From: Anaerococcus tetradius ATCC 35098
GTDB lineage: Bacteria; Bacillota; Clostridia; Tissierellales; Peptoniphilaceae
Length of the DNA stretch: 64,000 nt
Assembly: GCF_000159095.1 (NCBI RefSeq)
Contig: NZ_GG666297.1
Span: 24,355 to 88,354, forward strand
Direction of reading: 5' to 3'
Position numbers and translations under genes: made by a program. Position 1 is the first letter of the stretch. Each line of letters opens with the position of its first letter. This document shows positions 1-64,000 of the stretch, piece by piece. The notes under the pieces were generated by a model. That model saw only the letters and a list, made by a program, of their open reading frames with translations. It made no database searches and was not told where the DNA came from.

Positions 1-1
1 C

Positions 2-3000
2 GAATACAAACTCTCTCTAACAAACATAAAAGAAGAAAACACAGAAATCTATCTCGACTACTACAAGGCAAGCGACAAAGGCTTTGCCCTCCAAAAAGAA
101 TACTCAACAAAAATCCCTTACCAAGAAAAACTAGACCTAGACCTACCAGCTTCCTACATCCTAAAACTAACAGTAAGAAGCAAGGTAAACAAAAAAGATA
201 CGAGCATAGAAAAATACGCTATAAACTCCAGAGAAGTTAAAAGCCCACGCTTCGTAAAAGAAGAAGATTCAGATGTTAGCAAGTATGCCTTAAAAAAATT
301 TCCCTATATTAAGGGCTTTAATTTTTTTGTGATAAATTCTAGATCAAGTAAGCTAGTTTGGGAGATTGATGAAATATATAGGAACTTTACTTGGAATTAT
401 TCTTTCGAGCCTGATGTAGACATACAGATAAAGGCAGATGATGTAGATATTAGAACTGGCGATAGGAGGATAAATATTTCTATTAGTCCTAAGCTAAAAA
501 CAGATTCATCTTATGCGAGTAGGCAAGATTACTTAGTCGAAGATGGAGAATTTACTTTTCCATTAACGAGATATCTTGAATTCGTTAAGCTTAGGGCAAA
601 GATAGGGGATGAAATTTTGACCCCTTCCATAGAAATAAATCCCCTTATAAAGGCTGCCACTTTAAAACTTACTAATATTAATCTAAAAGAGGGAGATAAA
701 TTAAATATAAGCTTTATCGTAAGATTGAAAAACCCTAGGAGGGAAGAAGGCTGGAAAGTATGGGTTAATGATGACATAGTATTTAAAACTTCTAGTAATG
801 TTTATAGAATCACAGATAGGATACATACTAAGAAGATTAGGAATACGCAAATTCCAATAGATGATGACTACACTCTTGTTGCAAACTTCGTATATAAAAA
901 TTTTAAGGATGGTAATGAAGATTCTACACCGCCTCCAAGTGTGGGCGATACAGGAAGTATAAGTCTTCAAATTAAAGGGACTGATGGCAAATGGATTGAT
1001 GTAGATCCTTCTTTTTCTGCCAAATATAGGGGGCCTGTGACATTTGATAAGCTCAAGTCGAATCTTGAATATAGGCTCAAATACAAAGTTTATGAGAAGC
1101 TCGCAAAAGAATGGGGAACAGATCAAGTAAGAATTATTCCCTTTGATATCAAAAAAGCGGATAGAAAAACTAAAAGCCTAACAGTGGATATAGTAAATGG
1201 AAATGTACTTGGTATTTTTAATAATAATAAGTTAGGTTTTAAGATTCCCCTAAGGATTAGCAAGGTTAATGAAAAGGGCTTGCCATTAAATGGTTCGAGA
1301 TTTCATGCTAGAAAGATTATAAATGGAGAACCTCTTCTTATGCTAGATGAACAAGGAAAGCCAACTGGTGAACAATACTATCCCAAATACTACAAGGAGA
1401 AATTTGACGCTAGCTCACAAGCAAGTTCCAAGCCAGGCGATAACTACTTTAGAGGACTAAGCCCTGGAATTTATGAACTCTGGGAAGAAAAGACTCCGGA
1501 TGAAAGCTATATAAAACCGTTAGATGAGGACGGCAAGGCTTTGAGATGGTATTTCAAAGTCCAAGCTAGAAAAGATAGGAATGGCAAGGAAAAAAAACCA
1601 TCAGATGATAATTATCTGGAGATTGAATTTGATTTTGACCATAAATTTAAAGAAAGTGATGCTTGGAATACAGATTATCCAGAGGCTGATAGGGAAAAAC
1701 TAATTGGAAAAACCATAAAGGGTATAGGAAGGGCTAGGAAAGATAAGGATAGAAAATTTTACAAATATATTGAAATTGTATCTGATGATGGACGTTCTAA
1801 ACCAGCTGAGCCAGATTTACCCTACAAGAAGATTGATGAGCTTAGGGTAAGAAATTATAGGAAGAAGGCTAGGCTAAAGTTTTTCAAAATAGACGGAAAA
1901 AGCCACAAAAATATTAAAGATGCTGAGTTTACTTTAAGAAAGATTCAAAGTGAAGAAGTCGAAAAAGACGGCAAAAAAGTTGTCGAAGTTAAAGTTGATG
2001 CTAATAACAAACCGTTCTATGAATCAGTAAAAACGATAGATGAAGATAGAAGAGAGTCTACTGATGACAAGGTTAAAGAATATGCCCTAGCTAAATCAAG
2101 CGAAAATCTTGGTGTCGAATTTACGGGCATAGAAGAAGGGACTTATATCCTTGAAGAAGTAAGGGCAGCTGATGGCTACAAGCTAAGGGATTTTTTCTTA
2201 ACCATAAGCTTTAGTCAAGACCAAGACGGTTCGTGGAAAGAACTTGTCAAGGGCTACAAGAAAGATGAGAATGGTAAATACATAGAAATGGATGAATCGG
2301 ATGGCTTCTTTAATGTAGATAGGCAAGGAAACTTAGTAAGCATTGCCAACGAAAAGGAAAATATCGACTTCAAATTCAGAAAGCTATCAGACCAAAAAGA
2401 TGAAGTAGGGGAGCAAATTCCCCTAAAGGGTGCAGGCTTTGTTTTAAAAAAAGTTAGGGATTCAATGAATGCCAATGCCAAAGCCTATGAATATTACGAA
2501 GATGACCTTGACGCTAAGGCTAAGGGGGCTTTGAAGAAATACTCTCATAATGGAGAAGCAATCGAATTTTATAAGTCGGGTTTGGTTCGAAAATTGAGCG
2601 ATGCTTGTAAAGTCTATGATTTTGATGAAGCTGGGCAATTAATTAAACTTGATGGAAAAGATGCCAGTGAGAAAGATAAAAAAGATATAAGGGATAAACT
2701 TATACAAAAAGACTTAGGAGCAGCTACGATGGGAAAATACTACCAAACAGCTTCTTCCCAAGCTGATGGTAGTGTAAGCTTTAGCGATTTAGGAGAAGGT
2801 ATCTATGAACTTATTGAAAATCAAATACCCACCGCTTACCTTGGTGCCAATAGACAATATTCATGGATTTTTAAGGTTGAGAAGAAAGATAAGGGGCTAG
2901 AAATAAAACATGACCTTAAAGTAGAAAAAGACTACTACCGACAATTTCCTAAGCTAGATTCCCAAATATCCTACAAGGAAGCCTATACTGATAATTCAAA

Positions 3001-3211
3001 TGTTAAGGAGTCTTTGAATGATAAATTTTCCTACGAGATAACAAATACCAAGCTAAACAAAGACGAAAAGCCCATAGATGGGACAGAAAATGAAAACCAA
3101 GCTTTTAGCTATCCGTCTACAGGAGGACTTGGCACAAGCCCAGCCTTTACTATAATAGGACTAGCTATGATGACAGCAGGAGCGATTTACTTGGCAAGAA
3201 AGAAATTATAA
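2..3211 (+). CDS. SpaA-type cell-wall surface protein, C-terminal part (5' truncated by window)
   Basis: The frame is open from base 2 with no stop until 3211, so the gene begins before the window; the GTG at 329 is only an internal in-frame codon. The visible 1,069 residues are rich in Lys, Asp and Glu. At least three prealbumin-like SpaA/Cna-B repeats can be seen. Each begins with a K-x-D/N or similar strand and closes with a block such as LSPGIYELWEE, IEEGTYILEEVRAADGYK or LGEGIYELIE; in this family the Glu usually forms an intramolecular isopeptide bond. The C-terminus is a cell-wall sorting signal: YPSTGG, a hydrophobic segment and a positive tail (ARKKL), an LPXTG variant with Tyr first. 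It is probably an adhesin or pilin-like protein anchored by a sortase. A bidirectional hairpin follows. The ligand is unknown. Confidence 0.85.
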   Translation, partial: EYKLSLTNIKEENTEIYLDYYKASDKGFALQKEYSTKIPYQEKLDLDLPASYILKLTVRSKVNKKDTSIEKYAINSREVKSPRFVKEEDSDVSKYALKKFPYIKGFNFFVINSRSSKLVWEIDEIYRNFTWNYSFEPDVDIQIKADDVDIRTGDRRINISISPKLKTDSSYASRQDYLVEDGEFTFPLTRYLEFVKLRAKIGDEILTPSIEINPLIKAATLKLTNINLKEGDKLNISFIVRLKNPRREEGWKVWVNDDIVFKTSSNVYRITDRIHTKKIRNTQIPIDDDYTLVANFVYKNFKDGNEDSTPPPSVGDTGSISLQIKGTDGKWIDVDPSFSAKYRGPVTFDKLKSNLEYRLKYKVYEKLAKEWGTDQVRIIPFDIKKADRKTKSLTVDIVNGNVLGIFNNNKLGFKIPLRISKVNEKGLPLNGSRFHARKIINGEPLLMLDEQGKPTGEQYYPKYYKEKFDASSQASSKPGDNYFRGLSPGIYELWEEKTPDESYIKPLDEDGKALRWYFKVQARKDRNGKEKKPSDDNYLEIEFDFDHKFKESDAWNTDYPEADREKLIGKTIKGIGRARKDKDRKFYKYIEIVSDDGRSKPAEPDLPYKKIDELRVRNYRKKARLKFFKIDGKSHKNIKDAEFTLRKIQSEEVEKDGKKVVEVKVDANNKPFYESVKTIDEDRRESTDDKVKEYALAKSSENLGVEFTGIEEGTYILEEVRAADGYKLRDFFLTISFSQDQDGSWKELVKGYKKDENGKYIEMDESDGFFNVDRQGNLVSIANEKENIDFKFRKLSDQKDEVGEQIPLKGAGFVLKKVRDSMNANAKAYEYYEDDLDAKAKGALKKYSHNGEAIEFYKSGLVRKLSDACKVYDFDEAGQLIKLDGKDASEKDKKDIRDKLIQKDLGAATMGKYYQTASSQADGSVSFSDLGEGIYELIENQIPTAYLGANRQYSWIFKVEKKDKGLEIKHDLKVEKDYYRQFPKLDSQISYKEAYTDNSNVKESLNDKFSYEITNTKLNKDEKPIDGTENENQAFSYPSTGGLGTSPAFTIIGLAMMTAGAIYLARKKL

Positions 3212-3212
3212 A

Positions 3213-3257
3213 GAAAAAACTAGGAGTTTTCCTTCTGGAAATTCTCCTAGTTTTTTT
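3213..3257. terminator. Bidirectional intrinsic terminator between surface protein and brnQ
   Basis: ACTAGGAG pairs with CTCCTAGT across a short loop that can pair further (TTTTCC with GGAAA). The stem is flanked by an A-run on the left and TTTTTTT on the right, so it can end both the rightward surface-protein transcript and the leftward brnQ transcript. Confidence 0.85.
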
Positions 3258-4581
3258 AGAATAAGGTACTGTCGTGAGTTTCATCTCTCTTTTTGCCGAA
3301 GCCTAGCTTGCCTAAGATTAGTCCAAGGATGAAACAGACTAGGGATGGCAAGAACCATGTGAAGCCGAATTGAGCGAGGGGTAGGTTTTTGATTGCAGCT
3401 ACTAGACCTCCTAGGCCAAAACTTTTGCCGAAGGTTTCGATTATTGCTGTGATTATTACCCCAGCTGCCATTAGGATGTAGGCCATATTGTAAGGCACTC
3501 TCTTTTCGAAGGACATATAAAATACTAGGGCTATGATTAGGGGATAGCCTATGTATAATACAGGAACTGCAAGGTTTATGATGGCATCTACTCCTAGGGA
3601 TGATAGGAGGAAGCTTGATATTGTAACGAAAATAACAGTGTAATCGTATTTGATTTTGCCATTACTTAATTCTTCGATGAAATTACCTGCTGATGAGGTT
3701 AGGCCAACTGCTGTTGTAAGACAGGCTAGGCTTACTGCAAAGCTTAGGGCTATCTTTCCAAAGTTACCTAAAAGAAGGTCGACAAGTTTGATTAGAATTT
3801 CTACACGAGAATCATTCATACCAAAGATTGAGCTTGCACTAGCTCCAAGATATGTTAATCCGCCATAAACTATAGCAAGGGCTATAGAAGCAACAATGCC
3901 TACTGAGATTATGAAGCTTCTTCTTTCTTCTTTGCTAACTTTGCCATAACCCTTTCTCAATAAATCAGCTACTACTATTCCTGCAAAAAGGGGTGAGGCA
4001 AAGGCATCGAGGGTTTGATAGCCTTCGTAGAATCCTTTTACGAAAAATCCTTTTTTGATTTCTGTTTGGACAGGCGTGCCAATAGGAGTAATAATCGCCT
4101 TTACTATTAGTACAAAGAGGAAAAATAAGAGGGCGGGAGTTATGTACTTGCCTATAATTGTAACTACGTTACTTTCCCTATATGAAAGTGCGAAGGTTAT
4201 TGCAAAAAATACGAAAGTTACAAGCCAGATTGAAACATTTGGTAGAAATGGCTTGAAGCCGACTTCATAAGTTGTCGCTGCTGTTCTTGGAATCGCAAAG
4301 GCAGGGCCAATACAAATTATTGCAGCAAGGGTTAGAATTTTAGAAAATCTTGGGCCTACACGTTTGCCTATATCGACCGCACGACCACCAGCCAAAGCTG
4401 TTATAAATACTGTTAAAATTGGAATGACAGGGTCCGCCAATAGAAAGCCTATCATAGTAGAAAGCCAACCGCTACCGGTGATTACTCCTAAATAGGGAGG
4501 GAAAATCAAATTTCCAGCACCAAAAAAAATAGCGAAAAGCGCTAATCCACTGACAAGAATGTCTTGTTTTCTTTTGTTCAA
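3256..4581 (-). CDS. brnQ: Branched-chain amino acid:cation symporter, BrnQ/LIVCS family
   Basis: This 441-residue polytopic membrane protein has about 12 hydrophobic segments and the family's N-terminal block (ALFAIFFGAGNLIFPP), followed by GPAFAIPRTAATTYE. The family imports leucine, isoleucine and valine with sodium or protons. The start is TTG at 4581, placed by a GGAGAG ribosome site five bases upstream; no in-frame ATG lies nearby. A TATAAT-like -10 reads leftward at 4627-4622, with no convincing -35. The gene stands alone and converges on the surface-protein gene through a shared terminator. No T-box or clear CodY box was seen in front of it. Confidence 0.93.
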   Translation of the reverse strand: MNKRKQDILVSGLALFAIFFGAGNLIFPPYLGVITGSGWLSTMIGFLLADPVIPILTVFITALAGGRAVDIGKRVGPRFSKILTLAAIICIGPAFAIPRTAATTYEVGFKPFLPNVSIWLVTFVFFAITFALSYRESNVVTIIGKYITPALLFFLFVLIVKAIITPIGTPVQTEIKKGFFVKGFYEGYQTLDAFASPLFAGIVVADLLRKGYGKVSKEERRSFIISVGIVASIALAIVYGGLTYLGASASSIFGMNDSRVEILIKLVDLLLGNFGKIALSFAVSLACLTTAVGLTSSAGNFIEELSNGKIKYDYTVIFVTISSFLLSSLGVDAIINLAVPVLYIGYPLIIALVFYMSFEKRVPYNMAYILMAAGVIITAIIETFGKSFGLGGLVAAIKNLPLAQFGFTWFLPSLVCFILGLILGKLGFGKKRDETHDSTLF

Positions 4582-4936
4582 ATTACTCTCCTTTATATTT
4601 ATTCAAAACGGTGTAGTATTTATTATACCATCAAAATCTGAATGTACACTAGTAAATTACATTATTTTAACAAAAAATTTTTATTATTGCAGGAAAAAGG
4701 ATTTAGGAGGATCTTAAGAAAATAAAAAATTATTGTTTAGAAAAATATAGATTTATTTGACATAGGATTTACTAGCTACAAATTTTCTGGCCTTTGAATT
4801 TAGGTTTTGCCCCTGTGGATTTGCATTAACTTATATTTAGAATAAATATTCGTAAATATAGCTAAAGATTTATAAAACAATAAAGGATAAAGTTTCTTTA
4901 AATTGCATATATATATCGATAAAAATACATAAAAAG

Positions 4937-4965
4937 TTGTTGCCATTATTGGCTAGTGCTATAAT
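4937..4965 (+). promoter_or_regulatory. Candidate promoter firing into the 201-bp palindrome
   Basis: TTGTTG (4937-4942), a 17-base spacer and TATAAT (4960-4965) point rightward. A start near 4972 would transcribe the palindromic element that begins at 4986. There is no gene downstream on this strand before the convergent ATPase gene. In such A/T-rich sequence a chance match is possible. Confidence 0.35.
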
Positions 4966-4985
4966 GATTTTGTTATTATTAAGAC

Positions 4986-5186
4986 AAAGGGGCTGTTGCA
5001 GAATGAATAAATCGTCCCAATATCATTAGAAGAACCTCCAAGGAAAGTCTCACCTTGCCGACGGGCTAAATGCCTCCATCATCCGGAAGGCACTAATATG
5101 CCCACCGGCAAGGAGAGGCAAAAATTCCTAAGAGAACTTTCTAATGATGGGACGATGATTATTCATAATTCTGCAACAGCCCCTTT
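4986..5186. mobile_element. 201-bp imperfect palindrome, probable MITE or IS-derived hairpin element
   Basis: The ends are near-perfect inverted repeats: AAAGGGGCTGTTGCAGAAT at the left, and its exact reverse complement at the right. The two arms continue to match inward (GAATAA, ATCGTCCCA, ATCATTAGA, then CTTGCCG), with small indels, to a centre near 5085-5095. The element has no open frame of useful length, so it would depend on a transposase supplied elsewhere. The GGGGCTGTTGCA-like ends resemble the termini of several DDE insertion-sequence families, but I cannot assign a family. No clear target-site duplication is visible. Confidence 0.7.
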
Positions 5187-5454
5187 TTGGATGTAGGAAA
5201 TTATTTATTAGGAAGAATGGCCTTGATTTAAGGCTCCATCGACGTTAGTTTGCAGATTAGAGCTTGAGATTTCCATCTCGCAAGGACTCGATTAAGCTCT
5301 GCCATTAATTTGCTTCGTTAATTGTGGGCAGACCATTAGAAATGACAGGGAAATACCATAGTGAGACAATAGAGTGGCGATTGCCATGCATCCTTAATGG
5401 AATGTTATAGGGAGCAATGAGATAATTTATTATAAGGGCCGACGCAAACGACGT
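5187..5454. repeat. Gene-free stretch with small hairpins, possible decayed dispersed repeats
   Basis: No coding frame is convincing here. Two stem-loops stand out. At 5259-5300, AGAGCTT pairs with AAGCTCT and encloses a second hairpin GAGAT/ATCTC. At about 5300-5331, TGCC and ATTAA pair with TTAAT and GGGCA. The AATGACAGG that follows resembles the edges of the repeat cluster at 12.9-13.1 kb. I read this as accumulated small repeats with no evident function. Confidence 0.35.
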
Positions 5455-5484
5455 AAAACCGACGCAAATTTTTGCGTCGGTTTT
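5455..5484. terminator. Terminator downstream of the metal ATPase operon
   Basis: AAAACCGACGC and GCGTCGGTTTT form a near-perfect stem with a short A/T loop. It lies just past the leftward ATPase stop codon. The stem is A/T-flanked on both sides and may work in both directions. Confidence 0.75.
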
Positions 5485-5492
5485 GTCTTTTT

Positions 5493-7334
5493 CTATATTT
5501 TCTTTTTTAGGATTCTCATTGCCCAAAGAATTGATATTATTGAGACTCCTACATCTCCAAATACTGCTAGCCACATATTTGCTAAGCCTAGGAGGCCTAG
5601 GATTAGGATTATGATTTTTATTAGCATTATGAAGATTACGTTTTGTTTTACTGTTGAGTTGGTTAGTTTTGCGATTTTCATTAGTTTTGCCATTTGCGAA
5701 AATTCACCATTTGCTATTAGGATATCGGAGGATTCTATGGCGAGATCTGATGCAGTTTCTCCCATGGATATGCCTACGTTGGCATTTTTTAGGACGGGTG
5801 CATCATTTATTCCATCTCCTACAAAGACAGTTGTTTCTCCTTGGTCTTGGTAGGATTTCATTATCCTAAGTTTTTCATCTGGCATTATTTCTGCATAGTA
5901 GTTTGTAAGATTGAGTTTTTTTGATGTCTCTGCTACAGCTTGGCGGCTATCGCCTGATACTATGGCGATTTCCTTGAAGTCTTCTTTTAGAGCCTTTATT
6001 GTTTCCTCACTTCTATCCTTGATGTCATCTTCTATATAGATGCTTGCTTGAAGTTTTTCGTCTACGGCAAGGTAGATGGCTCTTTCGTTTTTGTCTGAAA
6101 GACCAAGGTACTTATTAGATCCTACCTTGATTGTTTTTCCATCTTTGCTCTTTGCCACAAGACCCAGACCTTTTTCATTCTTGATTTCTAGGAAGAGGTC
6201 TTTTTCTTTTCTGTCTAGTTCATCTACAATGGCTTTTGCTATAGGGTGAGTGGACATGTTTTCTATGTTGTAGAGATAGTCGAGGATTTCTTCTTCTTTT
6301 AGGCCTTTTTCGATTTTGATTTCTTTTATTTTAAATTTACCTGTGGTAAGGGTTCCTGTCTTATCTGTTAGGAGGACATCTGCCTTGCCGAGACTTTCGA
6401 AGTATTGGCTGCCCTTAACTAGGATGCCATTTTTGCTTGCTAGTCCAAGTCCCGACATAAAGGATAGGGGAACTGATAATACTAGGGCACATGGGCAGGA
6501 TAGGACTAGGAAGGTTGCTGCACGAAGAAAATAGTCTTGCCAGCTTCCGCCCAAAAATAGGGGAGGAATTATAGCAACAGCTAGGGCGAGACCCACTACT
6601 ATCGGTGTGTAAACTCTTGCAAAGCGGGAGATGAATTTCTCGCTGTTAGATTTGCTTGAGGCTGAGTCTTCTATTAACTCCATAATCTTGGCTGCTACTG
6701 AGTCATCAAATTCTTTTTCGGCACGAATTTTGATTATTCCTTCTACTACTAGTGAAGAGGATATGGCTTCATCGCCTACTTCTACGGCTACTGGCATTGA
6801 TTCGCCTGTAACTGATGATGTATCGAGGATAGCAGATCCTTCTATGACCTTGCCATCTACGCCGATTTTTTCACCATCACGAACGAGGATTATATCTCCT
6901 ATTTCTATATCATCTAGGTCGACTTCTTCTGTTGAGCCATCAGGAAGAACTTTGTTAGCTATCTCTGGCACTAGGTCAAGAAGATTCTTGATGTTATCTC
7001 TTGATCTTTGGGTTGCTATTTCTTCGAAAAGTTCACCAAATGAGTAAAAGAGAATAACTGCGACTGCCTCTATGTATTCACCTATAATAAAGGCTGTAAT
7101 AGTAGCAAGGGCCATGAGGAAGTTCTCATCTAGGGCCGAGCCCTTTTTTATACCTTGAAAGGCCTTATATATTACTTCTTTAGAAGCTAGGAGGTAGAGG
7201 ATAAGAAAAGCCCACATCCTAAAACGTCCCAAAAAGTAAAACTTGCTCATAGCTTGAAGAAAGACTGTCAATAGGGCAAGGGCTATAAGTTTTAGGAAGG
7301 TGTCCCTATGCTTATCTGTAATATTGTTAAACAT
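5493..7334 (-). CDS. Heavy-metal P1B-type ATPase (Zn/Cd/Pb class)
   Basis: This 613-residue membrane pump has all the P-type hallmarks: a TGES actuator loop, the intramembrane metal site SCPCALVLSVP near residue 280, the phosphorylation loop DKTGTLTTG near 323, and GDGINDAP near 508. The last two membrane helices carry Lys (FIMLIK) and Asp (GDVG). With CPC, that is the set known for zinc/cadmium/lead exporters (P1B-2). The usual N-terminal HMA domain is missing from the polypeptide and is encoded separately just upstream. It is the third gene of a repressor-HMA-ATPase operon, separated by 6 bases from the HMA gene. It probably exports excess Zn or Cd; the exact metal is inferred. Confidence 0.92.
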   Translation of the reverse strand: MFNNITDKHRDTFLKLIALALLTVFLQAMSKFYFLGRFRMWAFLILYLLASKEVIYKAFQGIKKGSALDENFLMALATITAFIIGEYIEAVAVILFYSFGELFEEIATQRSRDNIKNLLDLVPEIANKVLPDGSTEEVDLDDIEIGDIILVRDGEKIGVDGKVIEGSAILDTSSVTGESMPVAVEVGDEAISSSLVVEGIIKIRAEKEFDDSVAAKIMELIEDSASSKSNSEKFISRFARVYTPIVVGLALAVAIIPPLFLGGSWQDYFLRAATFLVLSCPCALVLSVPLSFMSGLGLASKNGILVKGSQYFESLGKADVLLTDKTGTLTTGKFKIKEIKIEKGLKEEEILDYLYNIENMSTHPIAKAIVDELDRKEKDLFLEIKNEKGLGLVAKSKDGKTIKVGSNKYLGLSDKNERAIYLAVDEKLQASIYIEDDIKDRSEETIKALKEDFKEIAIVSGDSRQAVAETSKKLNLTNYYAEIMPDEKLRIMKSYQDQGETTVFVGDGINDAPVLKNANVGISMGETASDLAIESSDILIANGEFSQMAKLMKIAKLTNSTVKQNVIFIMLIKIIILILGLLGLANMWLAVFGDVGVSIISILWAMRILKKKI

Positions 7335-7340
7335 TTTTCC

Positions 7341-7565
7341 CTACCTCAAAAGGAGTTTGCAACCTGGCTCGATCCTATCTGCTATTTCATTAACTTTTGC
7401 CAAAATTTCATTTGCCATATTGTCATCTGCTATTTCTATTTTTGCTTTTTCAGTTAGGAATGATAGGCTTGCATCTATAACGCCTTCGATTTTTTTGATT
7501 TCGTTTTCTATTTTGTTGCCGCAGTTGGCACAGTCTAATCCTTGGATTTTTAATTTCATTTTCAT
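7341..7565 (-). CDS. Free-standing HMA heavy-metal-binding protein
   Basis: The 74-residue protein is a single heavy-metal-associated fold. The metal loop GLDCANCGNKIE carries Cys12 and Cys15. It sits between the repressor and the ATPase, only a few bases from each. It is either a soluble metallochaperone for the ATPase or the pump's N-terminal metal-binding domain split off as its own gene. The Asp before the first Cys of the loop fits a Zn/Cd-type site better than a copper-type one. Length and fold pattern are typical. Confidence 0.88.
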   Translation of the reverse strand: MKMKLKIQGLDCANCGNKIENEIKKIEGVIDASLSFLTEKAKIEIADDNMANEILAKVNEIADRIEPGCKLLLR

Positions 7566-7568
7566 AAT

Positions 7569-7871
7569 TTACTCCTCTATATGTTCTAAACCTGTTTTTA
7601 TAATTATTTTTACGTGATTGTCTGCTAATTCGTAGATGATGGACTTGCCATCTCTTTCACCTTTTACTAGGTTGGTCTCTTTGAGATATTTTAGTTGGTG
7701 GGAAATAGCTGATTGGCTCATGTCGATAGCTTCTGCTATGTCTCCTACGCTCATTGGTCCATCAAAGAGCCTGTACATTATCTTCATCCTTGTCGAATCT
7801 GAGAAGACTTTGAATAAGTCTGCTAAGTCGATTAGGGTGGTGTCGTCTATGTTTTTTAGTGAATTTCCCAT
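7569..7871 (-). CDS. ArsR/SmtB-family metal-sensing repressor (CzrA/SmtB-like, alpha-5 site)
   Basis: The start is ATG at 7871, preceded by AAAGGAGG. An upstream in-frame codon exists, but it lies inside the operator, so I reject it. The 100-residue winged-helix protein has the recognition helix MSQSAISHQLKYLKE. Its C-terminal helix carries Asp84, His86, His97 and Glu100, the D-x-H-x10-H-x-x-E pattern of the alpha-5 zinc site in SmtB and CzrA. No Cys-rich alpha-3 (CadC/ArsR) site is present, so zinc or cobalt is the likely signal. Metal binding should release it from the operator directly in front of its own gene and switch on the pump operon. Confidence 0.9.
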   Translation of the reverse strand: MGNSLKNIDDTTLIDLADLFKVFSDSTRMKIMYRLFDGPMSVGDIAEAIDMSQSAISHQLKYLKETNLVKGERDGKSIIYELADNHVKIIIKTGLEHIEE

Positions 7872-7881
7872 GAGCCTCCTT

Positions 7882-7935
7882 TCATATGAATAGCTGTTCA
7901 TATGAGTATTATATCATATATAAAAGCGATGTCAA
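7882..7935 (-). promoter_or_regulatory. Promoter and SmtB/CzrA-type operator of the metal operon
   Basis: On the minus strand, TTGACA (7935-7930) and TATAAT (7913-7908) are 16 bases apart. Immediately downstream, at about 7905-7882, lies the inverted repeat ATATGAACA-GC-TATTCATAT. It closely matches the 12-2-12 operator known for ArsR/SmtB zinc repressors. It covers the expected transcription start and reaches the ribosome site, so a bound repressor would block initiation. Confidence 0.85.
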
Positions 7936-8051
7936 TAGGCTTATTGAATTTTTTATGAAAGTTGTCAAAAGGCTAGATGGATTGAAATGTAAAAGATTTT
8001 CAGTATATTTATATAGCAAGAAAGACGGATTTATATAAAAAGGAATCTTAT

Positions 8052-10022
8052 ATGAAATTTAATTTACAATCAAATTATAAGCCTAGAGGCGATCAGCCTA
8101 TAGCTATAGATAAATTAACAAAGGGCATAGAGGATGGCAAGCATCACCAAATCCTAAGAGGGGTTACAGGTTCGGGTAAGACTTTTACCATGGCTAACAT
8201 CATCCAAAATGTCCAAAGACCTACTTTGGTCCTTGCCCACAACAAGACCCTAGCCTACCAGCTTTTTACGGAGTTTAAGGAGTTTTTTCCAGACAATGCT
8301 GTAGAGTATTTTGTTTCTTATTACGATTACTACCAACCAGAAGCCTATGTTGCAGCTACTGATACCTACATAGCCAAGGATTCATCTATAAATGATGAGA
8401 TTGACAAGATGAGGCATTCTGCGACTATGGCTCTTTTTGAAAGACGAGATGTTATAATAGTTGCTAGTGTGTCTTGTATTTACGGTTTGGGAGATCCTAT
8501 AGAGTACCAAAAGCTTGTAGTTTCTCTAAGGCCTAGTCAGGAGATTAGCCCAGAGGATGTTATGAGGAAGCTAATTGATGTCCAATATGTTAGAAATGAT
8601 GTGGATTTTTCTCGTGGAACTTTTAGGCGTAGGGGGGATATACTCGACATTTTCCCAGCTGGTTTTGATCAAAAGGCTATTAGGATAGAGTTTTTTGGAG
8701 ATGAGATTGACGAGATAAGCGAGTTTGACGCTCTTACAGGTAAGGTTACTGCAAAAATTAGCCACGCCTATATTTATCCTGCCAGCCACTATGCAACTTC
8801 AAGTGAAAAGACCGAAAAGGCGATTGTTTCTATAGAAGAAGAGTTAGAAGAAAGACTTTTTGAACTTAATAGGGAAAATAAGCTTCTTGAAGCCCAAAGG
8901 CTTGAGCAAAGGACCAAGTATGATATAGAGATGCTTAGGGAGATTGGTTTTTGTTCAGGAATTGAGAATTATTCAAGACATTTAAGCCAAAGACCAGCAG
9001 GGTCTAGGCCTTATACTCTTATAGATTATTTCCCAGAAGACTTTATCCTTATGGTTGACGAATCCCACGTTTCTATTCCTCAAGTAGGGGGAATGTATGA
9101 GGGGGATAGATCCCGTAAGCAAAACTTGGTCGACTATGGCTTTAGGCTTCCTTCAGCCCTAGACAACAGACCCCTAAAGTTTTTTGAGTTTGAAGATTTA
9201 ATCAAGCAAGCAATCTATGTTTCAGCAACACCTGGCCCTTATGAGTTGGAAAAGACCCATGGTCAGATGGTCGATCAGATTATAAGACCTACCGGCCTAC
9301 TAGATCCATTAATCGAGGTAAGGCCAACCAAAAATCAGATTGATGATCTTATAGAAGAAGTTCACAAGACTATAGAGAAAAAGGAAAGAGTCCTTGTTAC
9401 TACCCTTACCAAGAAGATGGCAGAAGACCTTACGACCTATCTTACAGAAAATGGCATCAAGGTTAGGTATCTTCATTCTGATATTAAGACTATCGAAAGA
9501 AGTGAGATTATTAGAGAGCTTCGCCTAGGAGAGTTTGACGTATTAGTTGGAATTAACCTCCTTCGTGAGGGACTAGATATACCAGAAGTATCTCTTATAG
9601 CAATTCTTGATGCGGACAAGGAGGGCTTCCTTCGTTCAGAAACTTCTCTTATCCAAACCATAGGTAGGGCTGCGAGAAACTCTGAGGGCAGGGTAATCAT
9701 GTATGCTGACACTATTACCAAGTCCATGAAAAAGGCTATAGACGAAACTGAACGCCGTAGGAAGATTCAAGAGGACTTTAACAAGGTCCATGGCATAGTT
9801 CCAACTACAATTAAGAAAAATATTGCTGAAATCATCCAAATCACCAAGAAGAAGGAAGAAGAGGAGATTGAAGAGTTTAGCAAGGACGATATAGAAACAA
9901 TATTAATCAACATGGAAAGCGAGATGTATAAGGCAGCTGAGGAGCTAGACTTTGAGCGTGCAGCAGCCCTTCGTGATCAGATTAAGGCTATGAAAGATAA
10001 TTTTACAGGAGTGATTAATTGA
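8052..10022 (+). CDS. uvrB: Excinuclease ABC subunit B
   Basis: This 656-residue helicase-like DNA damage-recognition subunit works with UvrA and UvrC in nucleotide excision repair. Walker A (GVTGSGKT) lies near residue 38. The beta-hairpin region ([11 protein letters not shown]), the DESH Walker B box, helicase motifs V/VI ([19 protein letters not shown]) and the C-terminal UVR motif ([17 protein letters not shown]) are all visible. The length is typical. ATG 8052 has an AAGGA ribosome site. The last bases overlap the uvrA start, so the two genes are translationally coupled. No LexA box was recognised upstream. Confidence 0.98.
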
Positions 10023-12826
10023 CAGAGATTAAAATAAAGGGAGCGAGGACTAACAATCTAAAAAATGTAGATATAAACTTGCCAAGGGATAAGATGATTG
10101 TCTTTACCGGTCTTTCTGGCTCAGGCAAGTCTACCCTCGCCTTTGATACTATATATGCAGAAGGACAGAGACGTTATGTAGAAAGTCTTTCCTCCTATGC
10201 TAGGCAATTTTTGGGGAATTTGGATAAGCCTGATGTGGATTCGATCGAAGGTCTTTCCCCATCCATATCCATTGACCAAAAGACGACTAATAGAAATCCA
10301 AGGTCTACTGTAGCGACAGTTACAGAAATCTATGATTATTATAGGCTTCTCTATGCCAGAGTAGGAGATGCCTATTGCCCAGTTTGTGGCAAGGCTATTG
10401 AGGCCCAGACCATAGATCAGATGGTTGATAGGGTAAAATCTTTAGCTGATAGAACTAGGATTCAAATTCTTGCTCCGGTTATTAGGGCTAAAAAGGGAAC
10501 TCACAAGAAGGCCCTCGAAAATATCCAAAAGGACGGCTATGTGAGAGTTGTTATAGATGGAGAAAAGTACGAACTTTCAGATGAAATTGAGCTTTCCAAG
10601 ACCAAGAAGCACGACATATCGGTAGTAGTCGATAGGATTGTAATTAAAGAAGGAATTGAGGCAAGACTAGCTGATTCTATAGAGACTGCCTTGGCTCTTT
10701 CTGACGGACTTGTGATAATTGATGTGATAGACGGAGAAGATATTCTCCTTTCATCAAAACTTGCTTGCCCAGAAGGTCATATAAGCCTTCCTGAGCTTAC
10801 ACCCAATATGTTCTCCTTCAATGCTCCAATAGGGATGTGTTCTGATTGCAATGGTTTGGGCTTTCATTTGCAAATCGATCCAGACCTAGTCTTGCCAGAT
10901 CACAAGCTATCCATAAATGAGGGAGCTGTGGATTGCTATGCTACATCAACTAAGGGTTCTTACTATTATGAAATTATAAGAGCCATAGCAGACCATTACA
11001 AATTCCCTCACGATAAGCCGATAAAGGATGCTCCAAAGAAAATGATAGAGGATATCCTCCACGGGACAAAATACGACCTATCCTTTGTTTTTGACAGTCA
11101 TTATTCTGGAAGCAAGAGATATACGGGACCTTTTGAGGGAGTAATTAAAAACCTCTACGACCGTTATCAAAGAACTAATTCTGATGTCCAAAAGAAGAAG
11201 TTTAGAGAGTATATGTCAGAAGAAGAATGTGAGACTTGTCACGGAGATAGGCTAAAGCCAGAGGTGCTTGCAATAAAAGTAGGAGATAAAAATATATCAG
11301 AACTAAGCAAGCTATCTGTTGAAAAATCGGTTGAATTTTTTGAAAATCTAAAACTCAGCCCGATGAAGGAAAAAATTGCCGAGCTTATTATAAAAGAAAT
11401 CAAGGCGAGACTTTCCTTTTTAAAAGACGTAGGTCTAACTTATCTTACCCTAAACAGGGCGGCTGCCACCCTTTCTGGTGGAGAAAGCCAAAGAATAAGA
11501 CTTGCCACCCAAATAGGTTCGGGCCTTGTGGGAGTTTGCTATGTCCTAGATGAGCCTTCCATAGGACTTCATCAAAGAGATAATGACAAGCTTATCAAAG
11601 CTTTGAGAAATCTAACTGATATTGGCAACACCCTAATCATAGTTGAACATGACGAAGACACTATGAAGGAAGCTGATTATATAGTTGATATTGGTCCTGC
11701 CGCAGGCATCCATGGTGGAGAGATTGTAGCTAAGGGTAGCCTAGAAGACATAATGAAGGCTAAAAATTCCATAACAGGAGCTTATCTTGCAGGCAGGAAG
11801 AAAATCCCAGTACCTAAAGAACGCAGGAAGAGCGATTCTTATATAGAAATAAAAGGAGCAGCTGCCAACAATCTAAAAAATATTGACGTAAAAATCCCTC
11901 TAGGAGTCCTAACAACAGTAACAGGAGTTTCTGGATCGGGCAAGTCTTCACTTGTAAATGAAATCCTCTATAAGGCTGCGACAAAAAAGATTAACAAGAG
12001 CAAAGTCAGAGCAGGCAAACACGAAGATATCCTAGGACTTGAAAAAATCGATAAGGTTATAGCAATCGACCAATCACCAATAGGAAGAACTCCACGTTCA
12101 AATCCAGCCACCTACACTAAGGTCTTTGATGCAATTAGAGATGTCTTTGCCATGACCAACGAGGCTAAGATGAAAGGCTACGATAAGGGAAGATTTTCCT
12201 TTAATGTAAAAGGAGGAAGGTGTGAAGCTTGTAAGGGAGATGGAACAATCAAGGTAGACATGATGTTTCTGCCAGATGTTTACGTTCCTTGCGAAGTCTG
12301 CCATGGTAAAAGATACAACAGGGAAACCCTCGAAGTCAAATACAAGGGTAAGGACATATCAGAAGTCCTCGATATGACTGTGGAAGAGGGGATAGAATTT
12401 TTCCAAAACCACCCAAGTATTGTAAGAAAACTTCAAACCCTCTATGATGTAGGACTTGGCTATATAAAAATCGGTCAGCCTTCCACAGAACTTTCTGGAG
12501 GAGAGGCCCAGAGGGTAAAGCTTGCGACAGAACTTGCCAAAGTATCGACGGGAAAGACCCTCTACATCCTAGATGAGCCAACAACAGGCCTTCATATGGC
12601 AGATGTCCACAAGCTAATAGAAGTCCTCAACAGACTAGTAGATCAAGATAACACAGTTGTAGTAATTGAACACAATCTAGATGTAATTAAAGTCTCCGAC
12701 TATCTAATAGACCTAGGTCCAGAAGGAGGAGACGGAGGAGGAAGGCTAGTAGCAAGCGGAAGCCCAGAAGAAATAGCAAAAGTGGAAGAATCATATACAG
12801 GTCAATACCTAAAAAAGATTCTATAA
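10019..12826 (+). CDS. uvrA: Excinuclease ABC subunit A
   Basis: This 935-residue DNA damage-sensing ATPase has two ABC modules. The first Walker A (GLSGSGKST) lies near residue 31 and the second (GVSGSGKSS) near 636. Two signatures ([12 protein letters not shown] and [12 protein letters not shown]) and zinc-finger cysteines ([33 protein letters not shown]) are present. The start is TTG at 10019, overlapping the uvrB stop as TTGA; the downstream sequence begins [15 protein letters not shown], where UvrA proteins normally begin. A perfect tetraloop terminator follows, closing the uvrBA operon. Confidence 0.98.
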
Positions 12827-12836
12827 GAGATTTATA

Positions 12837-12862
12837 AAGCCTAAGCGAAAGCTTGGGCTTTT
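12837..12862 (+). terminator. uvrBA terminator
   Basis: A 10-bp stem (AAGCCTAAGC with GCTTGGGCTT, one G-T pair) is closed by a GAAA tetraloop and followed by a short T-run, just after the uvrA stop. Confidence 0.85.
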
Positions 12863-12911
12863 GTAGTAGAGCAAGCAGAAAAACTACCGTCGAGGAGATA
12901 TTCGACCGCCT

Positions 12912-12943
12912 TGTCATCCTGAGGAGCCTAGCGACGTGAGGAT
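12912..12943. repeat. Hairpin repeat copy 1
   Basis: First of three related units that start TGTCATCCTGAGGA and end GACGTGAGGAT. The ends pair (ATCCT with AGGAT). The middle here is the short GCCTAGC. Confidence 0.75.
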
Positions 12944-12955
12944 TTCTCCCCCACC

Positions 12956-12995
12956 TGTCATCCTGAGGAAGAAGCTTTGCTTCTGACGTGAGGAT
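12956..12995. repeat. Hairpin repeat copy 2 with a different middle
   Basis: Same borders as its neighbours, but the middle is an AGAAGC-TTT-GCTTCT hairpin. The unit family therefore keeps its edges and swaps its loop. Confidence 0.75.
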
Positions 12996-13091
12996 CTTTT
13001 TCTTTGACGTCTTATTGTTACTTGGCTCTTAGATTTACTAATCAGATTCCTCGTCGAAATCTACGATTTCTCTGTCGGAATGACATTATCA

Positions 13092-13123
13092 TGTCATCCT
13101 GAGGAGCCTAGCGACGTTAGGAT
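13092..13123. repeat. Hairpin repeat copy 3, abutting a promoter
   Basis: Nearly identical to copy 1, with GACGTTAGGAT at the right border. It ends 10 bases before the TATAAT that serves the radical SAM gene. Between copies 2 and 3 lie fragments such as GTCGGAATGACA and the palindrome ATGACA/TGTCAT, which look like further pieces of dispersed repeats. Confidence 0.75.
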
Positions 13124-13133
13124 ATTTTTGTTG

Positions 13134-13146
13134 TATAATAATCTTA
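13134..13146 (+). promoter_or_regulatory. TATAAT box placed for a leaderless radical SAM transcript
   Basis: TATAAT (13134-13139) ends seven bases before the ATG at 13146, which puts the expected start of transcription at the start codon. No ribosome site precedes the ATG. The -35 region would fall inside repeat copy 3 and is a poor match. Confidence 0.5.
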
Positions 13147-14075
13147 TGGAAATTAATAAGAAACGTTTTAATGATTTGGATTCATTTTTGAAAAGGAAAT
13201 TTAATAAGAAGATATTGAAGCTTCCTCTAGATGGGGGTTTTACTTGTCCTAATAGGGATGGGACTAAGTCCTATGATGCTTGTATTTATTGCTCGGCTAG
13301 GGGTTCAGGTGAGTGGACTATGTCTAGCCATAAGAGTATTAGGGAGCAGATTTCTTATCAGAAAGAAAGACTCAGCAAGGCTGGGAGAGATGAGGCCTAT
13401 ATAGCTTATTTTCAAAATTTTACCAATACTTATGGGGAAGTTTCTTATATGAGAAAGATTTTTATGGAGGCCATAGAAGAGGATGATGTGGTGGGTCTTG
13501 CCATAGCTACTAGGGCGGATTGCCTAAATTCTTCTGTTCTAAAGCTTTTGGAGGACTTATCCAAAAAGACCTTCCTAATTGTCGAACTTGGTATGCAAAG
13601 TGTGAATGAGAAGACGATTTCTTTTGTTAACAGGGGTTATAGCCATGAAGAGTTTGATAAGGCTTTAGCAAAACTTGAAAAGATGGGAATAAATATCTTA
13701 GTTCATATTATAGTCGGCCTTCCTTACGAGACAAATGAAGATTATATGAATGATGTTTCTTATATCAATTCTAAGAAAATTTGGGGAGTGAAAATCCACA
13801 ATCTTTATGTAGAAAAAAATACTAGGCTTTTGGATTTCTATGATAAAGAAGGCCTATCCTATGCAATGACTAAGGATACTTATGTGGGTATAGTGGTAGA
13901 GATGTTAAGAAGGATGAAGAAAAGCCTTGTTATTAATAGGCTTACTGGGGATGGACTTAGGGATGAGATAGTTTTTCCAGCTTGGTCTAAGAATAAGGCG
14001 GCAATTTTATCTAGTATTGACAAAGTTATGAAAGAAAATGATTTTAGACAGGGGGATTTATGTCAAGAAGATTAG
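13146..14075 (+). CDS. Radical SAM protein, YhcC/TIGR01212 family
   Basis: I place the start at ATG 13146 (MEINKKRFNDL). The 22 in-frame codons before it fall in the hairpin repeat and promoter. The 309-residue protein has the family block GGFTCPNRDG, then the remaining cluster cysteines (ACIYCSA), giving the spaced C-x7-C-x2-C site for a 4Fe-4S cluster and S-adenosylmethionine. VELGMQSVNEKT and HIIVGLPYETNEDY follow, typical of radical SAM barrels. The biochemical role of this family is not established to my knowledge. The 3' end overlaps the next gene by 16 bases. Confidence 0.88.
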   Translation: MEINKKRFNDLDSFLKRKFNKKILKLPLDGGFTCPNRDGTKSYDACIYCSARGSGEWTMSSHKSIREQISYQKERLSKAGRDEAYIAYFQNFTNTYGEVSYMRKIFMEAIEEDDVVGLAIATRADCLNSSVLKLLEDLSKKTFLIVELGMQSVNEKTISFVNRGYSHEEFDKALAKLEKMGINILVHIIVGLPYETNEDYMNDVSYINSKKIWGVKIHNLYVEKNTRLLDFYDKEGLSYAMTKDTYVGIVVEMLRRMKKSLVINRLTGDGLRDEIVFPAWSKNKAAILSSIDKVMKENDFRQGDLCQED

Positions 14076-14659
14076 AATCAAAGTTTTATGTTAATTCGTT
14101 GGAAGATGGCTTGTATCAGAACAAGAAAAAGACCTTGCTCTTGGTAGTTGACGAACAACCAAAACTTATGACTACTATGGAAAACGGTGAAAAGACTATT
14201 ATTAACACTCTTAGCCTAGTTAAGGCCTTCAAGGAATACGACATGGCTTATCTTGCAACAGAACAATATCCAAAGGGCCTTGGCAGAAGTGATGATAGGC
14301 TTTTGGAAGAGATTGAAGAAGGAAAGATTTTTCCTAAGACACTTTTTGATGCTGCCATTGATGAAGTTAGGGAATTTATAGAAAAAGAAGGCATAGAAAA
14401 AGTCCTAGTAACTGGAGCAGAAGGCCATATTTGTATCTATCAAACAGCAAGAAGCTTCCTAGATATGGGTCTTGATGTATTTTTGGTAGAAGATGCTATT
14501 TCTTCATTTTCTGAAGGACTAAAGTTAACAGCTATGGGAAGTCTTGAAAAGATGGGAGCTGTTAGGGTGAATACAGAAATGATTTTGTTTGACCTTGCAA
14601 GAGATGCCAAGGATCCACATTTTAAATTTATTTCTGCCCTAGTTAAGAGCGCAAGATAG
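14060..14659 (+). CDS. Isochorismatase-family cysteine hydrolase
   Basis: The 199-residue alpha/beta protein has the family triad in order: Asp31 (LLVVDEQ), Lys93 (FPKTLFDA) and Cys125 (GAEGHICIYQTA). The VTGAEGHICI stretch is the nucleophile loop with its preceding cis-peptide region. Members hydrolyse amides or related bonds (nicotinamidases, ureidohydrolases), and the substrate cannot be read from sequence. A GGGGGA ribosome site fixes the ATG. The 16-base overlap with the radical SAM gene suggests co-expression. Confidence 0.85.
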   Translation: MSRRLESKFYVNSLEDGLYQNKKKTLLLVVDEQPKLMTTMENGEKTIINTLSLVKAFKEYDMAYLATEQYPKGLGRSDDRLLEEIEEGKIFPKTLFDAAIDEVREFIEKEGIEKVLVTGAEGHICIYQTARSFLDMGLDVFLVEDAISSFSEGLKLTAMGSLEKMGAVRVNTEMILFDLARDAKDPHFKFISALVKSAR

Positions 14660-14815
14660 AAGGCTTTTACTAATGATTTTTTGCTTATTGCATAAGAATT
14701 AATATAGTTTTCTTTATTAAATAATTTATATAGCTAGGTAAGTATTTTAGCCTCCTTTGGATCATAGTAATTGTAGACTTTTTTATCATAGCTTATATTT
14801 TACTTAATTACCATC

Positions 14816-14844
14816 TTGTAGTAATTATCCATAAGTGATATAAT
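14816..14844 (+). promoter_or_regulatory. Promoter of the membrane-protein gene
   Basis: TTGTAG, a 17-base spacer and TATAAT (14839-14844). Initiation near 14851 would give a leader of only about 13 bases, beginning at the AAAGGAGG ribosome site. The rest of the 204-base gap behind 14659 shows no gene. Confidence 0.6.
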
Positions 14845-14863
14845 TTATTCAAAAGGAGGCTCT

Positions 14864-15622
14864 ATGAAAAGAGAATATAAATTATCATCAATTGTAATTA
14901 TTCAGTTTATATCAATAATAGTAGCTTTAATTACGAGCGCTTTATTTACCTATATAAGCAAAGATTCAATAATCATTACCTTAATATCTGGTCTTGTTAC
15001 ATCAATAATAACGTTTCTATTTCAATTTGCTATTGTAAGCGGTCTTATAAGAAATAGGATGGGATCTGTTGGAGAATATCTCAACCAGATTAATCTGATT
15101 AATGGTAGAATTATCCTAATAAACTTCTTACTATCTTTACTTTTAAGCTTGGCCATAGGTCTTATGAGTCTTATGGGTGGGGGCATATTTATTGCATCCT
15201 TACTCGCGGATTCTGTTTCAAAGATAATTGGAAGCATGCTTATAGTGGGACTTATAATTATATGTTCGATGATTTTTTCTGTACTTATAAGCTACTTGAA
15301 TTTCTATTGTGCAGATAAACTAGTAGGTTCTGGCAAGAAAGAAGGACTTGGCGAATCTATAAAGCATATCTTTAGGATTGGTAAAGACTTGTTTGTAAAG
15401 ACAATTTTAGTTTATCTAAAATATATTATAGGTCCAGTTATTCTCTTAGGAGCTTTGATGACTCTTGCTATGATTTTTAACAAAGATTCTGGACTTGGAG
15501 GAATTTTATTAATTAGCCTTATAGTAATGCTTATTGCTATATATTCAATAGTTGCTCCAGCCATAGTAATGGCAAGACTTTCTGATAACTATCTTGACTA
15601 TATCGAAGAAGAAAATCTATAA
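14864..15622 (+). CDS. Integral membrane protein of unknown function
   Basis: I do not recognise this 252-residue protein. It has about six hydrophobic segments (residues near 8-30, 35-60, 80-105, 120-150, 185-205 and 215-240), no obvious catalytic motif, and an acidic C-terminus (DYIEEENL). The layout resembles Firmicute membrane proteins with paired helices around a cytoplasmic loop (here SGKKEGLGESIKH). A strong AAAGGAGGCT ribosome site precedes the ATG. It is a single-gene unit with its own promoter and terminator. Confidence 0.75.
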   Translation: MKREYKLSSIVIIQFISIIVALITSALFTYISKDSIIITLISGLVTSIITFLFQFAIVSGLIRNRMGSVGEYLNQINLINGRIILINFLLSLLLSLAIGLMSLMGGGIFIASLLADSVSKIIGSMLIVGLIIICSMIFSVLISYLNFYCADKLVGSGKKEGLGESIKHIFRIGKDLFVKTILVYLKYIIGPVILLGALMTLAMIFNKDSGLGGILLISLIVMLIAIYSIVAPAIVMARLSDNYLDYIEEENL

Positions 15623-15628
15623 ATGAAA

Positions 15629-15663
15629 ATGCTAGTAAGTTTTTGACCTACTAGCATTTTTTT
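15629..15663. terminator. Terminator between membrane protein and nhaC-type gene
   Basis: ATGCTAGTA pairs perfectly with TACTAGCAT, followed by seven T. It lies between two convergent genes. Confidence 0.85.
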
Positions 15664-17202
15664 CTATTTAATTATTGGCGCCTTGCTTTCTTTTCTTAAT
15701 ACTTCCAAACGACTTATGGCATAAGCCCTCCTATCTTCTGGAGCTTTGGCCATTTTTTTCATCTTTGTTTTAGCAAAGAGGTTTGTGTAAGAACCATCTG
15801 CCCAGAAAATATTTCTCTTTAGATAGGCAGTTACTAGGGCGTAGATAGGATTTAAGAGATTTACGAAGGCGTAAGGGAAAAAGTTTAGAGGACTTACTCC
15901 CAAGGTTCTCATCTGATAGGCACCACATGCTGTCCATGGGAACATTACAGCCCACAAGGTACCTGCATCTTCTAGACTTCTTGATAACATATTTCTTGAT
16001 AGACCCAATTCGTCATACTTATCTTCATACAAGGGAGCTGGAACTCCTATACCTAGGAATTGATCACACATGGTAGCATCACAGAAGATTGATGTTAGCA
16101 TGGTAATAAAGACTAGGCCGCCAACAGAGTGGATTCTTTCTTTTAGGTGAGCGAAGAGCTTTTCTATAATACCTGCTCGCTCCAAGGCTCCTCCAAAGGA
16201 AACAGCAAGAAGAATCAAGTTTATAGTCCACATCTGATTATTCATGCCTCCCTTGGCTAGGGCCTTATCTACAAAGTCGTTGCCAGTTGCTATATCTGGG
16301 CCGTAGTGGAGGATAGAAAATATTTCTGCTAGGCTTCTTTGTTTTTGGAAAATCAAAGAAAATACTATACCGACAAAAACAGAAATCATAACCCCAGCAA
16401 GGCCTTCTATCCTAAGTACACATACTAGGATTATCAAAACCACAGGTAAGAGGACTAGGGGATTTAGGTTAAAGTTACTAGCAAGGGCTGTCTTTATTCC
16501 TTCTGCTATGTTTGTATCATAATTTACAACATTTGCCCTAAGACCTAGGATAGAGTAGAGGATAAGGGAAATTATAAAGACGGGCCCTGTTGTAGAGACC
16601 ATGGCTGTAACGTGATCGAAAAGTCCAGTCTTAGCAACTCCTGCTGCAAGGTTGGTAGTATCTGATAGGGGAGAGAACTTATCTCCAATATAGGCCCCTG
16701 AAATAACCATGCCTGCAGTAATGGCAGGGCTAATGCCTAGACCTTGACCTATGGTCATAAAGGCTATACCGATTGTTGCTGTAGCAGTCCAAGATGACCC
16801 GCAGGAAAGACTAACTAAGGAAGTTATAATACAACCTACAGGTAAAAATAATTTAGGGCTTAGCAATTCCAAACCATAGTAAATTAGGGCTGGGATTGTT
16901 CCAGAAATCATAAAAGATGAAACCAAAAGCCCTACTGTTAAAAGGATTAGGATAGCATCAAGGGTTGTCCTTATTCGATCAATCATCCCATCGAGCATTT
17001 GCCTAAAAGATTTGCCACAGCGAAGTCCAACCAGACAGGCTACAATTATTCCGCATATGAGGGGAAGGTGGGCTGCATCGTAAATAGTTTGATCGCCATC
17101 TTTGGCGAAGACAAAAACATAAATCATCAAAAAAACCATTGTCAAAATGGGTAAGATTGCTTCAAATAAATTGGGTAGTCTTTCTTTCTTGACCTTTTCC
17201 AT
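15664..17202 (-). CDS. Na+/H+ antiporter, NhaC family
   Basis: This 512-residue membrane protein has about 12 hydrophobic segments and conserved blocks of the ion transporter NhaC superfamily: GYIGDKFSPLSDTTNLAAG-like sequence (seen here as GAYIGDKFSPLSDTT), LSCGSSWTATATIGIA, and TMCDQFLGIGVPAPLYED. The family exchanges sodium for protons, or in some members malate/lactate, across the cytoplasmic membrane. An AAGGAG site precedes ATG 17202. It faces the trkAH genes, so potassium uptake and sodium extrusion lie side by side. A palindrome overlaps its promoter. Confidence 0.87.
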   Translation of the reverse strand: MEKVKKERLPNLFEAILPILTMVFLMIYVFVFAKDGDQTIYDAAHLPLICGIIVACLVGLRCGKSFRQMLDGMIDRIRTTLDAILILLTVGLLVSSFMISGTIPALIYYGLELLSPKLFLPVGCIITSLVSLSCGSSWTATATIGIAFMTIGQGLGISPAITAGMVISGAYIGDKFSPLSDTTNLAAGVAKTGLFDHVTAMVSTTGPVFIISLILYSILGLRANVVNYDTNIAEGIKTALASNFNLNPLVLLPVVLIILVCVLRIEGLAGVMISVFVGIVFSLIFQKQRSLAEIFSILHYGPDIATGNDFVDKALAKGGMNNQMWTINLILLAVSFGGALERAGIIEKLFAHLKERIHSVGGLVFITMLTSIFCDATMCDQFLGIGVPAPLYEDKYDELGLSRNMLSRSLEDAGTLWAVMFPWTACGAYQMRTLGVSPLNFFPYAFVNLLNPIYALVTAYLKRNIFWADGSYTNLFAKTKMKKMAKAPEDRRAYAISRLEVLRKESKAPIIK

Positions 17203-17246
17203 AAAAATAACTCCTTTTTATAATATCGTAATAAACTGATAAGTAT

Positions 17247-17275
17247 ATACTACAACTAATTGACAAAGTTGTCAA
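17247..17275 (-). promoter_or_regulatory. nhaC-type gene promoter with a palindromic operator on the -35
   Basis: Leftward TTGACA (17275-17270), a 17-base spacer and TAGTAT (17252-17247). The -35 is one half of the perfect inverted repeat TTGACAAAGTTGTCAA (17260-17275), a likely operator for an unidentified regulator. Confidence 0.55.
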
Positions 17276-17483
17276 CAATTAATTTCGTATATTAGCAAAC
17301 TAGCAAACTAAATTACATATAAAGACTTATGCTTTCTTTTAGTTTGTATTTGTTATAGAATATTAGTAAGGATTTGATAAGTATTTTTTCGAAAGCATTT
17401 TGATAAATAAGTTTAGCCTTGGATATTATTTACATAAAAATTTAAGGGAACATCATAATTTTGACAAAATTTATTGAATATAG

Positions 17484-17511
17484 TTGATTTTAAAAGTATA
17501 AGTGCTATACT
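17484..17511 (+). promoter_or_regulatory. trkAH promoter
   Basis: TTGATT, a 16-base spacer and TATACT (17506-17511), 20 bases before the trkA ATG. The 330-base gap behind it holds no gene and no recognisable c-di-AMP (ydaO) riboswitch, which is often found in front of potassium-transport genes. Confidence 0.6.
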
Positions 17512-17531
17512 AAAGTAATCTAGAAGGAGTT

Positions 17532-18899
17532 ATGAATATTATTATATTGGGGGCTGGTAAGGTTGGATCCTATTTAACAAGTGATCTGGCAGAGGATGGT
17601 CACGATATATTAGTCATAGATCACGATAAGGATGTTTTGGATAAACTTCTTGCTGCAAACGATATTATGTGAATTGTCGGAGATGGGCGTGACCCAGAAG
17701 TTTTAATCGACGCTAATGCAGCTAATTGTGATTTATTTATTGCTATAAGCTTATCTGATGACGTGAATCTAATAGCTTCAACTATGGCGAAGAAGATGGG
17801 AGCTAAGAATATCATCATAAGACTTAGGGATCCATATTATATTAAGCATAGGGAAATCATAGAAGAGATTACTTCTGCAACGATGATAGTAAATCCTGAA
17901 TCTATAGCAGCCAAGGATATACAAAGGGCCCTAAAGTATTCTCATGCCCTCAATGTTGAAGGCTTTTTTAGAGACCAGGCCATAATGATGGAGATAGTTA
18001 TAGGAGAAGGCTCAAGTCTTGCTGGATCTAGGATATCTGACCTTAATGCCTATTCAGCTAACTACCACACCCTAATAGGAATTGTTAATAATAATGGCAA
18101 GATTTCTATCCCCCATGGTTCTTATGTTCTTGAAAAGGGCGAAAAAATTTATGTAATTGGGGAAAAGGAAGGTGTGGATAGGTTCTACAAACAAGAAGCC
18201 CTAGATAGGTATAAGATAAAAAACGTCTTGATAATAGGGGCGGGTGCTATAACAGAGCATCTTACGGAGCTCTTGTTAGATAGGGGCTTTAGTGTAACGG
18301 TTGTAGAAATTGATAAGGAAAAGGCTGAAGGCTTTAGTGAGAGACATTCTGATGCTGTAGTTATTAATGCTGATGGGTCTGACCCAGATATCTTGGAAGA
18401 AGTAAGGGTTGAAAGCTTCGATGCTATGATTTGTTTAACTGGTATGGATGAAGAAAATATCCTAATTTCCTTGTTAGGAAAAAAATATGGTATAGAAAAA
18501 ATTATAGCAAAGGTAAATAGGACCAAGCTTATCAAAATGACAGGAATACTAGATATAGATACTACCTTCACTCCAAAGAGGGCAGCAAGTGATGTGATAA
18601 ATAGGATTATTAGGTCAAAGGAAAACGCCAGAGGTTCATCAATAACTTCTCTTTATAGGCTAGAAGATGATGAAGTCGAGGTAATAGAATTTGCAGCAAT
18701 AGAACATTCAGAAATTTTAAATAAGAAGCTAAAGGATTTAGATATAAGAGAGGATACCCTAATTGCCTGCATCAAACACGAAGAGCTTGATGGAGCTATA
18801 GAAGTGCCAAATGGGGATTCTATGATTTCCCTTGGAGATAGGGTTTTGGTGATTACTACCAACCACTCTTTCCAAACCATAGATGACGTATTGGAGTAG
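17532..18899 (+). pseudogene. trkA: Trk potassium uptake regulator TrkA with in-frame UGA at codon 47
   Basis: ATG 17532 has an AGAAGGAG site and opens the classic NAD-binding start (IIILGAGKVGSYL). The reading frame is that of TrkA throughout, 455 residues in total, but codon 47 (17670-17672) is TGA. The protein carries two RCK halves, each a Rossmann domain (GAGKVG near residue 7; IGAGAITEHL near 230) plus a TrkA-C domain. TrkA binds nucleotides and gates TrkH. TrkA relatives that I recall have Cys at this site (VMC-I-x-GNG). The stop could be a nonsense mutation, a sequence error, or a recoded selenocysteine. The rest of the frame is intact, so any lesion is recent. If UGA stops, only 46 residues are made. 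A GTG at 17763 could not supply the first Rossmann fold. Confidence 0.85.
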
Positions 18900-18901
18900 A
18901 T

Positions 18902-20359
18902 ATGAATGGATCAATAATAAAATATACCATAGGTAAGCTTTTGCAAGTCTTGGCAATGCTAATGACTGTGCCTTTACTTGTAGGGCTTATATATAGGGAG
19001 AATTTTTCAGATATAAGAAACTTTATAATACCAATAGTAATTGCCTTACTTGTGGGGACAATCTTAATCAAGAGAGGTTCTAATAGGGGGCATATTTTCA
19101 CCAAGGAGGCCATGTTTATAACGGCTTCTTGCTGGTTGATATTTTCAATTATAGGAGCAATTCCCCTCTACCTAACAGCTTCCAATTATCCAAGTCCTGT
19201 AGATGCTTTTTTCGAAATGGCAAGTGGTTTTACGACCTGTGGGGCATCGGTTGCAAATAATGTGGAACTTTTACCCCATTCCATCTTGTTTTGGAGGTCT
19301 TTTTCCCACTTTATAGGAGGAATGGGGATTTTGGTCTTTACCCTCGCGATTTTACCAAAGACTAACAAGGAATCATCATCCCTAATGCAGGCAGAAGTGC
19401 CTGGGCCAACCTTTGGCAAGATTACCCCCAAATTATCACAAACAGCAAGAGTTTTGTATCTCATGTACATAGTTTTAACTATTATTACTGTAATATTCTT
19501 GCTTTTAGGAGGTTTAAATCTTTTTGATGCAGTAATTCACGCTATGGGAACAGCAGGAACGGGTGGTTTTTCCAACAAGGCTATGTCAGTAGGCTTTTAT
19601 AATTCAAGATATGTAGAAATAGTCTTATCAATTGCTATGCTCGCTTTTGGTGTTAATTTCAATATCTATTATTTTGCTATAATAAAATCGGCTAGACAGG
19701 CCCTAAAGAGTGAGGAGCTTTGGTGGTATCTTGCCATAGTTGGCCTTTCTGCTATACTAATATTTTTTAATATTAGATCCATGTATGATAGTGCTTTCTA
19801 TACAGGAGTATCATCATTTTTTACAGTATCATCAATTATCACTACGACTGGTTATGTTTCACTCGATTATGGAACTTGGCCCTTGTTTTCAAGACATATC
19901 CTAATCTTTTTGATGTTTGTCGGAGGCTGTGCGGGATCGACTGCAGGCGGAATCAAGGTTTCAAGATTTGTAGTCTTGTATAAATCAGCTATCAACCAAA
20001 TAAGAAAGGCCTTAAACCCCCTTAGGGTAAGTGTAAGCAAGATGGATGGCAAGAGAGTTGATAAGGAAGTAGAAGAGTCAATCAATAGATACATCTTAGT
20101 CTATATCTTCCTCTTTATAATCTTCATGCTTGTAGTAACTCTAGATACTAACAATTTCGAGGCGGCCTTTTCAGCTGTAGCTACAACCTATAACAATGTT
20201 GGTCCAGGTCTTATTGACTTTGGGCCTATAACAAGCTTTGCTGCTATGAGCAAGCTATCAAAATTAACATTAAGCTTTGCCATGCTTTTTGGTAGGCTTG
20301 AGCTTTATCCGATGATTCTCTTATTTGCAAGAGATACCTATAGCAATGTGAGAAAATAA
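18902..20359 (+). CDS. trkH: Trk potassium uptake channel subunit TrkH
   Basis: This 485-residue protein follows trkA by two bases. It shows the four-fold pore pattern of the TrkH/KtrB family, with selectivity loops such as FTTCGAS, GTAGTGGFS, ITTTGYVS and TYNNVGPG, plus the intramembrane GGCAGSTAGGIK segment that gates the pore. It forms a dimeric potassium channel in the membrane whose gate is controlled by TrkA. Length is typical. If trkA is broken, transport is probably unregulated or weak. Confidence 0.95.
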   Translation: MNGSIIKYTIGKLLQVLAMLMTVPLLVGLIYRENFSDIRNFIIPIVIALLVGTILIKRGSNRGHIFTKEAMFITASCWLIFSIIGAIPLYLTASNYPSPVDAFFEMASGFTTCGASVANNVELLPHSILFWRSFSHFIGGMGILVFTLAILPKTNKESSSLMQAEVPGPTFGKITPKLSQTARVLYLMYIVLTIITVIFLLLGGLNLFDAVIHAMGTAGTGGFSNKAMSVGFYNSRYVEIVLSIAMLAFGVNFNIYYFAIIKSARQALKSEELWWYLAIVGLSAILIFFNIRSMYDSAFYTGVSSFFTVSSIITTTGYVSLDYGTWPLFSRHILIFLMFVGGCAGSTAGGIKVSRFVVLYKSAINQIRKALNPLRVSVSKMDGKRVDKEVEESINRYILVYIFLFIIFMLVVTLDTNNFEAAFSAVATTYNNVGPGLIDFGPITSFAAMSKLSKLTLSFAMLFGRLELYPMILLFARDTYSNVRK

Positions 20360-20365
20360 CACTAA

Positions 20366-20402
20366 AAAGACTGTGAGAAAAACTCATGGTCTTTATTGTT
20401 TT
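20366..20402 (+). terminator. trkAH terminator
   Basis: AAAGAC pairs with GTCTTT and TGAG with CTCA around an A-rich loop, followed by a T-rich tail. Confidence 0.65.
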
Positions 20403-20435
20403 CTAAGTCTTATATAGCTGTGGTCAGGGCCTTCT

Positions 20436-20472
20436 TTGCTAATACTTTTTTAAAAAGGGTATAATGCATGTA
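20436..20472 (+). promoter_or_regulatory. Promoter placed for a leaderless HAD transcript
   Basis: TTGCTA (20436-20441), an 18-base spacer and TATAAT (20460-20465). Seven bases further on is the A of the ATG at 20472. No ribosome site is present, so the mRNA probably begins at the start codon. Confidence 0.6.
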
Positions 20473-21299
20473 TGATTAAACTAATAACAATTGATGTGGA
20501 CGGAACCCTAGTTACTCCACTAAAAAAATTAACGAAAATAAATAAAGACGCAATAAAAAAAGCAAAAGATAAAGGAATCCATATAGCTTTAGTTAGTGGC
20601 AGGCCTTTTCACAGTATGATTCACCTAATTAAGGAGCTAAAGCTAACAGAAGAAGGCCATTTTACTATCTGCCAAAATGGCTCCTATATTTTTGATAATG
20701 TTAGCCAGAAGCCGATTTCTGGTACCTATCAATATCCAAGGGACTTGATGGAAGTAGATAAGCTTCTTTCTGGCTACAAATTAGAACTATCTTGTATGGA
20801 TGATGTGGGCTTTTATTCTAAAAGACAAATTCCAAACTTCTATACCATAATTGACGCAAAAATAAATAGGATGCCGATTCAGACGGTTTCCTACAAAGAT
20901 TGGCAAGAGGATAAAAAGTTTGGAAGATTTTTGATTTTGGGAGGGGCAAGTGAGATAAAAAGATTTATCAAAAATATGCCCGAAAAGCTAAAAACTGACT
21001 ATTATTCGGTTCAAACAGCTCCATTTTTGATTGAAGTTATGAATAAAAACACCAACAAGGGTTTTGCTACAAAGCTTATGGCAGACAAGCTCGGTATAGG
21101 GATGGATGAAGTTATGGCAATTGGTAATGAGAAAAACGACATACCTATGCTTGAAAAAGCTGGTTTTGCAGTAGCCATGGAAAATGCTGTTGATGAATTA
21201 AAGACCCATGCTGATTTTATTACAAGGTCCAATAGGAAGTCGGGCGTAGGCTATGCTATCGAAAAACTTTTGGCTAATGATTGTAAGATTTTTGTCTAG
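20472..21299 (+). CDS. HAD-superfamily Cof-type phosphatase
   Basis: The 275-residue protein opens with the HAD nucleophile motif TIDVDGTL (the two Asp residues are nucleophile and acid/base), has VSGRPF (motif II region), a C2-type cap domain, Lys at NKGFATKLM, and the metal-binding AIGNEKNDIPMLE near residue 215. Cof-type enzymes dephosphorylate sugar phosphates, FMN or similar metabolites, and the substrate is not predictable. There is no Shine-Dalgarno site. A TPP riboswitch starts just downstream, but on the available evidence it controls the next genes. Confidence 0.9.
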   Translation: MIKLITIDVDGTLVTPLKKLTKINKDAIKKAKDKGIHIALVSGRPFHSMIHLIKELKLTEEGHFTICQNGSYIFDNVSQKPISGTYQYPRDLMEVDKLLSGYKLELSCMDDVGFYSKRQIPNFYTIIDAKINRMPIQTVSYKDWQEDKKFGRFLILGGASEIKRFIKNMPEKLKTDYYSVQTAPFLIEVMNKNTNKGFATKLMADKLGIGMDEVMAIGNEKNDIPMLEKAGFAVAMENAVDELKTHADFITRSNRKSGVGYAIEKLLANDCKIFV

Positions 21300-21361
21300 C
21301 TTGTCTAGGGAAAACCATTTGACAAAGCCTAGTTAAAAGCTTACAATTTAAGTGTAATCAA

Positions 21362-21449
21362 ATAAAGCAAGGGAGTTCTATATGATCTGAGAGGAGGGTG
21401 AAGCCCTCGACCTTACCTGATTTGGATAATGCCAACGTAGGAAAGCAAT
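21362..21449 (+). promoter_or_regulatory. TPP (THI-box) riboswitch
   Basis: The conserved thiamine pyrophosphate aptamer parts are all present: an AAGGGAGT P2 strand, CTGAGA (21388 region), a variable GGAGGGTGAAGCCCTC stem, ACCTGATTTGGATAATGCC and GTAGGAAAGC. It stands directly in front of a terminator hairpin and thiD, so high TPP should stop transcription of the HMP salvage genes. Confidence 0.95.
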
Positions 21450-21460
21450 AATATATATGT

Positions 21461-21500
21461 GAATGACTTGTTTTATCTAGCGATAAGGAAGTCATTTTTT
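21461..21500 (+). terminator. Riboswitch expression-platform terminator
   Basis: AATGACTT pairs with AAGTCATT, followed by TTTTTT, between the TPP aptamer and the thiD ribosome site. Confidence 0.85.
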
Positions 21501-21517
21501 GTTTATAAGGAGGTTTT

Positions 21518-22315
21518 ATGAAAGTAACACTAACAATAGCTGGCTCTGATTGTTCAGGTGGAGCTGGTATTCAAGCAGATTTAAAGACTATGAGTCTAAA
21601 TGGAGTATTTGCCGAATCTGCCATAACAGCTCTTACAGCACAAAATACTATGGGAGTTACAGGGATAATGGATGTAAGTCCTGACTTTTTGGAAAAGCAA
21701 ATTGATGCAGTATTTACAGATATTAGACCAGACTCAGTAAAAATCGGCATGGTTTCTGATAAGAATCTCATAAGGGCTATAGCAGGAAAGCTTAAGCAAT
21801 ATAAGGCGGAAAAAATCGTCCTCGATCCTGTAATGGTTGCAACATCTGGGGCAAAGCTTCTAAAAGACGATGCAATAGATGCCCTAAAGGAAGAACTTTT
21901 TCCGCTAGCTAGCCTTATTACACCAAACATCCCAGAAGCTGAGCTTATTTCAGATATGAAAATAAAAAGCGAAGAGGATATGAAAGAGGCAAGTAAGCTT
22001 ATCTATGACAAATACAAGGTTAATGTACTTCTGAAAGGAGGTCATGCTATTAATGATGCCAACGACTATTTGTATGCTTTTGGCAAGGGGGTTTGGATTA
22101 AGGGAGAAAGAATCAACAATCCTAACACTCATGGAACAGGTTGCACCCTATCATCTGCTATTGCTTCAAACCTTGCCAAGGGATATGAGCTAGAAGAGGC
22201 TATAAGAAAAGCGAAAAAGTACTTGGAAGGCTGTTTGAAAGATGGACTTGATTTAGGAAAAGGGTCAGGTCCAATGAATCATGCCTTTGACATAAAAGAT
22301 ATTTACAAAAAATAA
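21518..22315 (+). CDS. thiD: Hydroxymethylpyrimidine/phosphomethylpyrimidine kinase
   Basis: This 265-residue ribokinase-like enzyme adds phosphates to 4-amino-5-hydroxymethyl-2-methylpyrimidine (HMP), giving HMP-PP for thiamine phosphate synthesis. Visible motifs are TIAGSDCSGGAGIQADLKT at the N-terminus, DPVMVATSG, LKGGH and the anion-hole/catalytic NTHGTGCTLSSAIA near residue 205 with its Cys. An AAGGAGG site precedes ATG 21518. It shares a TPP riboswitch with the HMP transporter that follows 9 bases later. Confidence 0.96.
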   Translation: MKVTLTIAGSDCSGGAGIQADLKTMSLNGVFAESAITALTAQNTMGVTGIMDVSPDFLEKQIDAVFTDIRPDSVKIGMVSDKNLIRAIAGKLKQYKAEKIVLDPVMVATSGAKLLKDDAIDALKEELFPLASLITPNIPEAELISDMKIKSEEDMKEASKLIYDKYKVNVLLKGGHAINDANDYLYAFGKGVWIKGERINNPNTHGTGCTLSSAIASNLAKGYELEEAIRKAKKYLEGCLKDGLDLGKGSGPMNHAFDIKDIYKK

Positions 22316-22324
22316 GGAAGTCTT

Positions 22325-23494
22325 ATGGAAAAGAAAACAAGTATATATGATAACGCCTTGATTTGGTTCGGGGCTGGAGTTTCTATCGCAGAAATTCTTA
22401 CGGGAACTTATTATGTCTCTATGAGCTTTAAAGAAGCCATGCTTGCAATCCTCATAGGCCATCTTTGTGGTTTTATCCTCATGAGCCTATCAGGACTTAT
22501 TGGAGCAAAAACAGGGCTATCTGCCATGCAAGCTACTAAGCTTAGCTTTGGACAAGTTGGTGGTATATTTTTTGCAAGCCTAAATTTCCTCCAACTAGTT
22601 GGTTGGACAGCCATCATGATTTATGATGGAGCTATATCTTCTGGGGAACTTTTTTCTACAGGAAGTAAAATTTGGGCAATAATAATTGGTTTGTTGATAA
22701 TAATTTGGATAGGGATAGGAATTAGTAATCTTGGTAAGCTAAACACTGTATCAATGATAGCCCTTTTCGCCTTGACTATACTTATGTCAAGAAAGTCCTT
22801 TACATCTAGCCTATCTAGCAATCTATCAGCCGATGCCCTATCCTTTGGTCAAGCCATAGAACTTGCCATAGCCATGCCTATGAGTTGGCTTCCTTTGATA
22901 TCAGACTACACATCAAAGGCAGAAAAGCCAGTAAAAGCAAGTTTTGTTTCAACAGGAATCTATTCTCTAGTATCTATTTGGATGTACACAATAGGCCTTA
23001 CTGGAGCGATGGCTACTGGACAGACAAGTCTATCAGCAATATTTTCCTATTCAGGAATAGGAAGTCTTGCCATAGTCATAATTATTTTATCAACAGTAAC
23101 AACTACTTTCCTCGATGCCTACTCAGCAGGAATCTCCTTTGAGGCAATTAAGGAAGGGGCAAAGGCAAAGATGGTCGCAATAATTGTAAGTGCCATAGGA
23201 ATCCTAGGAGCCTTGCTCTATCCTATGGATGATATATCAAACTTCCTCTACCTAATAGGCTCAGTATTTGCTCCAATGATAGCGGTTCAAATTGCAGACT
23301 TTTTCATCAAGAAGGATAAAAGTAGTCTTGATACAAAAATAAATATAGTTTCTTGGGTCATAGGCTTTATAATCTACAGGATTCTCCTTAAACTAGATAT
23401 AGTTATAGGAGCGTCAGTTGCATCTGTCATCCTAACTATCCTAGTAAGCTTAATCTTGAGAAAAATATTTACAAAGTCTAGGCTAAGTGATTGA
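22325..23494 (+). CDS. cytX: Probable HMP transporter, NCS1 family CytX type
   Basis: This 389-residue protein has about 12 membrane segments and NCS1-type sequence (WFGAGVSIAEILTGTYYV, MPMSWLPLISDYTSKA). Within the NCS1 family, CytX members are the ones placed behind TPP riboswitches with thiD, and are predicted to import HMP. That is exactly this context. Its stop codon overlaps the -35 box of the rplM promoter. Confidence 0.88.
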   Translation: MEKKTSIYDNALIWFGAGVSIAEILTGTYYVSMSFKEAMLAILIGHLCGFILMSLSGLIGAKTGLSAMQATKLSFGQVGGIFFASLNFLQLVGWTAIMIYDGAISSGELFSTGSKIWAIIIGLLIIIWIGIGISNLGKLNTVSMIALFALTILMSRKSFTSSLSSNLSADALSFGQAIELAIAMPMSWLPLISDYTSKAEKPVKASFVSTGIYSLVSIWMYTIGLTGAMATGQTSLSAIFSYSGIGSLAIVIIILSTVTTTFLDAYSAGISFEAIKEGAKAKMVAIIVSAIGILGALLYPMDDISNFLYLIGSVFAPMIAVQIADFFIKKDKSSLDTKINIVSWVIGFIIYRILLKLDIVIGASVASVILTILVSLILRKIFTKSRLSD

Positions 23495-23519
23495 CAAAAA
23501 GCTCTTTTAGTAGTATCAT
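23491..23519 (+). promoter_or_regulatory. rplM-rpsI promoter
   Basis: TTGACA, a 17-base spacer and TATCAT. The -35 begins inside the last sense codon and stop of cytX. It drives a 150-base leader ahead of rplM. Confidence 0.85.
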
Positions 23520-23525
23520 ATTCGA

Positions 23526-23660
23526 GTCAACTTAAAGTTTCTTTTATGGAGCTTTTCGATGAAATCGCAAATCCTGAAGGCGATTAAAAAATGTCAGGAC
23601 GAGTAAAGCCGCCACCTACTAAGAGCGGTGTCTAAATATAGTAGGCGAAAAATTTATAGG
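23526..23660 (+). promoter_or_regulatory. Structured 5' leader of rplM-rpsI (candidate L13-type leader)
   Basis: The leader contains AATCGC/GCGATT around a CCTGAAG loop (about 23572-23586), and CCTACTA pairing with TAGTAGG around an inner CCGC/GCGG (about 23609-23645). Ribosomal protein L13 leaders that feed back on rplM translation are known in Firmicutes. Position and structure fit, but I cannot confirm the Rfam match by eye. Confidence 0.55.
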
Positions 23661-23669
23661 AGGAATTTT

Positions 23670-24110
23670 ATGAAATATCAAAAAACATGGACTGCAACTC
23701 CTGATCAAATCGACAGAAAATGGTATGTCGTTGATGCAGAAGGCATGGTTCTAGGTAGACTAGCAAGCCAAGTTGCAGCAATCTTGAGAGGAAAGAACAA
23801 AGCAACATTTACTCCACACTATGATACTGGAGATTATGTTATAGTAATTAATGCTGACAAAGTCATTCTTACAGGTAACAAAGAAGACCAAAAAGAATAC
23901 CAAAGATACTCAGGTTACAGTGGCGGACTAAAGATTACTAAATTCAAGGATATGAAAGCTAAAAAACCTGAATATATAGTAACACACGCAATCGAAGGTA
24001 TGCTTCCACACAACAAACTAGGTAGAGCTATGGCTAAGAAGCTTAGAGTGTATGTAGGTGCTGAGCACAATCACGAAGCTCAAATGCCTGAAGTTTTGGA
24101 ATTAAATTAA
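23670..24110 (+). CDS. rplM: 50S ribosomal protein L13
   Basis: The start is ATG 23670 ([18 protein letters not shown]), behind ATAGGAGG; an in-frame codon 42 bases upstream lies in the leader. The 146-residue protein has the family signatures [24 protein letters not shown] and [12 protein letters not shown]. It is an early-assembling large-subunit protein. It is co-transcribed with rpsI, the usual arrangement in bacteria. Confidence 0.98.
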
Positions 24111-24121
24111 GGAGGGCTTAG

Positions 24122-24511
24122 ATGGCAGAAATTATTCAATCAACAGGAAGAAGAAAAACATCTGTAGCTAGATGTACTATGGTTTCTGGTAGCGGAAATA
24201 TCCTAGTAAACGGAAGAGACCTAGACGAATACTTCAACTATGAAACATTAAAAGTAATAGCAAGATCACCACTTGCTTTAACAGAAAACTTAAACAACTA
24301 CGACATTAAACTAAACGTTAATGGCGGAGGATATACAGGTCAAGCTGGAGCAATAAGACATGCAATCGCAAGAGCACTTCTAATTGCTAACCCTGACTAT
24401 AGACAAGCCCTAAAAAGAGCAGGTTTCCTAACAAGAGATTCTCGTAGAAAAGAAAGAAAGAAACCAGGTCTCAAGAAGGCAAGAAAATCATCTCAATTCT
24501 CAAAGAGATAA
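24122..24511 (+). CDS. rpsI: 30S ribosomal protein S9
   Basis: The 129-residue protein starts [17 protein letters not shown] and has [21 protein letters not shown]. It ends with the basic tail [11 protein letters not shown], which reaches the tRNA anticodon region of the P site. It lies 11 bases after rplM with a GGAGGG ribosome site. Confidence 0.98.
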
Positions 24512-24522
24512 TTACGACAAAC

Positions 24523-24551
24523 AACCGCAGGATTTTTCTTGCGGTTTTTTT
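24523..24551 (+). terminator. rplM-rpsI terminator
   Basis: AACCGCAG pairs with CTTGCGGTT around a T-rich loop, followed by seven T. Confidence 0.9.
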
Positions 24552-24582
24552 ATTTATTCTAAAAAATAAAGGAAGGAAGCTT

Positions 24583-25212
24583 ATGCAGAAGATAAATTAT
24601 GATCTCAAGATGGAAGAGATTATCAAGGAAAATAGGAAAAATGGCAAAAAGCCAAGCCTGTTGATACAGGTTTGTTGTGCACCTTGCTCAACTGCTGTAC
24701 TAGAAAGAATCTATGATGACTTTAAGATTGATTTATTTTACTACAATCCTATGATTTATCCGGCAAGTGAACTTACAAAGAGGGTTGAGACCCTAGAAAA
24801 GCTAAAAGAAGAACTAAAGATAAGTTCCAAAATCATATTTCCTGCCAATGATATAAATGATTTCCATGAAATCGCAAAAATCAGAAAGGATGACCACGAG
24901 GGAGGCAAGGCTTGCTATCTTTGCTATAAGCTAAGGCTAGAAGAGGCTTGCAAGTATGCCTTGGCCCATGGCTATGAATATTTTTCTACAACTCTTTCTA
25001 TATCTCCCTACAAAAATAGTCAGTGGCTTAACGAAATAGGAGGAAATTTGGAGGAAGTCTATGGGGTGAAATACCTATATTCTGATTTCAAGAAGAAAAA
25101 TGGTTACAAGAAATCTATTGATTTATCCAAGGATTACGGTCTTTATAGGCAAGATTATTGTGGCTGTATCTTCTCTTTTAAGGAGATGGAAGAAAAACAT
25201 AGGCAGGGATAG
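24583..25212 (+). CDS. queH: Epoxyqueuosine reductase QueH
   Basis: This 209-residue protein reduces epoxyqueuosine to queuosine in tRNA and is the non-homologous replacement for QueG. The family cysteines are all visible: Cys31-Cys32 with Cys35 (VCCAPCS), CYLCYKLRLE in the middle, and YRQDYCGC near the C-terminus; in QueH these hold an iron-sulfur cluster and an adjacent metal. The ASELTKRVETLEKL and FSTTLSISPYKN segments are typical. An AAGGAAGG site precedes the ATG. No other queuosine gene is in the window. Confidence 0.93.
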   Translation: MQKINYDLKMEEIIKENRKNGKKPSLLIQVCCAPCSTAVLERIYDDFKIDLFYYNPMIYPASELTKRVETLEKLKEELKISSKIIFPANDINDFHEIAKIRKDDHEGGKACYLCYKLRLEEACKYALAHGYEYFSTTLSISPYKNSQWLNEIGGNLEEVYGVKYLYSDFKKKNGYKKSIDLSKDYGLYRQDYCGCIFSFKEMEEKHRQG

Positions 25213-25291
25213 TAATTTTTCTTCTGATAAATTTTTGTTAATAGAAGTTTGCTTTTTTGATAATTGGGTAATATTCTAATAGGAGAGGATT

Positions 25292-25594
25292 ATGAAAGAT
25301 TTATTGCTTATCAAAAAAATACAAGCTAAAGACGAATCTAGGGACTTTGTTCCCGTAACTTTTGATTTGGATGAAAGTTTCGAGAAGTCTCTTGCCGTGG
25401 GTATTTTTGATGAATTAAATAAGAAAAACATAATAAAAACTAATAGATTTACTATTAGGGAGCATTCTTTTACTATTGAAATCCTCCCTATCTCAATCAC
25501 AAGGGTAATTGAAGAAATTATCAAAAGAGGTTTGTACATATATGGAGTTTATACTCTATATGATAACTATTTAGAAGAAGGAGAATTAAAATAA
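25292..25594 (+). CDS. Small protein of unknown function coupled to ferritin
   Basis: I do not recognise this 100-residue, acidic, soluble protein. It has FVPVTFDLDESFEKS near residue 20 and IEEIIKRGLYIYGVYTLYD near the C-terminus. It has no membrane segment, cysteine or obvious metal motif. The stop and the ferritin start share one base (TAATG), which implies translational coupling and perhaps a role in iron or redox handling. An AGGAGAGG site precedes ATG 25292. Confidence 0.75.
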   Translation: MKDLLLIKKIQAKDESRDFVPVTFDLDESFEKSLAVGIFDELNKKNIIKTNRFTIREHSFTIEILPISITRVIEEIIKRGLYIYGVYTLYDNYLEEGELK

Positions 25595-26106
25595 TGGATA
25601 AAAAAATTTTAGACCTAATCAATGAACAAATGAACTTTGAGTTTGAATCAGCTTATATCTACAAGGCTATGGCTGCCTATACTGATGATTTGGACCTCGA
25701 AGGCTTTACAATTTGGATGGACCAACAAGTATCTGAGGAATTAATCCATGGAGAAGGAATGAAGAATTTCCTTCAATCAGTTGGCTACAAACCAGTATAT
25801 AAGGCTATTCCAGAACCAAGAGCTGACTATGCTTCTGTTTTAGATGTTATGAAAGCTGCCCTTGAACATGAAAAGGAAGTTTCTAGAAGAATAAATAACA
25901 TAGCTAAAGAAGCTAATGGAGTTGATGAAAGGGTTAGAAGTTTTATCCAATGGTATATTGATGAGCAAGTAGAAGAAGAAGAAACCTTCAATAAAATAGT
26001 TACAAGACTAGAAAGAGTTGGAGATGATTGGCATTCAATTTATATCCTAGATACTGAATTAGGAAAAAGACCAGCACCAACAAATACTCCAGCTAATGCT
26101 CAATAG
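25594..26106 (+). CDS. ftnA: Ferritin (non-haem, FtnA type)
   Basis: The 170-residue four-helix-bundle protein stores iron in a 24-mer. The di-iron centre ligands are in place: Glu18 (NFEFES), Glu49 and His52 (SEELIHGEGM), Glu in LEHEKEVS near 94, and the acidic YIDEQVEEEET near 127. No haem-binding Met pattern of bacterioferritin was identified. The C-terminus ends in a Pro/Thr/Asn-rich tail. It is coupled to the small gene in front. Confidence 0.95.
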   Translation: MDKKILDLINEQMNFEFESAYIYKAMAAYTDDLDLEGFTIWMDQQVSEELIHGEGMKNFLQSVGYKPVYKAIPEPRADYASVLDVMKAALEHEKEVSRRINNIAKEANGVDERVRSFIQWYIDEQVEEEETFNKIVTRLERVGDDWHSIYILDTELGKRPAPTNTPANAQ

Positions 26107-26164
26107 CTTACGATAGAAATAAAAAATAAGAATATTTTCGCCCAAATTAAGGAAGAAGGAGCTT

Positions 26165-26239
26165 ATGTTGAAAAGTTTGCTTTTTAAGATGAGCCTATGT
26201 TTTTCGATAAGAAAAAATTATCTTTGGGCGATTCTTTGA
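26165..26239 (+). CDS. Candidate 24-residue small ORF
   Basis: ATG 26165 follows an AGGAAGAAGGAGCTT ribosome site and opens a 24-codon frame encoding a basic, hydrophobic peptide (begins MLKSLLFKMSLCFS). It is flanked by the pair TCGCCCAAA (near 26135) and TTTGGGCGA (near 26223), which could fold the whole ORF into one loop, and ends directly at a terminator. It may be a leader peptide, a small membrane peptide or chance. Confidence 0.3.
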   Translation: MLKSLLFKMSLCFSIRKNYLWAIL

Positions 26240-26279
26240 AAAATAGGGGCGGCATACATGAGTGCGCTCCTATTTTTTT
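26239..26279 (+). terminator. Terminator after ferritin and the small ORF
   Basis: AAAAATAGG pairs with CCTATTTTT around a loop containing GGCG and GCGC, followed by a T-run. Confidence 0.8.
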
Positions 26280-26556
26280 GATGATAATTTGTTAAGGAGC
26301 TTCCTAGTCATGGTTTTGGAAGGAAGATAGAAATTATAGGGAAAGAATATGTAGGCTCTTTTACCCTATGGACAGATTTTTTAGACTCTTATATTTGTAT
26401 ATAAGCAAGCTACGATGGCAAGTCTTTTTTTGGATGATAAGCTAAGTCCCTGCTATTTAGGAAAAAATCAAAGCTTCATCCAAGAATTTAAAATCATAAT
26501 AAGGAACCTTGAGATTTAAAAAAATTAAGTTAAGATAATAAAGTTTACTTGCGGAA
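26280..26556. other. Gene-free interval with weak hairpins
   Basis: No coding frame is convincing. CTTCC/GGAAG hairpin at about 26299-26322; TTATAT/ATATAA hairpin inside GACT...AGTC followed by seven T at about 26388-26432, which looks like a second terminator and may mark the end of a short RNA. No promoter is clear enough to name one. Confidence 0.3.
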
Positions 26557-26606
26557 ATATTAAGAATATGTATAATAGAATTAAGAATATATAAAAGGAG
26601 TTACTT

Positions 26607-26873
26607 ATGATGACAATAGCAGCACTAATACTATTTCTAGTCTTCGGCGGAGGAATGATAAAGTTTATATTTAAGTTAGGCTTTGGGATAATAGGCATAG
26701 TCCTTTCTGTAATATTTTTGCCAGTAATAATTATCCTAGCTGTCATCGCCTTGCCTTTAGCAATTATTGGAGGCTTAGTCGGTCTTGTCCTAAAACTCTT
26801 GCCTGTTATATTAATTGGAGGCTTGGGATATTTTGGATACAACTATTACAAAGAAAATTACCAAACTTGGTAA
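26607..26873 (+). CDS. Small glycine-rich hydrophobic membrane protein
   Basis: The 88-residue product is almost wholly apolar, with about three helices (residues 4-20, 24-52, 56-78) rich in Ile, Leu, Gly and Val, and a short aromatic/charged tail (NYYKENYQTW). Function is unknown. ATG 26607 (or the adjacent ATG) follows AAAGGAG. A promoter TTGCGG-16-TATAAT lies just before it (-10 near 26571). It forms a one-gene unit. Confidence 0.75.
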   Translation: MMTIAALILFLVFGGGMIKFIFKLGFGIIGIVLSVIFLPVIIILAVIALPLAIIGGLVGLVLKLLPVILIGGLGYFGYNYYKENYQTW

Positions 26874-26912
26874 AAAGGCTTAGCTTTGTCTAAGTCTTTT
26901 TTAGTTAAGAAA

Positions 26913-26945
26913 AAAGAGCGAGAATCGAGTGATTCTCAGCTCTTT
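26913..26945. terminator. Bidirectional terminator before the second HAD gene
   Basis: AAAGAGC and AGAATC pair with GATTCT and GCTCTTT around GAGT. It reads out as a T-rich tail leftward for the HAD-glutaredoxin operon. Confidence 0.85.
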
Positions 26946-27747
26946 ACTTATTTAAAATAAATTTTTCGATTGCTTCGCCAACTGCGCCTTCTTCGTTAGT
27001 CGCTTGGGCAACGTAGCTAGCAGATTCCTTGACTTGGAGGTGGGCGTTAGCTACAGCTACTGACCTGCCTGCTTCTTCTAGCATAGCTACGTCGTTGTAA
27101 TTATCTCCAATAGTAAGAACATCATCAAGGCTTATAGCATAATACTCACATACTTTCTTTAAGGCATTAGCCTTATTTACTCCTTTGGCGTTAATTTCCA
27201 TAAACATATCTGATGAATAGGCAACTTCAACATCGTAGTTGGTAAGATAGGCTATGTCTATTTCAAGACCTTGCAGATAGTTCATATCCTTGTTTTTTAG
27301 GATTGCCTTTAGGATGAGCTTATCTTTGAGAAAGTCAATATTATTATCACCAAGAGGAGTAATTTGAGTTTCTGCATAGGAGTCGCTATCAAGGTTAAGT
27401 CCGTACTTGTTATCAATGGTATAGATATAGCAAGTTTGATTATTGGCATAGGCATAGTCGAGAATGGTCTTTGCATAATCGTATTTAAGGCCTTGGGAAT
27501 AAACAATCTCACCTGTCTTTATATTCATAATTACTGCTCCATTACAACAAATAATGAAACGATTATCCCTCACTAGACCAGCCTTCTTAGGTATATCAAA
27601 CAGTTCATAAGTTCCACGACCTGTTGCAAGCATAACTATTACGCCCATATCTTGGGCCTTTTTTATGGCATCCACATTTCTTTGTGGAACATTTTTGTCG
27701 TGATCAACAAGAGTTTCATCAATATCTGATGCTACTAATTTAATCAT
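26944..27747 (-). CDS. HAD-superfamily Cof-type phosphatase (second copy)
   Basis: This 267-residue relative of the HAD protein at 20.5 kb is clearly diverged from it. It has VASDIDETLVDHD (nucleophile Asp), LATGRG, a C2 cap, NKANALKKVCE (motif III Lys) and TIGDNYNDVAMLE. It probably dephosphorylates a small phosphorylated metabolite. It lies 7 bases after a glutaredoxin-like gene on the same strand. Confidence 0.9.
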   Translation of the reverse strand: MIKLVASDIDETLVDHDKNVPQRNVDAIKKAQDMGVIVMLATGRGTYELFDIPKKAGLVRDNRFIICCNGAVIMNIKTGEIVYSQGLKYDYAKTILDYAYANNQTCYIYTIDNKYGLNLDSDSYAETQITPLGDNNIDFLKDKLILKAILKNKDMNYLQGLEIDIAYLTNYDVEVAYSSDMFMEINAKGVNKANALKKVCEYYAISLDDVLTIGDNYNDVAMLEEAGRSVAVANAHLQVKESASYVAQATNEEGAVGEAIEKFILNK

Positions 27748-27754
27748 AGCTCAC

Positions 27755-27988
27755 CTATTTATTTTCCTTCAGAAACTTGATTATATCTTCTGATTCGTAG
27801 AGATAAACTCCATCGTGGTAGAGGCATGGTACTTGTCTTTTGCCTCCTTTATCAATCAATTCAAGCATGGCATCTCTATTTTCATTTATATCAACAATTT
27901 CTAATACTATATTTTCTTCTTTCATAAAATTTTCTACTTTTTTGCAATAAGGGCATACAGTTCCTACAAATAATTTATAGTCTTTCAT
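27755..27988 (-). CDS. Glutaredoxin-like thioredoxin-fold protein
   Basis: The start is ATG 27988 (MKDYKLFVGT), placed by GAGGTG six bases before it; a GTG three codons upstream overlaps that ribosome site. The 77-residue protein has the CPYC redox motif near residue 11, the cis-Pro block QVPCLYHDG and the C-terminal YESEDIIKFLKE. It probably acts as a small thiol-disulfide oxidoreductase in the cytoplasm. It is the first gene of a two-gene unit. Confidence 0.88.
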   Translation of the reverse strand: MKDYKLFVGTVCPYCKKVENFMKEENIVLEIVDINENRDAMLELIDKGGKRQVPCLYHDGVYLYESEDIIKFLKENK

Positions 27989-28101
27989 AAATTTCACCTC
28001 TTTTTTTAAAAACTTTCATAAAATCTTCAATATGGTATATTATACTTATTATAAGATAATTTTAAAGCTTGTAATTTTTAAGCTTAAACAAAGGTGGTTA
28101 C

Positions 28102-28881
28102 ATGAAAAATAAAATTTTATCTTTTATAAGATTTATTCTTGTAGTGGTTATCTTAGTGTGTTTAGTTATACTAGGAAGAAGGGGCTATGATTATTGGACA
28201 AACATTAAAAACAATAAGCATATAGCAGGTCTTATAGAAGAAAGTGAAAAGCAAGCAGGAGATGACAAAGATAAGGATGCTAATCTAGATCCAGAAGCTA
28301 AGTTTAAGAAACTTGAAAAACAAAATCTTTATCTACTAAAGAAGTTCAAGGAAGAAAATAAGGATGTTGTAGCAGTTATAGAAATTCCGGGAACAGCTAT
28401 CAAATATCCAGTCCTTCATGCAGATGACAATCAATTTTACCTAAGAAAGGGTCTTAATAAGCAATACGACATAGCAGGATCTATCTTTATGGATACAAAC
28501 AATTCGCCAGACCTAAGTGATGATAACACTGTAATTTATGGTCACCATTTGGAGCTAGAGTCAATGTTTACTCCTCTTGATCAGTACAGAAAGCAAGAAT
28601 TCGCCGAAAAACATAGGACTTTGTATGTTACAACCGAAGAAGGCCTAAGAGAGTATCAAATATTTTCTGCCTATGGTATCCCTTCTGATTATGATTATAG
28701 GACCTTGGAATTTATGTATGATGCAGACAAAGTCCCATATTTTAAGAAATTGAAAGATAACTCAGAAGTAAAACTTGAAACTAGGGATTTCACAGAAGAT
28801 GACTCAATCATAACCCTATCAACTTGCCAATACGACTACTACGATCAAAGGTTAGCAGTGCATGCAGTTAGGATAAGATAG
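28102..28881 (+). CDS. srtB: Class B sortase
   Basis: The 259-residue membrane-anchored transpeptidase has an N-terminal hydrophobic anchor (residues 8-27) and a charged linker. Its catalytic core has VIYGHHLE with His148, TLSTC with Cys242, and the following Arg (HAVRIR). The region between is longer than in class A enzymes, as expected for class B. Such enzymes attach proteins with variant sorting signals, or in Tissierellia and Clostridia also polymerise pilins. No substrate gene is adjacent. The two giant surface proteins in this window are possible but unproven clients. Confidence 0.9.
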   Translation: MKNKILSFIRFILVVVILVCLVILGRRGYDYWTNIKNNKHIAGLIEESEKQAGDDKDKDANLDPEAKFKKLEKQNLYLLKKFKEENKDVVAVIEIPGTAIKYPVLHADDNQFYLRKGLNKQYDIAGSIFMDTNNSPDLSDDNTVIYGHHLELESMFTPLDQYRKQEFAEKHRTLYVTTEEGLREYQIFSAYGIPSDYDYRTLEFMYDADKVPYFKKLKDNSEVKLETRDFTEDDSIITLSTCQYDYYDQRLAVHAVRIR

Positions 28882-29789
28882 TGGATAGATACCAAGAAGA
28901 AAATAGAAGAGAAATAAAGATTACAGAAGACGAAAGAGGGCTTATCCTTAGGGAAAGCTCCTTTGACCCAACCCACATTTTCGAATGTGGTCAATGCTTT
29001 AACTTCCACATAGAAGATGACGGATCCTACACAGCAGTCTTTATGGGAAAAATCATTAATGTCTTAAAGCTAGAAGATGGCCTAAGTCTTATTAGAAATG
29101 TAAGTCTTTGTGACTTTTATGATATCTTTTATGATTACTTTGACCTAGGGACTGACTATGAAAAAATCAAGGAGAAAGTCGCCATTGATCCAATAATGCA
29201 AAAGGCTACAGCCTATGGTAGGGGAATAAGGATTCTCAACCAAGAGCTTTTTGAAACAACCATATCCTTCATAATTTCTGCCAACAATCAAATTCCAAGA
29301 ATAAAAAAGGCGGTTAGGATTCTTTCTGAAAGATATGGAAAATATATTGGCGACTACAATAATAGGAGCTACTATTCTTTTCCAAGGCCAGAAGATCTTA
29401 TGAATGTCGATCCAGACGAACTAAGAGAATATGCTAGGGTTGGCTTTAGGGATAAGAGAATAGTTCAAGCAAGCAAGATGATTTATGAAGGTCATTTGGA
29501 TTTTTCTAATGATAAAAACTTAGCCAGTGATAAACTTCAAAAGAAATTAATAGACCTACCAGGCATAGGTCCTAAAGTTGCCGATTGTATCATGCTTTTT
29601 GCCTATCATAAGAGGGAAACCTTCCCGGTGGATGTGTGGATAAAAAGAGTTATGGAAACCCTATTCATAAAAAAAGAAGTTCCAAAAAAACTAGTCGATG
29701 ATTATGCAAGAAAATACTTCGGAGACTTGGCAGGCTATGCTCAACAATACCTCTTTTATTATGGAAGAGAAGAAAAAATTGGAAAATAA
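28881..29789 (+). CDS. ogg: 8-oxoguanine DNA glycosylase/AP lyase (Ogg family)
   Basis: This 302-residue protein has an OGG N-terminal domain (ECGQCFNFH) and the HhH-GPD core. The catalytic Lys is in the hairpin LPGIGPKVADC near residue 232 and the catalytic Asp in FPVDVW near 249. It removes 8-oxoguanine opposite C and nicks the backbone. The start is GTG at 28881, sharing one base with the srtB stop, an unusual functional pairing. A long hairpin follows. Confidence 0.93.
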   Translation: MDRYQEENRREIKITEDERGLILRESSFDPTHIFECGQCFNFHIEDDGSYTAVFMGKIINVLKLEDGLSLIRNVSLCDFYDIFYDYFDLGTDYEKIKEKVAIDPIMQKATAYGRGIRILNQELFETTISFIISANNQIPRIKKAVRILSERYGKYIGDYNNRSYYSFPRPEDLMNVDPDELREYARVGFRDKRIVQASKMIYEGHLDFSNDKNLASDKLQKKLIDLPGIGPKVADCIMLFAYHKRETFPVDVWIKRVMETLFIKKEVPKKLVDDYARKYFGDLAGYAQQYLFYYGREEKIGK

Positions 29790-29792
29790 TAA

Positions 29793-29828
29793 GCTCCTCC
29801 TAGGGCTTGGGTCTTAGGAGGAATTTCT
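29793..29828 (+). terminator. Probable srtB-ogg terminator
   Basis: TCCTCCTA pairs with TAGGAGGA around GGGCTTGGGTCT. The tail (ATTTCTAAATTT) is only moderately T-rich. Confidence 0.5.
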
Positions 29829-29847
29829 AAATTTAAGAAAAATATGG

Positions 29848-29901
29848 TTGACAAATCATGCAATATGTGATATTTTATTAGTACAAATGTAAGCGGTTGC
29901 A
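29848..29901 (+). promoter_or_regulatory. Promoter and LacI/GalR-type operator
   Basis: TTGACA (29848-29853), a 17-base spacer and TATTTT (29871-29876), then TGTAAGCGGTTGCA at 29888-29901. The latter fits the LacI-family consensus TGNAANCGNTTNCA. The operator lies just downstream of the expected start, suggesting repression of the operon and of the regulator gene itself. Confidence 0.8.
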
Positions 29902-30010
29902 AGAAAAACTTACAGATATATTTTTAGAAAAAGATGGAAATTACTTAGAAGAAAATTTTTTCTATAAGATATAGGAAAGGGTTTTATTAACTGGCCGTTA
30001 AGGAGGATTT

Positions 30011-31009
30011 ATGGATATATATGATATCGCCAAGGCTTCTGGTTATTCAACGGCTACGGTTTCTCGTGTTATAAATAAACAAAATAATGTCAGCAAGAAG
30101 GCTAAGGATAGGATTGAAAAAGTAATCAAGGAAAATGGCTACACGCCAAATAGGATTGCAAGATCTCTTGCCAAGAAATCCAGCCAGCTAATTGGGATTA
30201 TGGTTCCGGATATAAGGAAATTTTTCGAGTCTCAGTCAGCTTATGAGTTAGAAAAAATACTTGAAGCATCTGGATTTTCTACAATCTTGTGTGTTACAAC
30301 CGATGATATTAGAAAGAAGAAATCCTATTTGGACCTACTTATAGAAAATCAAGTAGAGGCTATTATTGGAGTAGGTTCAACCTATGAGCAAGATGAGTTC
30401 TACAAGAGCCTAGTAGAAGTTAGTAAAGATATTCCTATGGCAATGTTAAATGTAAGCCCTACCATAAATAGTGATAGGATTGTAAATGTATATATAGATG
30501 AGATTAATGCTATGGATCAGGCTGTGAGTCTTTTTAAGAAAAAAGGCTACAAGAAGCCCCTTTATGTTTCTTTAGACAGGGGCTTTCAGACTAGATCCTA
30601 CATTGCGAAGAAGGCTGGTTTTATTGAAGCCTTATACAAATATTATGACGAGGTAAACTTTGTTGAGTATAAGATAAAAAGTGTAGAAGTTTGTGATATC
30701 AATCCTCTTATAGATTTTATTGAAGAGAACGATTTTGATTCTATACAATTTGAGCTTGATAGCCTAGCTGTTGTTTTCTACAAGCATTATGTAAATGCAG
30801 GAAACAAGGTTCCAGAAGATTTGGCTATTATAGGTTTTGATAATATTGACGCTACTGAATATACCAATCAAAGGATAAGTACGATTGATCAGAGGATTAG
30901 AAGGCAGGTGGAACTTGCTTTGGACAATCTTTTTAAACTTATGAAGGGAGAGGAAAGTGAAAATGACTTGATGATAAAAGCAGAACTTGTTGAAAAAGAG
31001 ACTATATGA
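30011..31009 (+). CDS. LacI-family transcriptional regulator
   Basis: The 332-residue protein starts with the LacI helix-turn-helix (MDIYDIAKASGYSTATVSRVIN) and the hinge helix (YTPNRIARSLAKKSS), followed by a periplasmic-binding-like effector domain. It probably binds the operator 100 bases upstream. The genes behind it encode a TRAP transporter and a ketodeoxygluconate-type kinase, so a sugar acid such as 2-keto-3-deoxygluconate is a plausible effector, in the manner of KdgR. The ligand is inferred. Confidence 0.92.
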   Translation: MDIYDIAKASGYSTATVSRVINKQNNVSKKAKDRIEKVIKENGYTPNRIARSLAKKSSQLIGIMVPDIRKFFESQSAYELEKILEASGFSTILCVTTDDIRKKKSYLDLLIENQVEAIIGVGSTYEQDEFYKSLVEVSKDIPMAMLNVSPTINSDRIVNVYIDEINAMDQAVSLFKKKGYKKPLYVSLDRGFQTRSYIAKKAGFIEALYKYYDEVNFVEYKIKSVEVCDINPLIDFIEENDFDSIQFELDSLAVVFYKHYVNAGNKVPEDLAIIGFDNIDATEYTNQRISTIDQRIRRQVELALDNLFKLMKGEESENDLMIKAELVEKETI

Positions 31010-31025
31010 TATGAAAGGAGAGATT

Positions 31026-32051
31026 ATGAAAATTAGATTTAAGACAATAGTGATGGCTGTTATTGTTGCTCTTATCTTAACATCTTGTGGATCTGGCAAA
31101 AAAGATCAAGACAAGATTATAATAAGAGTCGGCCACAACCAATCTCAAAACCATCCAACCCATTTGGGCCTTTTGGCTTTTGAGAAATATGTAGAAAGTA
31201 AACTTGGAGATAAGTATGACGTGCAAGTCTATCCATCAGAGCTTTTGGGTTCACAAATAGACATGGTTCAACTTACTCAAACCGGAGCAATCAATATATG
31301 TGTTGCATCCAATGCTATTCTTGAGAGTTTCAATGATGTATGGGAAATATTCAACTTACCATACTTATTCGCATCAAGTGAAGCCTACCATCATGTTATG
31401 GACGATCCCGAAATCGTTCGTCCTATCTTTGAATCAACTAGAGAAGGAGGCTTCGAGGGAGTAGCCTGGCTTGATGCTGGATCTAGGTCTTTTTATACAA
31501 AGAATAAACCAATCAATTCACCAGCTGACCTAAAGGGATTAAAGATTAGAGTCCAACAATCACCTACCAATGTTAGAATGATGGACTTGTTAGGTTCTTC
31601 TGCTTCTCCTATGGGCTTTGGTGAGGTTTATACAGCCCTTCAATCAGGCATAATTGATGGAGCCGAAAATAACGAGATGGCTTTAACTGATAATGGCCAT
31701 GGTGAAGTTTGTAAGTATTATTCTTATGATATGCACCAAATGGTTCCAGATATTGTTATAGCTAACTACCAATGGCTAGAAAGTTTACCAAAAGAAGACA
31801 GAAAGGTCTTCGATGAGGGCTTTAAGATTTTAAATCAAGTCCAAAGAAAAGAATGGAATACAGCAGTAGAAAATGCGAAAAAGAAGGCTAGTGAACAGTT
31901 AGGAGTAGAGTTTATCTATCCAGACCAAAAGCCATTCGTAGATGCTGTAGCTCCACTAACTAAGGAAGCCTTGGAGAAAAATAAAAAACTAGCTCCTTAC
32001 TATGATGCTATCCAAAAATATAACAAAGAATTCCCAGCTAAGGAGGGCTGA
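31026..32051 (+). CDS. dctP: TRAP transporter substrate-binding lipoprotein (DctP family)
   Basis: The start is ATG 31026, behind GGAGAG; an upstream in-frame codon lies inside the regulator gene. The 341-residue protein has a lipoprotein signal (VALILTSCGSG, Cys lipidated) and the DctP fold, with LKGLKIRVQQSPTN and GGARSFYT-like segments (DAGSRSFYTKNKP) holding the Arg that binds the ligand carboxylate. It captures an organic acid outside the membrane and passes it to DctQM. Confidence 0.93.
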   Translation: MKIRFKTIVMAVIVALILTSCGSGKKDQDKIIIRVGHNQSQNHPTHLGLLAFEKYVESKLGDKYDVQVYPSELLGSQIDMVQLTQTGAINICVASNAILESFNDVWEIFNLPYLFASSEAYHHVMDDPEIVRPIFESTREGGFEGVAWLDAGSRSFYTKNKPINSPADLKGLKIRVQQSPTNVRMMDLLGSSASPMGFGEVYTALQSGIIDGAENNEMALTDNGHGEVCKYYSYDMHQMVPDIVIANYQWLESLPKEDRKVFDEGFKILNQVQRKEWNTAVENAKKKASEQLGVEFIYPDQKPFVDAVAPLTKEALEKNKKLAPYYDAIQKYNKEFPAKEG

Positions 32052-32052
32052 T

Positions 32053-32604
32053 ATGAGAAAAGTTTTAGATAATATATTAAAGTTTTTGACAGGTATTAGC
32101 CTTTTAGTTATGTTTATCCTAGTAGTTTGGCAAGTATTCACCAGATATATCCTAAACACCCCATCTACTTGGTCAGAAGAGCTAGTTGCCTATCTTTTCG
32201 CTTGGTCTACTCTTTTTGGAGCAAGCCTTGTAGTTAGCGAAAAGGGACATATGAACATACCTGTTATAGCAGAAAGAAGTAATCCAAAGATTCAAAAAGT
32301 CCTTGCGATTTTCTCAGAGCTAATGATACTTATCTTCTCCCTAGCAGTTCTTACTGTAGGAGGAATAATTATCACCAAGCTTGCCCTAAATCAAACCACA
32401 TCTTCACTAAAGATTGCTGTAGGTTATTTCTATATCCCTCTACCAATTACAGGACTTATCAACATAATCTACACCCTATTAAATATATCTGATATCCTAA
32501 AAGGCAAAGTAACTTTTGTTAAGGCCAAATCAACAGAAGAGATTGCTTCAAACATGGCAAATGATACAGAAGAAGTAGCAAAATATGAAGGAGGAAATCT
32601 ATGA
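32053..32604 (+). CDS. dctQ: TRAP transporter small permease subunit (DctQ family)
   Basis: The start is ATG 32053, one base after the dctP stop with AGGAGG in place. The 183-residue protein has four membrane helices and the DctQ signature (RYILNTPSTWSEELVAYLFAW). It partners the large permease. The C-terminal tail is charged and cytoplasmic. Confidence 0.92.
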   Translation: MRKVLDNILKFLTGISLLVMFILVVWQVFTRYILNTPSTWSEELVAYLFAWSTLFGASLVVSEKGHMNIPVIAERSNPKIQKVLAIFSELMILIFSLAVLTVGGIIITKLALNQTTSSLKIAVGYFYIPLPITGLINIIYTLLNISDILKGKVTFVKAKSTEEIASNMANDTEEVAKYEGGNL

Positions 32605-33902
32605 GTGCAAATGCCCTAGCCATAATATTAATATCTTTAGTTATACTCTTGGCTACAGGAGTGCCAATAGCCTTCTCCATCGGTATAGCATCAATCATTA
32701 CAATCATAACAACAGTACCAGCAAATGTAGCAACCCTAACAGCAGCCCAAAGAAGCTTTGTCGGCATGAGCTCCTTTACCCTAACTGCCATACCTTTCTT
32801 TATCCTGGCGGGTAATCTCATGAATGAGGGCGGTATAGCAAAAAGACTAGTCGACTTTGTAATGGCAATCCTAGGCAAGCTTCCAGGAGCTTTACTCGTA
32901 ACAAATGTAGGAGCTAACGCTCTTTTCGGTGCTATATCAGGATCAGCTTCAGCAGCGGCAGCAGCAGTAGGATCTATGGTTAAAGCAGGAGAAGAAAAAC
33001 AAGGCTATGACAAGGCAGTATCTGCATCTACTAACGGTGCATCTGCTCCAGCAGGTCTATTAATACCACCATCAAATGCCCTAATCACTTATTCTCTAGT
33101 GTCAGGCGGAACCTCAGTAGCAGCCCTATTTTTGGGAGGCTACATACCTGGACTTATCTGGTCAATAGCGTGCATTATAGTTGCAATAGCAATAGCAAAG
33201 AAAAAAGGCTACAAGGCAAACGAAGGAAAGTTTTCCTTTGCAGTTCTAGGAAAAGCGACCCTAAGAGCTCTTCCATCCCTAGGTTTAATAGTAGTAGTAA
33301 TAGGAGGAATCGTTGCAGGAATCTTCACAGCGACAGAAGGATCTGCCATATCAGTTCTTTACTCCCTAATCCTTGGCTTTATCTACAAAAACTTAAACCC
33401 ACAAAAGGTATGGACTATAGTTGTAGAATCAGCTAAGATGAGTGCCATAGTAGTTTTCCTAATTGGTCTATCAAACATCCTTTCTTGGGTAATGGCCTTT
33501 ACTGGAATCCCACAAATGGTAGGAGAAGCTCTCCTAAAGGTATCTGATAATAAATATGTGATTTTCCTAATTATGAATATAATCCTTCTAATATCAGGAA
33601 CCTTCATGGATGTAACACCAGCTATCCTAATCTTTACTCCACTATTTTTGCCAATAGCTACACAATTTGGTATGCATCCAGTTCAATTCGGTCTAATGAT
33701 AGTTTATAACCTATGTATAGGAAACATTACACCACCAGTTGGTAACACCCTATTCGTAGCCATCAAGGTAGGAGATACTAGCCTATCTAAGGTTATGCCA
33801 TATATGTTAAAGTTCTATCTTGCAATACTTATAGGACTCTTACTAGTAACCTATTTACCAATGACATCTCTAATCCTTCCAATAAAGGCTGGATTAATAT
33901 AA
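32601..33902 (+). CDS. dctM: TRAP transporter large permease subunit (DctM family)
   Basis: The 433-residue protein has about 12 membrane segments and the DctM blocks GVPIAFSIGIAS, FFILAGNLMNEGGIAKRL, GAISGSASAAAAAVGS and PPSNALITYS. It forms the sodium-coupled translocation path for the acid captured by DctP. It overlaps dctQ by four bases (ATGA). Confidence 0.95.
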   Translation: MSANALAIILISLVILLATGVPIAFSIGIASIITIITTVPANVATLTAAQRSFVGMSSFTLTAIPFFILAGNLMNEGGIAKRLVDFVMAILGKLPGALLVTNVGANALFGAISGSASAAAAAVGSMVKAGEEKQGYDKAVSASTNGASAPAGLLIPPSNALITYSLVSGGTSVAALFLGGYIPGLIWSIACIIVAIAIAKKKGYKANEGKFSFAVLGKATLRALPSLGLIVVVIGGIVAGIFTATEGSAISVLYSLILGFIYKNLNPQKVWTIVVESAKMSAIVVFLIGLSNILSWVMAFTGIPQMVGEALLKVSDNKYVIFLIMNIILLISGTFMDVTPAILIFTPLFLPIATQFGMHPVQFGLMIVYNLCIGNITPPVGNTLFVAIKVGDTSLSKVMPYMLKFYLAILIGLLLVTYLPMTSLILPIKAGLI

Positions 33903-33938
33903 GAAAAATGAGTTTGGGGAAATTTTAAAGGAGAGAAT

Positions 33939-34934
33939 ATGAATCGTAAAATTGTAACTTTGGGAGAGCTTACTTTGAGACTTTCACCATTTGATTTTGA
34001 GAGATTTGTCCAAACTGACAAATTTGAAGTAATATTTGGTGGGGCTGAGGCTAATGTAGCCATAGCCCTCGCCAATCTTGGCGATGATGTTAGATACCTA
34101 ACAAAACTTGTAGAAAACGAAATGGGTCAAGCCGCCCTAAACAATATAAGTAGGTTTGGTATAGATACCGATTACATAGTTAGGGGAGGAGAAAGGCTTG
34201 GGATTTATTATGCAGAAAAAGGAGTCGGCCTTAGATCGCCAAAGGTAATATACGATAGGAAAAATTCCTCCATGGCAAAGGCAAAAATAGAAGAATTTGA
34301 CTGGGATGGAGTTTTTAAGGATGTAGGTCTATATTTTACAACTGGCATAACAGCAGCCATATCAAAAGAAGGTAGGGACCTTGTCCAATATTCCATAAAA
34401 GAGGCAAAAAAAAGAGGTCTAGTGGTTGTCTTTGACCTAAATTATAGGGCGAGTCTTTGGTCTCTAGATGAGGCTTGCGAATTTTATGATAAAGTTCTAC
34501 CAATGGTTGACATCCTAATAGGAGTTTTGCCTACAAGACATGAATGTTTTAAGGGGGACTTCAACCATGAATGTCTAAGCCAAATGCTTAAAGAAATTCA
34601 CGACAAATATCATATTAAATACACAATATCATCAATCAGAAACTCTTTTTCAGCATCTATAAATTCACTTTCAGCTGGCATGTACAATGGCAGGGAATAC
34701 CTAAAAAGTCAGACCTATAAGTTTGATATTGTAGATAGGATAGGGGGAGGAGATGCCTTTGCAGCAGGGCTAATCCATGCCTATGTCAATGGCTACGACA
34801 TCCATGATGCCCTAGACTTTGCCATAGCCCTATCAGCGCTAAAACATTCCATAATCGGTGACTACGCTCTCTTTACAGAAAAACAGGTAGGAAGGCTAGT
34901 AAGTGGTGATAAACATATGCTATCCTTCTCATGA
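33939..34934 (+). CDS. kdgK: PfkB-family sugar kinase, probable 2-keto-3-deoxygluconate kinase
   Basis: The 331-residue ribokinase-fold enzyme has the substrate block FGGAEANVAIALANLG, VFDLNYRASLW and the anion-hole/catalytic DRIGGGDAFAAGLIHAY near residue 268. Among PfkB kinases, KDG kinase is the closest in pattern, and it commonly sits with TRAP transporters and LacI-type regulators in sugar-acid operons. It would make KDPG; no KDPG aldolase gene is in the window. An AAAGGAGAG site and a 36-base gap place it in the TRAP operon. Confidence 0.82.
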   Translation: MNRKIVTLGELTLRLSPFDFERFVQTDKFEVIFGGAEANVAIALANLGDDVRYLTKLVENEMGQAALNNISRFGIDTDYIVRGGERLGIYYAEKGVGLRSPKVIYDRKNSSMAKAKIEEFDWDGVFKDVGLYFTTGITAAISKEGRDLVQYSIKEAKKRGLVVVFDLNYRASLWSLDEACEFYDKVLPMVDILIGVLPTRHECFKGDFNHECLSQMLKEIHDKYHIKYTISSIRNSFSASINSLSAGMYNGREYLKSQTYKFDIVDRIGGGDAFAAGLIHAYVNGYDIHDALDFAIALSALKHSIIGDYALFTEKQVGRLVSGDKHMLSFS

Positions 34935-34993
34935 TGTTGATAAATTAAAAGAGTTTAAAATCTTAAAAGATAAAATTTATTAAAAATTTCCAC

Positions 34994-35019
34994 AAAAAAA
35001 GCCCGACTAGGGCTTTTTT
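34994..35019. terminator. Terminator shared by TRAP/kinase operon and the convergent gene
   Basis: GCCC-GACTA-GGGC flanked by A7 and T6. It touches the stop codon of the leftward gene. Confidence 0.85.
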
Positions 35020-35584
35020 ACATATTTTCGTTTTCAACTCTCAAAGTTTCATCTAGGAGGCTTAGGTAGTATTTTTTGGCCACTTCTATATCAAAAATTG
35101 ACGAATCGTTAAAATAATCTGCTATTTCATCTATGAGATTTTTGATTTTTTCATCTTCTCCATATTTATCTTTGAGCTTTTCTGCTTTTTCTATTAATTG
35201 GTTGATTTTGTGGATTAAACCCATGGTCTTTGCTTCCTTGTCATTTTCTTTAAGGAGTTGTCTAAGGGTCCACTTTACGTTATTTTCTGTGATGCCGGCC
35301 TTGTGTTGAACATTTGCTTGGTTTTCTCTTAGATTATCTATGAGATTGAAAAGTTCTTCGTTTCCAAAACCGTTAAATAGGATGAAGTCGAAGTCCAGTA
35401 TTTCATCATCACTTACTTCAAGTTTTTCGCTATCGTAGCCTTCAAAGCCCAAAAGGTGACCGATTGTGTAATCAAGATGGTCTTTTCCAACTTCTATTAT
35501 TCTAATGCCATTTTCATTAGCGATTTTCTTAAATCTATCGTATTTTTCCATATCTATTGGATTATAATATAATATTTCTGCCAT
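35018..35584 (-). CDS. DUF3783-type protein of unknown function
   Basis: The 188-residue acidic protein begins AEILYYNPIDMEKYDRF and has the segment HKAGITENNVKWTLRQLLKE, the pattern I associate with DUF3783. The C-terminal third is helical and highly charged (KAEKLKDKYGEDEKIKNL). Function is unknown. It is transcribed alone from a short upstream region. Confidence 0.7.
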   Translation of the reverse strand: MAEILYYNPIDMEKYDRFKKIANENGIRIIEVGKDHLDYTIGHLLGFEGYDSEKLEVSDDEILDFDFILFNGFGNEELFNLIDNLRENQANVQHKAGITENNVKWTLRQLLKENDKEAKTMGLIHKINQLIEKAEKLKDKYGEDEKIKNLIDEIADYFNDSSIFDIEVAKKYYLSLLDETLRVENENM

Positions 35585-35699
35585 ATTTACCTCTCTTTAC
35601 TTATACATTATAAATATACTAATATGAAAGGAATAAGACAAACTTTATATTTTACTTATTGTGGGTATAAATAAATTAAGAACTTGTACGGAGGCAAAG

Positions 35700-36191
35700 A
35701 TGACAGACTTCAAAGACAAACTAAATGAACTTTACAAAAAACAAGTAGAAGTTGATAATTTTATTAAAGAAGCTAGGGCCTTATTAGTAAGCCTTAAAGT
35801 CCATGCCATAAAAGTTGGCAAAAATGCAGATTTTACTGCTAGCAGATTTCTAAGGGGAAACTTCTTAGGTAATGTCCTTAGGTCTAATAAAAATAACAAT
35901 GTAAATAAAAATATAGCTAGGGTTCAAGATGAGCTTTTGTTCTTCCAAAAAAAACTCTTGGTTTTTGATGAAAAGCTTGCAAAAAGTATCCATCTCCCTA
36001 GTTTAACAAGCGACTATTATCCAGTAGGAGGCAAGCTTTCTGATATAGGCTTTAGGATGAAGCTAAGATTAAAGGAAGAAGACATAAGAAAGACCCAAAG
36101 GTCAATGGAAAAGATTTTAAGAAGGCTAGTAGTAGAAAGAAAGAAAATTGCCTACGATATAAAAAAAATCAAAGAGAACAAAGACTTATAG
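35700..36191 (+). CDS. Helical coiled-coil protein of unknown function
   Basis: The start is ATG 35700 (MTDFKDKLNELYKKQ), behind CGGAGG; 13 in-frame codons upstream lack a ribosome site. The 163-residue protein is basic and helical at both ends, around a middle rich in Asn/Ser/Gly (RGNFLGNVLRSNKNNN). It has no membrane segment and no motif that I recognise. It stands alone before a strong terminator. Confidence 0.65.
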   Translation: MTDFKDKLNELYKKQVEVDNFIKEARALLVSLKVHAIKVGKNADFTASRFLRGNFLGNVLRSNKNNNVNKNIARVQDELLFFQKKLLVFDEKLAKSIHLPSLTSDYYPVGGKLSDIGFRMKLRLKEEDIRKTQRSMEKILRRLVVERKKIAYDIKKIKENKDL

Positions 36192-36197
36192 ATTATT

Positions 36198-36262
36198 GGA
36201 CTGGATAGAAAATATAAACTCCATGGCTTAGATTCTAATATTTTCTAGCAGTCCCTTTTTAT
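36198..36262 (+). terminator. Long-stem terminator
   Basis: GGACTG and TAGAAAATAT pair with ATATTTTCTA and CAGTCC across a 21-base loop, then a T-run. Confidence 0.85.
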
Positions 36263-36307
36263 TAAAAAATTTATTTTAGATTAATATAGATATAGAAGGG
36301 AGCTTAT

Positions 36308-37030
36308 ATGATTAAAGTAACAAATTTCACAAAGATTTATTCAAATTGCAAGAAGGCTGTTGATGATATTTCTTTTACTGTAAACGATGGCGAAATTTTT
36401 GGATTTTTGGGACCGAATGGGGCTGGTAAGTCAACGACAATCAAATCTATAGTAGGCATAAATTCCAAATCATCTGGAGAAATTAGCATAAATGATTTAA
36501 GGCTTGAAGATGACGATAAGGCCTACAAGAGCGAGTTTTCCTATGTTCCAGACAATCCTGACCTTTTCGAAAACTATTCTGGCTATGAATACATAAATTT
36601 TATTGCAGATATCTATGGCATAGATACGGATACTAGGAGAAAAAGACTTGACTACTACCTAGGATATTTTGACCTAAAAGATGCAATGGATGAGCAAATT
36701 TCAAACTATTCTCATGGTATGGCCCAAAGGCTTGCCCTAATTGGTGCATTGATCAATGACCCTAATGTGATAATTCTAGATGAACCTATGGTAGGCCTTG
36801 ATGCCAAGTCCGCCTACAATCTCAAACAAATCCTAAGACAAAGGGCAGCAGATGGCAAGATCGTCTTCTTCTCAACTCACGTCATGGAAATAGCCCAAGA
36901 GCTTTGCGATAGGCTTGCTATAATCAATAAGGGAAAAATTATAGCAGTTGGAACTTTTGATGAAATAAAAGAGACTTCTAATAAAACAGGAAGCCTTGAG
37001 GAAATCTTCTTGGAGCTTACTGATGAATAA
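36308..37030 (+). CDS. ABC transporter ATP-binding protein
   Basis: The 240-residue nucleotide-binding domain has Walker A (GPNGAGKST), the Q-loop, a signature reading YSHGMAQRLAL (SHGMA in place of LSGGQ), Walker B (VIILDEP) and the switch His (FFSTHVME). It pairs with the membrane protein that follows, whose start overlaps its end by 8 bases. It is an exporter-type ABC-2 system; the cargo is unknown. Confidence 0.94.
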   Translation: MIKVTNFTKIYSNCKKAVDDISFTVNDGEIFGFLGPNGAGKSTTIKSIVGINSKSSGEISINDLRLEDDDKAYKSEFSYVPDNPDLFENYSGYEYINFIADIYGIDTDTRRKRLDYYLGYFDLKDAMDEQISNYSHGMAQRLALIGALINDPNVIILDEPMVGLDAKSAYNLKQILRQRAADGKIVFFSTHVMEIAQELCDRLAIINKGKIIAVGTFDEIKETSNKTGSLEEIFLELTDE

Positions 37031-38690
37031 CATAAAAACAATAATCAAATACGCTTTCAAGGAACAGTTTTTTCCGTATTTTCCATCTAAAAGGCCCCAA
37101 GGTCTTCCCAAAAATTACCTCCTAAGGCTCATATCCATCCTCTGGTCATTTCTTTTCTTAGGCTTTATGTATTATATAGTAATGGGAGCAGCCCTAGCTA
37201 TATTTATAGAGATTGGTAAAGAAGATATGTATTTTACGATCTTTGGTATGCTTACAAATACGATTGTAATATTTATATATGGGATAAAAATGTATGGTGA
37301 TTTCTTTAATGAGAAATCTATAGAAAACTATGTCCCTATGCCAATTGGCCAAGGAGAACTCTTTTTAGGAAAGATAATCGGGGCAGTCTTGTCATTTTTC
37401 GACTTTTTCCTATTTTTCCTCTTGGGTCTAGTCCTATATTTTTCACAAAAAGCTATGGATGTAGGAACGCTGATTTTAGGAATCATTAATTTCTTTCCTA
37501 TGATTGCAATTCCCTATAGCATACTTGCCATTATCCTTCTTATCATAAAAAGATTTACTAATGTAAATAGATACAAGAAAGTATTCAAAAATCTAGGATA
37601 TCTAGTGATGTTTGCGATAATTGGAACTATTTATTATTTCTCCTTCCAACAAAATAAGGGAGGATCTAATGATAATTTTGATAGATTAGCAAATGGTCTA
37701 GTAAATACTTTCGGCAAAAACTCTGGCGTATCTAATATTTTCTTTAATGCCAAACTATTCGGCCTATCTCTTACAGGAAGTCTTTTTCAAAGGCTTATAG
37801 CAAGTCTGAGTCTTCTTGGCCTTGCCCTAGGCTTACTCTTTATAGCTTATAAGCTTGCCGATAAAAATTACTATAAGGCAGTTTTTGATAGGGCCATCAC
37901 AAGTGAAGGGGCTAAGAAAATTAAGAAAACAAAAAAATCAAAGAGAGTTCCTATCAAAAAATCGAGCCAAGTTAAGGCTCTAGTCAAAAGGGATTTGAGG
38001 ATCCTAACAAGCAATCTCATGTTTGTCTATACGCCTATGATTATGGCCCTAGTCTTTAGCATGATGGCAATAGGACAAAAAAATACCATAATAAATGATT
38101 TTGGAAAAGAGCTTGAGATAAATCCTCAAGCGAGTGTTTATGTCTTTGCCATAGCCCTAGCGATAGGACTAATTATTTGGATAAATGGCAATCTTACAAG
38201 CTCTTGCCTATCAAGAGAAGGCAAGGGATTTTATCTAATCCAAAGCCTACCGATAGATGCCAAAAGTCATCTTAGGGCAAGATTAATATCTGCCATGCTT
38301 GTATCAAGTCTTATCAATCTAATAATAAGTCTAGTAGTAGGAATTACCTTAAAACTAGGACTTGTAAATATTCTTATGATAATGATAGGTTTAAGCTTAT
38401 CAGCCCTAGCATCTAATATAGTAGGCCTTCTTATGTCGACTGTAGGAATTAACACCAGCTGGAAAAATCCAAAAGAACTCGCCCAAGGGGGAATAAGGGC
38501 AATAATCTATTACATCATAAGCATGGTCTTTGTAATAATTCTTGTTGGAGTTTTCATTTTGCTGATGAATATAACAAAAGGAAATCTACTAATAAGTCTA
38601 ATAGTCCCAATGCTTATACTTGTAATTCTAACACTAATCTTTTATATAATTGCCCTAGGACGATACAAAAATGGTTTTATGGATGTATGA
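37023..38690 (+). CDS. ABC-2-type transporter permease
   Basis: The start is ATG 37023 (MNNIKTIIKYAFKEQFF), inside the end of the ATPase gene. The 555-residue protein has about 12 hydrophobic segments with a basic loop (KKIKKTKKSKRVPIKK) near the middle, so it looks like two six-helix halves in one chain. Such permeases export peptides, lipids or antibiotics. No immunity or peptide gene is adjacent to hint at the cargo. Confidence 0.85.
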   Translation: MNNIKTIIKYAFKEQFFPYFPSKRPQGLPKNYLLRLISILWSFLFLGFMYYIVMGAALAIFIEIGKEDMYFTIFGMLTNTIVIFIYGIKMYGDFFNEKSIENYVPMPIGQGELFLGKIIGAVLSFFDFFLFFLLGLVLYFSQKAMDVGTLILGIINFFPMIAIPYSILAIILLIIKRFTNVNRYKKVFKNLGYLVMFAIIGTIYYFSFQQNKGGSNDNFDRLANGLVNTFGKNSGVSNIFFNAKLFGLSLTGSLFQRLIASLSLLGLALGLLFIAYKLADKNYYKAVFDRAITSEGAKKIKKTKKSKRVPIKKSSQVKALVKRDLRILTSNLMFVYTPMIMALVFSMMAIGQKNTIINDFGKELEINPQASVYVFAIALAIGLIIWINGNLTSSCLSREGKGFYLIQSLPIDAKSHLRARLISAMLVSSLINLIISLVVGITLKLGLVNILMIMIGLSLSALASNIVGLLMSTVGINTSWKNPKELAQGGIRAIIYYIISMVFVIILVGVFILLMNITKGNLLISLIVPMLILVILTLIFYIIALGRYKNGFMDV

Positions 38691-38700
38691 TAGCTACTAA

Positions 38701-38734
38701 TAAGCCCAAGTGATTTATGCTTGGGCTTAACTTA
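38701..38734 (+). terminator. ABC operon terminator
   Basis: TAAGCCCAAG pairs perfectly with CTTGGGCTTA around TGATTTATG. The tail is only partly T-rich. Confidence 0.7.
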
Positions 38735-38786
38735 TCTTATATAATTTAGGGTGTATAATAAACTTATTAGAATTTAAGGAGCTTAT

Positions 38787-40484
38787 ATGAAATTTAATGA
38801 AATAGTATATAAAAGACCTGATTTTGATGGTCTTATTAAGGAAATATCTGGACATTTGGATGAGCTTGAGACAGCAAGAAGCGAGGAAGACTTCTTCGAT
38901 AGTCATAAGAAAATTAACGATAGTTTTCTTTTAGTTGAAGAGCTTTATAATATCGTAATTATTAGAAATTCAATTAACACCAAGGACGAATTTTATGATA
39001 AAGAACTTGAGTGTTTCCATGAAAATATGCCACGCTTTGACGAATTAAGACATAGACTTGGCTCAATTAGACTAAAAAGTGCTTATAGAAAAAGTTTTGA
39101 AGAAAAATTTGGCAAGACTATAACAATGAGAGATGAGCTTCAAAGGGATATTTTCGATCCAGCTATCATGGAAGATAGGGTAGAAGAATCAAAGCTAGTA
39201 AACGAATACTACAAGCTAACAGGTGGAGCAGAAATTAATTTTAGGGGAGAAGTCAAAAACATTTCTGGTCTCTTAGCCATTAGTCAAGATAAGGACAGGG
39301 CTACAAGGAAGGAAGCCTTCGAAGCCCTCAATGCTTGGTTTTTTGCTAATATTGAAAAACTTGACAGTATTTATGATCAACTAGTAAAGATTAGAACAAG
39401 AATTGCCAAGAAACTCGGTTTCAAATCCTACACAGCTGTAGCCTACAAGCAGATGGGAAGACTTGACTGGGATAAGGAAGATGCTAAAAAATATAGGGAG
39501 CAAATAGCAAAATATATAGTTCCACTTAGCCAAAAAATCTATGCCGACCAAGCAAAGAGGATAGGAATTGAGAATATGAAATACTATGACCTTCCCCTAA
39601 GTTTTCTTTCTGGTAATCCAAAACCAGTAGGAGATGAGAAAGTTCTAGTAAAAGAAGCTCTAGAAATGTATAAGGACCTATCCAAAGAAACAGGAGAGTT
39701 TTTTACGGCCATGATAGACATGGGAATGATGGATCTAACCACCAAAGATGGCAAGGCTCCAGGTGGCTACATGACTAGCCTTCCTATAACAAAGATGCCT
39801 TTCATCTTCTCAAACTTTAACGGAACCAGTGGCGATGTCGATGTCCTAACTCACGAAGCAGGCCACGCCTTCCAAGGATATCTTACCAGAAATATGTATC
39901 CAGCAGAAAACAACGACCTAGCCATGGAAATAGCCGAAACACACTCTATGAGCATGGAATTTTTTACCCATCCATGGATGGAAAAATTCTTCGGAAGAGA
40001 TACTGAAAAATACTATTATGATCACATAGCAGCTGCCATCAAATTCATTCCTTATGGGGCAAGCATAGATGAGTTCCAAGAATTTGTCTACGAAAATCCA
40101 ACAGCAACTTCTGAAGAAAGAAGAGCAAAATACAGGCAAATAGAGAAAAAATACCTCCCACACCTAGACTATGACGGAAACGAATACTTGGAAAATGGAG
40201 GCAGATGGCAAAGACAACTTCATGTTTATACAGATCCCTTCTACTACATCGACTACACTATAGCCCAAATAAACGCCTTCCAATACTTTATAAAAGATAT
40301 GGAAAATCACGATAAGGCATGGGAATCATATATAAACTTATGTAAAATTAGCGCAAGCCTTCCAAGCAAAGAAGCCCTAAAAGAAGTAGGCCTATCAAGC
40401 CCCTTCCAAGAAGGCACCATAGAAGAAATAATCCCTAAACTAACAAAATACCTAGATAGCTTGGATAAGGAAAAAATAAAATAA
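38787..40484 (+). CDS. M3-family oligoendopeptidase
   Basis: The 565-residue cytoplasmic zinc peptidase has the HEAGH motif at about residues 356-360 (DVLTHEAGHAFQGY) and the downstream Glu in NDLAMEIAETHSMSMEFF. Family members cut short peptides. The length fits the M3 PepF-like group. A TATAAT lies at about 38756 and AAGGAG precedes ATG 38787. It is a single-gene unit. Confidence 0.93.
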   Translation: MKFNEIVYKRPDFDGLIKEISGHLDELETARSEEDFFDSHKKINDSFLLVEELYNIVIIRNSINTKDEFYDKELECFHENMPRFDELRHRLGSIRLKSAYRKSFEEKFGKTITMRDELQRDIFDPAIMEDRVEESKLVNEYYKLTGGAEINFRGEVKNISGLLAISQDKDRATRKEAFEALNAWFFANIEKLDSIYDQLVKIRTRIAKKLGFKSYTAVAYKQMGRLDWDKEDAKKYREQIAKYIVPLSQKIYADQAKRIGIENMKYYDLPLSFLSGNPKPVGDEKVLVKEALEMYKDLSKETGEFFTAMIDMGMMDLTTKDGKAPGGYMTSLPITKMPFIFSNFNGTSGDVDVLTHEAGHAFQGYLTRNMYPAENNDLAMEIAETHSMSMEFFTHPWMEKFFGRDTEKYYYDHIAAAIKFIPYGASIDEFQEFVYENPTATSEERRAKYRQIEKKYLPHLDYDGNEYLENGGRWQRQLHVYTDPFYYIDYTIAQINAFQYFIKDMENHDKAWESYINLCKISASLPSKEALKEVGLSSPFQEGTIEEIIPKLTKYLDSLDKEKIK

Positions 40485-40490
40485 AAAGCA

Positions 40491-40538
40491 AAAGCTGATG
40501 GTGGAATAATTTATCCAGCCCATCAGCTTTATTTTTTT
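40491..40538. terminator. Terminator between M3 peptidase and thiN
   Basis: AAAGCTGATGG pairs with CCATCAGCTTT (11 bp), followed by ATTTTTTT. It lies between convergent genes. Confidence 0.9.
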
Positions 40539-40551
40539 CTAAGAAATCCAC

Positions 40552-41166
40552 CTAGCAAGACTTATCTTCAAATATTACTACAACAGCGCCTTCTTCTACT
40601 GAGATTTGGAAGTTTTCTTTCTTTGTTTCGTTGGATACTCCAAGGGCGTCTTCTATTTTTAGCTTATAATCTTCTAGTTCGTAGAATAGACCTTTTAGAC
40701 TTAGTCTCGTCTTATCACATAGGGAAAAGATTGAAACGTAGAAGTCCTTGTCTTTATATTCATAAGAAAATTTAGAGTCGACTATAAAGACTTCTTTTTT
40801 TTGGGATTTTAATTTGATAGTTAAGCCTTCTTTTTTGTAATGATACATACTTCTAATATTGGCAAGGGTATGGCTTTCCCTACCACCAAGTCCACCATAG
40901 ATTACTATATTTGTATAGCCTTTTTTTCTTGCAAATTCTATTGCAGCTACGGTATCGGTGTAATCTTTGATGGGGTTTAGGCTTATTACCCTGCTAAGAT
41001 CAGGTTTAGTTGATGAGTCAAAATCTCCTATTATATAGTCGACTTCTATATTTTCTTTTTCTATTAGTTTATATCCCCTGTCTGCTGCTATTATCAAGTC
41101 GCCTTTTTCTTTTTTATCGAAGAAGCCATCGTAGCTTCCTCCTCCTATAATGTAGCAAGTTTTCAT
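40552..41166 (-). CDS. thiN: Thiamine pyrophosphokinase
   Basis: The 204-residue protein has the family motifs AADRG, IGDFDSS, DYTDTVAAIEFA and GGLGGRESHTLANI; the usual GGR-x-DH has Ser in place of Asp here. It makes TPP from thiamine and ATP. With the HMP salvage genes at 21.5 kb, it shows that the cell uses both thiamine and HMP. A GAGAGGTG site precedes the ATG. It is transcribed alone and no riboswitch was seen. Confidence 0.92.
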   Translation of the reverse strand: MKTCYIIGGGSYDGFFDKKEKGDLIIAADRGYKLIEKENIEVDYIIGDFDSSTKPDLSRVISLNPIKDYTDTVAAIEFARKKGYTNIVIYGGLGGRESHTLANIRSMYHYKKEGLTIKLKSQKKEVFIVDSKFSYEYKDKDFYVSIFSLCDKTRLSLKGLFYELEDYKLKIEDALGVSNETKKENFQISVEEGAVVVIFEDKSC

Positions 41167-41280
41167 TTTTCACCTCTCCTCTAAGTTTATTATAAAATGT
41201 TCTTTTGAGCAATTTTTTATATTTGACGAAAAACTTTTTTTATGTGGTAAAATATACTTGTAAAGTAGGAAGGAGTTAGT

Positions 41281-42489
41281 ATGGGAAAACTTGACAAGAA
41301 ATCCGAGGATTTATTAAGAGTAATATGTTATGGAATTATCCTATTTTTTGCTTTTTGGTATTTCCCTGTTATCAAGAAGTTATTGGTTCAAGTTGTTGGT
41401 GTGATGGAGCCTTTTATTATAGGCGGGATGATTGCTTATGTGGTTAGTATCCCTATGAATTTCTTTGAAAGGAAATTAGAAGAATACTTTCCTAATGAAA
41501 AATACAAGAAAAAATTCGCAGGATTTTCTTTGGGTATTTCATGTATACTTATTATTTGTGCTTTAATCTTGTTTTTAAATATCCTTATACCAAGAATCAT
41601 AACGGTCATATTTTCGTTTTTTAATAGATGGCCGGAATTTATTAGAGAAACCTACGATACCTTAAACAATCACAGCTTAACTAGACCTTATGCAGATAAG
41701 TTCTATGACTATGTCAACTCCTTTGGCTGGTATGAAGTTAGAAATGCTGTTATGAACTTTATTTCCGGAAAGAAAACTGACCTTTTTAGTTTTACAACAG
41801 GTATTCTAAACTCGGTCGGCTCATCCATCTTTACTATCTTTACGATTATTGTCTTTTCTATTTTTGTCCTAGTTTATAAGAATATGTTAAAGACAAATGG
41901 AACAAGGATTATGTATGCTATCCTAAGTGAAAAGAAGGCAGACTATCTAAATAAGGTATTTTCTCTATCCTATAACACCTTCAAGGATTATATCTTCTCA
42001 AGGTTGATAGCTGTTGTTACCCTATCAGGTCTAACTTTCTTGGGAATGTTTATAATGAAAATACCTAATGCTGGAATTATTTCGCTTTTCGTTGGGGTAT
42101 CCGACCTAATCCCTATCTTTGGTCCTATTACAGGAGCAGGTCTATCTGCTGTTATTATATTTCTGGAAAGTCCAATCAAGGCCTTAATATTCGTAATTTA
42201 TGATGTAATTATCCAACAAATCCAAGAAAATATAATCTATCCAGCCATAGCTGGTGAAAAAATAGGACTTCCAGCAGTTTGGGTGCTTGCCTCTATTACA
42301 ATTGGTGGATCGCTTTTTGGCATTTGGGGTATGCTTATAGGTATTCCTGTAGCTTCAGTAATCTATACACTCTTTCATGAGTTTATTGACAATAAGCTAA
42401 AGGAGAAAAATATTTCTGATGAGATGATAGAAATAAAAAAGAACAAGCAATATACAATAGAGGATATAGATACTCATGAAGTTGACTAG
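41281..42489 (+). CDS. AI-2E family transporter (YdgG/TqsA-like permease)
   Basis: The 402-residue membrane protein has about seven to eight helices and the C-terminal family block (IPIFGPITGAGLSAVI, IQENIIYPAIAGEKIGLPAVWVL, GGSLFGIWGMLIGIPVASV). The superfamily includes exporters of autoinducer-2 and sodium/proton antiporters, so substrate is uncertain. It heads a five-gene operon with glycogen-degrading enzymes. The charged tail overlaps the next gene by 14 bases. Confidence 0.88.
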   Translation: MGKLDKKSEDLLRVICYGIILFFAFWYFPVIKKLLVQVVGVMEPFIIGGMIAYVVSIPMNFFERKLEEYFPNEKYKKKFAGFSLGISCILIICALILFLNILIPRIITVIFSFFNRWPEFIRETYDTLNNHSLTRPYADKFYDYVNSFGWYEVRNAVMNFISGKKTDLFSFTTGILNSVGSSIFTIFTIIVFSIFVLVYKNMLKTNGTRIMYAILSEKKADYLNKVFSLSYNTFKDYIFSRLIAVVTLSGLTFLGMFIMKIPNAGIISLFVGVSDLIPIFGPITGAGLSAVIIFLESPIKALIFVIYDVIIQQIQENIIYPAIAGEKIGLPAVWVLASITIGGSLFGIWGMLIGIPVASVIYTLFHEFIDNKLKEKNISDEMIEIKKNKQYTIEDIDTHEVD

Positions 42490-43084
42490 ATCAGAATTTG
42501 GAAAATTTGTGCCAGTCGTAGACGCTAACTCAATGTATTATGGCGGTTTTCAAAACTCTCTAGAAAAAAAGGGGGTTGGGAAGTTTTACAGGGATCGTTC
42601 ATGTGTAGTTACAGCAATGACTAATGTCTACTTCTATCTCTTTCATAAGGAAAAAATCTTAGACATAGACCTTTACAACGAATATCATTACTATTTTTAT
42701 AGGAGGCTTAGACCCCATGTAAATGGGATAGCCACAGTAAAATCCCTAGATAGGAGACTTAATAGGGTCAGGGATGATATGGCTATTAAACTTTCATCAA
42801 AGACCTTGACTGAAACTTTGATAAACAGAAGACCCCTAGCTAGGAAGATCGACTTCATAGAAGAAGCTCTAGCTAATGATAGTCCGCCCATAATCATAAA
42901 CTGGTTATCAAAAGATATAGAAGTAATGCGTCATCATGGTGTGTGTATCACTGAGCTTAATAGGCTAGGCGATAAGCATGAAGTAGTTGTATCCAGTTGG
43001 GGAAGAATTTATAGATTTTTCCTAGAGGACTTCCAAAAACAAGCAAGAACTTATAGTGGTTTAATTTATTTTAAGGAGAGATAA
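42476..43084 (+). CDS. Putative papain-like (C39-like) cysteine peptidase-fold protein
   Basis: I recognise no named family with certainty. The 202-residue protein has an early Cys followed by a helix (RDRSCVVTAMTNVYFYLF, Cys about residue 43), then RHHGVCITEL and VVSSWGRIYRFFLEDF near 158-190. That is the Cys, His and aromatic-Gly strand order of papain-like C39 folds. There is no signal peptide, so it should be cytoplasmic. It lies between the permease and malQ with overlapping ends, so it is made with the glycogen enzymes. It may process a peptide, or the fold may serve another role. Confidence 0.6.
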   Translation: MKLTRSEFGKFVPVVDANSMYYGGFQNSLEKKGVGKFYRDRSCVVTAMTNVYFYLFHKEKILDIDLYNEYHYYFYRRLRPHVNGIATVKSLDRRLNRVRDDMAIKLSSKTLTETLINRRPLARKIDFIEEALANDSPPIIINWLSKDIEVMRHHGVCITELNRLGDKHEVVVSSWGRIYRFFLEDFQKQARTYSGLIYFKER

Positions 43085-44607
43085 TGCAAAAACAAGCAAG
43101 ACTCAGCAGAGGAAATGGAGTTATCCTACCAATTTTCTCCATTCCTTCTAATTATGGTATAGGAACTTTCGGCAAAAAAGCCTACCAAGCAGTCGATTTT
43201 ATAGCCGATTCAGCTATTAAGTATTGGCAAATCTTACCCCTAGGGCAAACTTCCTATGGTGATAGCCCCTACCAATCATTCTCATCTTTTGCTGGCAACC
43301 CTTACTTTATCGACTTGGATATGCTAATAGAAGATGGTCTTTTGGAAAAAGAGGAGCTAGAAAATCTTAATTTTGGCGATAATAAAAGATATGTAGACTA
43401 TGGCATCCAATACAATCTACGCTACAGAATCTTGGAAAAGGCCTATGATAAGGCAAAAGACCTAAAGGCTACAGAAATTGCAGCATTCAGAAAAGAAGAA
43501 AGTGAATGGATTGAAGATTATGCTCTCTTTATGGCTATCAAAAGAGAGAAATTTGATGTAAGTTGGCTAGAATGGGATGATGAACTTAAAAATAGGGACA
43601 AGAAGGCTTTAGCGGAATTTAAGAAGAAAAACGAAGATACGATAGGCTTTTATGTTTTTATCCAATATGAATTTTTCAAACAATGGAAGAAGCTTAAAGA
43701 ATATGCTAACAGGAAAAGAATTAAAATCATTGGAGATTTGCCTATCTATGTAGCTATGGATTCTTGCGATGCTTGGGTTAACTCTAACATTCTAAAACTT
43801 GATCCAGATACTAAAGAGCCTTTGATAGTTGGAGGTGCTCCACCAGATGCTTACTCGGAAGATGGTCAACTTTGGGGCAATCCTGTTTACGACTGGGAAA
43901 AAGTAGGAGCAAGCGATTATGATTTTTGGATAAAAAGGATAGGAGCTTGCCTAAGGCTTTATGATATTCTAAGGCTTGATCACTTTAGAGGTTTTGAAGC
44001 CTACTATGCTATACCAGCTACTGACGATAATGCTAGATATGGCAAGTGGGAAAAAGGAAAGCCTTATGAGCTATTTGATAAGATAATCAAAACCTTCCCA
44101 GATGCCTTGTTTATAGCAGAAGACCTTGGATATATCACAAAAGAAGTAGATGATTTAAAGAATCACTACAACTTCCCTGGCATGAATGTAATCCAATTTG
44201 CCTTTGGAGAAAACTTCGACAGCAATTACCTACCTCACAACTATGTCAGAAACTCAGTTGTCTATTCTTCAACCCACGACTCCGATACCCTTCAAGGATT
44301 TTTGGATGTAGCTGATGAAGATTTGACAAAGTTAGTTGATAAGTATTTTGGCCTAGAAGATGGTGATGATAAGCTTTGGAAGATAAACAGAGCTCTTATG
44401 GCATCAGTTTCTGATATAGCAATGTTTGAAATACAAGACTTTTTGGGTTATGGTAATGATGCTAAGATTAATAGCCCTTCAACTCTCGGTAATAACTGGA
44501 AGTGGAGGAGCATTGATGAAGATTATGATGAAAAATTAGCGAAAAGAATAAAAGAAATGTCAAAAATTTATGGGAGATATGATAATGGACAAATTGAAAA
44601 AGAATAA
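43084..44607 (+). CDS. malQ: 4-alpha-glucanotransferase (amylomaltase)
   Basis: The 507-residue GH77 enzyme opens with SRGNGVILPIFSIPSNYGIGTFG. It has DSPYQSFSSFAGNP, LRLDHFRGFEAYYAIP with the nucleophile Asp, AEDLGYI with the acid/base Glu, and the late STHDSDTLQGF Asp. It moves glucan segments between maltodextrins and releases glucose. It is coupled to its neighbours (TAATG with the gene before; a 23-base overlap with glgP). Confidence 0.96.
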   Translation: MQKQARLSRGNGVILPIFSIPSNYGIGTFGKKAYQAVDFIADSAIKYWQILPLGQTSYGDSPYQSFSSFAGNPYFIDLDMLIEDGLLEKEELENLNFGDNKRYVDYGIQYNLRYRILEKAYDKAKDLKATEIAAFRKEESEWIEDYALFMAIKREKFDVSWLEWDDELKNRDKKALAEFKKKNEDTIGFYVFIQYEFFKQWKKLKEYANRKRIKIIGDLPIYVAMDSCDAWVNSNILKLDPDTKEPLIVGGAPPDAYSEDGQLWGNPVYDWEKVGASDYDFWIKRIGACLRLYDILRLDHFRGFEAYYAIPATDDNARYGKWEKGKPYELFDKIIKTFPDALFIAEDLGYITKEVDDLKNHYNFPGMNVIQFAFGENFDSNYLPHNYVRNSVVYSSTHDSDTLQGFLDVADEDLTKLVDKYFGLEDGDDKLWKINRALMASVSDIAMFEIQDFLGYGNDAKINSPSTLGNNWKWRSIDEDYDEKLAKRIKEMSKIYGRYDNGQIEKE

Positions 44608-46969
44608 GTTTATTGAAAACTACATCGAAAACTTGCAAAGAATTACCCTCAAATCTTTTGAGGATACATCTGATAAGGATAGATACGATGCCTTATGTGA
44701 TTCTATCATGGAGCTAATCAACGAAGAGTGGAGAGATTGCAAGAGAAAAACTAGAAACCAAAGAAAGGCTTACTATTTTTCAGCAGAATTCTTAATAGGT
44801 AGGTCTTTAGGTAACAACCTAATCAACCTAGGAATCTATGATGAAGTAAAAGAACTTCTTAGCGAAATAGGCATAGACTTTGAAGCTATCGAAAACTACG
44901 AAGATGACGCAGCCCTAGGTAATGGTGGACTTGGAAGACTTGCGGCTTGCTTTATGGACTCTGCTGCAACCCAAGGTCTTAACCTAGTAGGTTATGGGGT
45001 TAGATACAGAGAAGGAATCTTCAAACAAAAAATCGAAGAAGGCTTCCAAGTTGAACATGGTGATAGCTGGATTAAGGATGGAGATGGTTGGTCAATCAGA
45101 GTAGACTCCGATGCTAAAATCGTAAGATTTAGAGACCAACAAGTTAAGGCTGTTCCATTCGATATGCCAGTAGTTGGTTTTGAAAATGGTGTAGTAAATA
45201 CCCTAAGACTATGGCAATCTGAGCCATTCGAAGAATTTGACTTTGCTAAGTTTAACAACTACGAATACGACGAGGCGGTAAGTGAGAAAAACCGTGCAGA
45301 AGATATAACAAGAGTATTATATCCTAATGATATGCAAAGAGCTGGTAAGGTTCTAAGACTTAAACAACAATACTTCTTCTGCTCAGCATCTATCCAAGAT
45401 ATGGTAGAAAAATACAAAAACGACTATCCAGAAGACCTCAAGTTTGAAAATTTCAGCAAGTATCATGTTATCCAACTTAACGATACCCACCCAATTATAG
45501 CTATACCTGAACTAATCAGAGTTCTAGTTGACGAAAATGGAATCTTCTTTGAAGATGCCCTAGCTATAACAAGAAAAGTCTTCGCCTTTACCAACCACAC
45601 TGTCCTTCAAGAAGCTCTTGAAAGATGGGATAAGGACATCATGCTTGAAGTAAATCCAAGATGTCTTGAAATAATTGAAAAAATCAACGATATCTTAGTT
45701 GATGAATTTAAGGCTAAGGGATATTCAGACGACCAAATCGACCCATACAGAATTGATAGATTTGAACAAATTCACATGGCTAACCTCGCAATTTATGTAG
45801 GATTTTCAGTAAATGGTGTAGCTGCCCTTCATACAGAAATCCTAAAAGACGATACCTTTAAACACTGGTATAAGCTAAGACCTGAAATGTTTAACAACAA
45901 AACTAACGGTATCACTCCAAGAAGATGGCTAGTTTACTCAAATAGAGAACTATCAAGCTTCATCACAGGAAAACTTGGTACAGAAGATTGGAAATATCAA
46001 CTAGACCTCCTTAAAGGTCTTGAAAAATACGCCGATGATGAAAAAGTCCTAGAAGAATTGTGGAATATCAAACAAACAAAGAAAAATGAACTTGCTAGAT
46101 ATATCCTAGAAAAAGAAGGAATCAAGATTGATCCAAAATCAATATTCGACATTCAAATCAAGAGAATCCACGAATATAAGAGACAACACCTTAACATCCT
46201 TCACATAATCTACCTCTACCACAAACTAAAGAAAAATCCAGACATGGAATTTACCCCAACAACCTTTATCTTTGGTGGTAAGGCTGCCCCAGGATACTTT
46301 AGAGCCAAGGGTATGATTAAACTTGCCAATGAAGTAGCAAGAGTTGTAAATGCTGATCCTGACGTAAACAAAAAGCTAAAGGTAATCTTTGTAGAGAACT
46401 ACAGGGTAACTTATGCAGAAAAACTCTTCCCAGCAGCAGATATTTCTGAGCAAATTTCTACAGCAGGAAAAGAAGCATCTGGTACAGGAAATATGAAGTT
46501 CATGTTAAATGGTGCCCTAACTCTAGGTACTCTTGATGGAGCAAACATCGAAATCTTTGAGCATGCTGGAGAAGAAAACAACTACAGGTTTGGTGCGACA
46601 GTAGAAGAGCTAAACGAAATCATGGATACCTATAATCCAGTAGAATTCTACTCAAAAGACCCTGACATCAAAGACGTAGTAGACAGTCTAGTAAGTGGAG
46701 AATTTAAGGATAATGAATCATATATGTTCCTAGATATCTACAACGAACTAATCAAGCCACAAGAAGGTCAAAGAGGAGATACTTACTTCCTCCTAAAAGA
46801 TTTCAAGGCTTATGCAAAGGCTCACGAGAAAGTAAATAGAGAATACAAGAATAAGATGGAATGGTCAAGAAAATGTCTAATCAACATTGCTAACGCAGGA
46901 TTCTTCTCATCAGATAGAACTATCCTTGACTATGCAAATGACATTTGGAAAATCGATCAAAACAGATAA
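44585..46969 (+). CDS. glgP: Glycogen/maltodextrin phosphorylase
   Basis: I place the start at ATG 44585 (MDKLKKNKF), seven bases after GGGAGA; ATGs at 44570 and 44579 are alternatives. The 794-residue GT35 enzyme has ALGNGGLGRLAACFMDS, NDTHP, TNHTVLQEALERW and the PLP-binding ASGTGNMKFMLNGALTLGTLDGAN (read here in two halves), with the Lys near 638. It releases glucose 1-phosphate from alpha-1,4-glucans. Together with malQ it forms a complete maltodextrin degradation pair. Confidence 0.96.
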   Translation: MDKLKKNKFIENYIENLQRITLKSFEDTSDKDRYDALCDSIMELINEEWRDCKRKTRNQRKAYYFSAEFLIGRSLGNNLINLGIYDEVKELLSEIGIDFEAIENYEDDAALGNGGLGRLAACFMDSAATQGLNLVGYGVRYREGIFKQKIEEGFQVEHGDSWIKDGDGWSIRVDSDAKIVRFRDQQVKAVPFDMPVVGFENGVVNTLRLWQSEPFEEFDFAKFNNYEYDEAVSEKNRAEDITRVLYPNDMQRAGKVLRLKQQYFFCSASIQDMVEKYKNDYPEDLKFENFSKYHVIQLNDTHPIIAIPELIRVLVDENGIFFEDALAITRKVFAFTNHTVLQEALERWDKDIMLEVNPRCLEIIEKINDILVDEFKAKGYSDDQIDPYRIDRFEQIHMANLAIYVGFSVNGVAALHTEILKDDTFKHWYKLRPEMFNNKTNGITPRRWLVYSNRELSSFITGKLGTEDWKYQLDLLKGLEKYADDEKVLEELWNIKQTKKNELARYILEKEGIKIDPKSIFDIQIKRIHEYKRQHLNILHIIYLYHKLKKNPDMEFTPTTFIFGGKAAPGYFRAKGMIKLANEVARVVNADPDVNKKLKVIFVENYRVTYAEKLFPAADISEQISTAGKEASGTGNMKFMLNGALTLGTLDGANIEIFEHAGEENNYRFGATVEELNEIMDTYNPVEFYSKDPDIKDVVDSLVSGEFKDNESYMFLDIYNELIKPQEGQRGDTYFLLKDFKAYAKAHEKVNREYKNKMEWSRKCLINIANAGFFSSDRTILDYANDIWKIDQNR

Positions 46970-46971
46970 AT

Positions 46972-47763
46972 ATGAATGCAGAAAGCATATTTGGATTATT
47001 GATACCATTTATAGGCACAAGCGCTGGCGCCGCTTGTGTCTATATAATGCGTGATCAATTAAATGAAAAAGTACAAAAAGGTCTGTCGGGTTTTGCAGCA
47101 GGAGTAATGGTTGCGGCAAGCGTTTGGTCACTCCTAATACCTGCCATGGATATGGTAGAGGCGATGAAAAGGATGGCTTGGCTTCCAGCAAGTACTGGCT
47201 TCATAGTTGGAATAATCTTCCTACTATTCCTGGACTCAGTAATCCCTCACCAACATATAGACTCAGACTCACCAGAAGGTTTAAATAGCGAAAGTCTAAG
47301 AAAAACAACCATGATGGTCTTGGCAGTTGTGATACATAACATTCCAGAGGGAATGGCAGTAGGAGTATCCTTCGCAGGAGCGATTTATGGACATGGCACA
47401 GTAACTATGGCAGGTGCTATGGTCTTAGCCCTAGGCATTGCTATCCAAAACTTCCCGGAAGGAGCTATAATTTCCATGCCCCTAAAGGCAGTAGGAGTTA
47501 ACAAGCACAAGGCCTTTGTTTATGGTGTCCTTTCAGGGGCAGTAGAGCCTATAGCAGCGGTAATTACAATCATCCTATCAGGAGTAATGATTCCAATTCT
47601 ACCCTACCTCCTTAGCTTTGCAGCAGGAGCTATGTTTTATGTAGTAGTAGAAGAACTTATACCAGAAGCAACAGGAGAAGGAAAAGCCCACACCAATGTT
47701 GGAACCCTTGGTTTTTCCGCAGGTTTTGTAGTGATGATGATTTTAGATGTAATGCTTGGATAG
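46972..47763 (+). CDS. ZIP-family metal transporter
   Basis: The start is ATG 46972 (MNAESIFGLLIPFIG), two bases after glgP; an upstream in-frame codon lies inside glgP and has no ribosome site. The 263-residue protein has eight hydrophobic segments and the ZIP metal-site helices VIHNIPEGMAVGVSF and IAIQNFPEGAIISMP. Its loop (PHQHIDSD) is His-rich. It imports zinc or other divalent cations. Its place at the end of a glycogen operon is unexpected. Confidence 0.92.
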   Translation: MNAESIFGLLIPFIGTSAGAACVYIMRDQLNEKVQKGLSGFAAGVMVAASVWSLLIPAMDMVEAMKRMAWLPASTGFIVGIIFLLFLDSVIPHQHIDSDSPEGLNSESLRKTTMMVLAVVIHNIPEGMAVGVSFAGAIYGHGTVTMAGAMVLALGIAIQNFPEGAIISMPLKAVGVNKHKAFVYGVLSGAVEPIAAVITIILSGVMIPILPYLLSFAAGAMFYVVVEELIPEATGEGKAHTNVGTLGFSAGFVVMMILDVMLG

Positions 47764-47787
47764 ATGAATTATCCTAAGAATATAATC

Positions 47788-47832
47788 ATAGCCCAAGGCT
47801 TAGATTAATTTTTAAGCCAGGGGCTATTTTTG
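47788..47832 (+). terminator. Terminator of the AI-2E/malQ/glgP/ZIP operon
   Basis: ATAGCCC and GGCTT pair with AAGCC and GGGCTAT, followed by TTTT. Confidence 0.85.
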
Positions 47833-47972
47833 ATTTTAAATAAGTTTTTAAAATTTATCTTGATCTAAGCTAATATATTTTATGAGGGTAAAATAAGTCT
47901 ATGTAAGGATTTTTGCTTGTAGTTTTTCTAGTATTAGAAAAGCTTTGATAAATGTTTGTGGATTTTTAAAAT

Positions 47973-49079
47973 ATGAGTTATAAAAAAATTTTACTGAGCC
48001 TACTTTTTTCCTTGCTACTTATAGCTGGTATTAAAGATGGGGATAAAGACAGCTTTGGGTCTGTCGAGGCAGGCTCTGTTAAGGATCATAGAGAAATTAA
48101 CAAGAAGGAAAAGCTTGGGCAAACTAATAATAATCAAAAAAAGCTCGAAGAAGACGAAGAAGCTTTGTCAAAGCTTCGCTCCAAGGCCATAGAAGAGCTT
48201 GGCGGGCTTAAATTTTTGGATGGAAAAAGCCTCATAGCTTATACTTCGGCTATATATTCTAAAAAAGACCCCAAGGAGATTGAAAATATAATTGGCCAAG
48301 CAAAAAAGGCTAATGATAAATCTAGGAAAGAAAAGGAAGATGCCTTTATGATAGATCTTCATTATCAAAAGGCGAAAGTAGTAAAAATAGTTGATGGAGA
48401 TACCCTAGTGGTCGATTTGAAGGGAAAGACTTATAAGCTTAGGATGATTGGAATTGATACACCTGAAACCAAGCACCCCTACAAAGACGTGGAATTTTTT
48501 GGCTTAGAAGCATCTCGATTTACTAAAGAAAATCTAGACAATGTAGAAGTCTATCTAGAAAAGGACGTATCAGAGATTGACAGATACCAAAGACTTTTAA
48601 GATATGTATGGCTAAAGCTACCAAAAGATCCAGAAAATCCAAGCTATGAGGAAATAAAAAATCAAAGCTTTAATGGCATCCTCCTAAAAGAAGGCTACGC
48701 CAAGGCTTCAACCTTTCCTCCAGATGTTAAATATAGCGAATATTTTTATAAGATAGAAAAAGAAGCGAGAGATGAATCTAGGGGTTTGTGGAATGAAGGG
48801 CTAAGAAAGGCTTTTGAAGAGAAAAAATTAACTGGAAGCGATAAATTAGGGACTGGAAAGAAAAAAGGCAAATGGCTTCAGACTGCTAAGAAAATAACTA
48901 GGGGCAATAGAACTTATCTAGCAGATACGACCGACGGGCCAATAAAAGCTAACAAGAAATCTGGCAAGTACCATGTTAGGGGGCAGAAGGGTTACAATAA
49001 GATATCTGTTGATAATGTCGAGTGGTTCGATTCAGAAGAAGAAGCAGAAAAAGCTGGCTATGTTAAAGCCAAAAGATAA
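47973..49079 (+). CDS. Secreted or anchored thermonuclease-family nuclease with C-terminal sunset-like domain
   Basis: The 368-residue protein begins with a hydrophobic signal segment (KKILLSLLFSLLLIAGI), then a charged helical linker. The SNase domain (about residues 130-275) has VKIVDGDTLVVD, LRMIGIDTPETKHP, EKDVSEIDRYQRLLRYVW with the catalytic Arg/Glu pattern, and ARDESRGLWNE. The C-terminus (GPIKANKKSGKYHVRG to EEEAEKAGYVKAKR) resembles the sunset domain found after such nucleases. No Shine-Dalgarno site precedes the ATG, and a stop lies two codons upstream, so the start must be here or later. Confidence 0.85.
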   Translation: MSYKKILLSLLFSLLLIAGIKDGDKDSFGSVEAGSVKDHREINKKEKLGQTNNNQKKLEEDEEALSKLRSKAIEELGGLKFLDGKSLIAYTSAIYSKKDPKEIENIIGQAKKANDKSRKEKEDAFMIDLHYQKAKVVKIVDGDTLVVDLKGKTYKLRMIGIDTPETKHPYKDVEFFGLEASRFTKENLDNVEVYLEKDVSEIDRYQRLLRYVWLKLPKDPENPSYEEIKNQSFNGILLKEGYAKASTFPPDVKYSEYFYKIEKEARDESRGLWNEGLRKAFEEKKLTGSDKLGTGKKKGKWLQTAKKITRGNRTYLADTTDGPIKANKKSGKYHVRGQKGYNKISVDNVEWFDSEEEAEKAGYVKAKR

Positions 49080-49275
49080 TCTTAATTAAAAGAGTGGGAT
49101 TTACATTAAATCTTACTCTTTTTTAATAATCATAAGTTATGTAGGCAATTTTATTGAGTTAATCTTAGTTAGTTAAGCTTTATTAGATTAGAACTTGATG
49201 GGATAAAAAGTATAAAAATCCTCCTTCTTCCTACAAAAAAACTTCCAAAACAGTACATTAATAAAAGGAGGAAGT

Positions 49276-50109
49276 ATGAATTTTTTGGAAAATATTATTA
49301 CATCTTTGATGTTAATTCGAGTTACAGATATTATTGATATCGCAATTATAGCCTATGTTATTTATAAACTTTTTTCACTTTTAAGAAATACTAGGGCTGA
49401 GCAAGTTCTAAAAGGACTTATTTTTGTACTTATCTTTGCTTCTATTGCTGACTTATTAAATTTGAATACAGTTTCCTGGGTAATGAATCAGTTCTTGACT
49501 GTAGCCCTCGTCTTTATCATAGTTGTCTTTCAACCTGAGCTTAGAAGTGCTCTAGAAAGGCTTGGTAGGGGCAGGAGTCTTTTTTCAAATGATAAAATTC
49601 AAAGAGATGAGAGAAGTATAAATGAGTTGGTTTCAGCTATGAGTTCTCTTTCTAGGCAAAAAATAGGCGCCCTAGTTGTCCTCGAGCGTGAGGTAGGACT
49701 TGCTGATATTATAGAAAGTGGAACTAAGCTTGATGCTGATATTTCAAGCGAGCTATTGATTAATATTTTTATCCCAAACACCCCCCTTCACGATGGGGCA
49801 GTAATTATTAGGAAAAATACCATTGCGGCAGCAGCCTGTTACTTGCCTTTGTCATCTTCTAACACAATCTCCAAGGAGCTTGGTACAAGACATAGGGCAG
49901 CTATTGGAATTTCTGAAAAAAGCGATTGCCTAGTTGTTATCGTTTCAGAAGAAACTGGAAATATTTCTGTTGCAGAGAATGGAAAAATCAACAGATATTT
50001 TGATGAAGAGTCTCTAAGAATCAGACTAAAAAATGACCTAGTAAATAATGAAACAATTGCTAGTGCCATCAAGCAAAAGAAGGGAGAGGCTAATGAAAAA
50101 GAAAAATGA
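49276..50109 (+). CDS. cdaA: Diadenylate cyclase CdaA (DacA)
   Basis: The 277-residue membrane enzyme has three N-terminal helices (residues 12-100) and the DAC domain with LHDGAVII near residue 172 and TRHRAAIGI near 204, the two catalytic motifs. It makes c-di-AMP from two ATP, the messenger that controls potassium transport and osmotic balance in Firmicutes. The adjacent cdaR is its usual regulator. An AAAGGAGG site precedes the ATG. The usual glmM neighbour is not in the window. Confidence 0.97.
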   Translation: MNFLENIITSLMLIRVTDIIDIAIIAYVIYKLFSLLRNTRAEQVLKGLIFVLIFASIADLLNLNTVSWVMNQFLTVALVFIIVVFQPELRSALERLGRGRSLFSNDKIQRDERSINELVSAMSSLSRQKIGALVVLEREVGLADIIESGTKLDADISSELLINIFIPNTPLHDGAVIIRKNTIAAAACYLPLSSSNTISKELGTRHRAAIGISEKSDCLVVIVSEETGNISVAENGKINRYFDEESLRIRLKNDLVNNETIASAIKQKKGEANEKEK

Positions 50110-51031
50110 TACTCAACTTATCATCCTATCAGTCCTTCTAGCTATTGTAATGTGGGCTTTTGTTATCACATCTACCAATCCTTCTGTTAGCAGGACTTTC
50201 AGAAATGTACCTATACTAGTAGAACATAAGGATGAGCTTGAAGCCAAGGGCTATACTATAATAGGTCTTGATGAAGTCGGAAATGTCAATATCAGAGTTG
50301 AAGGTTCTAGAAGCAAGATTATAGGAATAAAGCAACATGATATCCAAGCGAGCATAGATGTCCTAAATGTCAAAGAAGGGATTCAATCAGTTGATGTAAA
50401 GGTAGATGCTCCAAGTGGGGTAAATATTTCTCTAATAGATCCAAATGATATAAATATAAATGTCCAAAAGATAGTAGAAAAAACAATTCCAGTTAACCTA
50501 GTCATAAAAGATAGTCTAAAAGATGGGAAGTCTGTAGAAGTCAACGAACAATCCTTAAAGGAAATAAAGGTAAGAGGACCTGCCTCTGAGATTAATAAAA
50601 TAGATAGGGTAGATGCTATAATTGATGATGCCAACTATCTTGACGGAAAGATGCACAATCTAGCCATCCACGTCTTGGATAAGGCGGGTAAGGAAGTTAA
50701 TAATGTTGATAAATCAGCTGATGATATCAATGTATCCTTTACAGTAGCAGAAACAAAGTCTGTAAAAATTAGACTAAATACTTATGGAGAAGTTGCTGAT
50801 GGCTACGAGATTAAAAATGCTATGGTTTCTCCATCTGATTGCGTTCTAAAGGGCAATGGACAAGTTCTTAAAGAGATTGATGAAGTTACAACCTTCCCTG
50901 TCAATGTATCAAATCTAAAGTCAAACAAAACAGGGGAAGTAAGGCTAAATTTAGCCGAAGGAGTAACCCTTTATGACGGTTCTAATCCAGTCAACTACAA
51001 GATTGAAGTAAACAAAAAAGACAGACAATGA
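50093..51031 (+). CDS. cdaR: CdaA regulator CdaR (YbbR-domain protein)
   Basis: The start is ATG 50093, behind GGGAGAGG, inside the last codons of cdaA. The 312-residue protein has one N-terminal membrane helix (LIILSVLLAIVMWAFVI) and about three extracellular YbbR repeats (VPILVEHKDELEAKGY, IPVNLVIKDSLKDG, VKIRLNTYGEVADGYE). It binds CdaA and modulates c-di-AMP synthesis from outside the membrane. Confidence 0.93.
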   Translation: MKKKNDTQLIILSVLLAIVMWAFVITSTNPSVSRTFRNVPILVEHKDELEAKGYTIIGLDEVGNVNIRVEGSRSKIIGIKQHDIQASIDVLNVKEGIQSVDVKVDAPSGVNISLIDPNDININVQKIVEKTIPVNLVIKDSLKDGKSVEVNEQSLKEIKVRGPASEINKIDRVDAIIDDANYLDGKMHNLAIHVLDKAGKEVNNVDKSADDINVSFTVAETKSVKIRLNTYGEVADGYEIKNAMVSPSDCVLKGNGQVLKEIDEVTTFPVNVSNLKSNKTGEVRLNLAEGVTLYDGSNPVNYKIEVNKKDRQ

Positions 51032-52383
51032 TAAGGCTAAAGACAAAAATACCCTACGAGAAAATTATAAATAGGCTAAAGGAAAATGGCTTTGAGGCCT
51101 ATCCAGTAGGAGGTTGTGTTAGGGATAGCCTCCTAGATTTGGAAATATCAGATGTAGATATAACAAGCAATGCAAGACCTGAAGAAATAGAAAAAGTCTT
51201 TAGCTCATCAAAGCTAATAGACATAGGAAAAAAATTTGGAACTATAAAGATTATAGACTTTGGCTATGAATTTGAAGTAACGACCTTTAGGGCTGAAAGT
51301 GCCTATAGGGATCGTAGGCATCCAGAAAAAATTAGCTTTGCTGATAATATATATGATGATTTAAAAAGACGAGATTTTACCATAAATGCCATGGCCTTTG
51401 ATAGAGGAGAGCTTATAGATCCCTTTGGTGGAAGGCTTGATTTAGAGAAGAAAATAATTAGGGCGGTAGGAGATGCCAAAGAAAGAATTGACGAAGACCT
51501 CCTTAGGTCTATGAGAGCAGTAAGATTTGCTAGTCGCCTTGGCTTTACCATCGAAGAATCCTTAATGGAAGCTATTAGAGCTAAGGCCTGTGAGATAAAT
51601 CTTATATCTAAGGAGAGGATAGGAGAAGAGCTTTCCAAAATATTGATTTCTGATAGACCTTCTTATGGTATTAGGCTATTGGATGTGGCTGGTATTCTTT
51701 CAGAAATCCTTCCAGAGCTTTACAAAACTAAGGGCTTTGACCAACATTCAAGCTACCATCAGTATGATGTTTATGAGCACAGTCTCCATGTCCTAGCCAA
51801 TACCAGCAAGGACTTAGTAACTCGCTTTGCTGCCCTCTACCATGATGTCGGCAAAATCGACACTTTCTTTCTTGATGAAAGAGGCGAGGGAAGGTTTTTC
51901 GGCCATCAAAAGCTTTCAGATCAGATGCTAAAAAAGAGATTAAGGGCTTTAAAGTTTTCCAATAAATTCATAGAAGATGCATCTATGCTTGTAGCCCGCC
52001 ACATGGATTGCTCAAATTCCTATAGCAAAAAATCTATAAGGAAGTTACTTAGAAGGATGGGAGAAGTAAATCTTAGGAGGCTTTTTGACTTACAAAGGGC
52101 AGATATTAGAGCGACAAATCATCCAGATACAAGTAATATCGACCTAGGAGAAGAGCTTCTCTGTGAAGTTTTAGCTGATGACTTGCCAAAAAAAAGGTCA
52201 GATTTAGCTATTAACGGCTCTGATCTTCTAGCTTTGGGCTATCCTCAAGGCAAAATTATAGGAGAGCTTCTTTCAAAGATTGAAGAAGAAATATTAGAAG
52301 AAAAATTAAAAAATGAAAAGTCAGCCATCGTGGAATTTTTAACTAGAATGGGTAAAAATCTTGATAGCTTGACATATAAGTAG
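51028..52383 (+). CDS. cca: CCA tRNA nucleotidyltransferase, HD-domain type
   Basis: The 451-residue enzyme adds or repairs the 3' CCA of tRNAs. The N-terminal head has YPVGGCVRDSLL, ISDVDITSNA with the metal Asp pair, RRDFTINAMAFD and RAVRFASRLGF. The middle holds an HD-type motif (ALYHDVGKIDTF) near residue 270, the phosphohydrolase-like domain found in many bacterial CCA enzymes. It overlaps cdaR by four bases (ATGA). Confidence 0.94.
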   Translation: MIRLKTKIPYEKIINRLKENGFEAYPVGGCVRDSLLDLEISDVDITSNARPEEIEKVFSSSKLIDIGKKFGTIKIIDFGYEFEVTTFRAESAYRDRRHPEKISFADNIYDDLKRRDFTINAMAFDRGELIDPFGGRLDLEKKIIRAVGDAKERIDEDLLRSMRAVRFASRLGFTIEESLMEAIRAKACEINLISKERIGEELSKILISDRPSYGIRLLDVAGILSEILPELYKTKGFDQHSSYHQYDVYEHSLHVLANTSKDLVTRFAALYHDVGKIDTFFLDERGEGRFFGHQKLSDQMLKKRLRALKFSNKFIEDASMLVARHMDCSNSYSKKSIRKLLRRMGEVNLRRLFDLQRADIRATNHPDTSNIDLGEELLCEVLADDLPKKRSDLAINGSDLLALGYPQGKIIGELLSKIEEEILEEKLKNEKSAIVEFLTRMGKNLDSLTYK

Positions 52384-52421
52384 TATATTATTTCAATGAG
52401 TAAGAACACCAGGAGGAAAAA

Positions 52422-53786
52422 ATGACAGAATTAAAATCACACGAAAATAATATAGCAAAATTTGAATTTGATGTGCCATATGACGAATTTAAGAAGGCGA
52501 CAGATACTGTATATAAGAGAAACAAATCTAGATATAGGGTAGATGGCTTTAGACCAGGCCACGTTTCTAGAAAAGTTCTAGAAAAAATGTATGGTCCAGA
52601 AATCTTCTATGATGAAGCAATCAAGCTTGTATTCCCAGAACCATACGAAAAAGCAGTAGAAGAACTTGCTCTAGAAGTAATCGACCAACCATCAGTAGAC
52701 CTAGACGATATCGAAGTTGGTAAGGACATTACTTTCAAGGTAGAAGTTGAAACTAAACCACACCCAGTTCTTGGAGATTATTCAAAACTTATAGTTGAAG
52801 AAGTTCCAGTAGAAGTAACTGACGAAGATATAGAAGCTGAACTTAAAAAACAACAAGAAGAAAATGCCAGACTAATCCCAGTAGAAGATGGTAAGGCTGA
52901 AATGGGAGATACAGTAAATATCGACTTTGACGGCTTCCTAGAGGGAGAAAGATTTGAAGGTGGAAAGGCTGAAAATTACGACCTAGTTCTTGGATCAAAT
53001 ACCTTTATCAAGGGCTTCGAAGACCAAGTTGTAGGACACCTTGCTGGAGATAAGTTTGATGTCAATGTAACTTTCCCAGAAGATTACCAAGCCAAAGAAT
53101 TCCAAGGAAAAGATGCGAAATTCGAAGTTGAAATTAATTCTATCACAAGAAAAGAACTTCCAAAACTAGATGATGAATTTGCAAAAGACATTTCAGAATT
53201 CGATACACTTGAAGAATTGAAAAATAGCCTAAAGGAAAAACTTGTAAAGGAAAAAGAAGAAAGAGCTAAAAGCATCATCCAAAATCAAGCTGTTGAAGCC
53301 CTAGTTAAAAAATCAGAAGTTAGCGCACCAAATGGTCTAGTAAACTCTGAAATTGACTTCGAACTACAAAACCTTGACCAAAGACTTCAACAAATGGGTA
53401 TAAGCCTTGCTCAATATGTTGAAATGACAAAAATGGATATCAACCAAATCCGTGAACAATACAGGGCTCAAGCAGAAGCTAGAGTTAAGGCAAATCTAGT
53501 AATTGATGAAGTTGCTCTTAAAGAGAACATAGAAGTTACAGATGAAGAAAAAGAAGCTGAAATCAACGAAGCAGCAGAAAACTATGGAGTAGAAGATAAA
53601 GAGAAATTCAAAGAACTCTTTGCTAAAAACGTATCTGACAAGACTCTAGAAGAAAATATCAAGAGAAGAAAAGCTGTTGAACTTCTAGCATCTAAGGCAG
53701 AAGCACTTCCTCACGAAGAGTACCACAAGGCAGTTGGCGATGACCACGATCACGACCACGATCATGAGGAAGGCGAAGACAAATAA
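52422..53786 (+). CDS. tig: Trigger factor
   Basis: The 454-residue ribosome-bound chaperone has the ribosome-binding motif region (RYRVDGFRPGHVSRKVLEK) at residues 30-50, an FKBP-type prolyl isomerase domain (GDTVNIDFDGFLEG to VTFPEDYQAKEFQGK) at about 160-245, and the helical C-domain. The last residues form a His/Asp-rich tail (DDHDHDHDHEEGEDK) likely to bind divalent metal. It is followed by clpP and clpX, the classic order. TTGACA 52 bases before the ATG may be a promoter. Confidence 0.97.
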   Translation: MTELKSHENNIAKFEFDVPYDEFKKATDTVYKRNKSRYRVDGFRPGHVSRKVLEKMYGPEIFYDEAIKLVFPEPYEKAVEELALEVIDQPSVDLDDIEVGKDITFKVEVETKPHPVLGDYSKLIVEEVPVEVTDEDIEAELKKQQEENARLIPVEDGKAEMGDTVNIDFDGFLEGERFEGGKAENYDLVLGSNTFIKGFEDQVVGHLAGDKFDVNVTFPEDYQAKEFQGKDAKFEVEINSITRKELPKLDDEFAKDISEFDTLEELKNSLKEKLVKEKEERAKSIIQNQAVEALVKKSEVSAPNGLVNSEIDFELQNLDQRLQQMGISLAQYVEMTKMDINQIREQYRAQAEARVKANLVIDEVALKENIEVTDEEKEAEINEAAENYGVEDKEKFKELFAKNVSDKTLEENIKRRKAVELLASKAEALPHEEYHKAVGDDHDHDHDHEEGEDK

Positions 53787-53811
53787 GCTCCATATTAGAT
53801 AAGGAGAAATA

Positions 53812-54405
53812 ATGATTGCTAAAAATTATTTAGTACCAACAGTTGTAGAACAAACCAATAGGGGCGAGAGAGCCTATGATATATATTCAAGACTTCTAAA
53901 GGATAGGATAATCTTCCTATCTGGAGAAGTTCGTGATGAAATAAGCGATATAATAATAGCTCAACTACTCTTTCTCGAAAGCGAAGATCCAGATAAGGAT
54001 ATCCAATTTTATATAAACTCTCCAGGTGGAGTTGTAACAAGTGGTCTTGCCATATATGACACTATGAACTATATAAAACCAGATGTATCAACTATCTGTA
54101 TTGGTCAAGCTGCATCAATGGCAGCAGTCCTTTTATCATCAGGAGCAAAGGGCAAGAGATATTCCCTACCTAGCTCAAATATTATGATTCACCAACCTTC
54201 TGGTGGGGCCCAAGGTCAAGCAAGCGACATTGTTATACAAGCTGAACAAATAATTAAGATAAAAGAAAAACTCAACAAAATTCTATCCGACAATACTGGT
54301 CAAAGCCTAAAGAAGATAGAAAAAGACACCGATAGGGATTTCGCAATGACTGCCGAAGAAGCGTTAAAATACGGTCTTATCGATAAAGTAATTGAAAGTA
54401 AGTAG
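53812..54405 (+). CDS. clpP: ATP-dependent Clp protease proteolytic subunit
   Basis: The 197-residue serine peptidase has the nucleophile Ser102 (GQAASMAA), the active His near 127 (IMIHQPSGG) and the family Asp in [10 protein letters not shown] near 176. It forms the tetradecameric degradation chamber used by ClpX. An AAGGAGAA site precedes the ATG, and clpX starts 6 bases after its stop. Confidence 0.98.
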
Positions 54406-54411
54406 GGTTAA

Positions 54412-55626
54412 ATGTCTGATTACGAACAAAAAGATGTAAGATGTTCTTTTTGTGGTAAGGATAGCTCACAAGTAAAAAGAATAATAGCTGGTCCTAATGC
54501 TTATATATGCAATGAGTGTGTCGACTTGTGTAAGGAGATCATCTCCCAAGAAACAGATTCCCAAGGCTCTTTTAGTGGAGATGTTGAACTATCAACACCA
54601 AAAGAGATTAAGGAATTTCTCGACTCCTATGTTATAGGTCAAGACGATGCCAAAAAGACCCTCTCTGTTGCAGTATATAACCACTACAAAAGAATTAATA
54701 GTAATGAAGAAGACTCAGAAATAGAGCTTCAAAAATCGAATATCCTTATGCTAGGCCCAACTGGTTCAGGTAAAACCCTACTAGCTCAAACCCTTGCTCG
54801 TAAGCTTAATGTTCCATTCGCAATAGCAGATGCTACAAGCCTAACTGAGGCAGGATATGTGGGTGAAGATGTTGAAAATATCATCTTAAAGCTTGTTCAA
54901 GCAGCAGACTATGACATAGAGCTTGCTGAACGTGGTATAATCTATGTAGATGAGATAGATAAGATTACAAGAAAGAGTGAGAATCCTTCTATAACTCGTG
55001 ATGTATCGGGTGAAGGAGTCCAACAAGCCCTCCTAAAGCTAATAGAAGGTACTGAAGCCAATGTTCCTCCACAAGGTGGCAGAAAACATCCTAGCCAAGA
55101 GTATATCCAAGTAGATACAACAAATATCCTCTTTATCTTAGGTGGGGCCTTTGATGGAATTGAAGATATAATCAACAGAAGATTGTCAGAAAAGACAATT
55201 GGTTTTGGGGCAAGTGTTAGCAAAAATGCCAAGGCAAGCTTAAAGGAAGTTAATACAGAAGACCTCCTTAAATATGGTCTAATACCAGAATTTATTGGTA
55301 GGGTTCCTATTATTGTCAGCCTTGATGCCCTAGAGATTGATTCTCTAGTACAAATCCTAAAAGAGCCAAAGAACTCCTTTGTAAAACAATATCAAAAGCT
55401 CTTCGAGCTTGATGGAGTAAAGCTTACATTTGAAGATGATGCCCTCTATCAAATTGCAAAGAAGGCCTTTGATCAAAAAACTGGAGCTAGGGGACTTAGA
55501 ACTATTATGGAAAATCTCCTCCTAGATCTTATGTTTGAAATACCATCAATTGATGATTTGGAAGAAGTAATTGTCACAAAAGAATCTGTAGATGACAAGG
55601 AAAAATTAGTTTATAAGAAAAGATAA
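54412..55626 (+). CDS. clpX: ATP-dependent Clp protease ATPase subunit ClpX
   Basis: The 404-residue AAA+ unfoldase has a C4 zinc-binding domain (CSFCGK to ICNECVDLC, residues 11-41), Walker A ([10 protein letters not shown], near 115), Walker B (YVDEIDKI), the pore-loop region and sensor 2 ([10 protein letters not shown]). An IGF-type loop (KTIGFGA) for docking to ClpP is visible. It unfolds tagged proteins for ClpP. A hairpin follows before lon. Confidence 0.98.
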
Positions 55627-55657
55627 AGGGGATGGGTGATTGAACTCACCCCTTTTA
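55625..55657 (+). terminator. Hairpin between clpX and lon, partial terminator or attenuator
   Basis: GGGTGA pairs with TCACCC around TTGAAC, extended by AAGGGG and CCCCTTTT alternatives, with a short T-run. It may reduce read-through into lon. Confidence 0.55.
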
Positions 55658-55671
55658 TAGCGAGGTAAAAC

Positions 55672-58002
55672 ATGACAGATGTTTATGAAATAAGTGAAAA
55701 TAAATATCCACTAATTCCCTTGAGGGGCTACTGGCCAATGCCAACTACCTTCCTTAGTTTCGATTGCAAAAGAAGTATATCGGTAAAGGCTGTCGAAGAT
55801 GCAAGGCTTAGAAATACAAGTCTATTTTTGGTTAACCAAAAGGACGTATTCGAGGATAATCCAAAAATTGAAGACTTGTATGAGTATGGGATAATAGCTA
55901 CTATCAAAGAAACCTTCGACCTTCCTAATGGAGTAAGTAGGATTTTTGTAAACCCTATAGGAGTTGGTAGACTAAAGGATGTTGAGGTTTCAGAAGGCTT
56001 TCTCAAGGGAGAAATTGAAGAATACAAGTACCTAGAAGACTTAGAAAAAGAGGATATGAATCTACTTTCCCTAAAGAAAATCCTTATAGATGACTTTAAG
56101 GAATATATCAACCTAGAAAATACTGGCCTAGATGAAATAGCCTATAGCCTAATAGAAATCGACAACTTTCACAGGCTAGTTGATGTTATAAGCTTTCATC
56201 TAGAACTTGCTCCTAAAGAATACTACCAAATCCTTTCAACTCTCGATACAGAAAAGAGGATGTTAGTTCTCCATGAGATATTGAGAAAGGAAATAAGTCT
56301 TAAAAGACTCTCCCAAGATATAGAAAAAAAGGTTCAAGATTCAATCAACAAGAGCCAAAAAGACTATTATCTTAGAGAAAAGATGGAAGTCCTAAAAAAG
56401 GAAATCAACGAAAATAGCGGGGAAGCCAAGTCCGAAGCCGACTATTATAGGAAAAAAATAAAAAATATCAAACTAGATAAGGAAAGCAAGAAATCTCTAG
56501 AAAAAGACATAGAAAGAATCGACTCTCTTCCAGAGATGAGTCCTGACTACGGTGTTCTATCTGCCTATCTAGACTTTGTCGTTTCCCTACCATGGAATAA
56601 GAAAACCAAGGATGTAATCGACATAAAAAGGGCTGAGAAAATCCTAGACGAAGACCACTATGGTCTTAGAGATGTCAAAGAGAGAATAGTCGAATCTATT
56701 GCAGTTAGACAAAAAAACAAAAATTCCAAAGGCTCAGTAATCTGCCTAGTTGGCCCTCCGGGAGTTGGTAAAACTTCCATAGCCAAGTCCATAGCCCGTG
56801 CTCTCGATAGGGAATTTGTCTCCATGCGTCTAGGAGGCGTAACTGATGAATCCGAAATCAGGGGTCATAGGAGAACCTATGTGGGAGCTATGGCAGGAAG
56901 GGTTCTTGCTAATATAGATAGAATTAATGTCAAAAACCCAGTCTTCTTGTTAGATGAGATAGACAAATTAGGATCTGACTTTAGGGGTGATCCATCAAGT
57001 GCCCTCCTTGAAGTCCTAGACCCTGAACAAAATGACAAATTTATAGATAGGTATTTGGACATACCTTTTGACCTATCAGATGTATTTTTCATTACAACCG
57101 CTAATGATGCAAATGAAATTCCAGATGCCCTCTACGATAGACTTGAAGTAATAGAACTATCAGGCTACACCATGGGTGAGAAAGAATCCATAGCCAAGAA
57201 ATATCTAATAAAAAAAGAAATGGCAAATAACGGACTAAATTCCGAAGAAATTCAAATCTCAGATGCTGTAATAGAAAAAATCATCAAATCCTACACCAGA
57301 GAAGCTGGAGTAAGGGAGCTTGAAAGACTAATTGCCAAGATTTGTAGACGTGCAGTCAAAGAAATCCTAACAGGCAAGGATAAGGTTCGTGTAAGCATGA
57401 CCAACTACAGCAAGTATCTCGGTAGGGAGAGATTCTTCGATGATGCAATCGAAAAAGAAAATCAAGTCGGCCTTGTAAATGGACTAGCTTGGACTTCTGT
57501 TGGAGGATGCATGCTATCAGTTGAAGCAAATGTAATGGATGGTAAGGGCAATGTCGAAATGACAGGATCTCTGGGAGATGTCATGAAAGAATCTGGCCAA
57601 GTTGCCATGGCTTATATCAGGTCAAACGCAAGTAAGCTCGGCATCCGTGGGAAATTTCATGAAAATAAGGACATCCACGTCCACTTCCCTGAAGGAGCGA
57701 CACCAAAAGATGGCCCATCTGCTGGTATAACTATGACGACTGCTATGGTATCAGCCCTTACAGGAAAAAAAGTTAGAAGTGATATAGCCATGACAGGAGA
57801 AGTTACAATCAGAGGAAACGTCCTTCCGATAGGAGGCCTAAAAGAAAAAGCCCTAGCAGCTTATTCTTATGGTATAAAAAATGTAATCATTCCTAAGGAA
57901 AACCAAAGAGATACCGAAGATATACCAAAAGAAATAAGGGATAAGATTAACTTCATAACAGTTTCCAACGTAGCAGAAGTAATAGATAAGGCCTTGATAT
58001 GA
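55672..58002 (+). CDS. lon: ATP-dependent protease Lon
   Basis: The 776-residue protein has the LAN substrate-binding N-domain, a coiled-coil linker, the AAA+ module with Walker A (GPPGVGKTS) and the RGHRRTYVGAMAGR block, and the peptidase domain with Ser683 (DGPSAGITM) and the Lys in LKEKALAAYSYGIK. It degrades misfolded and regulatory proteins. It overlaps engB by four bases (ATGA), as in many Firmicutes. Confidence 0.97.
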   Translation: MTDVYEISENKYPLIPLRGYWPMPTTFLSFDCKRSISVKAVEDARLRNTSLFLVNQKDVFEDNPKIEDLYEYGIIATIKETFDLPNGVSRIFVNPIGVGRLKDVEVSEGFLKGEIEEYKYLEDLEKEDMNLLSLKKILIDDFKEYINLENTGLDEIAYSLIEIDNFHRLVDVISFHLELAPKEYYQILSTLDTEKRMLVLHEILRKEISLKRLSQDIEKKVQDSINKSQKDYYLREKMEVLKKEINENSGEAKSEADYYRKKIKNIKLDKESKKSLEKDIERIDSLPEMSPDYGVLSAYLDFVVSLPWNKKTKDVIDIKRAEKILDEDHYGLRDVKERIVESIAVRQKNKNSKGSVICLVGPPGVGKTSIAKSIARALDREFVSMRLGGVTDESEIRGHRRTYVGAMAGRVLANIDRINVKNPVFLLDEIDKLGSDFRGDPSSALLEVLDPEQNDKFIDRYLDIPFDLSDVFFITTANDANEIPDALYDRLEVIELSGYTMGEKESIAKKYLIKKEMANNGLNSEEIQISDAVIEKIIKSYTREAGVRELERLIAKICRRAVKEILTGKDKVRVSMTNYSKYLGRERFFDDAIEKENQVGLVNGLAWTSVGGCMLSVEANVMDGKGNVEMTGSLGDVMKESGQVAMAYIRSNASKLGIRGKFHENKDIHVHFPEGATPKDGPSAGITMTTAMVSALTGKKVRSDIAMTGEVTIRGNVLPIGGLKEKALAAYSYGIKNVIIPKENQRDTEDIPKEIRDKINFITVSNVAEVIDKALI

Positions 58003-58586
58003 AATTTACATCAATAGAATTAGAACAAGTAGCAGGCTTTAAGAAACAATGGCCGGGGGAAGACCTCCCAGAAATCGCCCTAGTAGGAAGAAGCAATGTA
58101 GGTAAGTCTTCCTTTATCAATTCCTTTTTAGGAAGGAAGAAATTAGCCAAGACTTCATCCAAACCAGGCAAGACTAGGACAATTAACTTCTATAGGATAA
58201 ATGACAAATTCCGCCTAGTAGACCTACCGGGCTACGGTTACGCCAAAGTAAGCAAGGCAGAAAAAGATAAGTGGGATAAGCTAATAAATGAATATCTCCA
58301 TCAAAGAGAAAGCCTTAGGGAAGTCTTTCTCATAGTAGACATAAGACACGAGCCAACTACCCTCGACTGTCAAATGTATAAATGGATAAGAGAAAGTGGC
58401 TTTACAGGTTTTGTCATAGCTACCAAATTTGATAAAATCAAAAAAAGTCAGATACAAAAAAACATCAAGGCGATTATGAAAAAACTAGAAATTGAGGATG
58501 AAGGTCTGATATTCGCCTACTCATCCGAGACCAAACACAACAAGGACGTCCTAGAAGAACAAGTTGATGTGATAGTCAAGGCTTAA
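57999..58586 (+). CDS. engB: Ribosome biogenesis GTPase EngB (YsxC)
   Basis: The 195-residue GTPase has G1 (GRSNVGKSS, near residue 30), G2 (KPGKTRTINFY), G3 (DLPGYG), G4 (ATKFDKI) and G5 (YSSETKHN). It is needed for late assembly of the 50S subunit. It is the last gene of the cda-clp-lon cluster and is followed by a terminator. Confidence 0.97.
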   Translation: MKFTSIELEQVAGFKKQWPGEDLPEIALVGRSNVGKSSFINSFLGRKKLAKTSSKPGKTRTINFYRINDKFRLVDLPGYGYAKVSKAEKDKWDKLINEYLHQRESLREVFLIVDIRHEPTTLDCQMYKWIRESGFTGFVIATKFDKIKKSQIQKNIKAIMKKLEIEDEGLIFAYSSETKHNKDVLEEQVDVIVKA

Positions 58587-58696
58587 AATAAAGAAAATAA
58601 ATAAGTAAATGAAAAAATTAAGCCTAAGCCAAGAATTTTGGATGAGAGAATCCATCCAATAAGGCGGACTTAATAATTACTTCCTTTACTAATAGC

Positions 58697-58735
58697 AAAA
58701 AAAGTAGATGCATAATCAAAGCATCACTTTTTTTT
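58697..58735 (+). terminator. Terminator of the lon-engB operon
   Basis: AAAAAGT and GATGC pair with GCATC and ACTTTTT, followed by more T. Confidence 0.85.
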
Positions 58736-58799
58736 GCCAAAAATCGGAAAAAATCTTCGCCATTTACAAATCATAAAGATAAAAAGCGTATTATTTATA

Positions 58800-58828
58800 T
58801 TGACAAGTCCCCCTAAAGGAGGTATAAA
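58800..58828 (+). promoter_or_regulatory. Strong promoter upstream of the second giant surface protein
   Basis: TTGACA, a 17-base spacer (AGTCCCCCTAAAGGAGG) and TATAAA. It lies 245 bases before the ATG, with a terminator-like hairpin in between. Confidence 0.75.
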
Positions 58829-58834
58829 ATTACA

Positions 58835-58960
58835 TATTTAATATTTAAAAGTTTATTTGGCTTTGCCTTGCAAAGCACTCCTAAACTAAATGATTTATAT
58901 AACCGACTCATATAAGCTAAAGTGGAAAATTTATTCTAAAACTTAGCAAGTCGGTTTTTT
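58835..58960 (+). ncRNA. Candidate attenuated leader or small RNA upstream of surface-protein gene
   Basis: From the promoter, an RNA of about 126 bases would run to an intrinsic terminator: AACCGACT (58901-58908) pairs with AGTCGGTT (58949-58956), with an inner GCTAA/TTAGC pair, and six T follow. An upstream hairpin GCTTTG/CAAAGC sits near 58860-58876. It could be a regulatory leader that stops transcription before the surface gene, or a separate small RNA. It matches no riboswitch class I know. Confidence 0.45.
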
Positions 58961-59072
58961 AGTGCTCGAATATAATTAGTATAGCAATAAAGATTGATAA
59001 AAAATTATATAAAAAATTTTAAATATAAAGTAGTTTGCAAATTTACCAACACTGTAAATTTAAGGAGGTCTT

Positions 59073-62000
59073 ATGAAAAATCGATCGCAAAAACTTCTTA
59101 AAAATTATAAGAAACTTATACTCATGCTAGTATTTATCCTAAGTTTCGCATATTTATTCACCTACCAGACCAGCGATGCTGGCGGAGATATAATTAAACA
59201 TATATGGGATTTGTTACCGAAAATAAAAAAAGAATATCATGCCAGTATTCCACTTAGAGATTATAAGGAAAACGCCCAGCTATATAATATCAATATAAAG
59301 GAAGAAAATGGGCAGAAGAAAATTATATGGAAATACGATGTAACATTTGAGGGCTTAACTGATTTTTCTGATGCTAAAGACAAGATAGAACATTTCTTCA
59401 CGACAACCAAGACATCAGGACTAGGGACTCCTCTTATCAAAGAAATAAAAGGGCCTAATGGAATAATAAATATCAACAGTTCTAATTTTACCGATGATAA
59501 GATAAATACTTGTAAAAGCCAATTTGCTAAGCCATCTGACTTTCCAGATGGAACTTATGAATTTACAATTGAAACCCCAATAACTGAATTAAGAGAAAAT
59601 TATACCCTATATGTCAATACTCAGCTAACTGCAAATATGTATAAGGGCGAATATGTTCCCAAAGATGGTGGAGAAGGCTCTTATCAATTTGACAAAGACT
59701 CAGTAATTAAAGCTCCATCTATGCTTAGTCTTACTGTAAAAGCAGAAGATAATTATGGAGATGATGAAAACATTAGCTTGGCAGAACTAAAGGAAGATAT
59801 GCCGAACTTTACTGAGCTTGATTCAAATGGGATTATAACACAAGGTTCATATATAAGTGATTCCAAAATAAGATGGACATCAACTTTTATGAATAAGACT
59901 TTGGATAAGACTGATCTCGAATTGGATATGACAGCTGATTCTAGTCAAAATCCTGGTAGGGTAAAATTATTTTATTATATGCCAGGCGAAAATGGATATG
60001 AAAAGATAAAAGAAGAAGAAATAGATGCTTCTAAAATAACTATCAAAGATATAGAACCATCTACAATAGTAGAAGCTATACTTGAAACAAGTGTCAATAA
60101 TAATGGAAAAACCCAAAATCATAGCCTTGGGACAGATAATAATGCGAGTCTAGAATCATTTTATGGTGGTCTTACAATTAATAAAATATGGCTTAACAAT
60201 GTGGCCCAAGATGCAGAATTTACTATCAATGGCCAAAAGGTATCTATAGGAAAATCATATACGGGAAAAACAATAGATGGACATCCTAGTACGACTAGGG
60301 GACCTTTTGTTAAACAAAAATTTAAGCAAACAAATGATAGAATAAAAAAATATAAAAGACAAGAATATGAAGTATTAGAAATACCGCAAAAAGATTATAA
60401 GCTTTCATACTATTCGGTTGATAGGGAAAATCTTATCTATAACTTTGCTAATGCTAAAAGGCAAGCAGCAAAAAAAGAAGAAGATGATGATAGCGATGAT
60501 GCTCAATGCAAGGTTATAAGATATGGTATTTATGAAATAGATCCTGTTTATATACACTCCTATTGGTATAGCAATGCAAAAAACAGTAACTGGTTTGGAT
60601 ATGGTGGTGGAATTAGTGGTAAATTTAGAATACCTTCTGGAGCCAGCCAAGGAGATTATTTTAGATTAAAAATACCGAAAGAATTAAAAATAGAAAAGGA
60701 AGTGTCTGAAACTAAAGCATGGACTAAGATTTATGACTCACACGGTCTTGATATAGGAGAGCTCTACCTTACTGATGTAGATGAATTAACCTTTAAATTA
60801 AATAGTAATGCTAATAAGAATGTTGACTATACTGGGAATTTTTATATAGGTGTAGGACAAAAAGGGAATAATCTAATAAAGGTTGATGGAAAAAATGTTA
60901 GTCCTGAAGAGGCAGAGAAATATCTTTATGGTGTAATTCCAGTTCAATCAGAATTCTATGACAAGGATAATCCAAATAATAAATTGGTCACTGAAAATTT
61001 GGAATTTAAGTCTGAATATGTTGGTGAAGATTTAAAGTGCTCAACTAAAATAAATCAAAATGCTACTGTTAATTACACTGATGATACTATAAAAAAGCAA
61101 ACAGATCTTCTAAATAAGTATGTTGTAGAAGATGACCATGCGGAACAATCCCTAACCTATGAGATAGTATTTAACGCATCACAAGCTGTTGGTGTAAATT
61201 GGTTTGAAGATTATCTAAATGAAACCATCGAACTTTTTCATGGAAACAACGACTGGGCTATAGAAAAGGATATACAAGTCTACTACGGTAATCCAACTGC
61301 CTCAAATTCTGTTGCTAGGGAAGGTCTTGTTCAGATTTATCCTAACTCAGATAATGCTGAGGATAGTCCAAGTGTAGAAATATCAGGCCATCCCTACGAA
61401 GGCTCCGATGATAAAGCAATAACTTTAAATGGGGGCAGGATAACTGAAAAGTTTAGAATAAGATTCGATTTCAAAAACCTCAAGCGCAAGGCTATACTTG
61501 TTAGGTTAAAAGCAAAAAAGAAAGATTTAAGGGGAAGTGCTAATGTAAGGCCTTATCTTCATAATAATAAGTACTATTATTACAATAGGGTAAAAACAAA
61601 ACAAATTAAAAGAAATATTCAATATGTAAGTAATTATTGTGAAACAAAGGCTGCTGCTACTGGGTCAGAATATGATGAGAGCAAGGGAAGATTTAGAATT
61701 AGAAAGGTTGATAAGAATAAGATACCTATTATAGAATCCAAGGCAGAGTTTTTACTAAGGGGAGGTCCTGATACAGGCAATTATGCAGCTATTAGAAAGA
61801 CGGATGAACATGGGTATATTAGCTTTGAAAGTCTAATTCCAGGCAAAACTTATATTCTTAGTGAAAAGAAATCTCCAAAAGGATACAAGAAAAACTTTAA
61901 AAAGTACGAAATTAAGACTAAGGTCCATAGTCAACAGGCTGGTGCAGAGTTTAAGGTTGATATAACAATAAAAGAGCTACCCAATGGAAAAGAAATTCCA

Positions 62001-62564
62001 GTATCCTACGAAAAACCTGTAGATATAGTAAATGAAAAAATTCCTAAATTTATAGTGAAGAAAATAGACAAAAGTACTAAACTTCCACTAAAGGGAGCAG
62101 CTTTTAGACTTACAAAGATAAAAGATGCTGTAGCTAGTATGAATGATTCAGATAATAGCAACAAACAATCAAGTTATGATGTAAGCATCGGTAGAGGACA
62201 GAATATGTCTGAGTTTGTATTTGATGACCTATCTCCTGGTCAGTACAAGCTTGAGGAAGTCCAAGTGCCAAAAGGCTATAAAAAAATGGCAAGCTTCGTT
62301 ATAGATGTAAGTAACGAAGGTACAAGTATAAGCAAAATAAGGGGCTTCGATCCTAACAATAATAGTGCAGACCAAGATACTAAGAAAACTGCAAATGGTT
62401 TTGAAATTCACGCTTACAACAACAAAATAGAACCGCCAAAGAAAAACATTGTAAGATTTGTTAAAACTAACCAATTTGGTAGACGACTTCGTGATGATTT
62501 ATATAATATCATTAAAGAAAAAATACCAATGGTGAAATCTACACCTATCCTGGAGAAAATTTAG
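59073..62564 (+). CDS. Giant SpaA-type surface protein, N-terminal part, ending at a frameshift
   Basis: ATG 59073 follows AAGGAGG. The first 1,163 residues start with a basic signal region and hydrophobic segment (KKLILMLVFILSFAYLF), then a long adhesin-like region of unknown fold (residues about 50-850). Two SpaA repeats follow: RFRIRKVDKNKIP to YILSEKKSPKGYKK near 870-940, and KFIVKKIDKSTKLPLKGAAF to QYKLEEVQVPKGYKK near 990-1070. The stop at 62562-62564 is not natural: the same protein resumes in the -1 frame after the A6 run at 62518-62523, so the last 15 residues are out of frame. It is similar in style to the surface protein at the left end. Confidence 0.85.
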   Translation: MKNRSQKLLKNYKKLILMLVFILSFAYLFTYQTSDAGGDIIKHIWDLLPKIKKEYHASIPLRDYKENAQLYNINIKEENGQKKIIWKYDVTFEGLTDFSDAKDKIEHFFTTTKTSGLGTPLIKEIKGPNGIININSSNFTDDKINTCKSQFAKPSDFPDGTYEFTIETPITELRENYTLYVNTQLTANMYKGEYVPKDGGEGSYQFDKDSVIKAPSMLSLTVKAEDNYGDDENISLAELKEDMPNFTELDSNGIITQGSYISDSKIRWTSTFMNKTLDKTDLELDMTADSSQNPGRVKLFYYMPGENGYEKIKEEEIDASKITIKDIEPSTIVEAILETSVNNNGKTQNHSLGTDNNASLESFYGGLTINKIWLNNVAQDAEFTINGQKVSIGKSYTGKTIDGHPSTTRGPFVKQKFKQTNDRIKKYKRQEYEVLEIPQKDYKLSYYSVDRENLIYNFANAKRQAAKKEEDDDSDDAQCKVIRYGIYEIDPVYIHSYWYSNAKNSNWFGYGGGISGKFRIPSGASQGDYFRLKIPKELKIEKEVSETKAWTKIYDSHGLDIGELYLTDVDELTFKLNSNANKNVDYTGNFYIGVGQKGNNLIKVDGKNVSPEEAEKYLYGVIPVQSEFYDKDNPNNKLVTENLEFKSEYVGEDLKCSTKINQNATVNYTDDTIKKQTDLLNKYVVEDDHAEQSLTYEIVFNASQAVGVNWFEDYLNETIELFHGNNDWAIEKDIQVYYGNPTASNSVAREGLVQIYPNSDNAEDSPSVEISGHPYEGSDDKAITLNGGRITEKFRIRFDFKNLKRKAILVRLKAKKKDLRGSANVRPYLHNNKYYYYNRVKTKQIKRNIQYVSNYCETKAAATGSEYDESKGRFRIRKVDKNKIPIIESKAEFLLRGGPDTGNYAAIRKTDEHGYISFESLIPGKTYILSEKKSPKGYKKNFKKYEIKTKVHSQQAGAEFKVDITIKELPNGKEIPVSYEKPVDIVNEKIPKFIVKKIDKSTKLPLKGAAFRLTKIKDAVASMNDSDNSNKQSSYDVSIGRGQNMSEFVFDDLSPGQYKLEEVQVPKGYKKMASFVIDVSNEGTSISKIRGFDPNNNSADQDTKKTANGFEIHAYNNKIEPPKKNIVRFVKTNQFGRRLRDDLYNIIKEKIPMVKSTPILEKI

Positions 62565-64000
62565 ATACAAAATTTAAGGGTCTAATGGCTTCAATCTCTG
62601 ACAATGTAAAATTTACAGTATATAGGACAAAGCAAAATTGGGATCCTAACTTTGGTATGTTAACGACAAAAGACGGTACAAAAATAACGCCTGTCTTAAA
62701 AAGAGAAGTTAGTAGTAACGATAATGATTTTGATGAAGTAAATGCCAAGATGAATGAAAATACCTCAGAGTTTGAGTTCTACTCCCTAAAGGATGGCAAG
62801 TATTGGCTTGTAGAAGGATTTGATAGCACCTTCGGAGAAGGCTATGAATTATTTAAAGAAATCTACGGCAATATCGATAATAAAATTTTATCATCATTTG
62901 AGATTGAAAATAATCGTGTTAGCAAAGTTAATGGCAAGCCTCTAACAGATTCCTTGATTGAAGTTGTTAATGAGAAAAAAGCTACAAAATTTACCATCGA
63001 AAAGGTAGATAAAGTTACAAAAAAAGCTCTGGCAGGGGCTGAGTTTACCCTATACAAGGGTAAGGAAGAAATCACTAGACAATATAGTGACAGCTTGGGA
63101 ATAGTTACATTTGAAGATATCAGTCCAGGCACATATAGAGTAGTTGAGAGTAAAGCTCCAAGAGCTTACAAAAAATCAAAGACAGAGATAAAGGTTGTAG
63201 TAGATAATGACTTGAATATAAAAATCAACAATCAAGCTACTAATAATATTCAAGTTTCAAATGAAAAACAATCTGGTATATCTATAAGAAAAATAGCTGA
63301 AGATGGAAAAGCTCTCAAGGGAAGGGCAAAATTCTGTATTATACCTGTTGATAAGGGTGTAAGTAAAGAAAATTTCGAGCAAGCCTTAAAAACTAATGGC
63401 GATAGAAATGCTAGAAATTGTATCTGGCATGAAAATACAGATGACAAGGGTGATGATTCCATCAAGCTTAATGGCAAGATATATTATTTGCCAAAACATA
63501 GTAAGGTAAAAAACAATCTAGACAATTATCAATTATTTGATGTGGTAGACGGTAGCTTAGAAAGAACAAATATCAAATTCAAAAATCCTGGTAAATATAT
63601 ATTTGCAGAATATGATGCACCTAAGGGTTATGATATTATAAAGCCTGTACTGTTAGAGTTAAAAGAAGTTCAAGGACAATTAACATACAATATCATTTCT
63701 GGCAATAGCGAATTAACTCTAGACAATCATAGCGAAATAATGAAATTTACTGCCAAGGATAAGATTATAAGGTCTAAGTTCGCACTTAAAAAAGTAAAGG
63801 AGACAGCTAATAAAAATAGAAATCCAATTGGGGCTGATTTTACAGAATCAAAGGATGTTAGCTTTAGACTCACAAAGACTAATAGAGAAATCGCTGCAAG
63901 AAGCGACTATGATGAATCGGATATTGACAAAACTTTTGCTACAAATGGAAGAGTGGATAAAACATGGAAGACAAATCAGGATGTTGTATTCGATAATCTA
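62516..64000 (+). CDS. Continuation of the SpaA-type surface protein in the -1 frame (3' end beyond window)
   Basis: This frame is open from 62516 to the last base with no stop. It has no start codon or ribosome site of its own, and it reads as a direct continuation (NTNGEIYTYPGENLDTKF) of the preceding gene. At least two more SpaA repeats are visible: KFTIEKVDKVTKKALAGAEF to GTYRVVESKAPRAYKK, and GISIRKIAEDGKALKGRAKF to GKYIFAEYDAPKGYD. Another repeat begins near 63770. It would be read only if the A6 run is really A7 in the cell, if slippage occurs, or if the sequence is in error. The sorting signal is not in the window. Confidence 0.8.

Follow-up and report, generated by a model that had tools for sequence, protein, structure and literature searches.

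trkA and the described systems it resembles

The TrkA chains in the PDB (4g65 and 4j9u) are the closest described counterparts of the gene considered here. A UGA codon within a bacterial gene may also belong to a selenoprotein, in which case a SECIS element is found adjacent to the UGA. In Absconditabacteria and Gracilibacteria, UGA is reportedly translated as glycine (table 25). A third selenium trait has been characterized by an orphan selD gene in a neighbourhood of SelD, SirA-like and CsdB proteins (PMC2432076), and a further paper gives YqeB together with YqeC as the signature of the selenium-cofactor trait (PMC5029168).

The DNA analysed here, referred to as the window, is a stretch of 64,000 nt from Anaerococcus tetradius ATCC 35098 (GCF_000159095.1, NZ_GG666297.1, positions 24,355-88,354, forward strand). 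Its own genome is labelled G000, congeneric genomes carry labels of the G001 type and loci carry L labels. The window contains a trkA gene (17532-18899, plus strand) which by homology would encode the regulator of Trk-system K+ uptake. Its start codon, ATG at 17532, is preceded by a Shine-Dalgarno-like AAGGAG (17524-17529, plus strand), and its 47th codon is an in-frame TGA (17670-17672, plus strand). An annotation made earlier from the sequence alone, referred to here as the first-pass annotation, had described the ribosome site, the start codon and the TGA in the same way, and all are borne out. Apart from codon 47 the frame is open up to TAG at 18897-18899. When the TGA is read through, 455 codons align without a single gap or second stop to the ortholog in G007, the nearest other genome in the genus-wide TrkA search; trkA therefore has no second lesion, as the first-pass annotation had also claimed. 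The alignment of PDB chain 4g65 covers residues 1-418 of the read-through protein and that of 4j9u residues 1-419, so that both span the stop point. The region behind the stop is matched by TrkA models of NCBIfam; the best of these (4.9e-95) reaches 319.2 bits, a score under the curated 338 from a query that has no N-terminus.

The trkH gene (18902-20359, plus strand), encoding a K+ transporter subunit, is open and is separated from the trkA stop by a gap of 2 nt (NCBIfam TIGR00933, 3.8e-83, 279.8 bits, below the cut-off of 331.15). A full-length trkH relative in G007 is likewise free of stops. From this spacing trkH is possibly translationally coupled to trkA. The trkA stop, if real, may have a polar effect on trkH. 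The window gene is thus similar to described TrkA in its co-linearity over the full length and in the adjacent trkH, but its reading frame is broken by a premature UGA that is absent from 29 congeneric copies.

Codon 47 in relatives and the age of the lesion

Each of the 31 Anaerococcus genomes searched, among them that of the window, gave a TrkA match; 30 of the matches were retrieved as loci, one of these being the window's own. Codon 47 was counted in 29 congeneric trkA genes, a number that leaves out the TrkA of G022 and second copies in G011, G012 and G013. Glycine is encoded in 20 of these genes and alanine in 9, and none of the 29 has Cys, Trp or a stop. The three nearest congeners (90-91% identity) encode glycine by three different codons, the next (85%) also has glycine, and so does L042 (80%), which was read by eye. 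A one-base change is sufficient to convert a glycine codon of the relatives to TGA. In the wider set, which comprises the best 79 of 465 TrkA relatives and partly the same organisms as the genus set, Gly occupies the position in 32 loci, Cys in 28, Thr in 8, Ser in 6 and Ala in 5, and a stop is found in none of these 79. The nearest named relatives among them are from A. marasmi (90%), an Anaerococcus sp. MAG (90%) and A. vaginimassiliensis (85%). The first-pass annotation had given Cys as the residue of many clostridial TrkA proteins at this position. This is correct for distant relatives, as all 28 Cys cases among the best 79 of 465 are at 33-36% identity, but it does not extend to the genus (0/29).

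Selection on trkA was compared with that on its neighbours in the window. From 61 ORFs, 48 main ORFs were chosen, 13 mostly antisense overlaps being excluded; 22 of the 48 were compared with G007, and dN/dS was computable for 20 and not for the other two. For trkA, dN is 0.062 and dS 2.99, giving a ratio of 0.021; none of the 20 genes has a lower one, although the ratios are rough because dS is saturated. The dN is 0.057 before the stop and 0.062 after it. A survey of lesions set 188,354 bases of the contig that holds the window against 335,000 bases of G007, at a minimum of 60% identity and 80% coverage. The 34 orthologs obtained (10,962 aa, approximately 33 kb of coding sequence) include 33 that are free of stops and frame breaks, the sole exception being trkA; its two stops in the survey are the TGA at codon 47 and one in the upstream extension of the relative's ORF. 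Gene order in the two genomes agrees only up to about 34,934 of the window, and in the 75 kb of G007 that were compared, positions 34935-64000 give no more than two matches, both weak (26-27% identity), which suggests why only 34 orthologs passed the thresholds. This latter part encodes a protein of a surface-protein type (59073-62564), 1163 aa long, which matches SpaA and Ig-like domains.

As there is no decay elsewhere in trkA, the lesion is either very recent or an error in the consensus. The best explanation, with a probability of about 0.62, is that the UGA at codon 47 is an ordinary stop that arose by one recent base substitution and that the strain makes no working full-length TrkA. A single substitution in this lineage would have changed codon 47 to UGA, and release factor 2 would terminate there, leaving a 46-residue stub broken off within the first nucleotide-binding half. 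No working full-length TrkA would then be made from this genome, and the change would be too recent for the remainder of the gene to have decayed. Nonsense alleles that stand alone are a common finding in bacterial isolates. The first-pass annotation had favoured mutation or error, a preference that the lack of selenocysteine machinery in the assembly and the Gly/Ala codons of the congeners support.

The TGA may instead be a consensus error of the draft, the living strain having an intact trkA; this is a substantial possibility, though a clearly less probable one. It would produce the same picture, i.e. one lone substitution in a gene that is strongly conserved and otherwise undecayed, and only one strain of the species was compared. 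The assembly is a draft of 100 contigs (2,145,347 bases, completeness 97.95), and trkA is the only lesion among the 34 orthologs. However, about 33 kb of compared coding sequence contains no other lesion, so the consensus is not rich in errors there. A real mutation is placed ahead of an error because nonsense alleles are common in isolates and because the compared stretch has no other lesion. We infer that the base is real, that termination at it is efficient and that a KtrAB-like system compensates for the loss.

Such a system is present in the genome as a KtrA-like gene of 217 aa, which has the domains TrkA_N and TrkA_C, beside a TrkH-family gene (449 aa), both open (G000:C94:18500-23500). 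A TAG counted in the KtrA-like match of the TrkA search is located upstream of the KtrA-like start. The pair is likely a second K+ uptake system and could make the loss of TrkA tolerable. Given a real mutation, the strain would be naturally trkA-null, its likely route of K+ uptake being the KtrAB-like pair.

UGA as a stop codon in this genome

UGA is a working stop in this genome. Of the 48 window ORFs, 22 end with TAA, 16 with TAG and 10 with TGA. The prfB gene is present (499.2 bits); its match counts two TAA, which are taken to lie in the upstream part read out of frame. At its frameshift site the first frame runs to GDSL and meets TGA within CTTTGAC, and the +1 frame continues as DPASLEK, which we take to be standard RF2 autoregulation. 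The TGA-ended ORFs and this frameshift site together support the assignment. All 46 tRNA matches in the genome were read by ARAGORN, and a UCA anticodon is found in none of the 46. A tRNA-Ala with TGC anticodon is missing among them, so the tRNA set is not quite complete.

It is highly improbable that a suppressor or near-cognate tRNA reads the UGA, in a programmed or leaky manner, so that some full-length TrkA is kept. There is strong constraint downstream of the stop, and a low basal level of read-through is compatible with the findings. A suppressor would, however, be at odds with the absence of a UCA anticodon, with the use of UGA to end 10 of the 48 ORFs and with the UGA frameshift site that prfB keeps; none of the 29 congeners has the TGA either, so a programmed event would not be a conserved one. 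A suppressor tRNA was therefore rejected, and it is equally improbable that the strain tolerates the UGA by making enough TrkA through selenium-free read-through under the standard code.

A shortened TrkA might be made by an internal restart at GTG 17763 or at a later ATG (17784). The frame is open from the GTG to the end of the gene (17763-18899, plus strand, 378 aa). Nevertheless, no Shine-Dalgarno-like site was seen by eye upstream of the GTG, and the product would be devoid of the GAGKVG motif and of a large portion of the first half. The similar dN before and after the stop gives no sign of a long-standing shorter form. On weighing these points the restart was rejected as very unlikely, although its odds overlap those of a recent loss of TrkA and the two are not exclusive.

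Reassignment of UGA was rejected: the near relatives' codon-47 residue is glycine, as the Absconditabacteria/Gracilibacteria code would place there, but this genome differs in having no UCA anticodon among 46 tRNA matches, in keeping prfB and in using UGA as a stop.

Selenocysteine machinery, hairpin and selD

The first-pass annotation had offered, as a less favoured alternative, that the UGA is decoded as selenocysteine and that trkA encodes a new selenoprotein. This was tested and rejected, and its probability is now minimal. Strong codon conservation after the stop would be expected under recoding just as it is under a recent loss of TrkA, and some distant TrkA homologs have Cys here, i.e. 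the 28 mentioned above. A genome search for selA, selB, selC and selD, proposed together with that reading, returned only selD over the cut-off. No selA match is present in the genome at E up to 0.001. The five selB matches are all under the cut-off and end by position 227 of 581, covering the GTPase part only, as general translation GTPases do. For tRNA-Sec nothing is over the threshold in this genome; the best match (43.5 bits against 47, C95:2180-2265) is, according to ARAGORN, a tRNA-Ser with anticodon TGA, i.e. an ordinary reader of UCA.

The same searches are effective within the genus. A selA match, together with selB and tRNA-Sec over their cut-offs, was obtained in the same 5 of the 31 genomes (G008, G012, G013, G023 and G024). 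The three genes are adjacent in all five, and the selenocysteine system is patchy in Anaerococcus. All five of these selenocysteine-encoding congeners have Ala codons at the position in trkA (L022, L021, L027, L025 and L028). The selB search of the draft also gave no match of EF-Tu size, and G000 is not among the 23 of 31 genus genomes in which a non-SelB match reaches E up to 1e-40; the draft seems to lack EF-Tu, perhaps as a repeat lost in it. A draft with neither an EF-Tu-sized match nor tRNA-Ala(TGC) means that the absence of a gene is not perfect proof. The absence of the selenocysteine genes is made firm by the nearest relatives (G007, G015, G018 and G030), in which no selA, no selB over the cut-off and no tRNA-Sec over the threshold were found (G018 is 86% complete). 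With sister species standing in for sister strains, both the missing genes, selD alone being present, and the codons of the congeners argue against recoding. A literature search over titles and abstract openings gave no pointer there to selenocysteine in Anaerococcus or to any selenoprotein of the TrkA type.

The SECIS-like hairpin proposed after the UGA (17676-17711, plus strand) does have the stems GTCG/CGAC and TGGG/CCCA at the places described, but as a structure it is unsupported by folding, alignment or Rfam. Two-stem layouts of this kind are uncommon, occurring in 148 of 18,073 in-frame 46-nt segments (0.8%) of the 48 window ORFs including trkA. The 46 nt beginning with the UGA have a folding energy of -8.0 kcal/mol, compared with -8.54 (sd 2.49) in shuffled sequences (z +0.22), and an equal or better fold is reached by 114 of 200 shuffles. 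In a 71-base context z is +1.18, i.e. the stability is below that of most shuffles. In an alignment of the window with seven chosen relatives (8 sequences), pairing holds in 84.4% of the cells of the outer stem and in 56.3% of those of the inner stem, where two of the four pairs cannot form in 6 of the 8 sequences. The value of the hairpin was reached by 80 of 500 shuffles for covariation, by 63 of 500 for changes on both sides and by 223 of 500 for percentage paired. The hairpin scores above its slid versions, which is expected because the structure was drawn from one aligned row. No Rfam family is found at the hairpin at E up to 1, and over 16500-20500 the single Rfam match is a chance-level snoRNA-like one at 17754-17808, which scores 19 bits where the gathering score is 42.

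Compared with bacterial selenoproteins that have a UGA-adjacent SECIS, the window trkA is therefore alike in an in-frame UGA followed by a weak hairpin and, in its distant homologs, in Cys at the position. It differs in that SelA, SelB and tRNA-Sec were not found in the genome, that no congener has Cys and that the inner stem is not conserved. Selenocysteine at codon 47 is refuted as far as a draft assembly allows, and the candidate for a new selenoprotein family is closed.

The presence of the selD gene itself (338.4 bits, cut-off 125) speaks for selenocysteine, but its neighbours account for it in another way. In its region (L006 and L150, G000:C99:408500-419500) it lies beside genes for a TusA-domain protein and a Se/S-carrier-like protein, the former presumably yedF-like, and beside two cysteine-desulfurase-like genes named from their translations. 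A yqeB gene (344.6 bits, over the cut-off) is about 3 kb from selD, and a search of the genome for tRNA 2-selenouridine synthase gave nothing. The genome is similar to those with the selenium-cofactor trait (PMC2432076; PMC5029168) in having selD beside TusA/SirA-type and cysteine-desulfurase-like genes with yqeB close by, and in that neither selA nor selenouridine synthase was found, YqeB being the signature member searched. These genes are separate from trkA. The genes near selD allow it to be explained without any selenoprotein, so that selD in an Anaerococcus is by itself no sign of selenocysteine. By its gene content, the selD locus looks like the selenium-cofactor trait in Anaerococcus.
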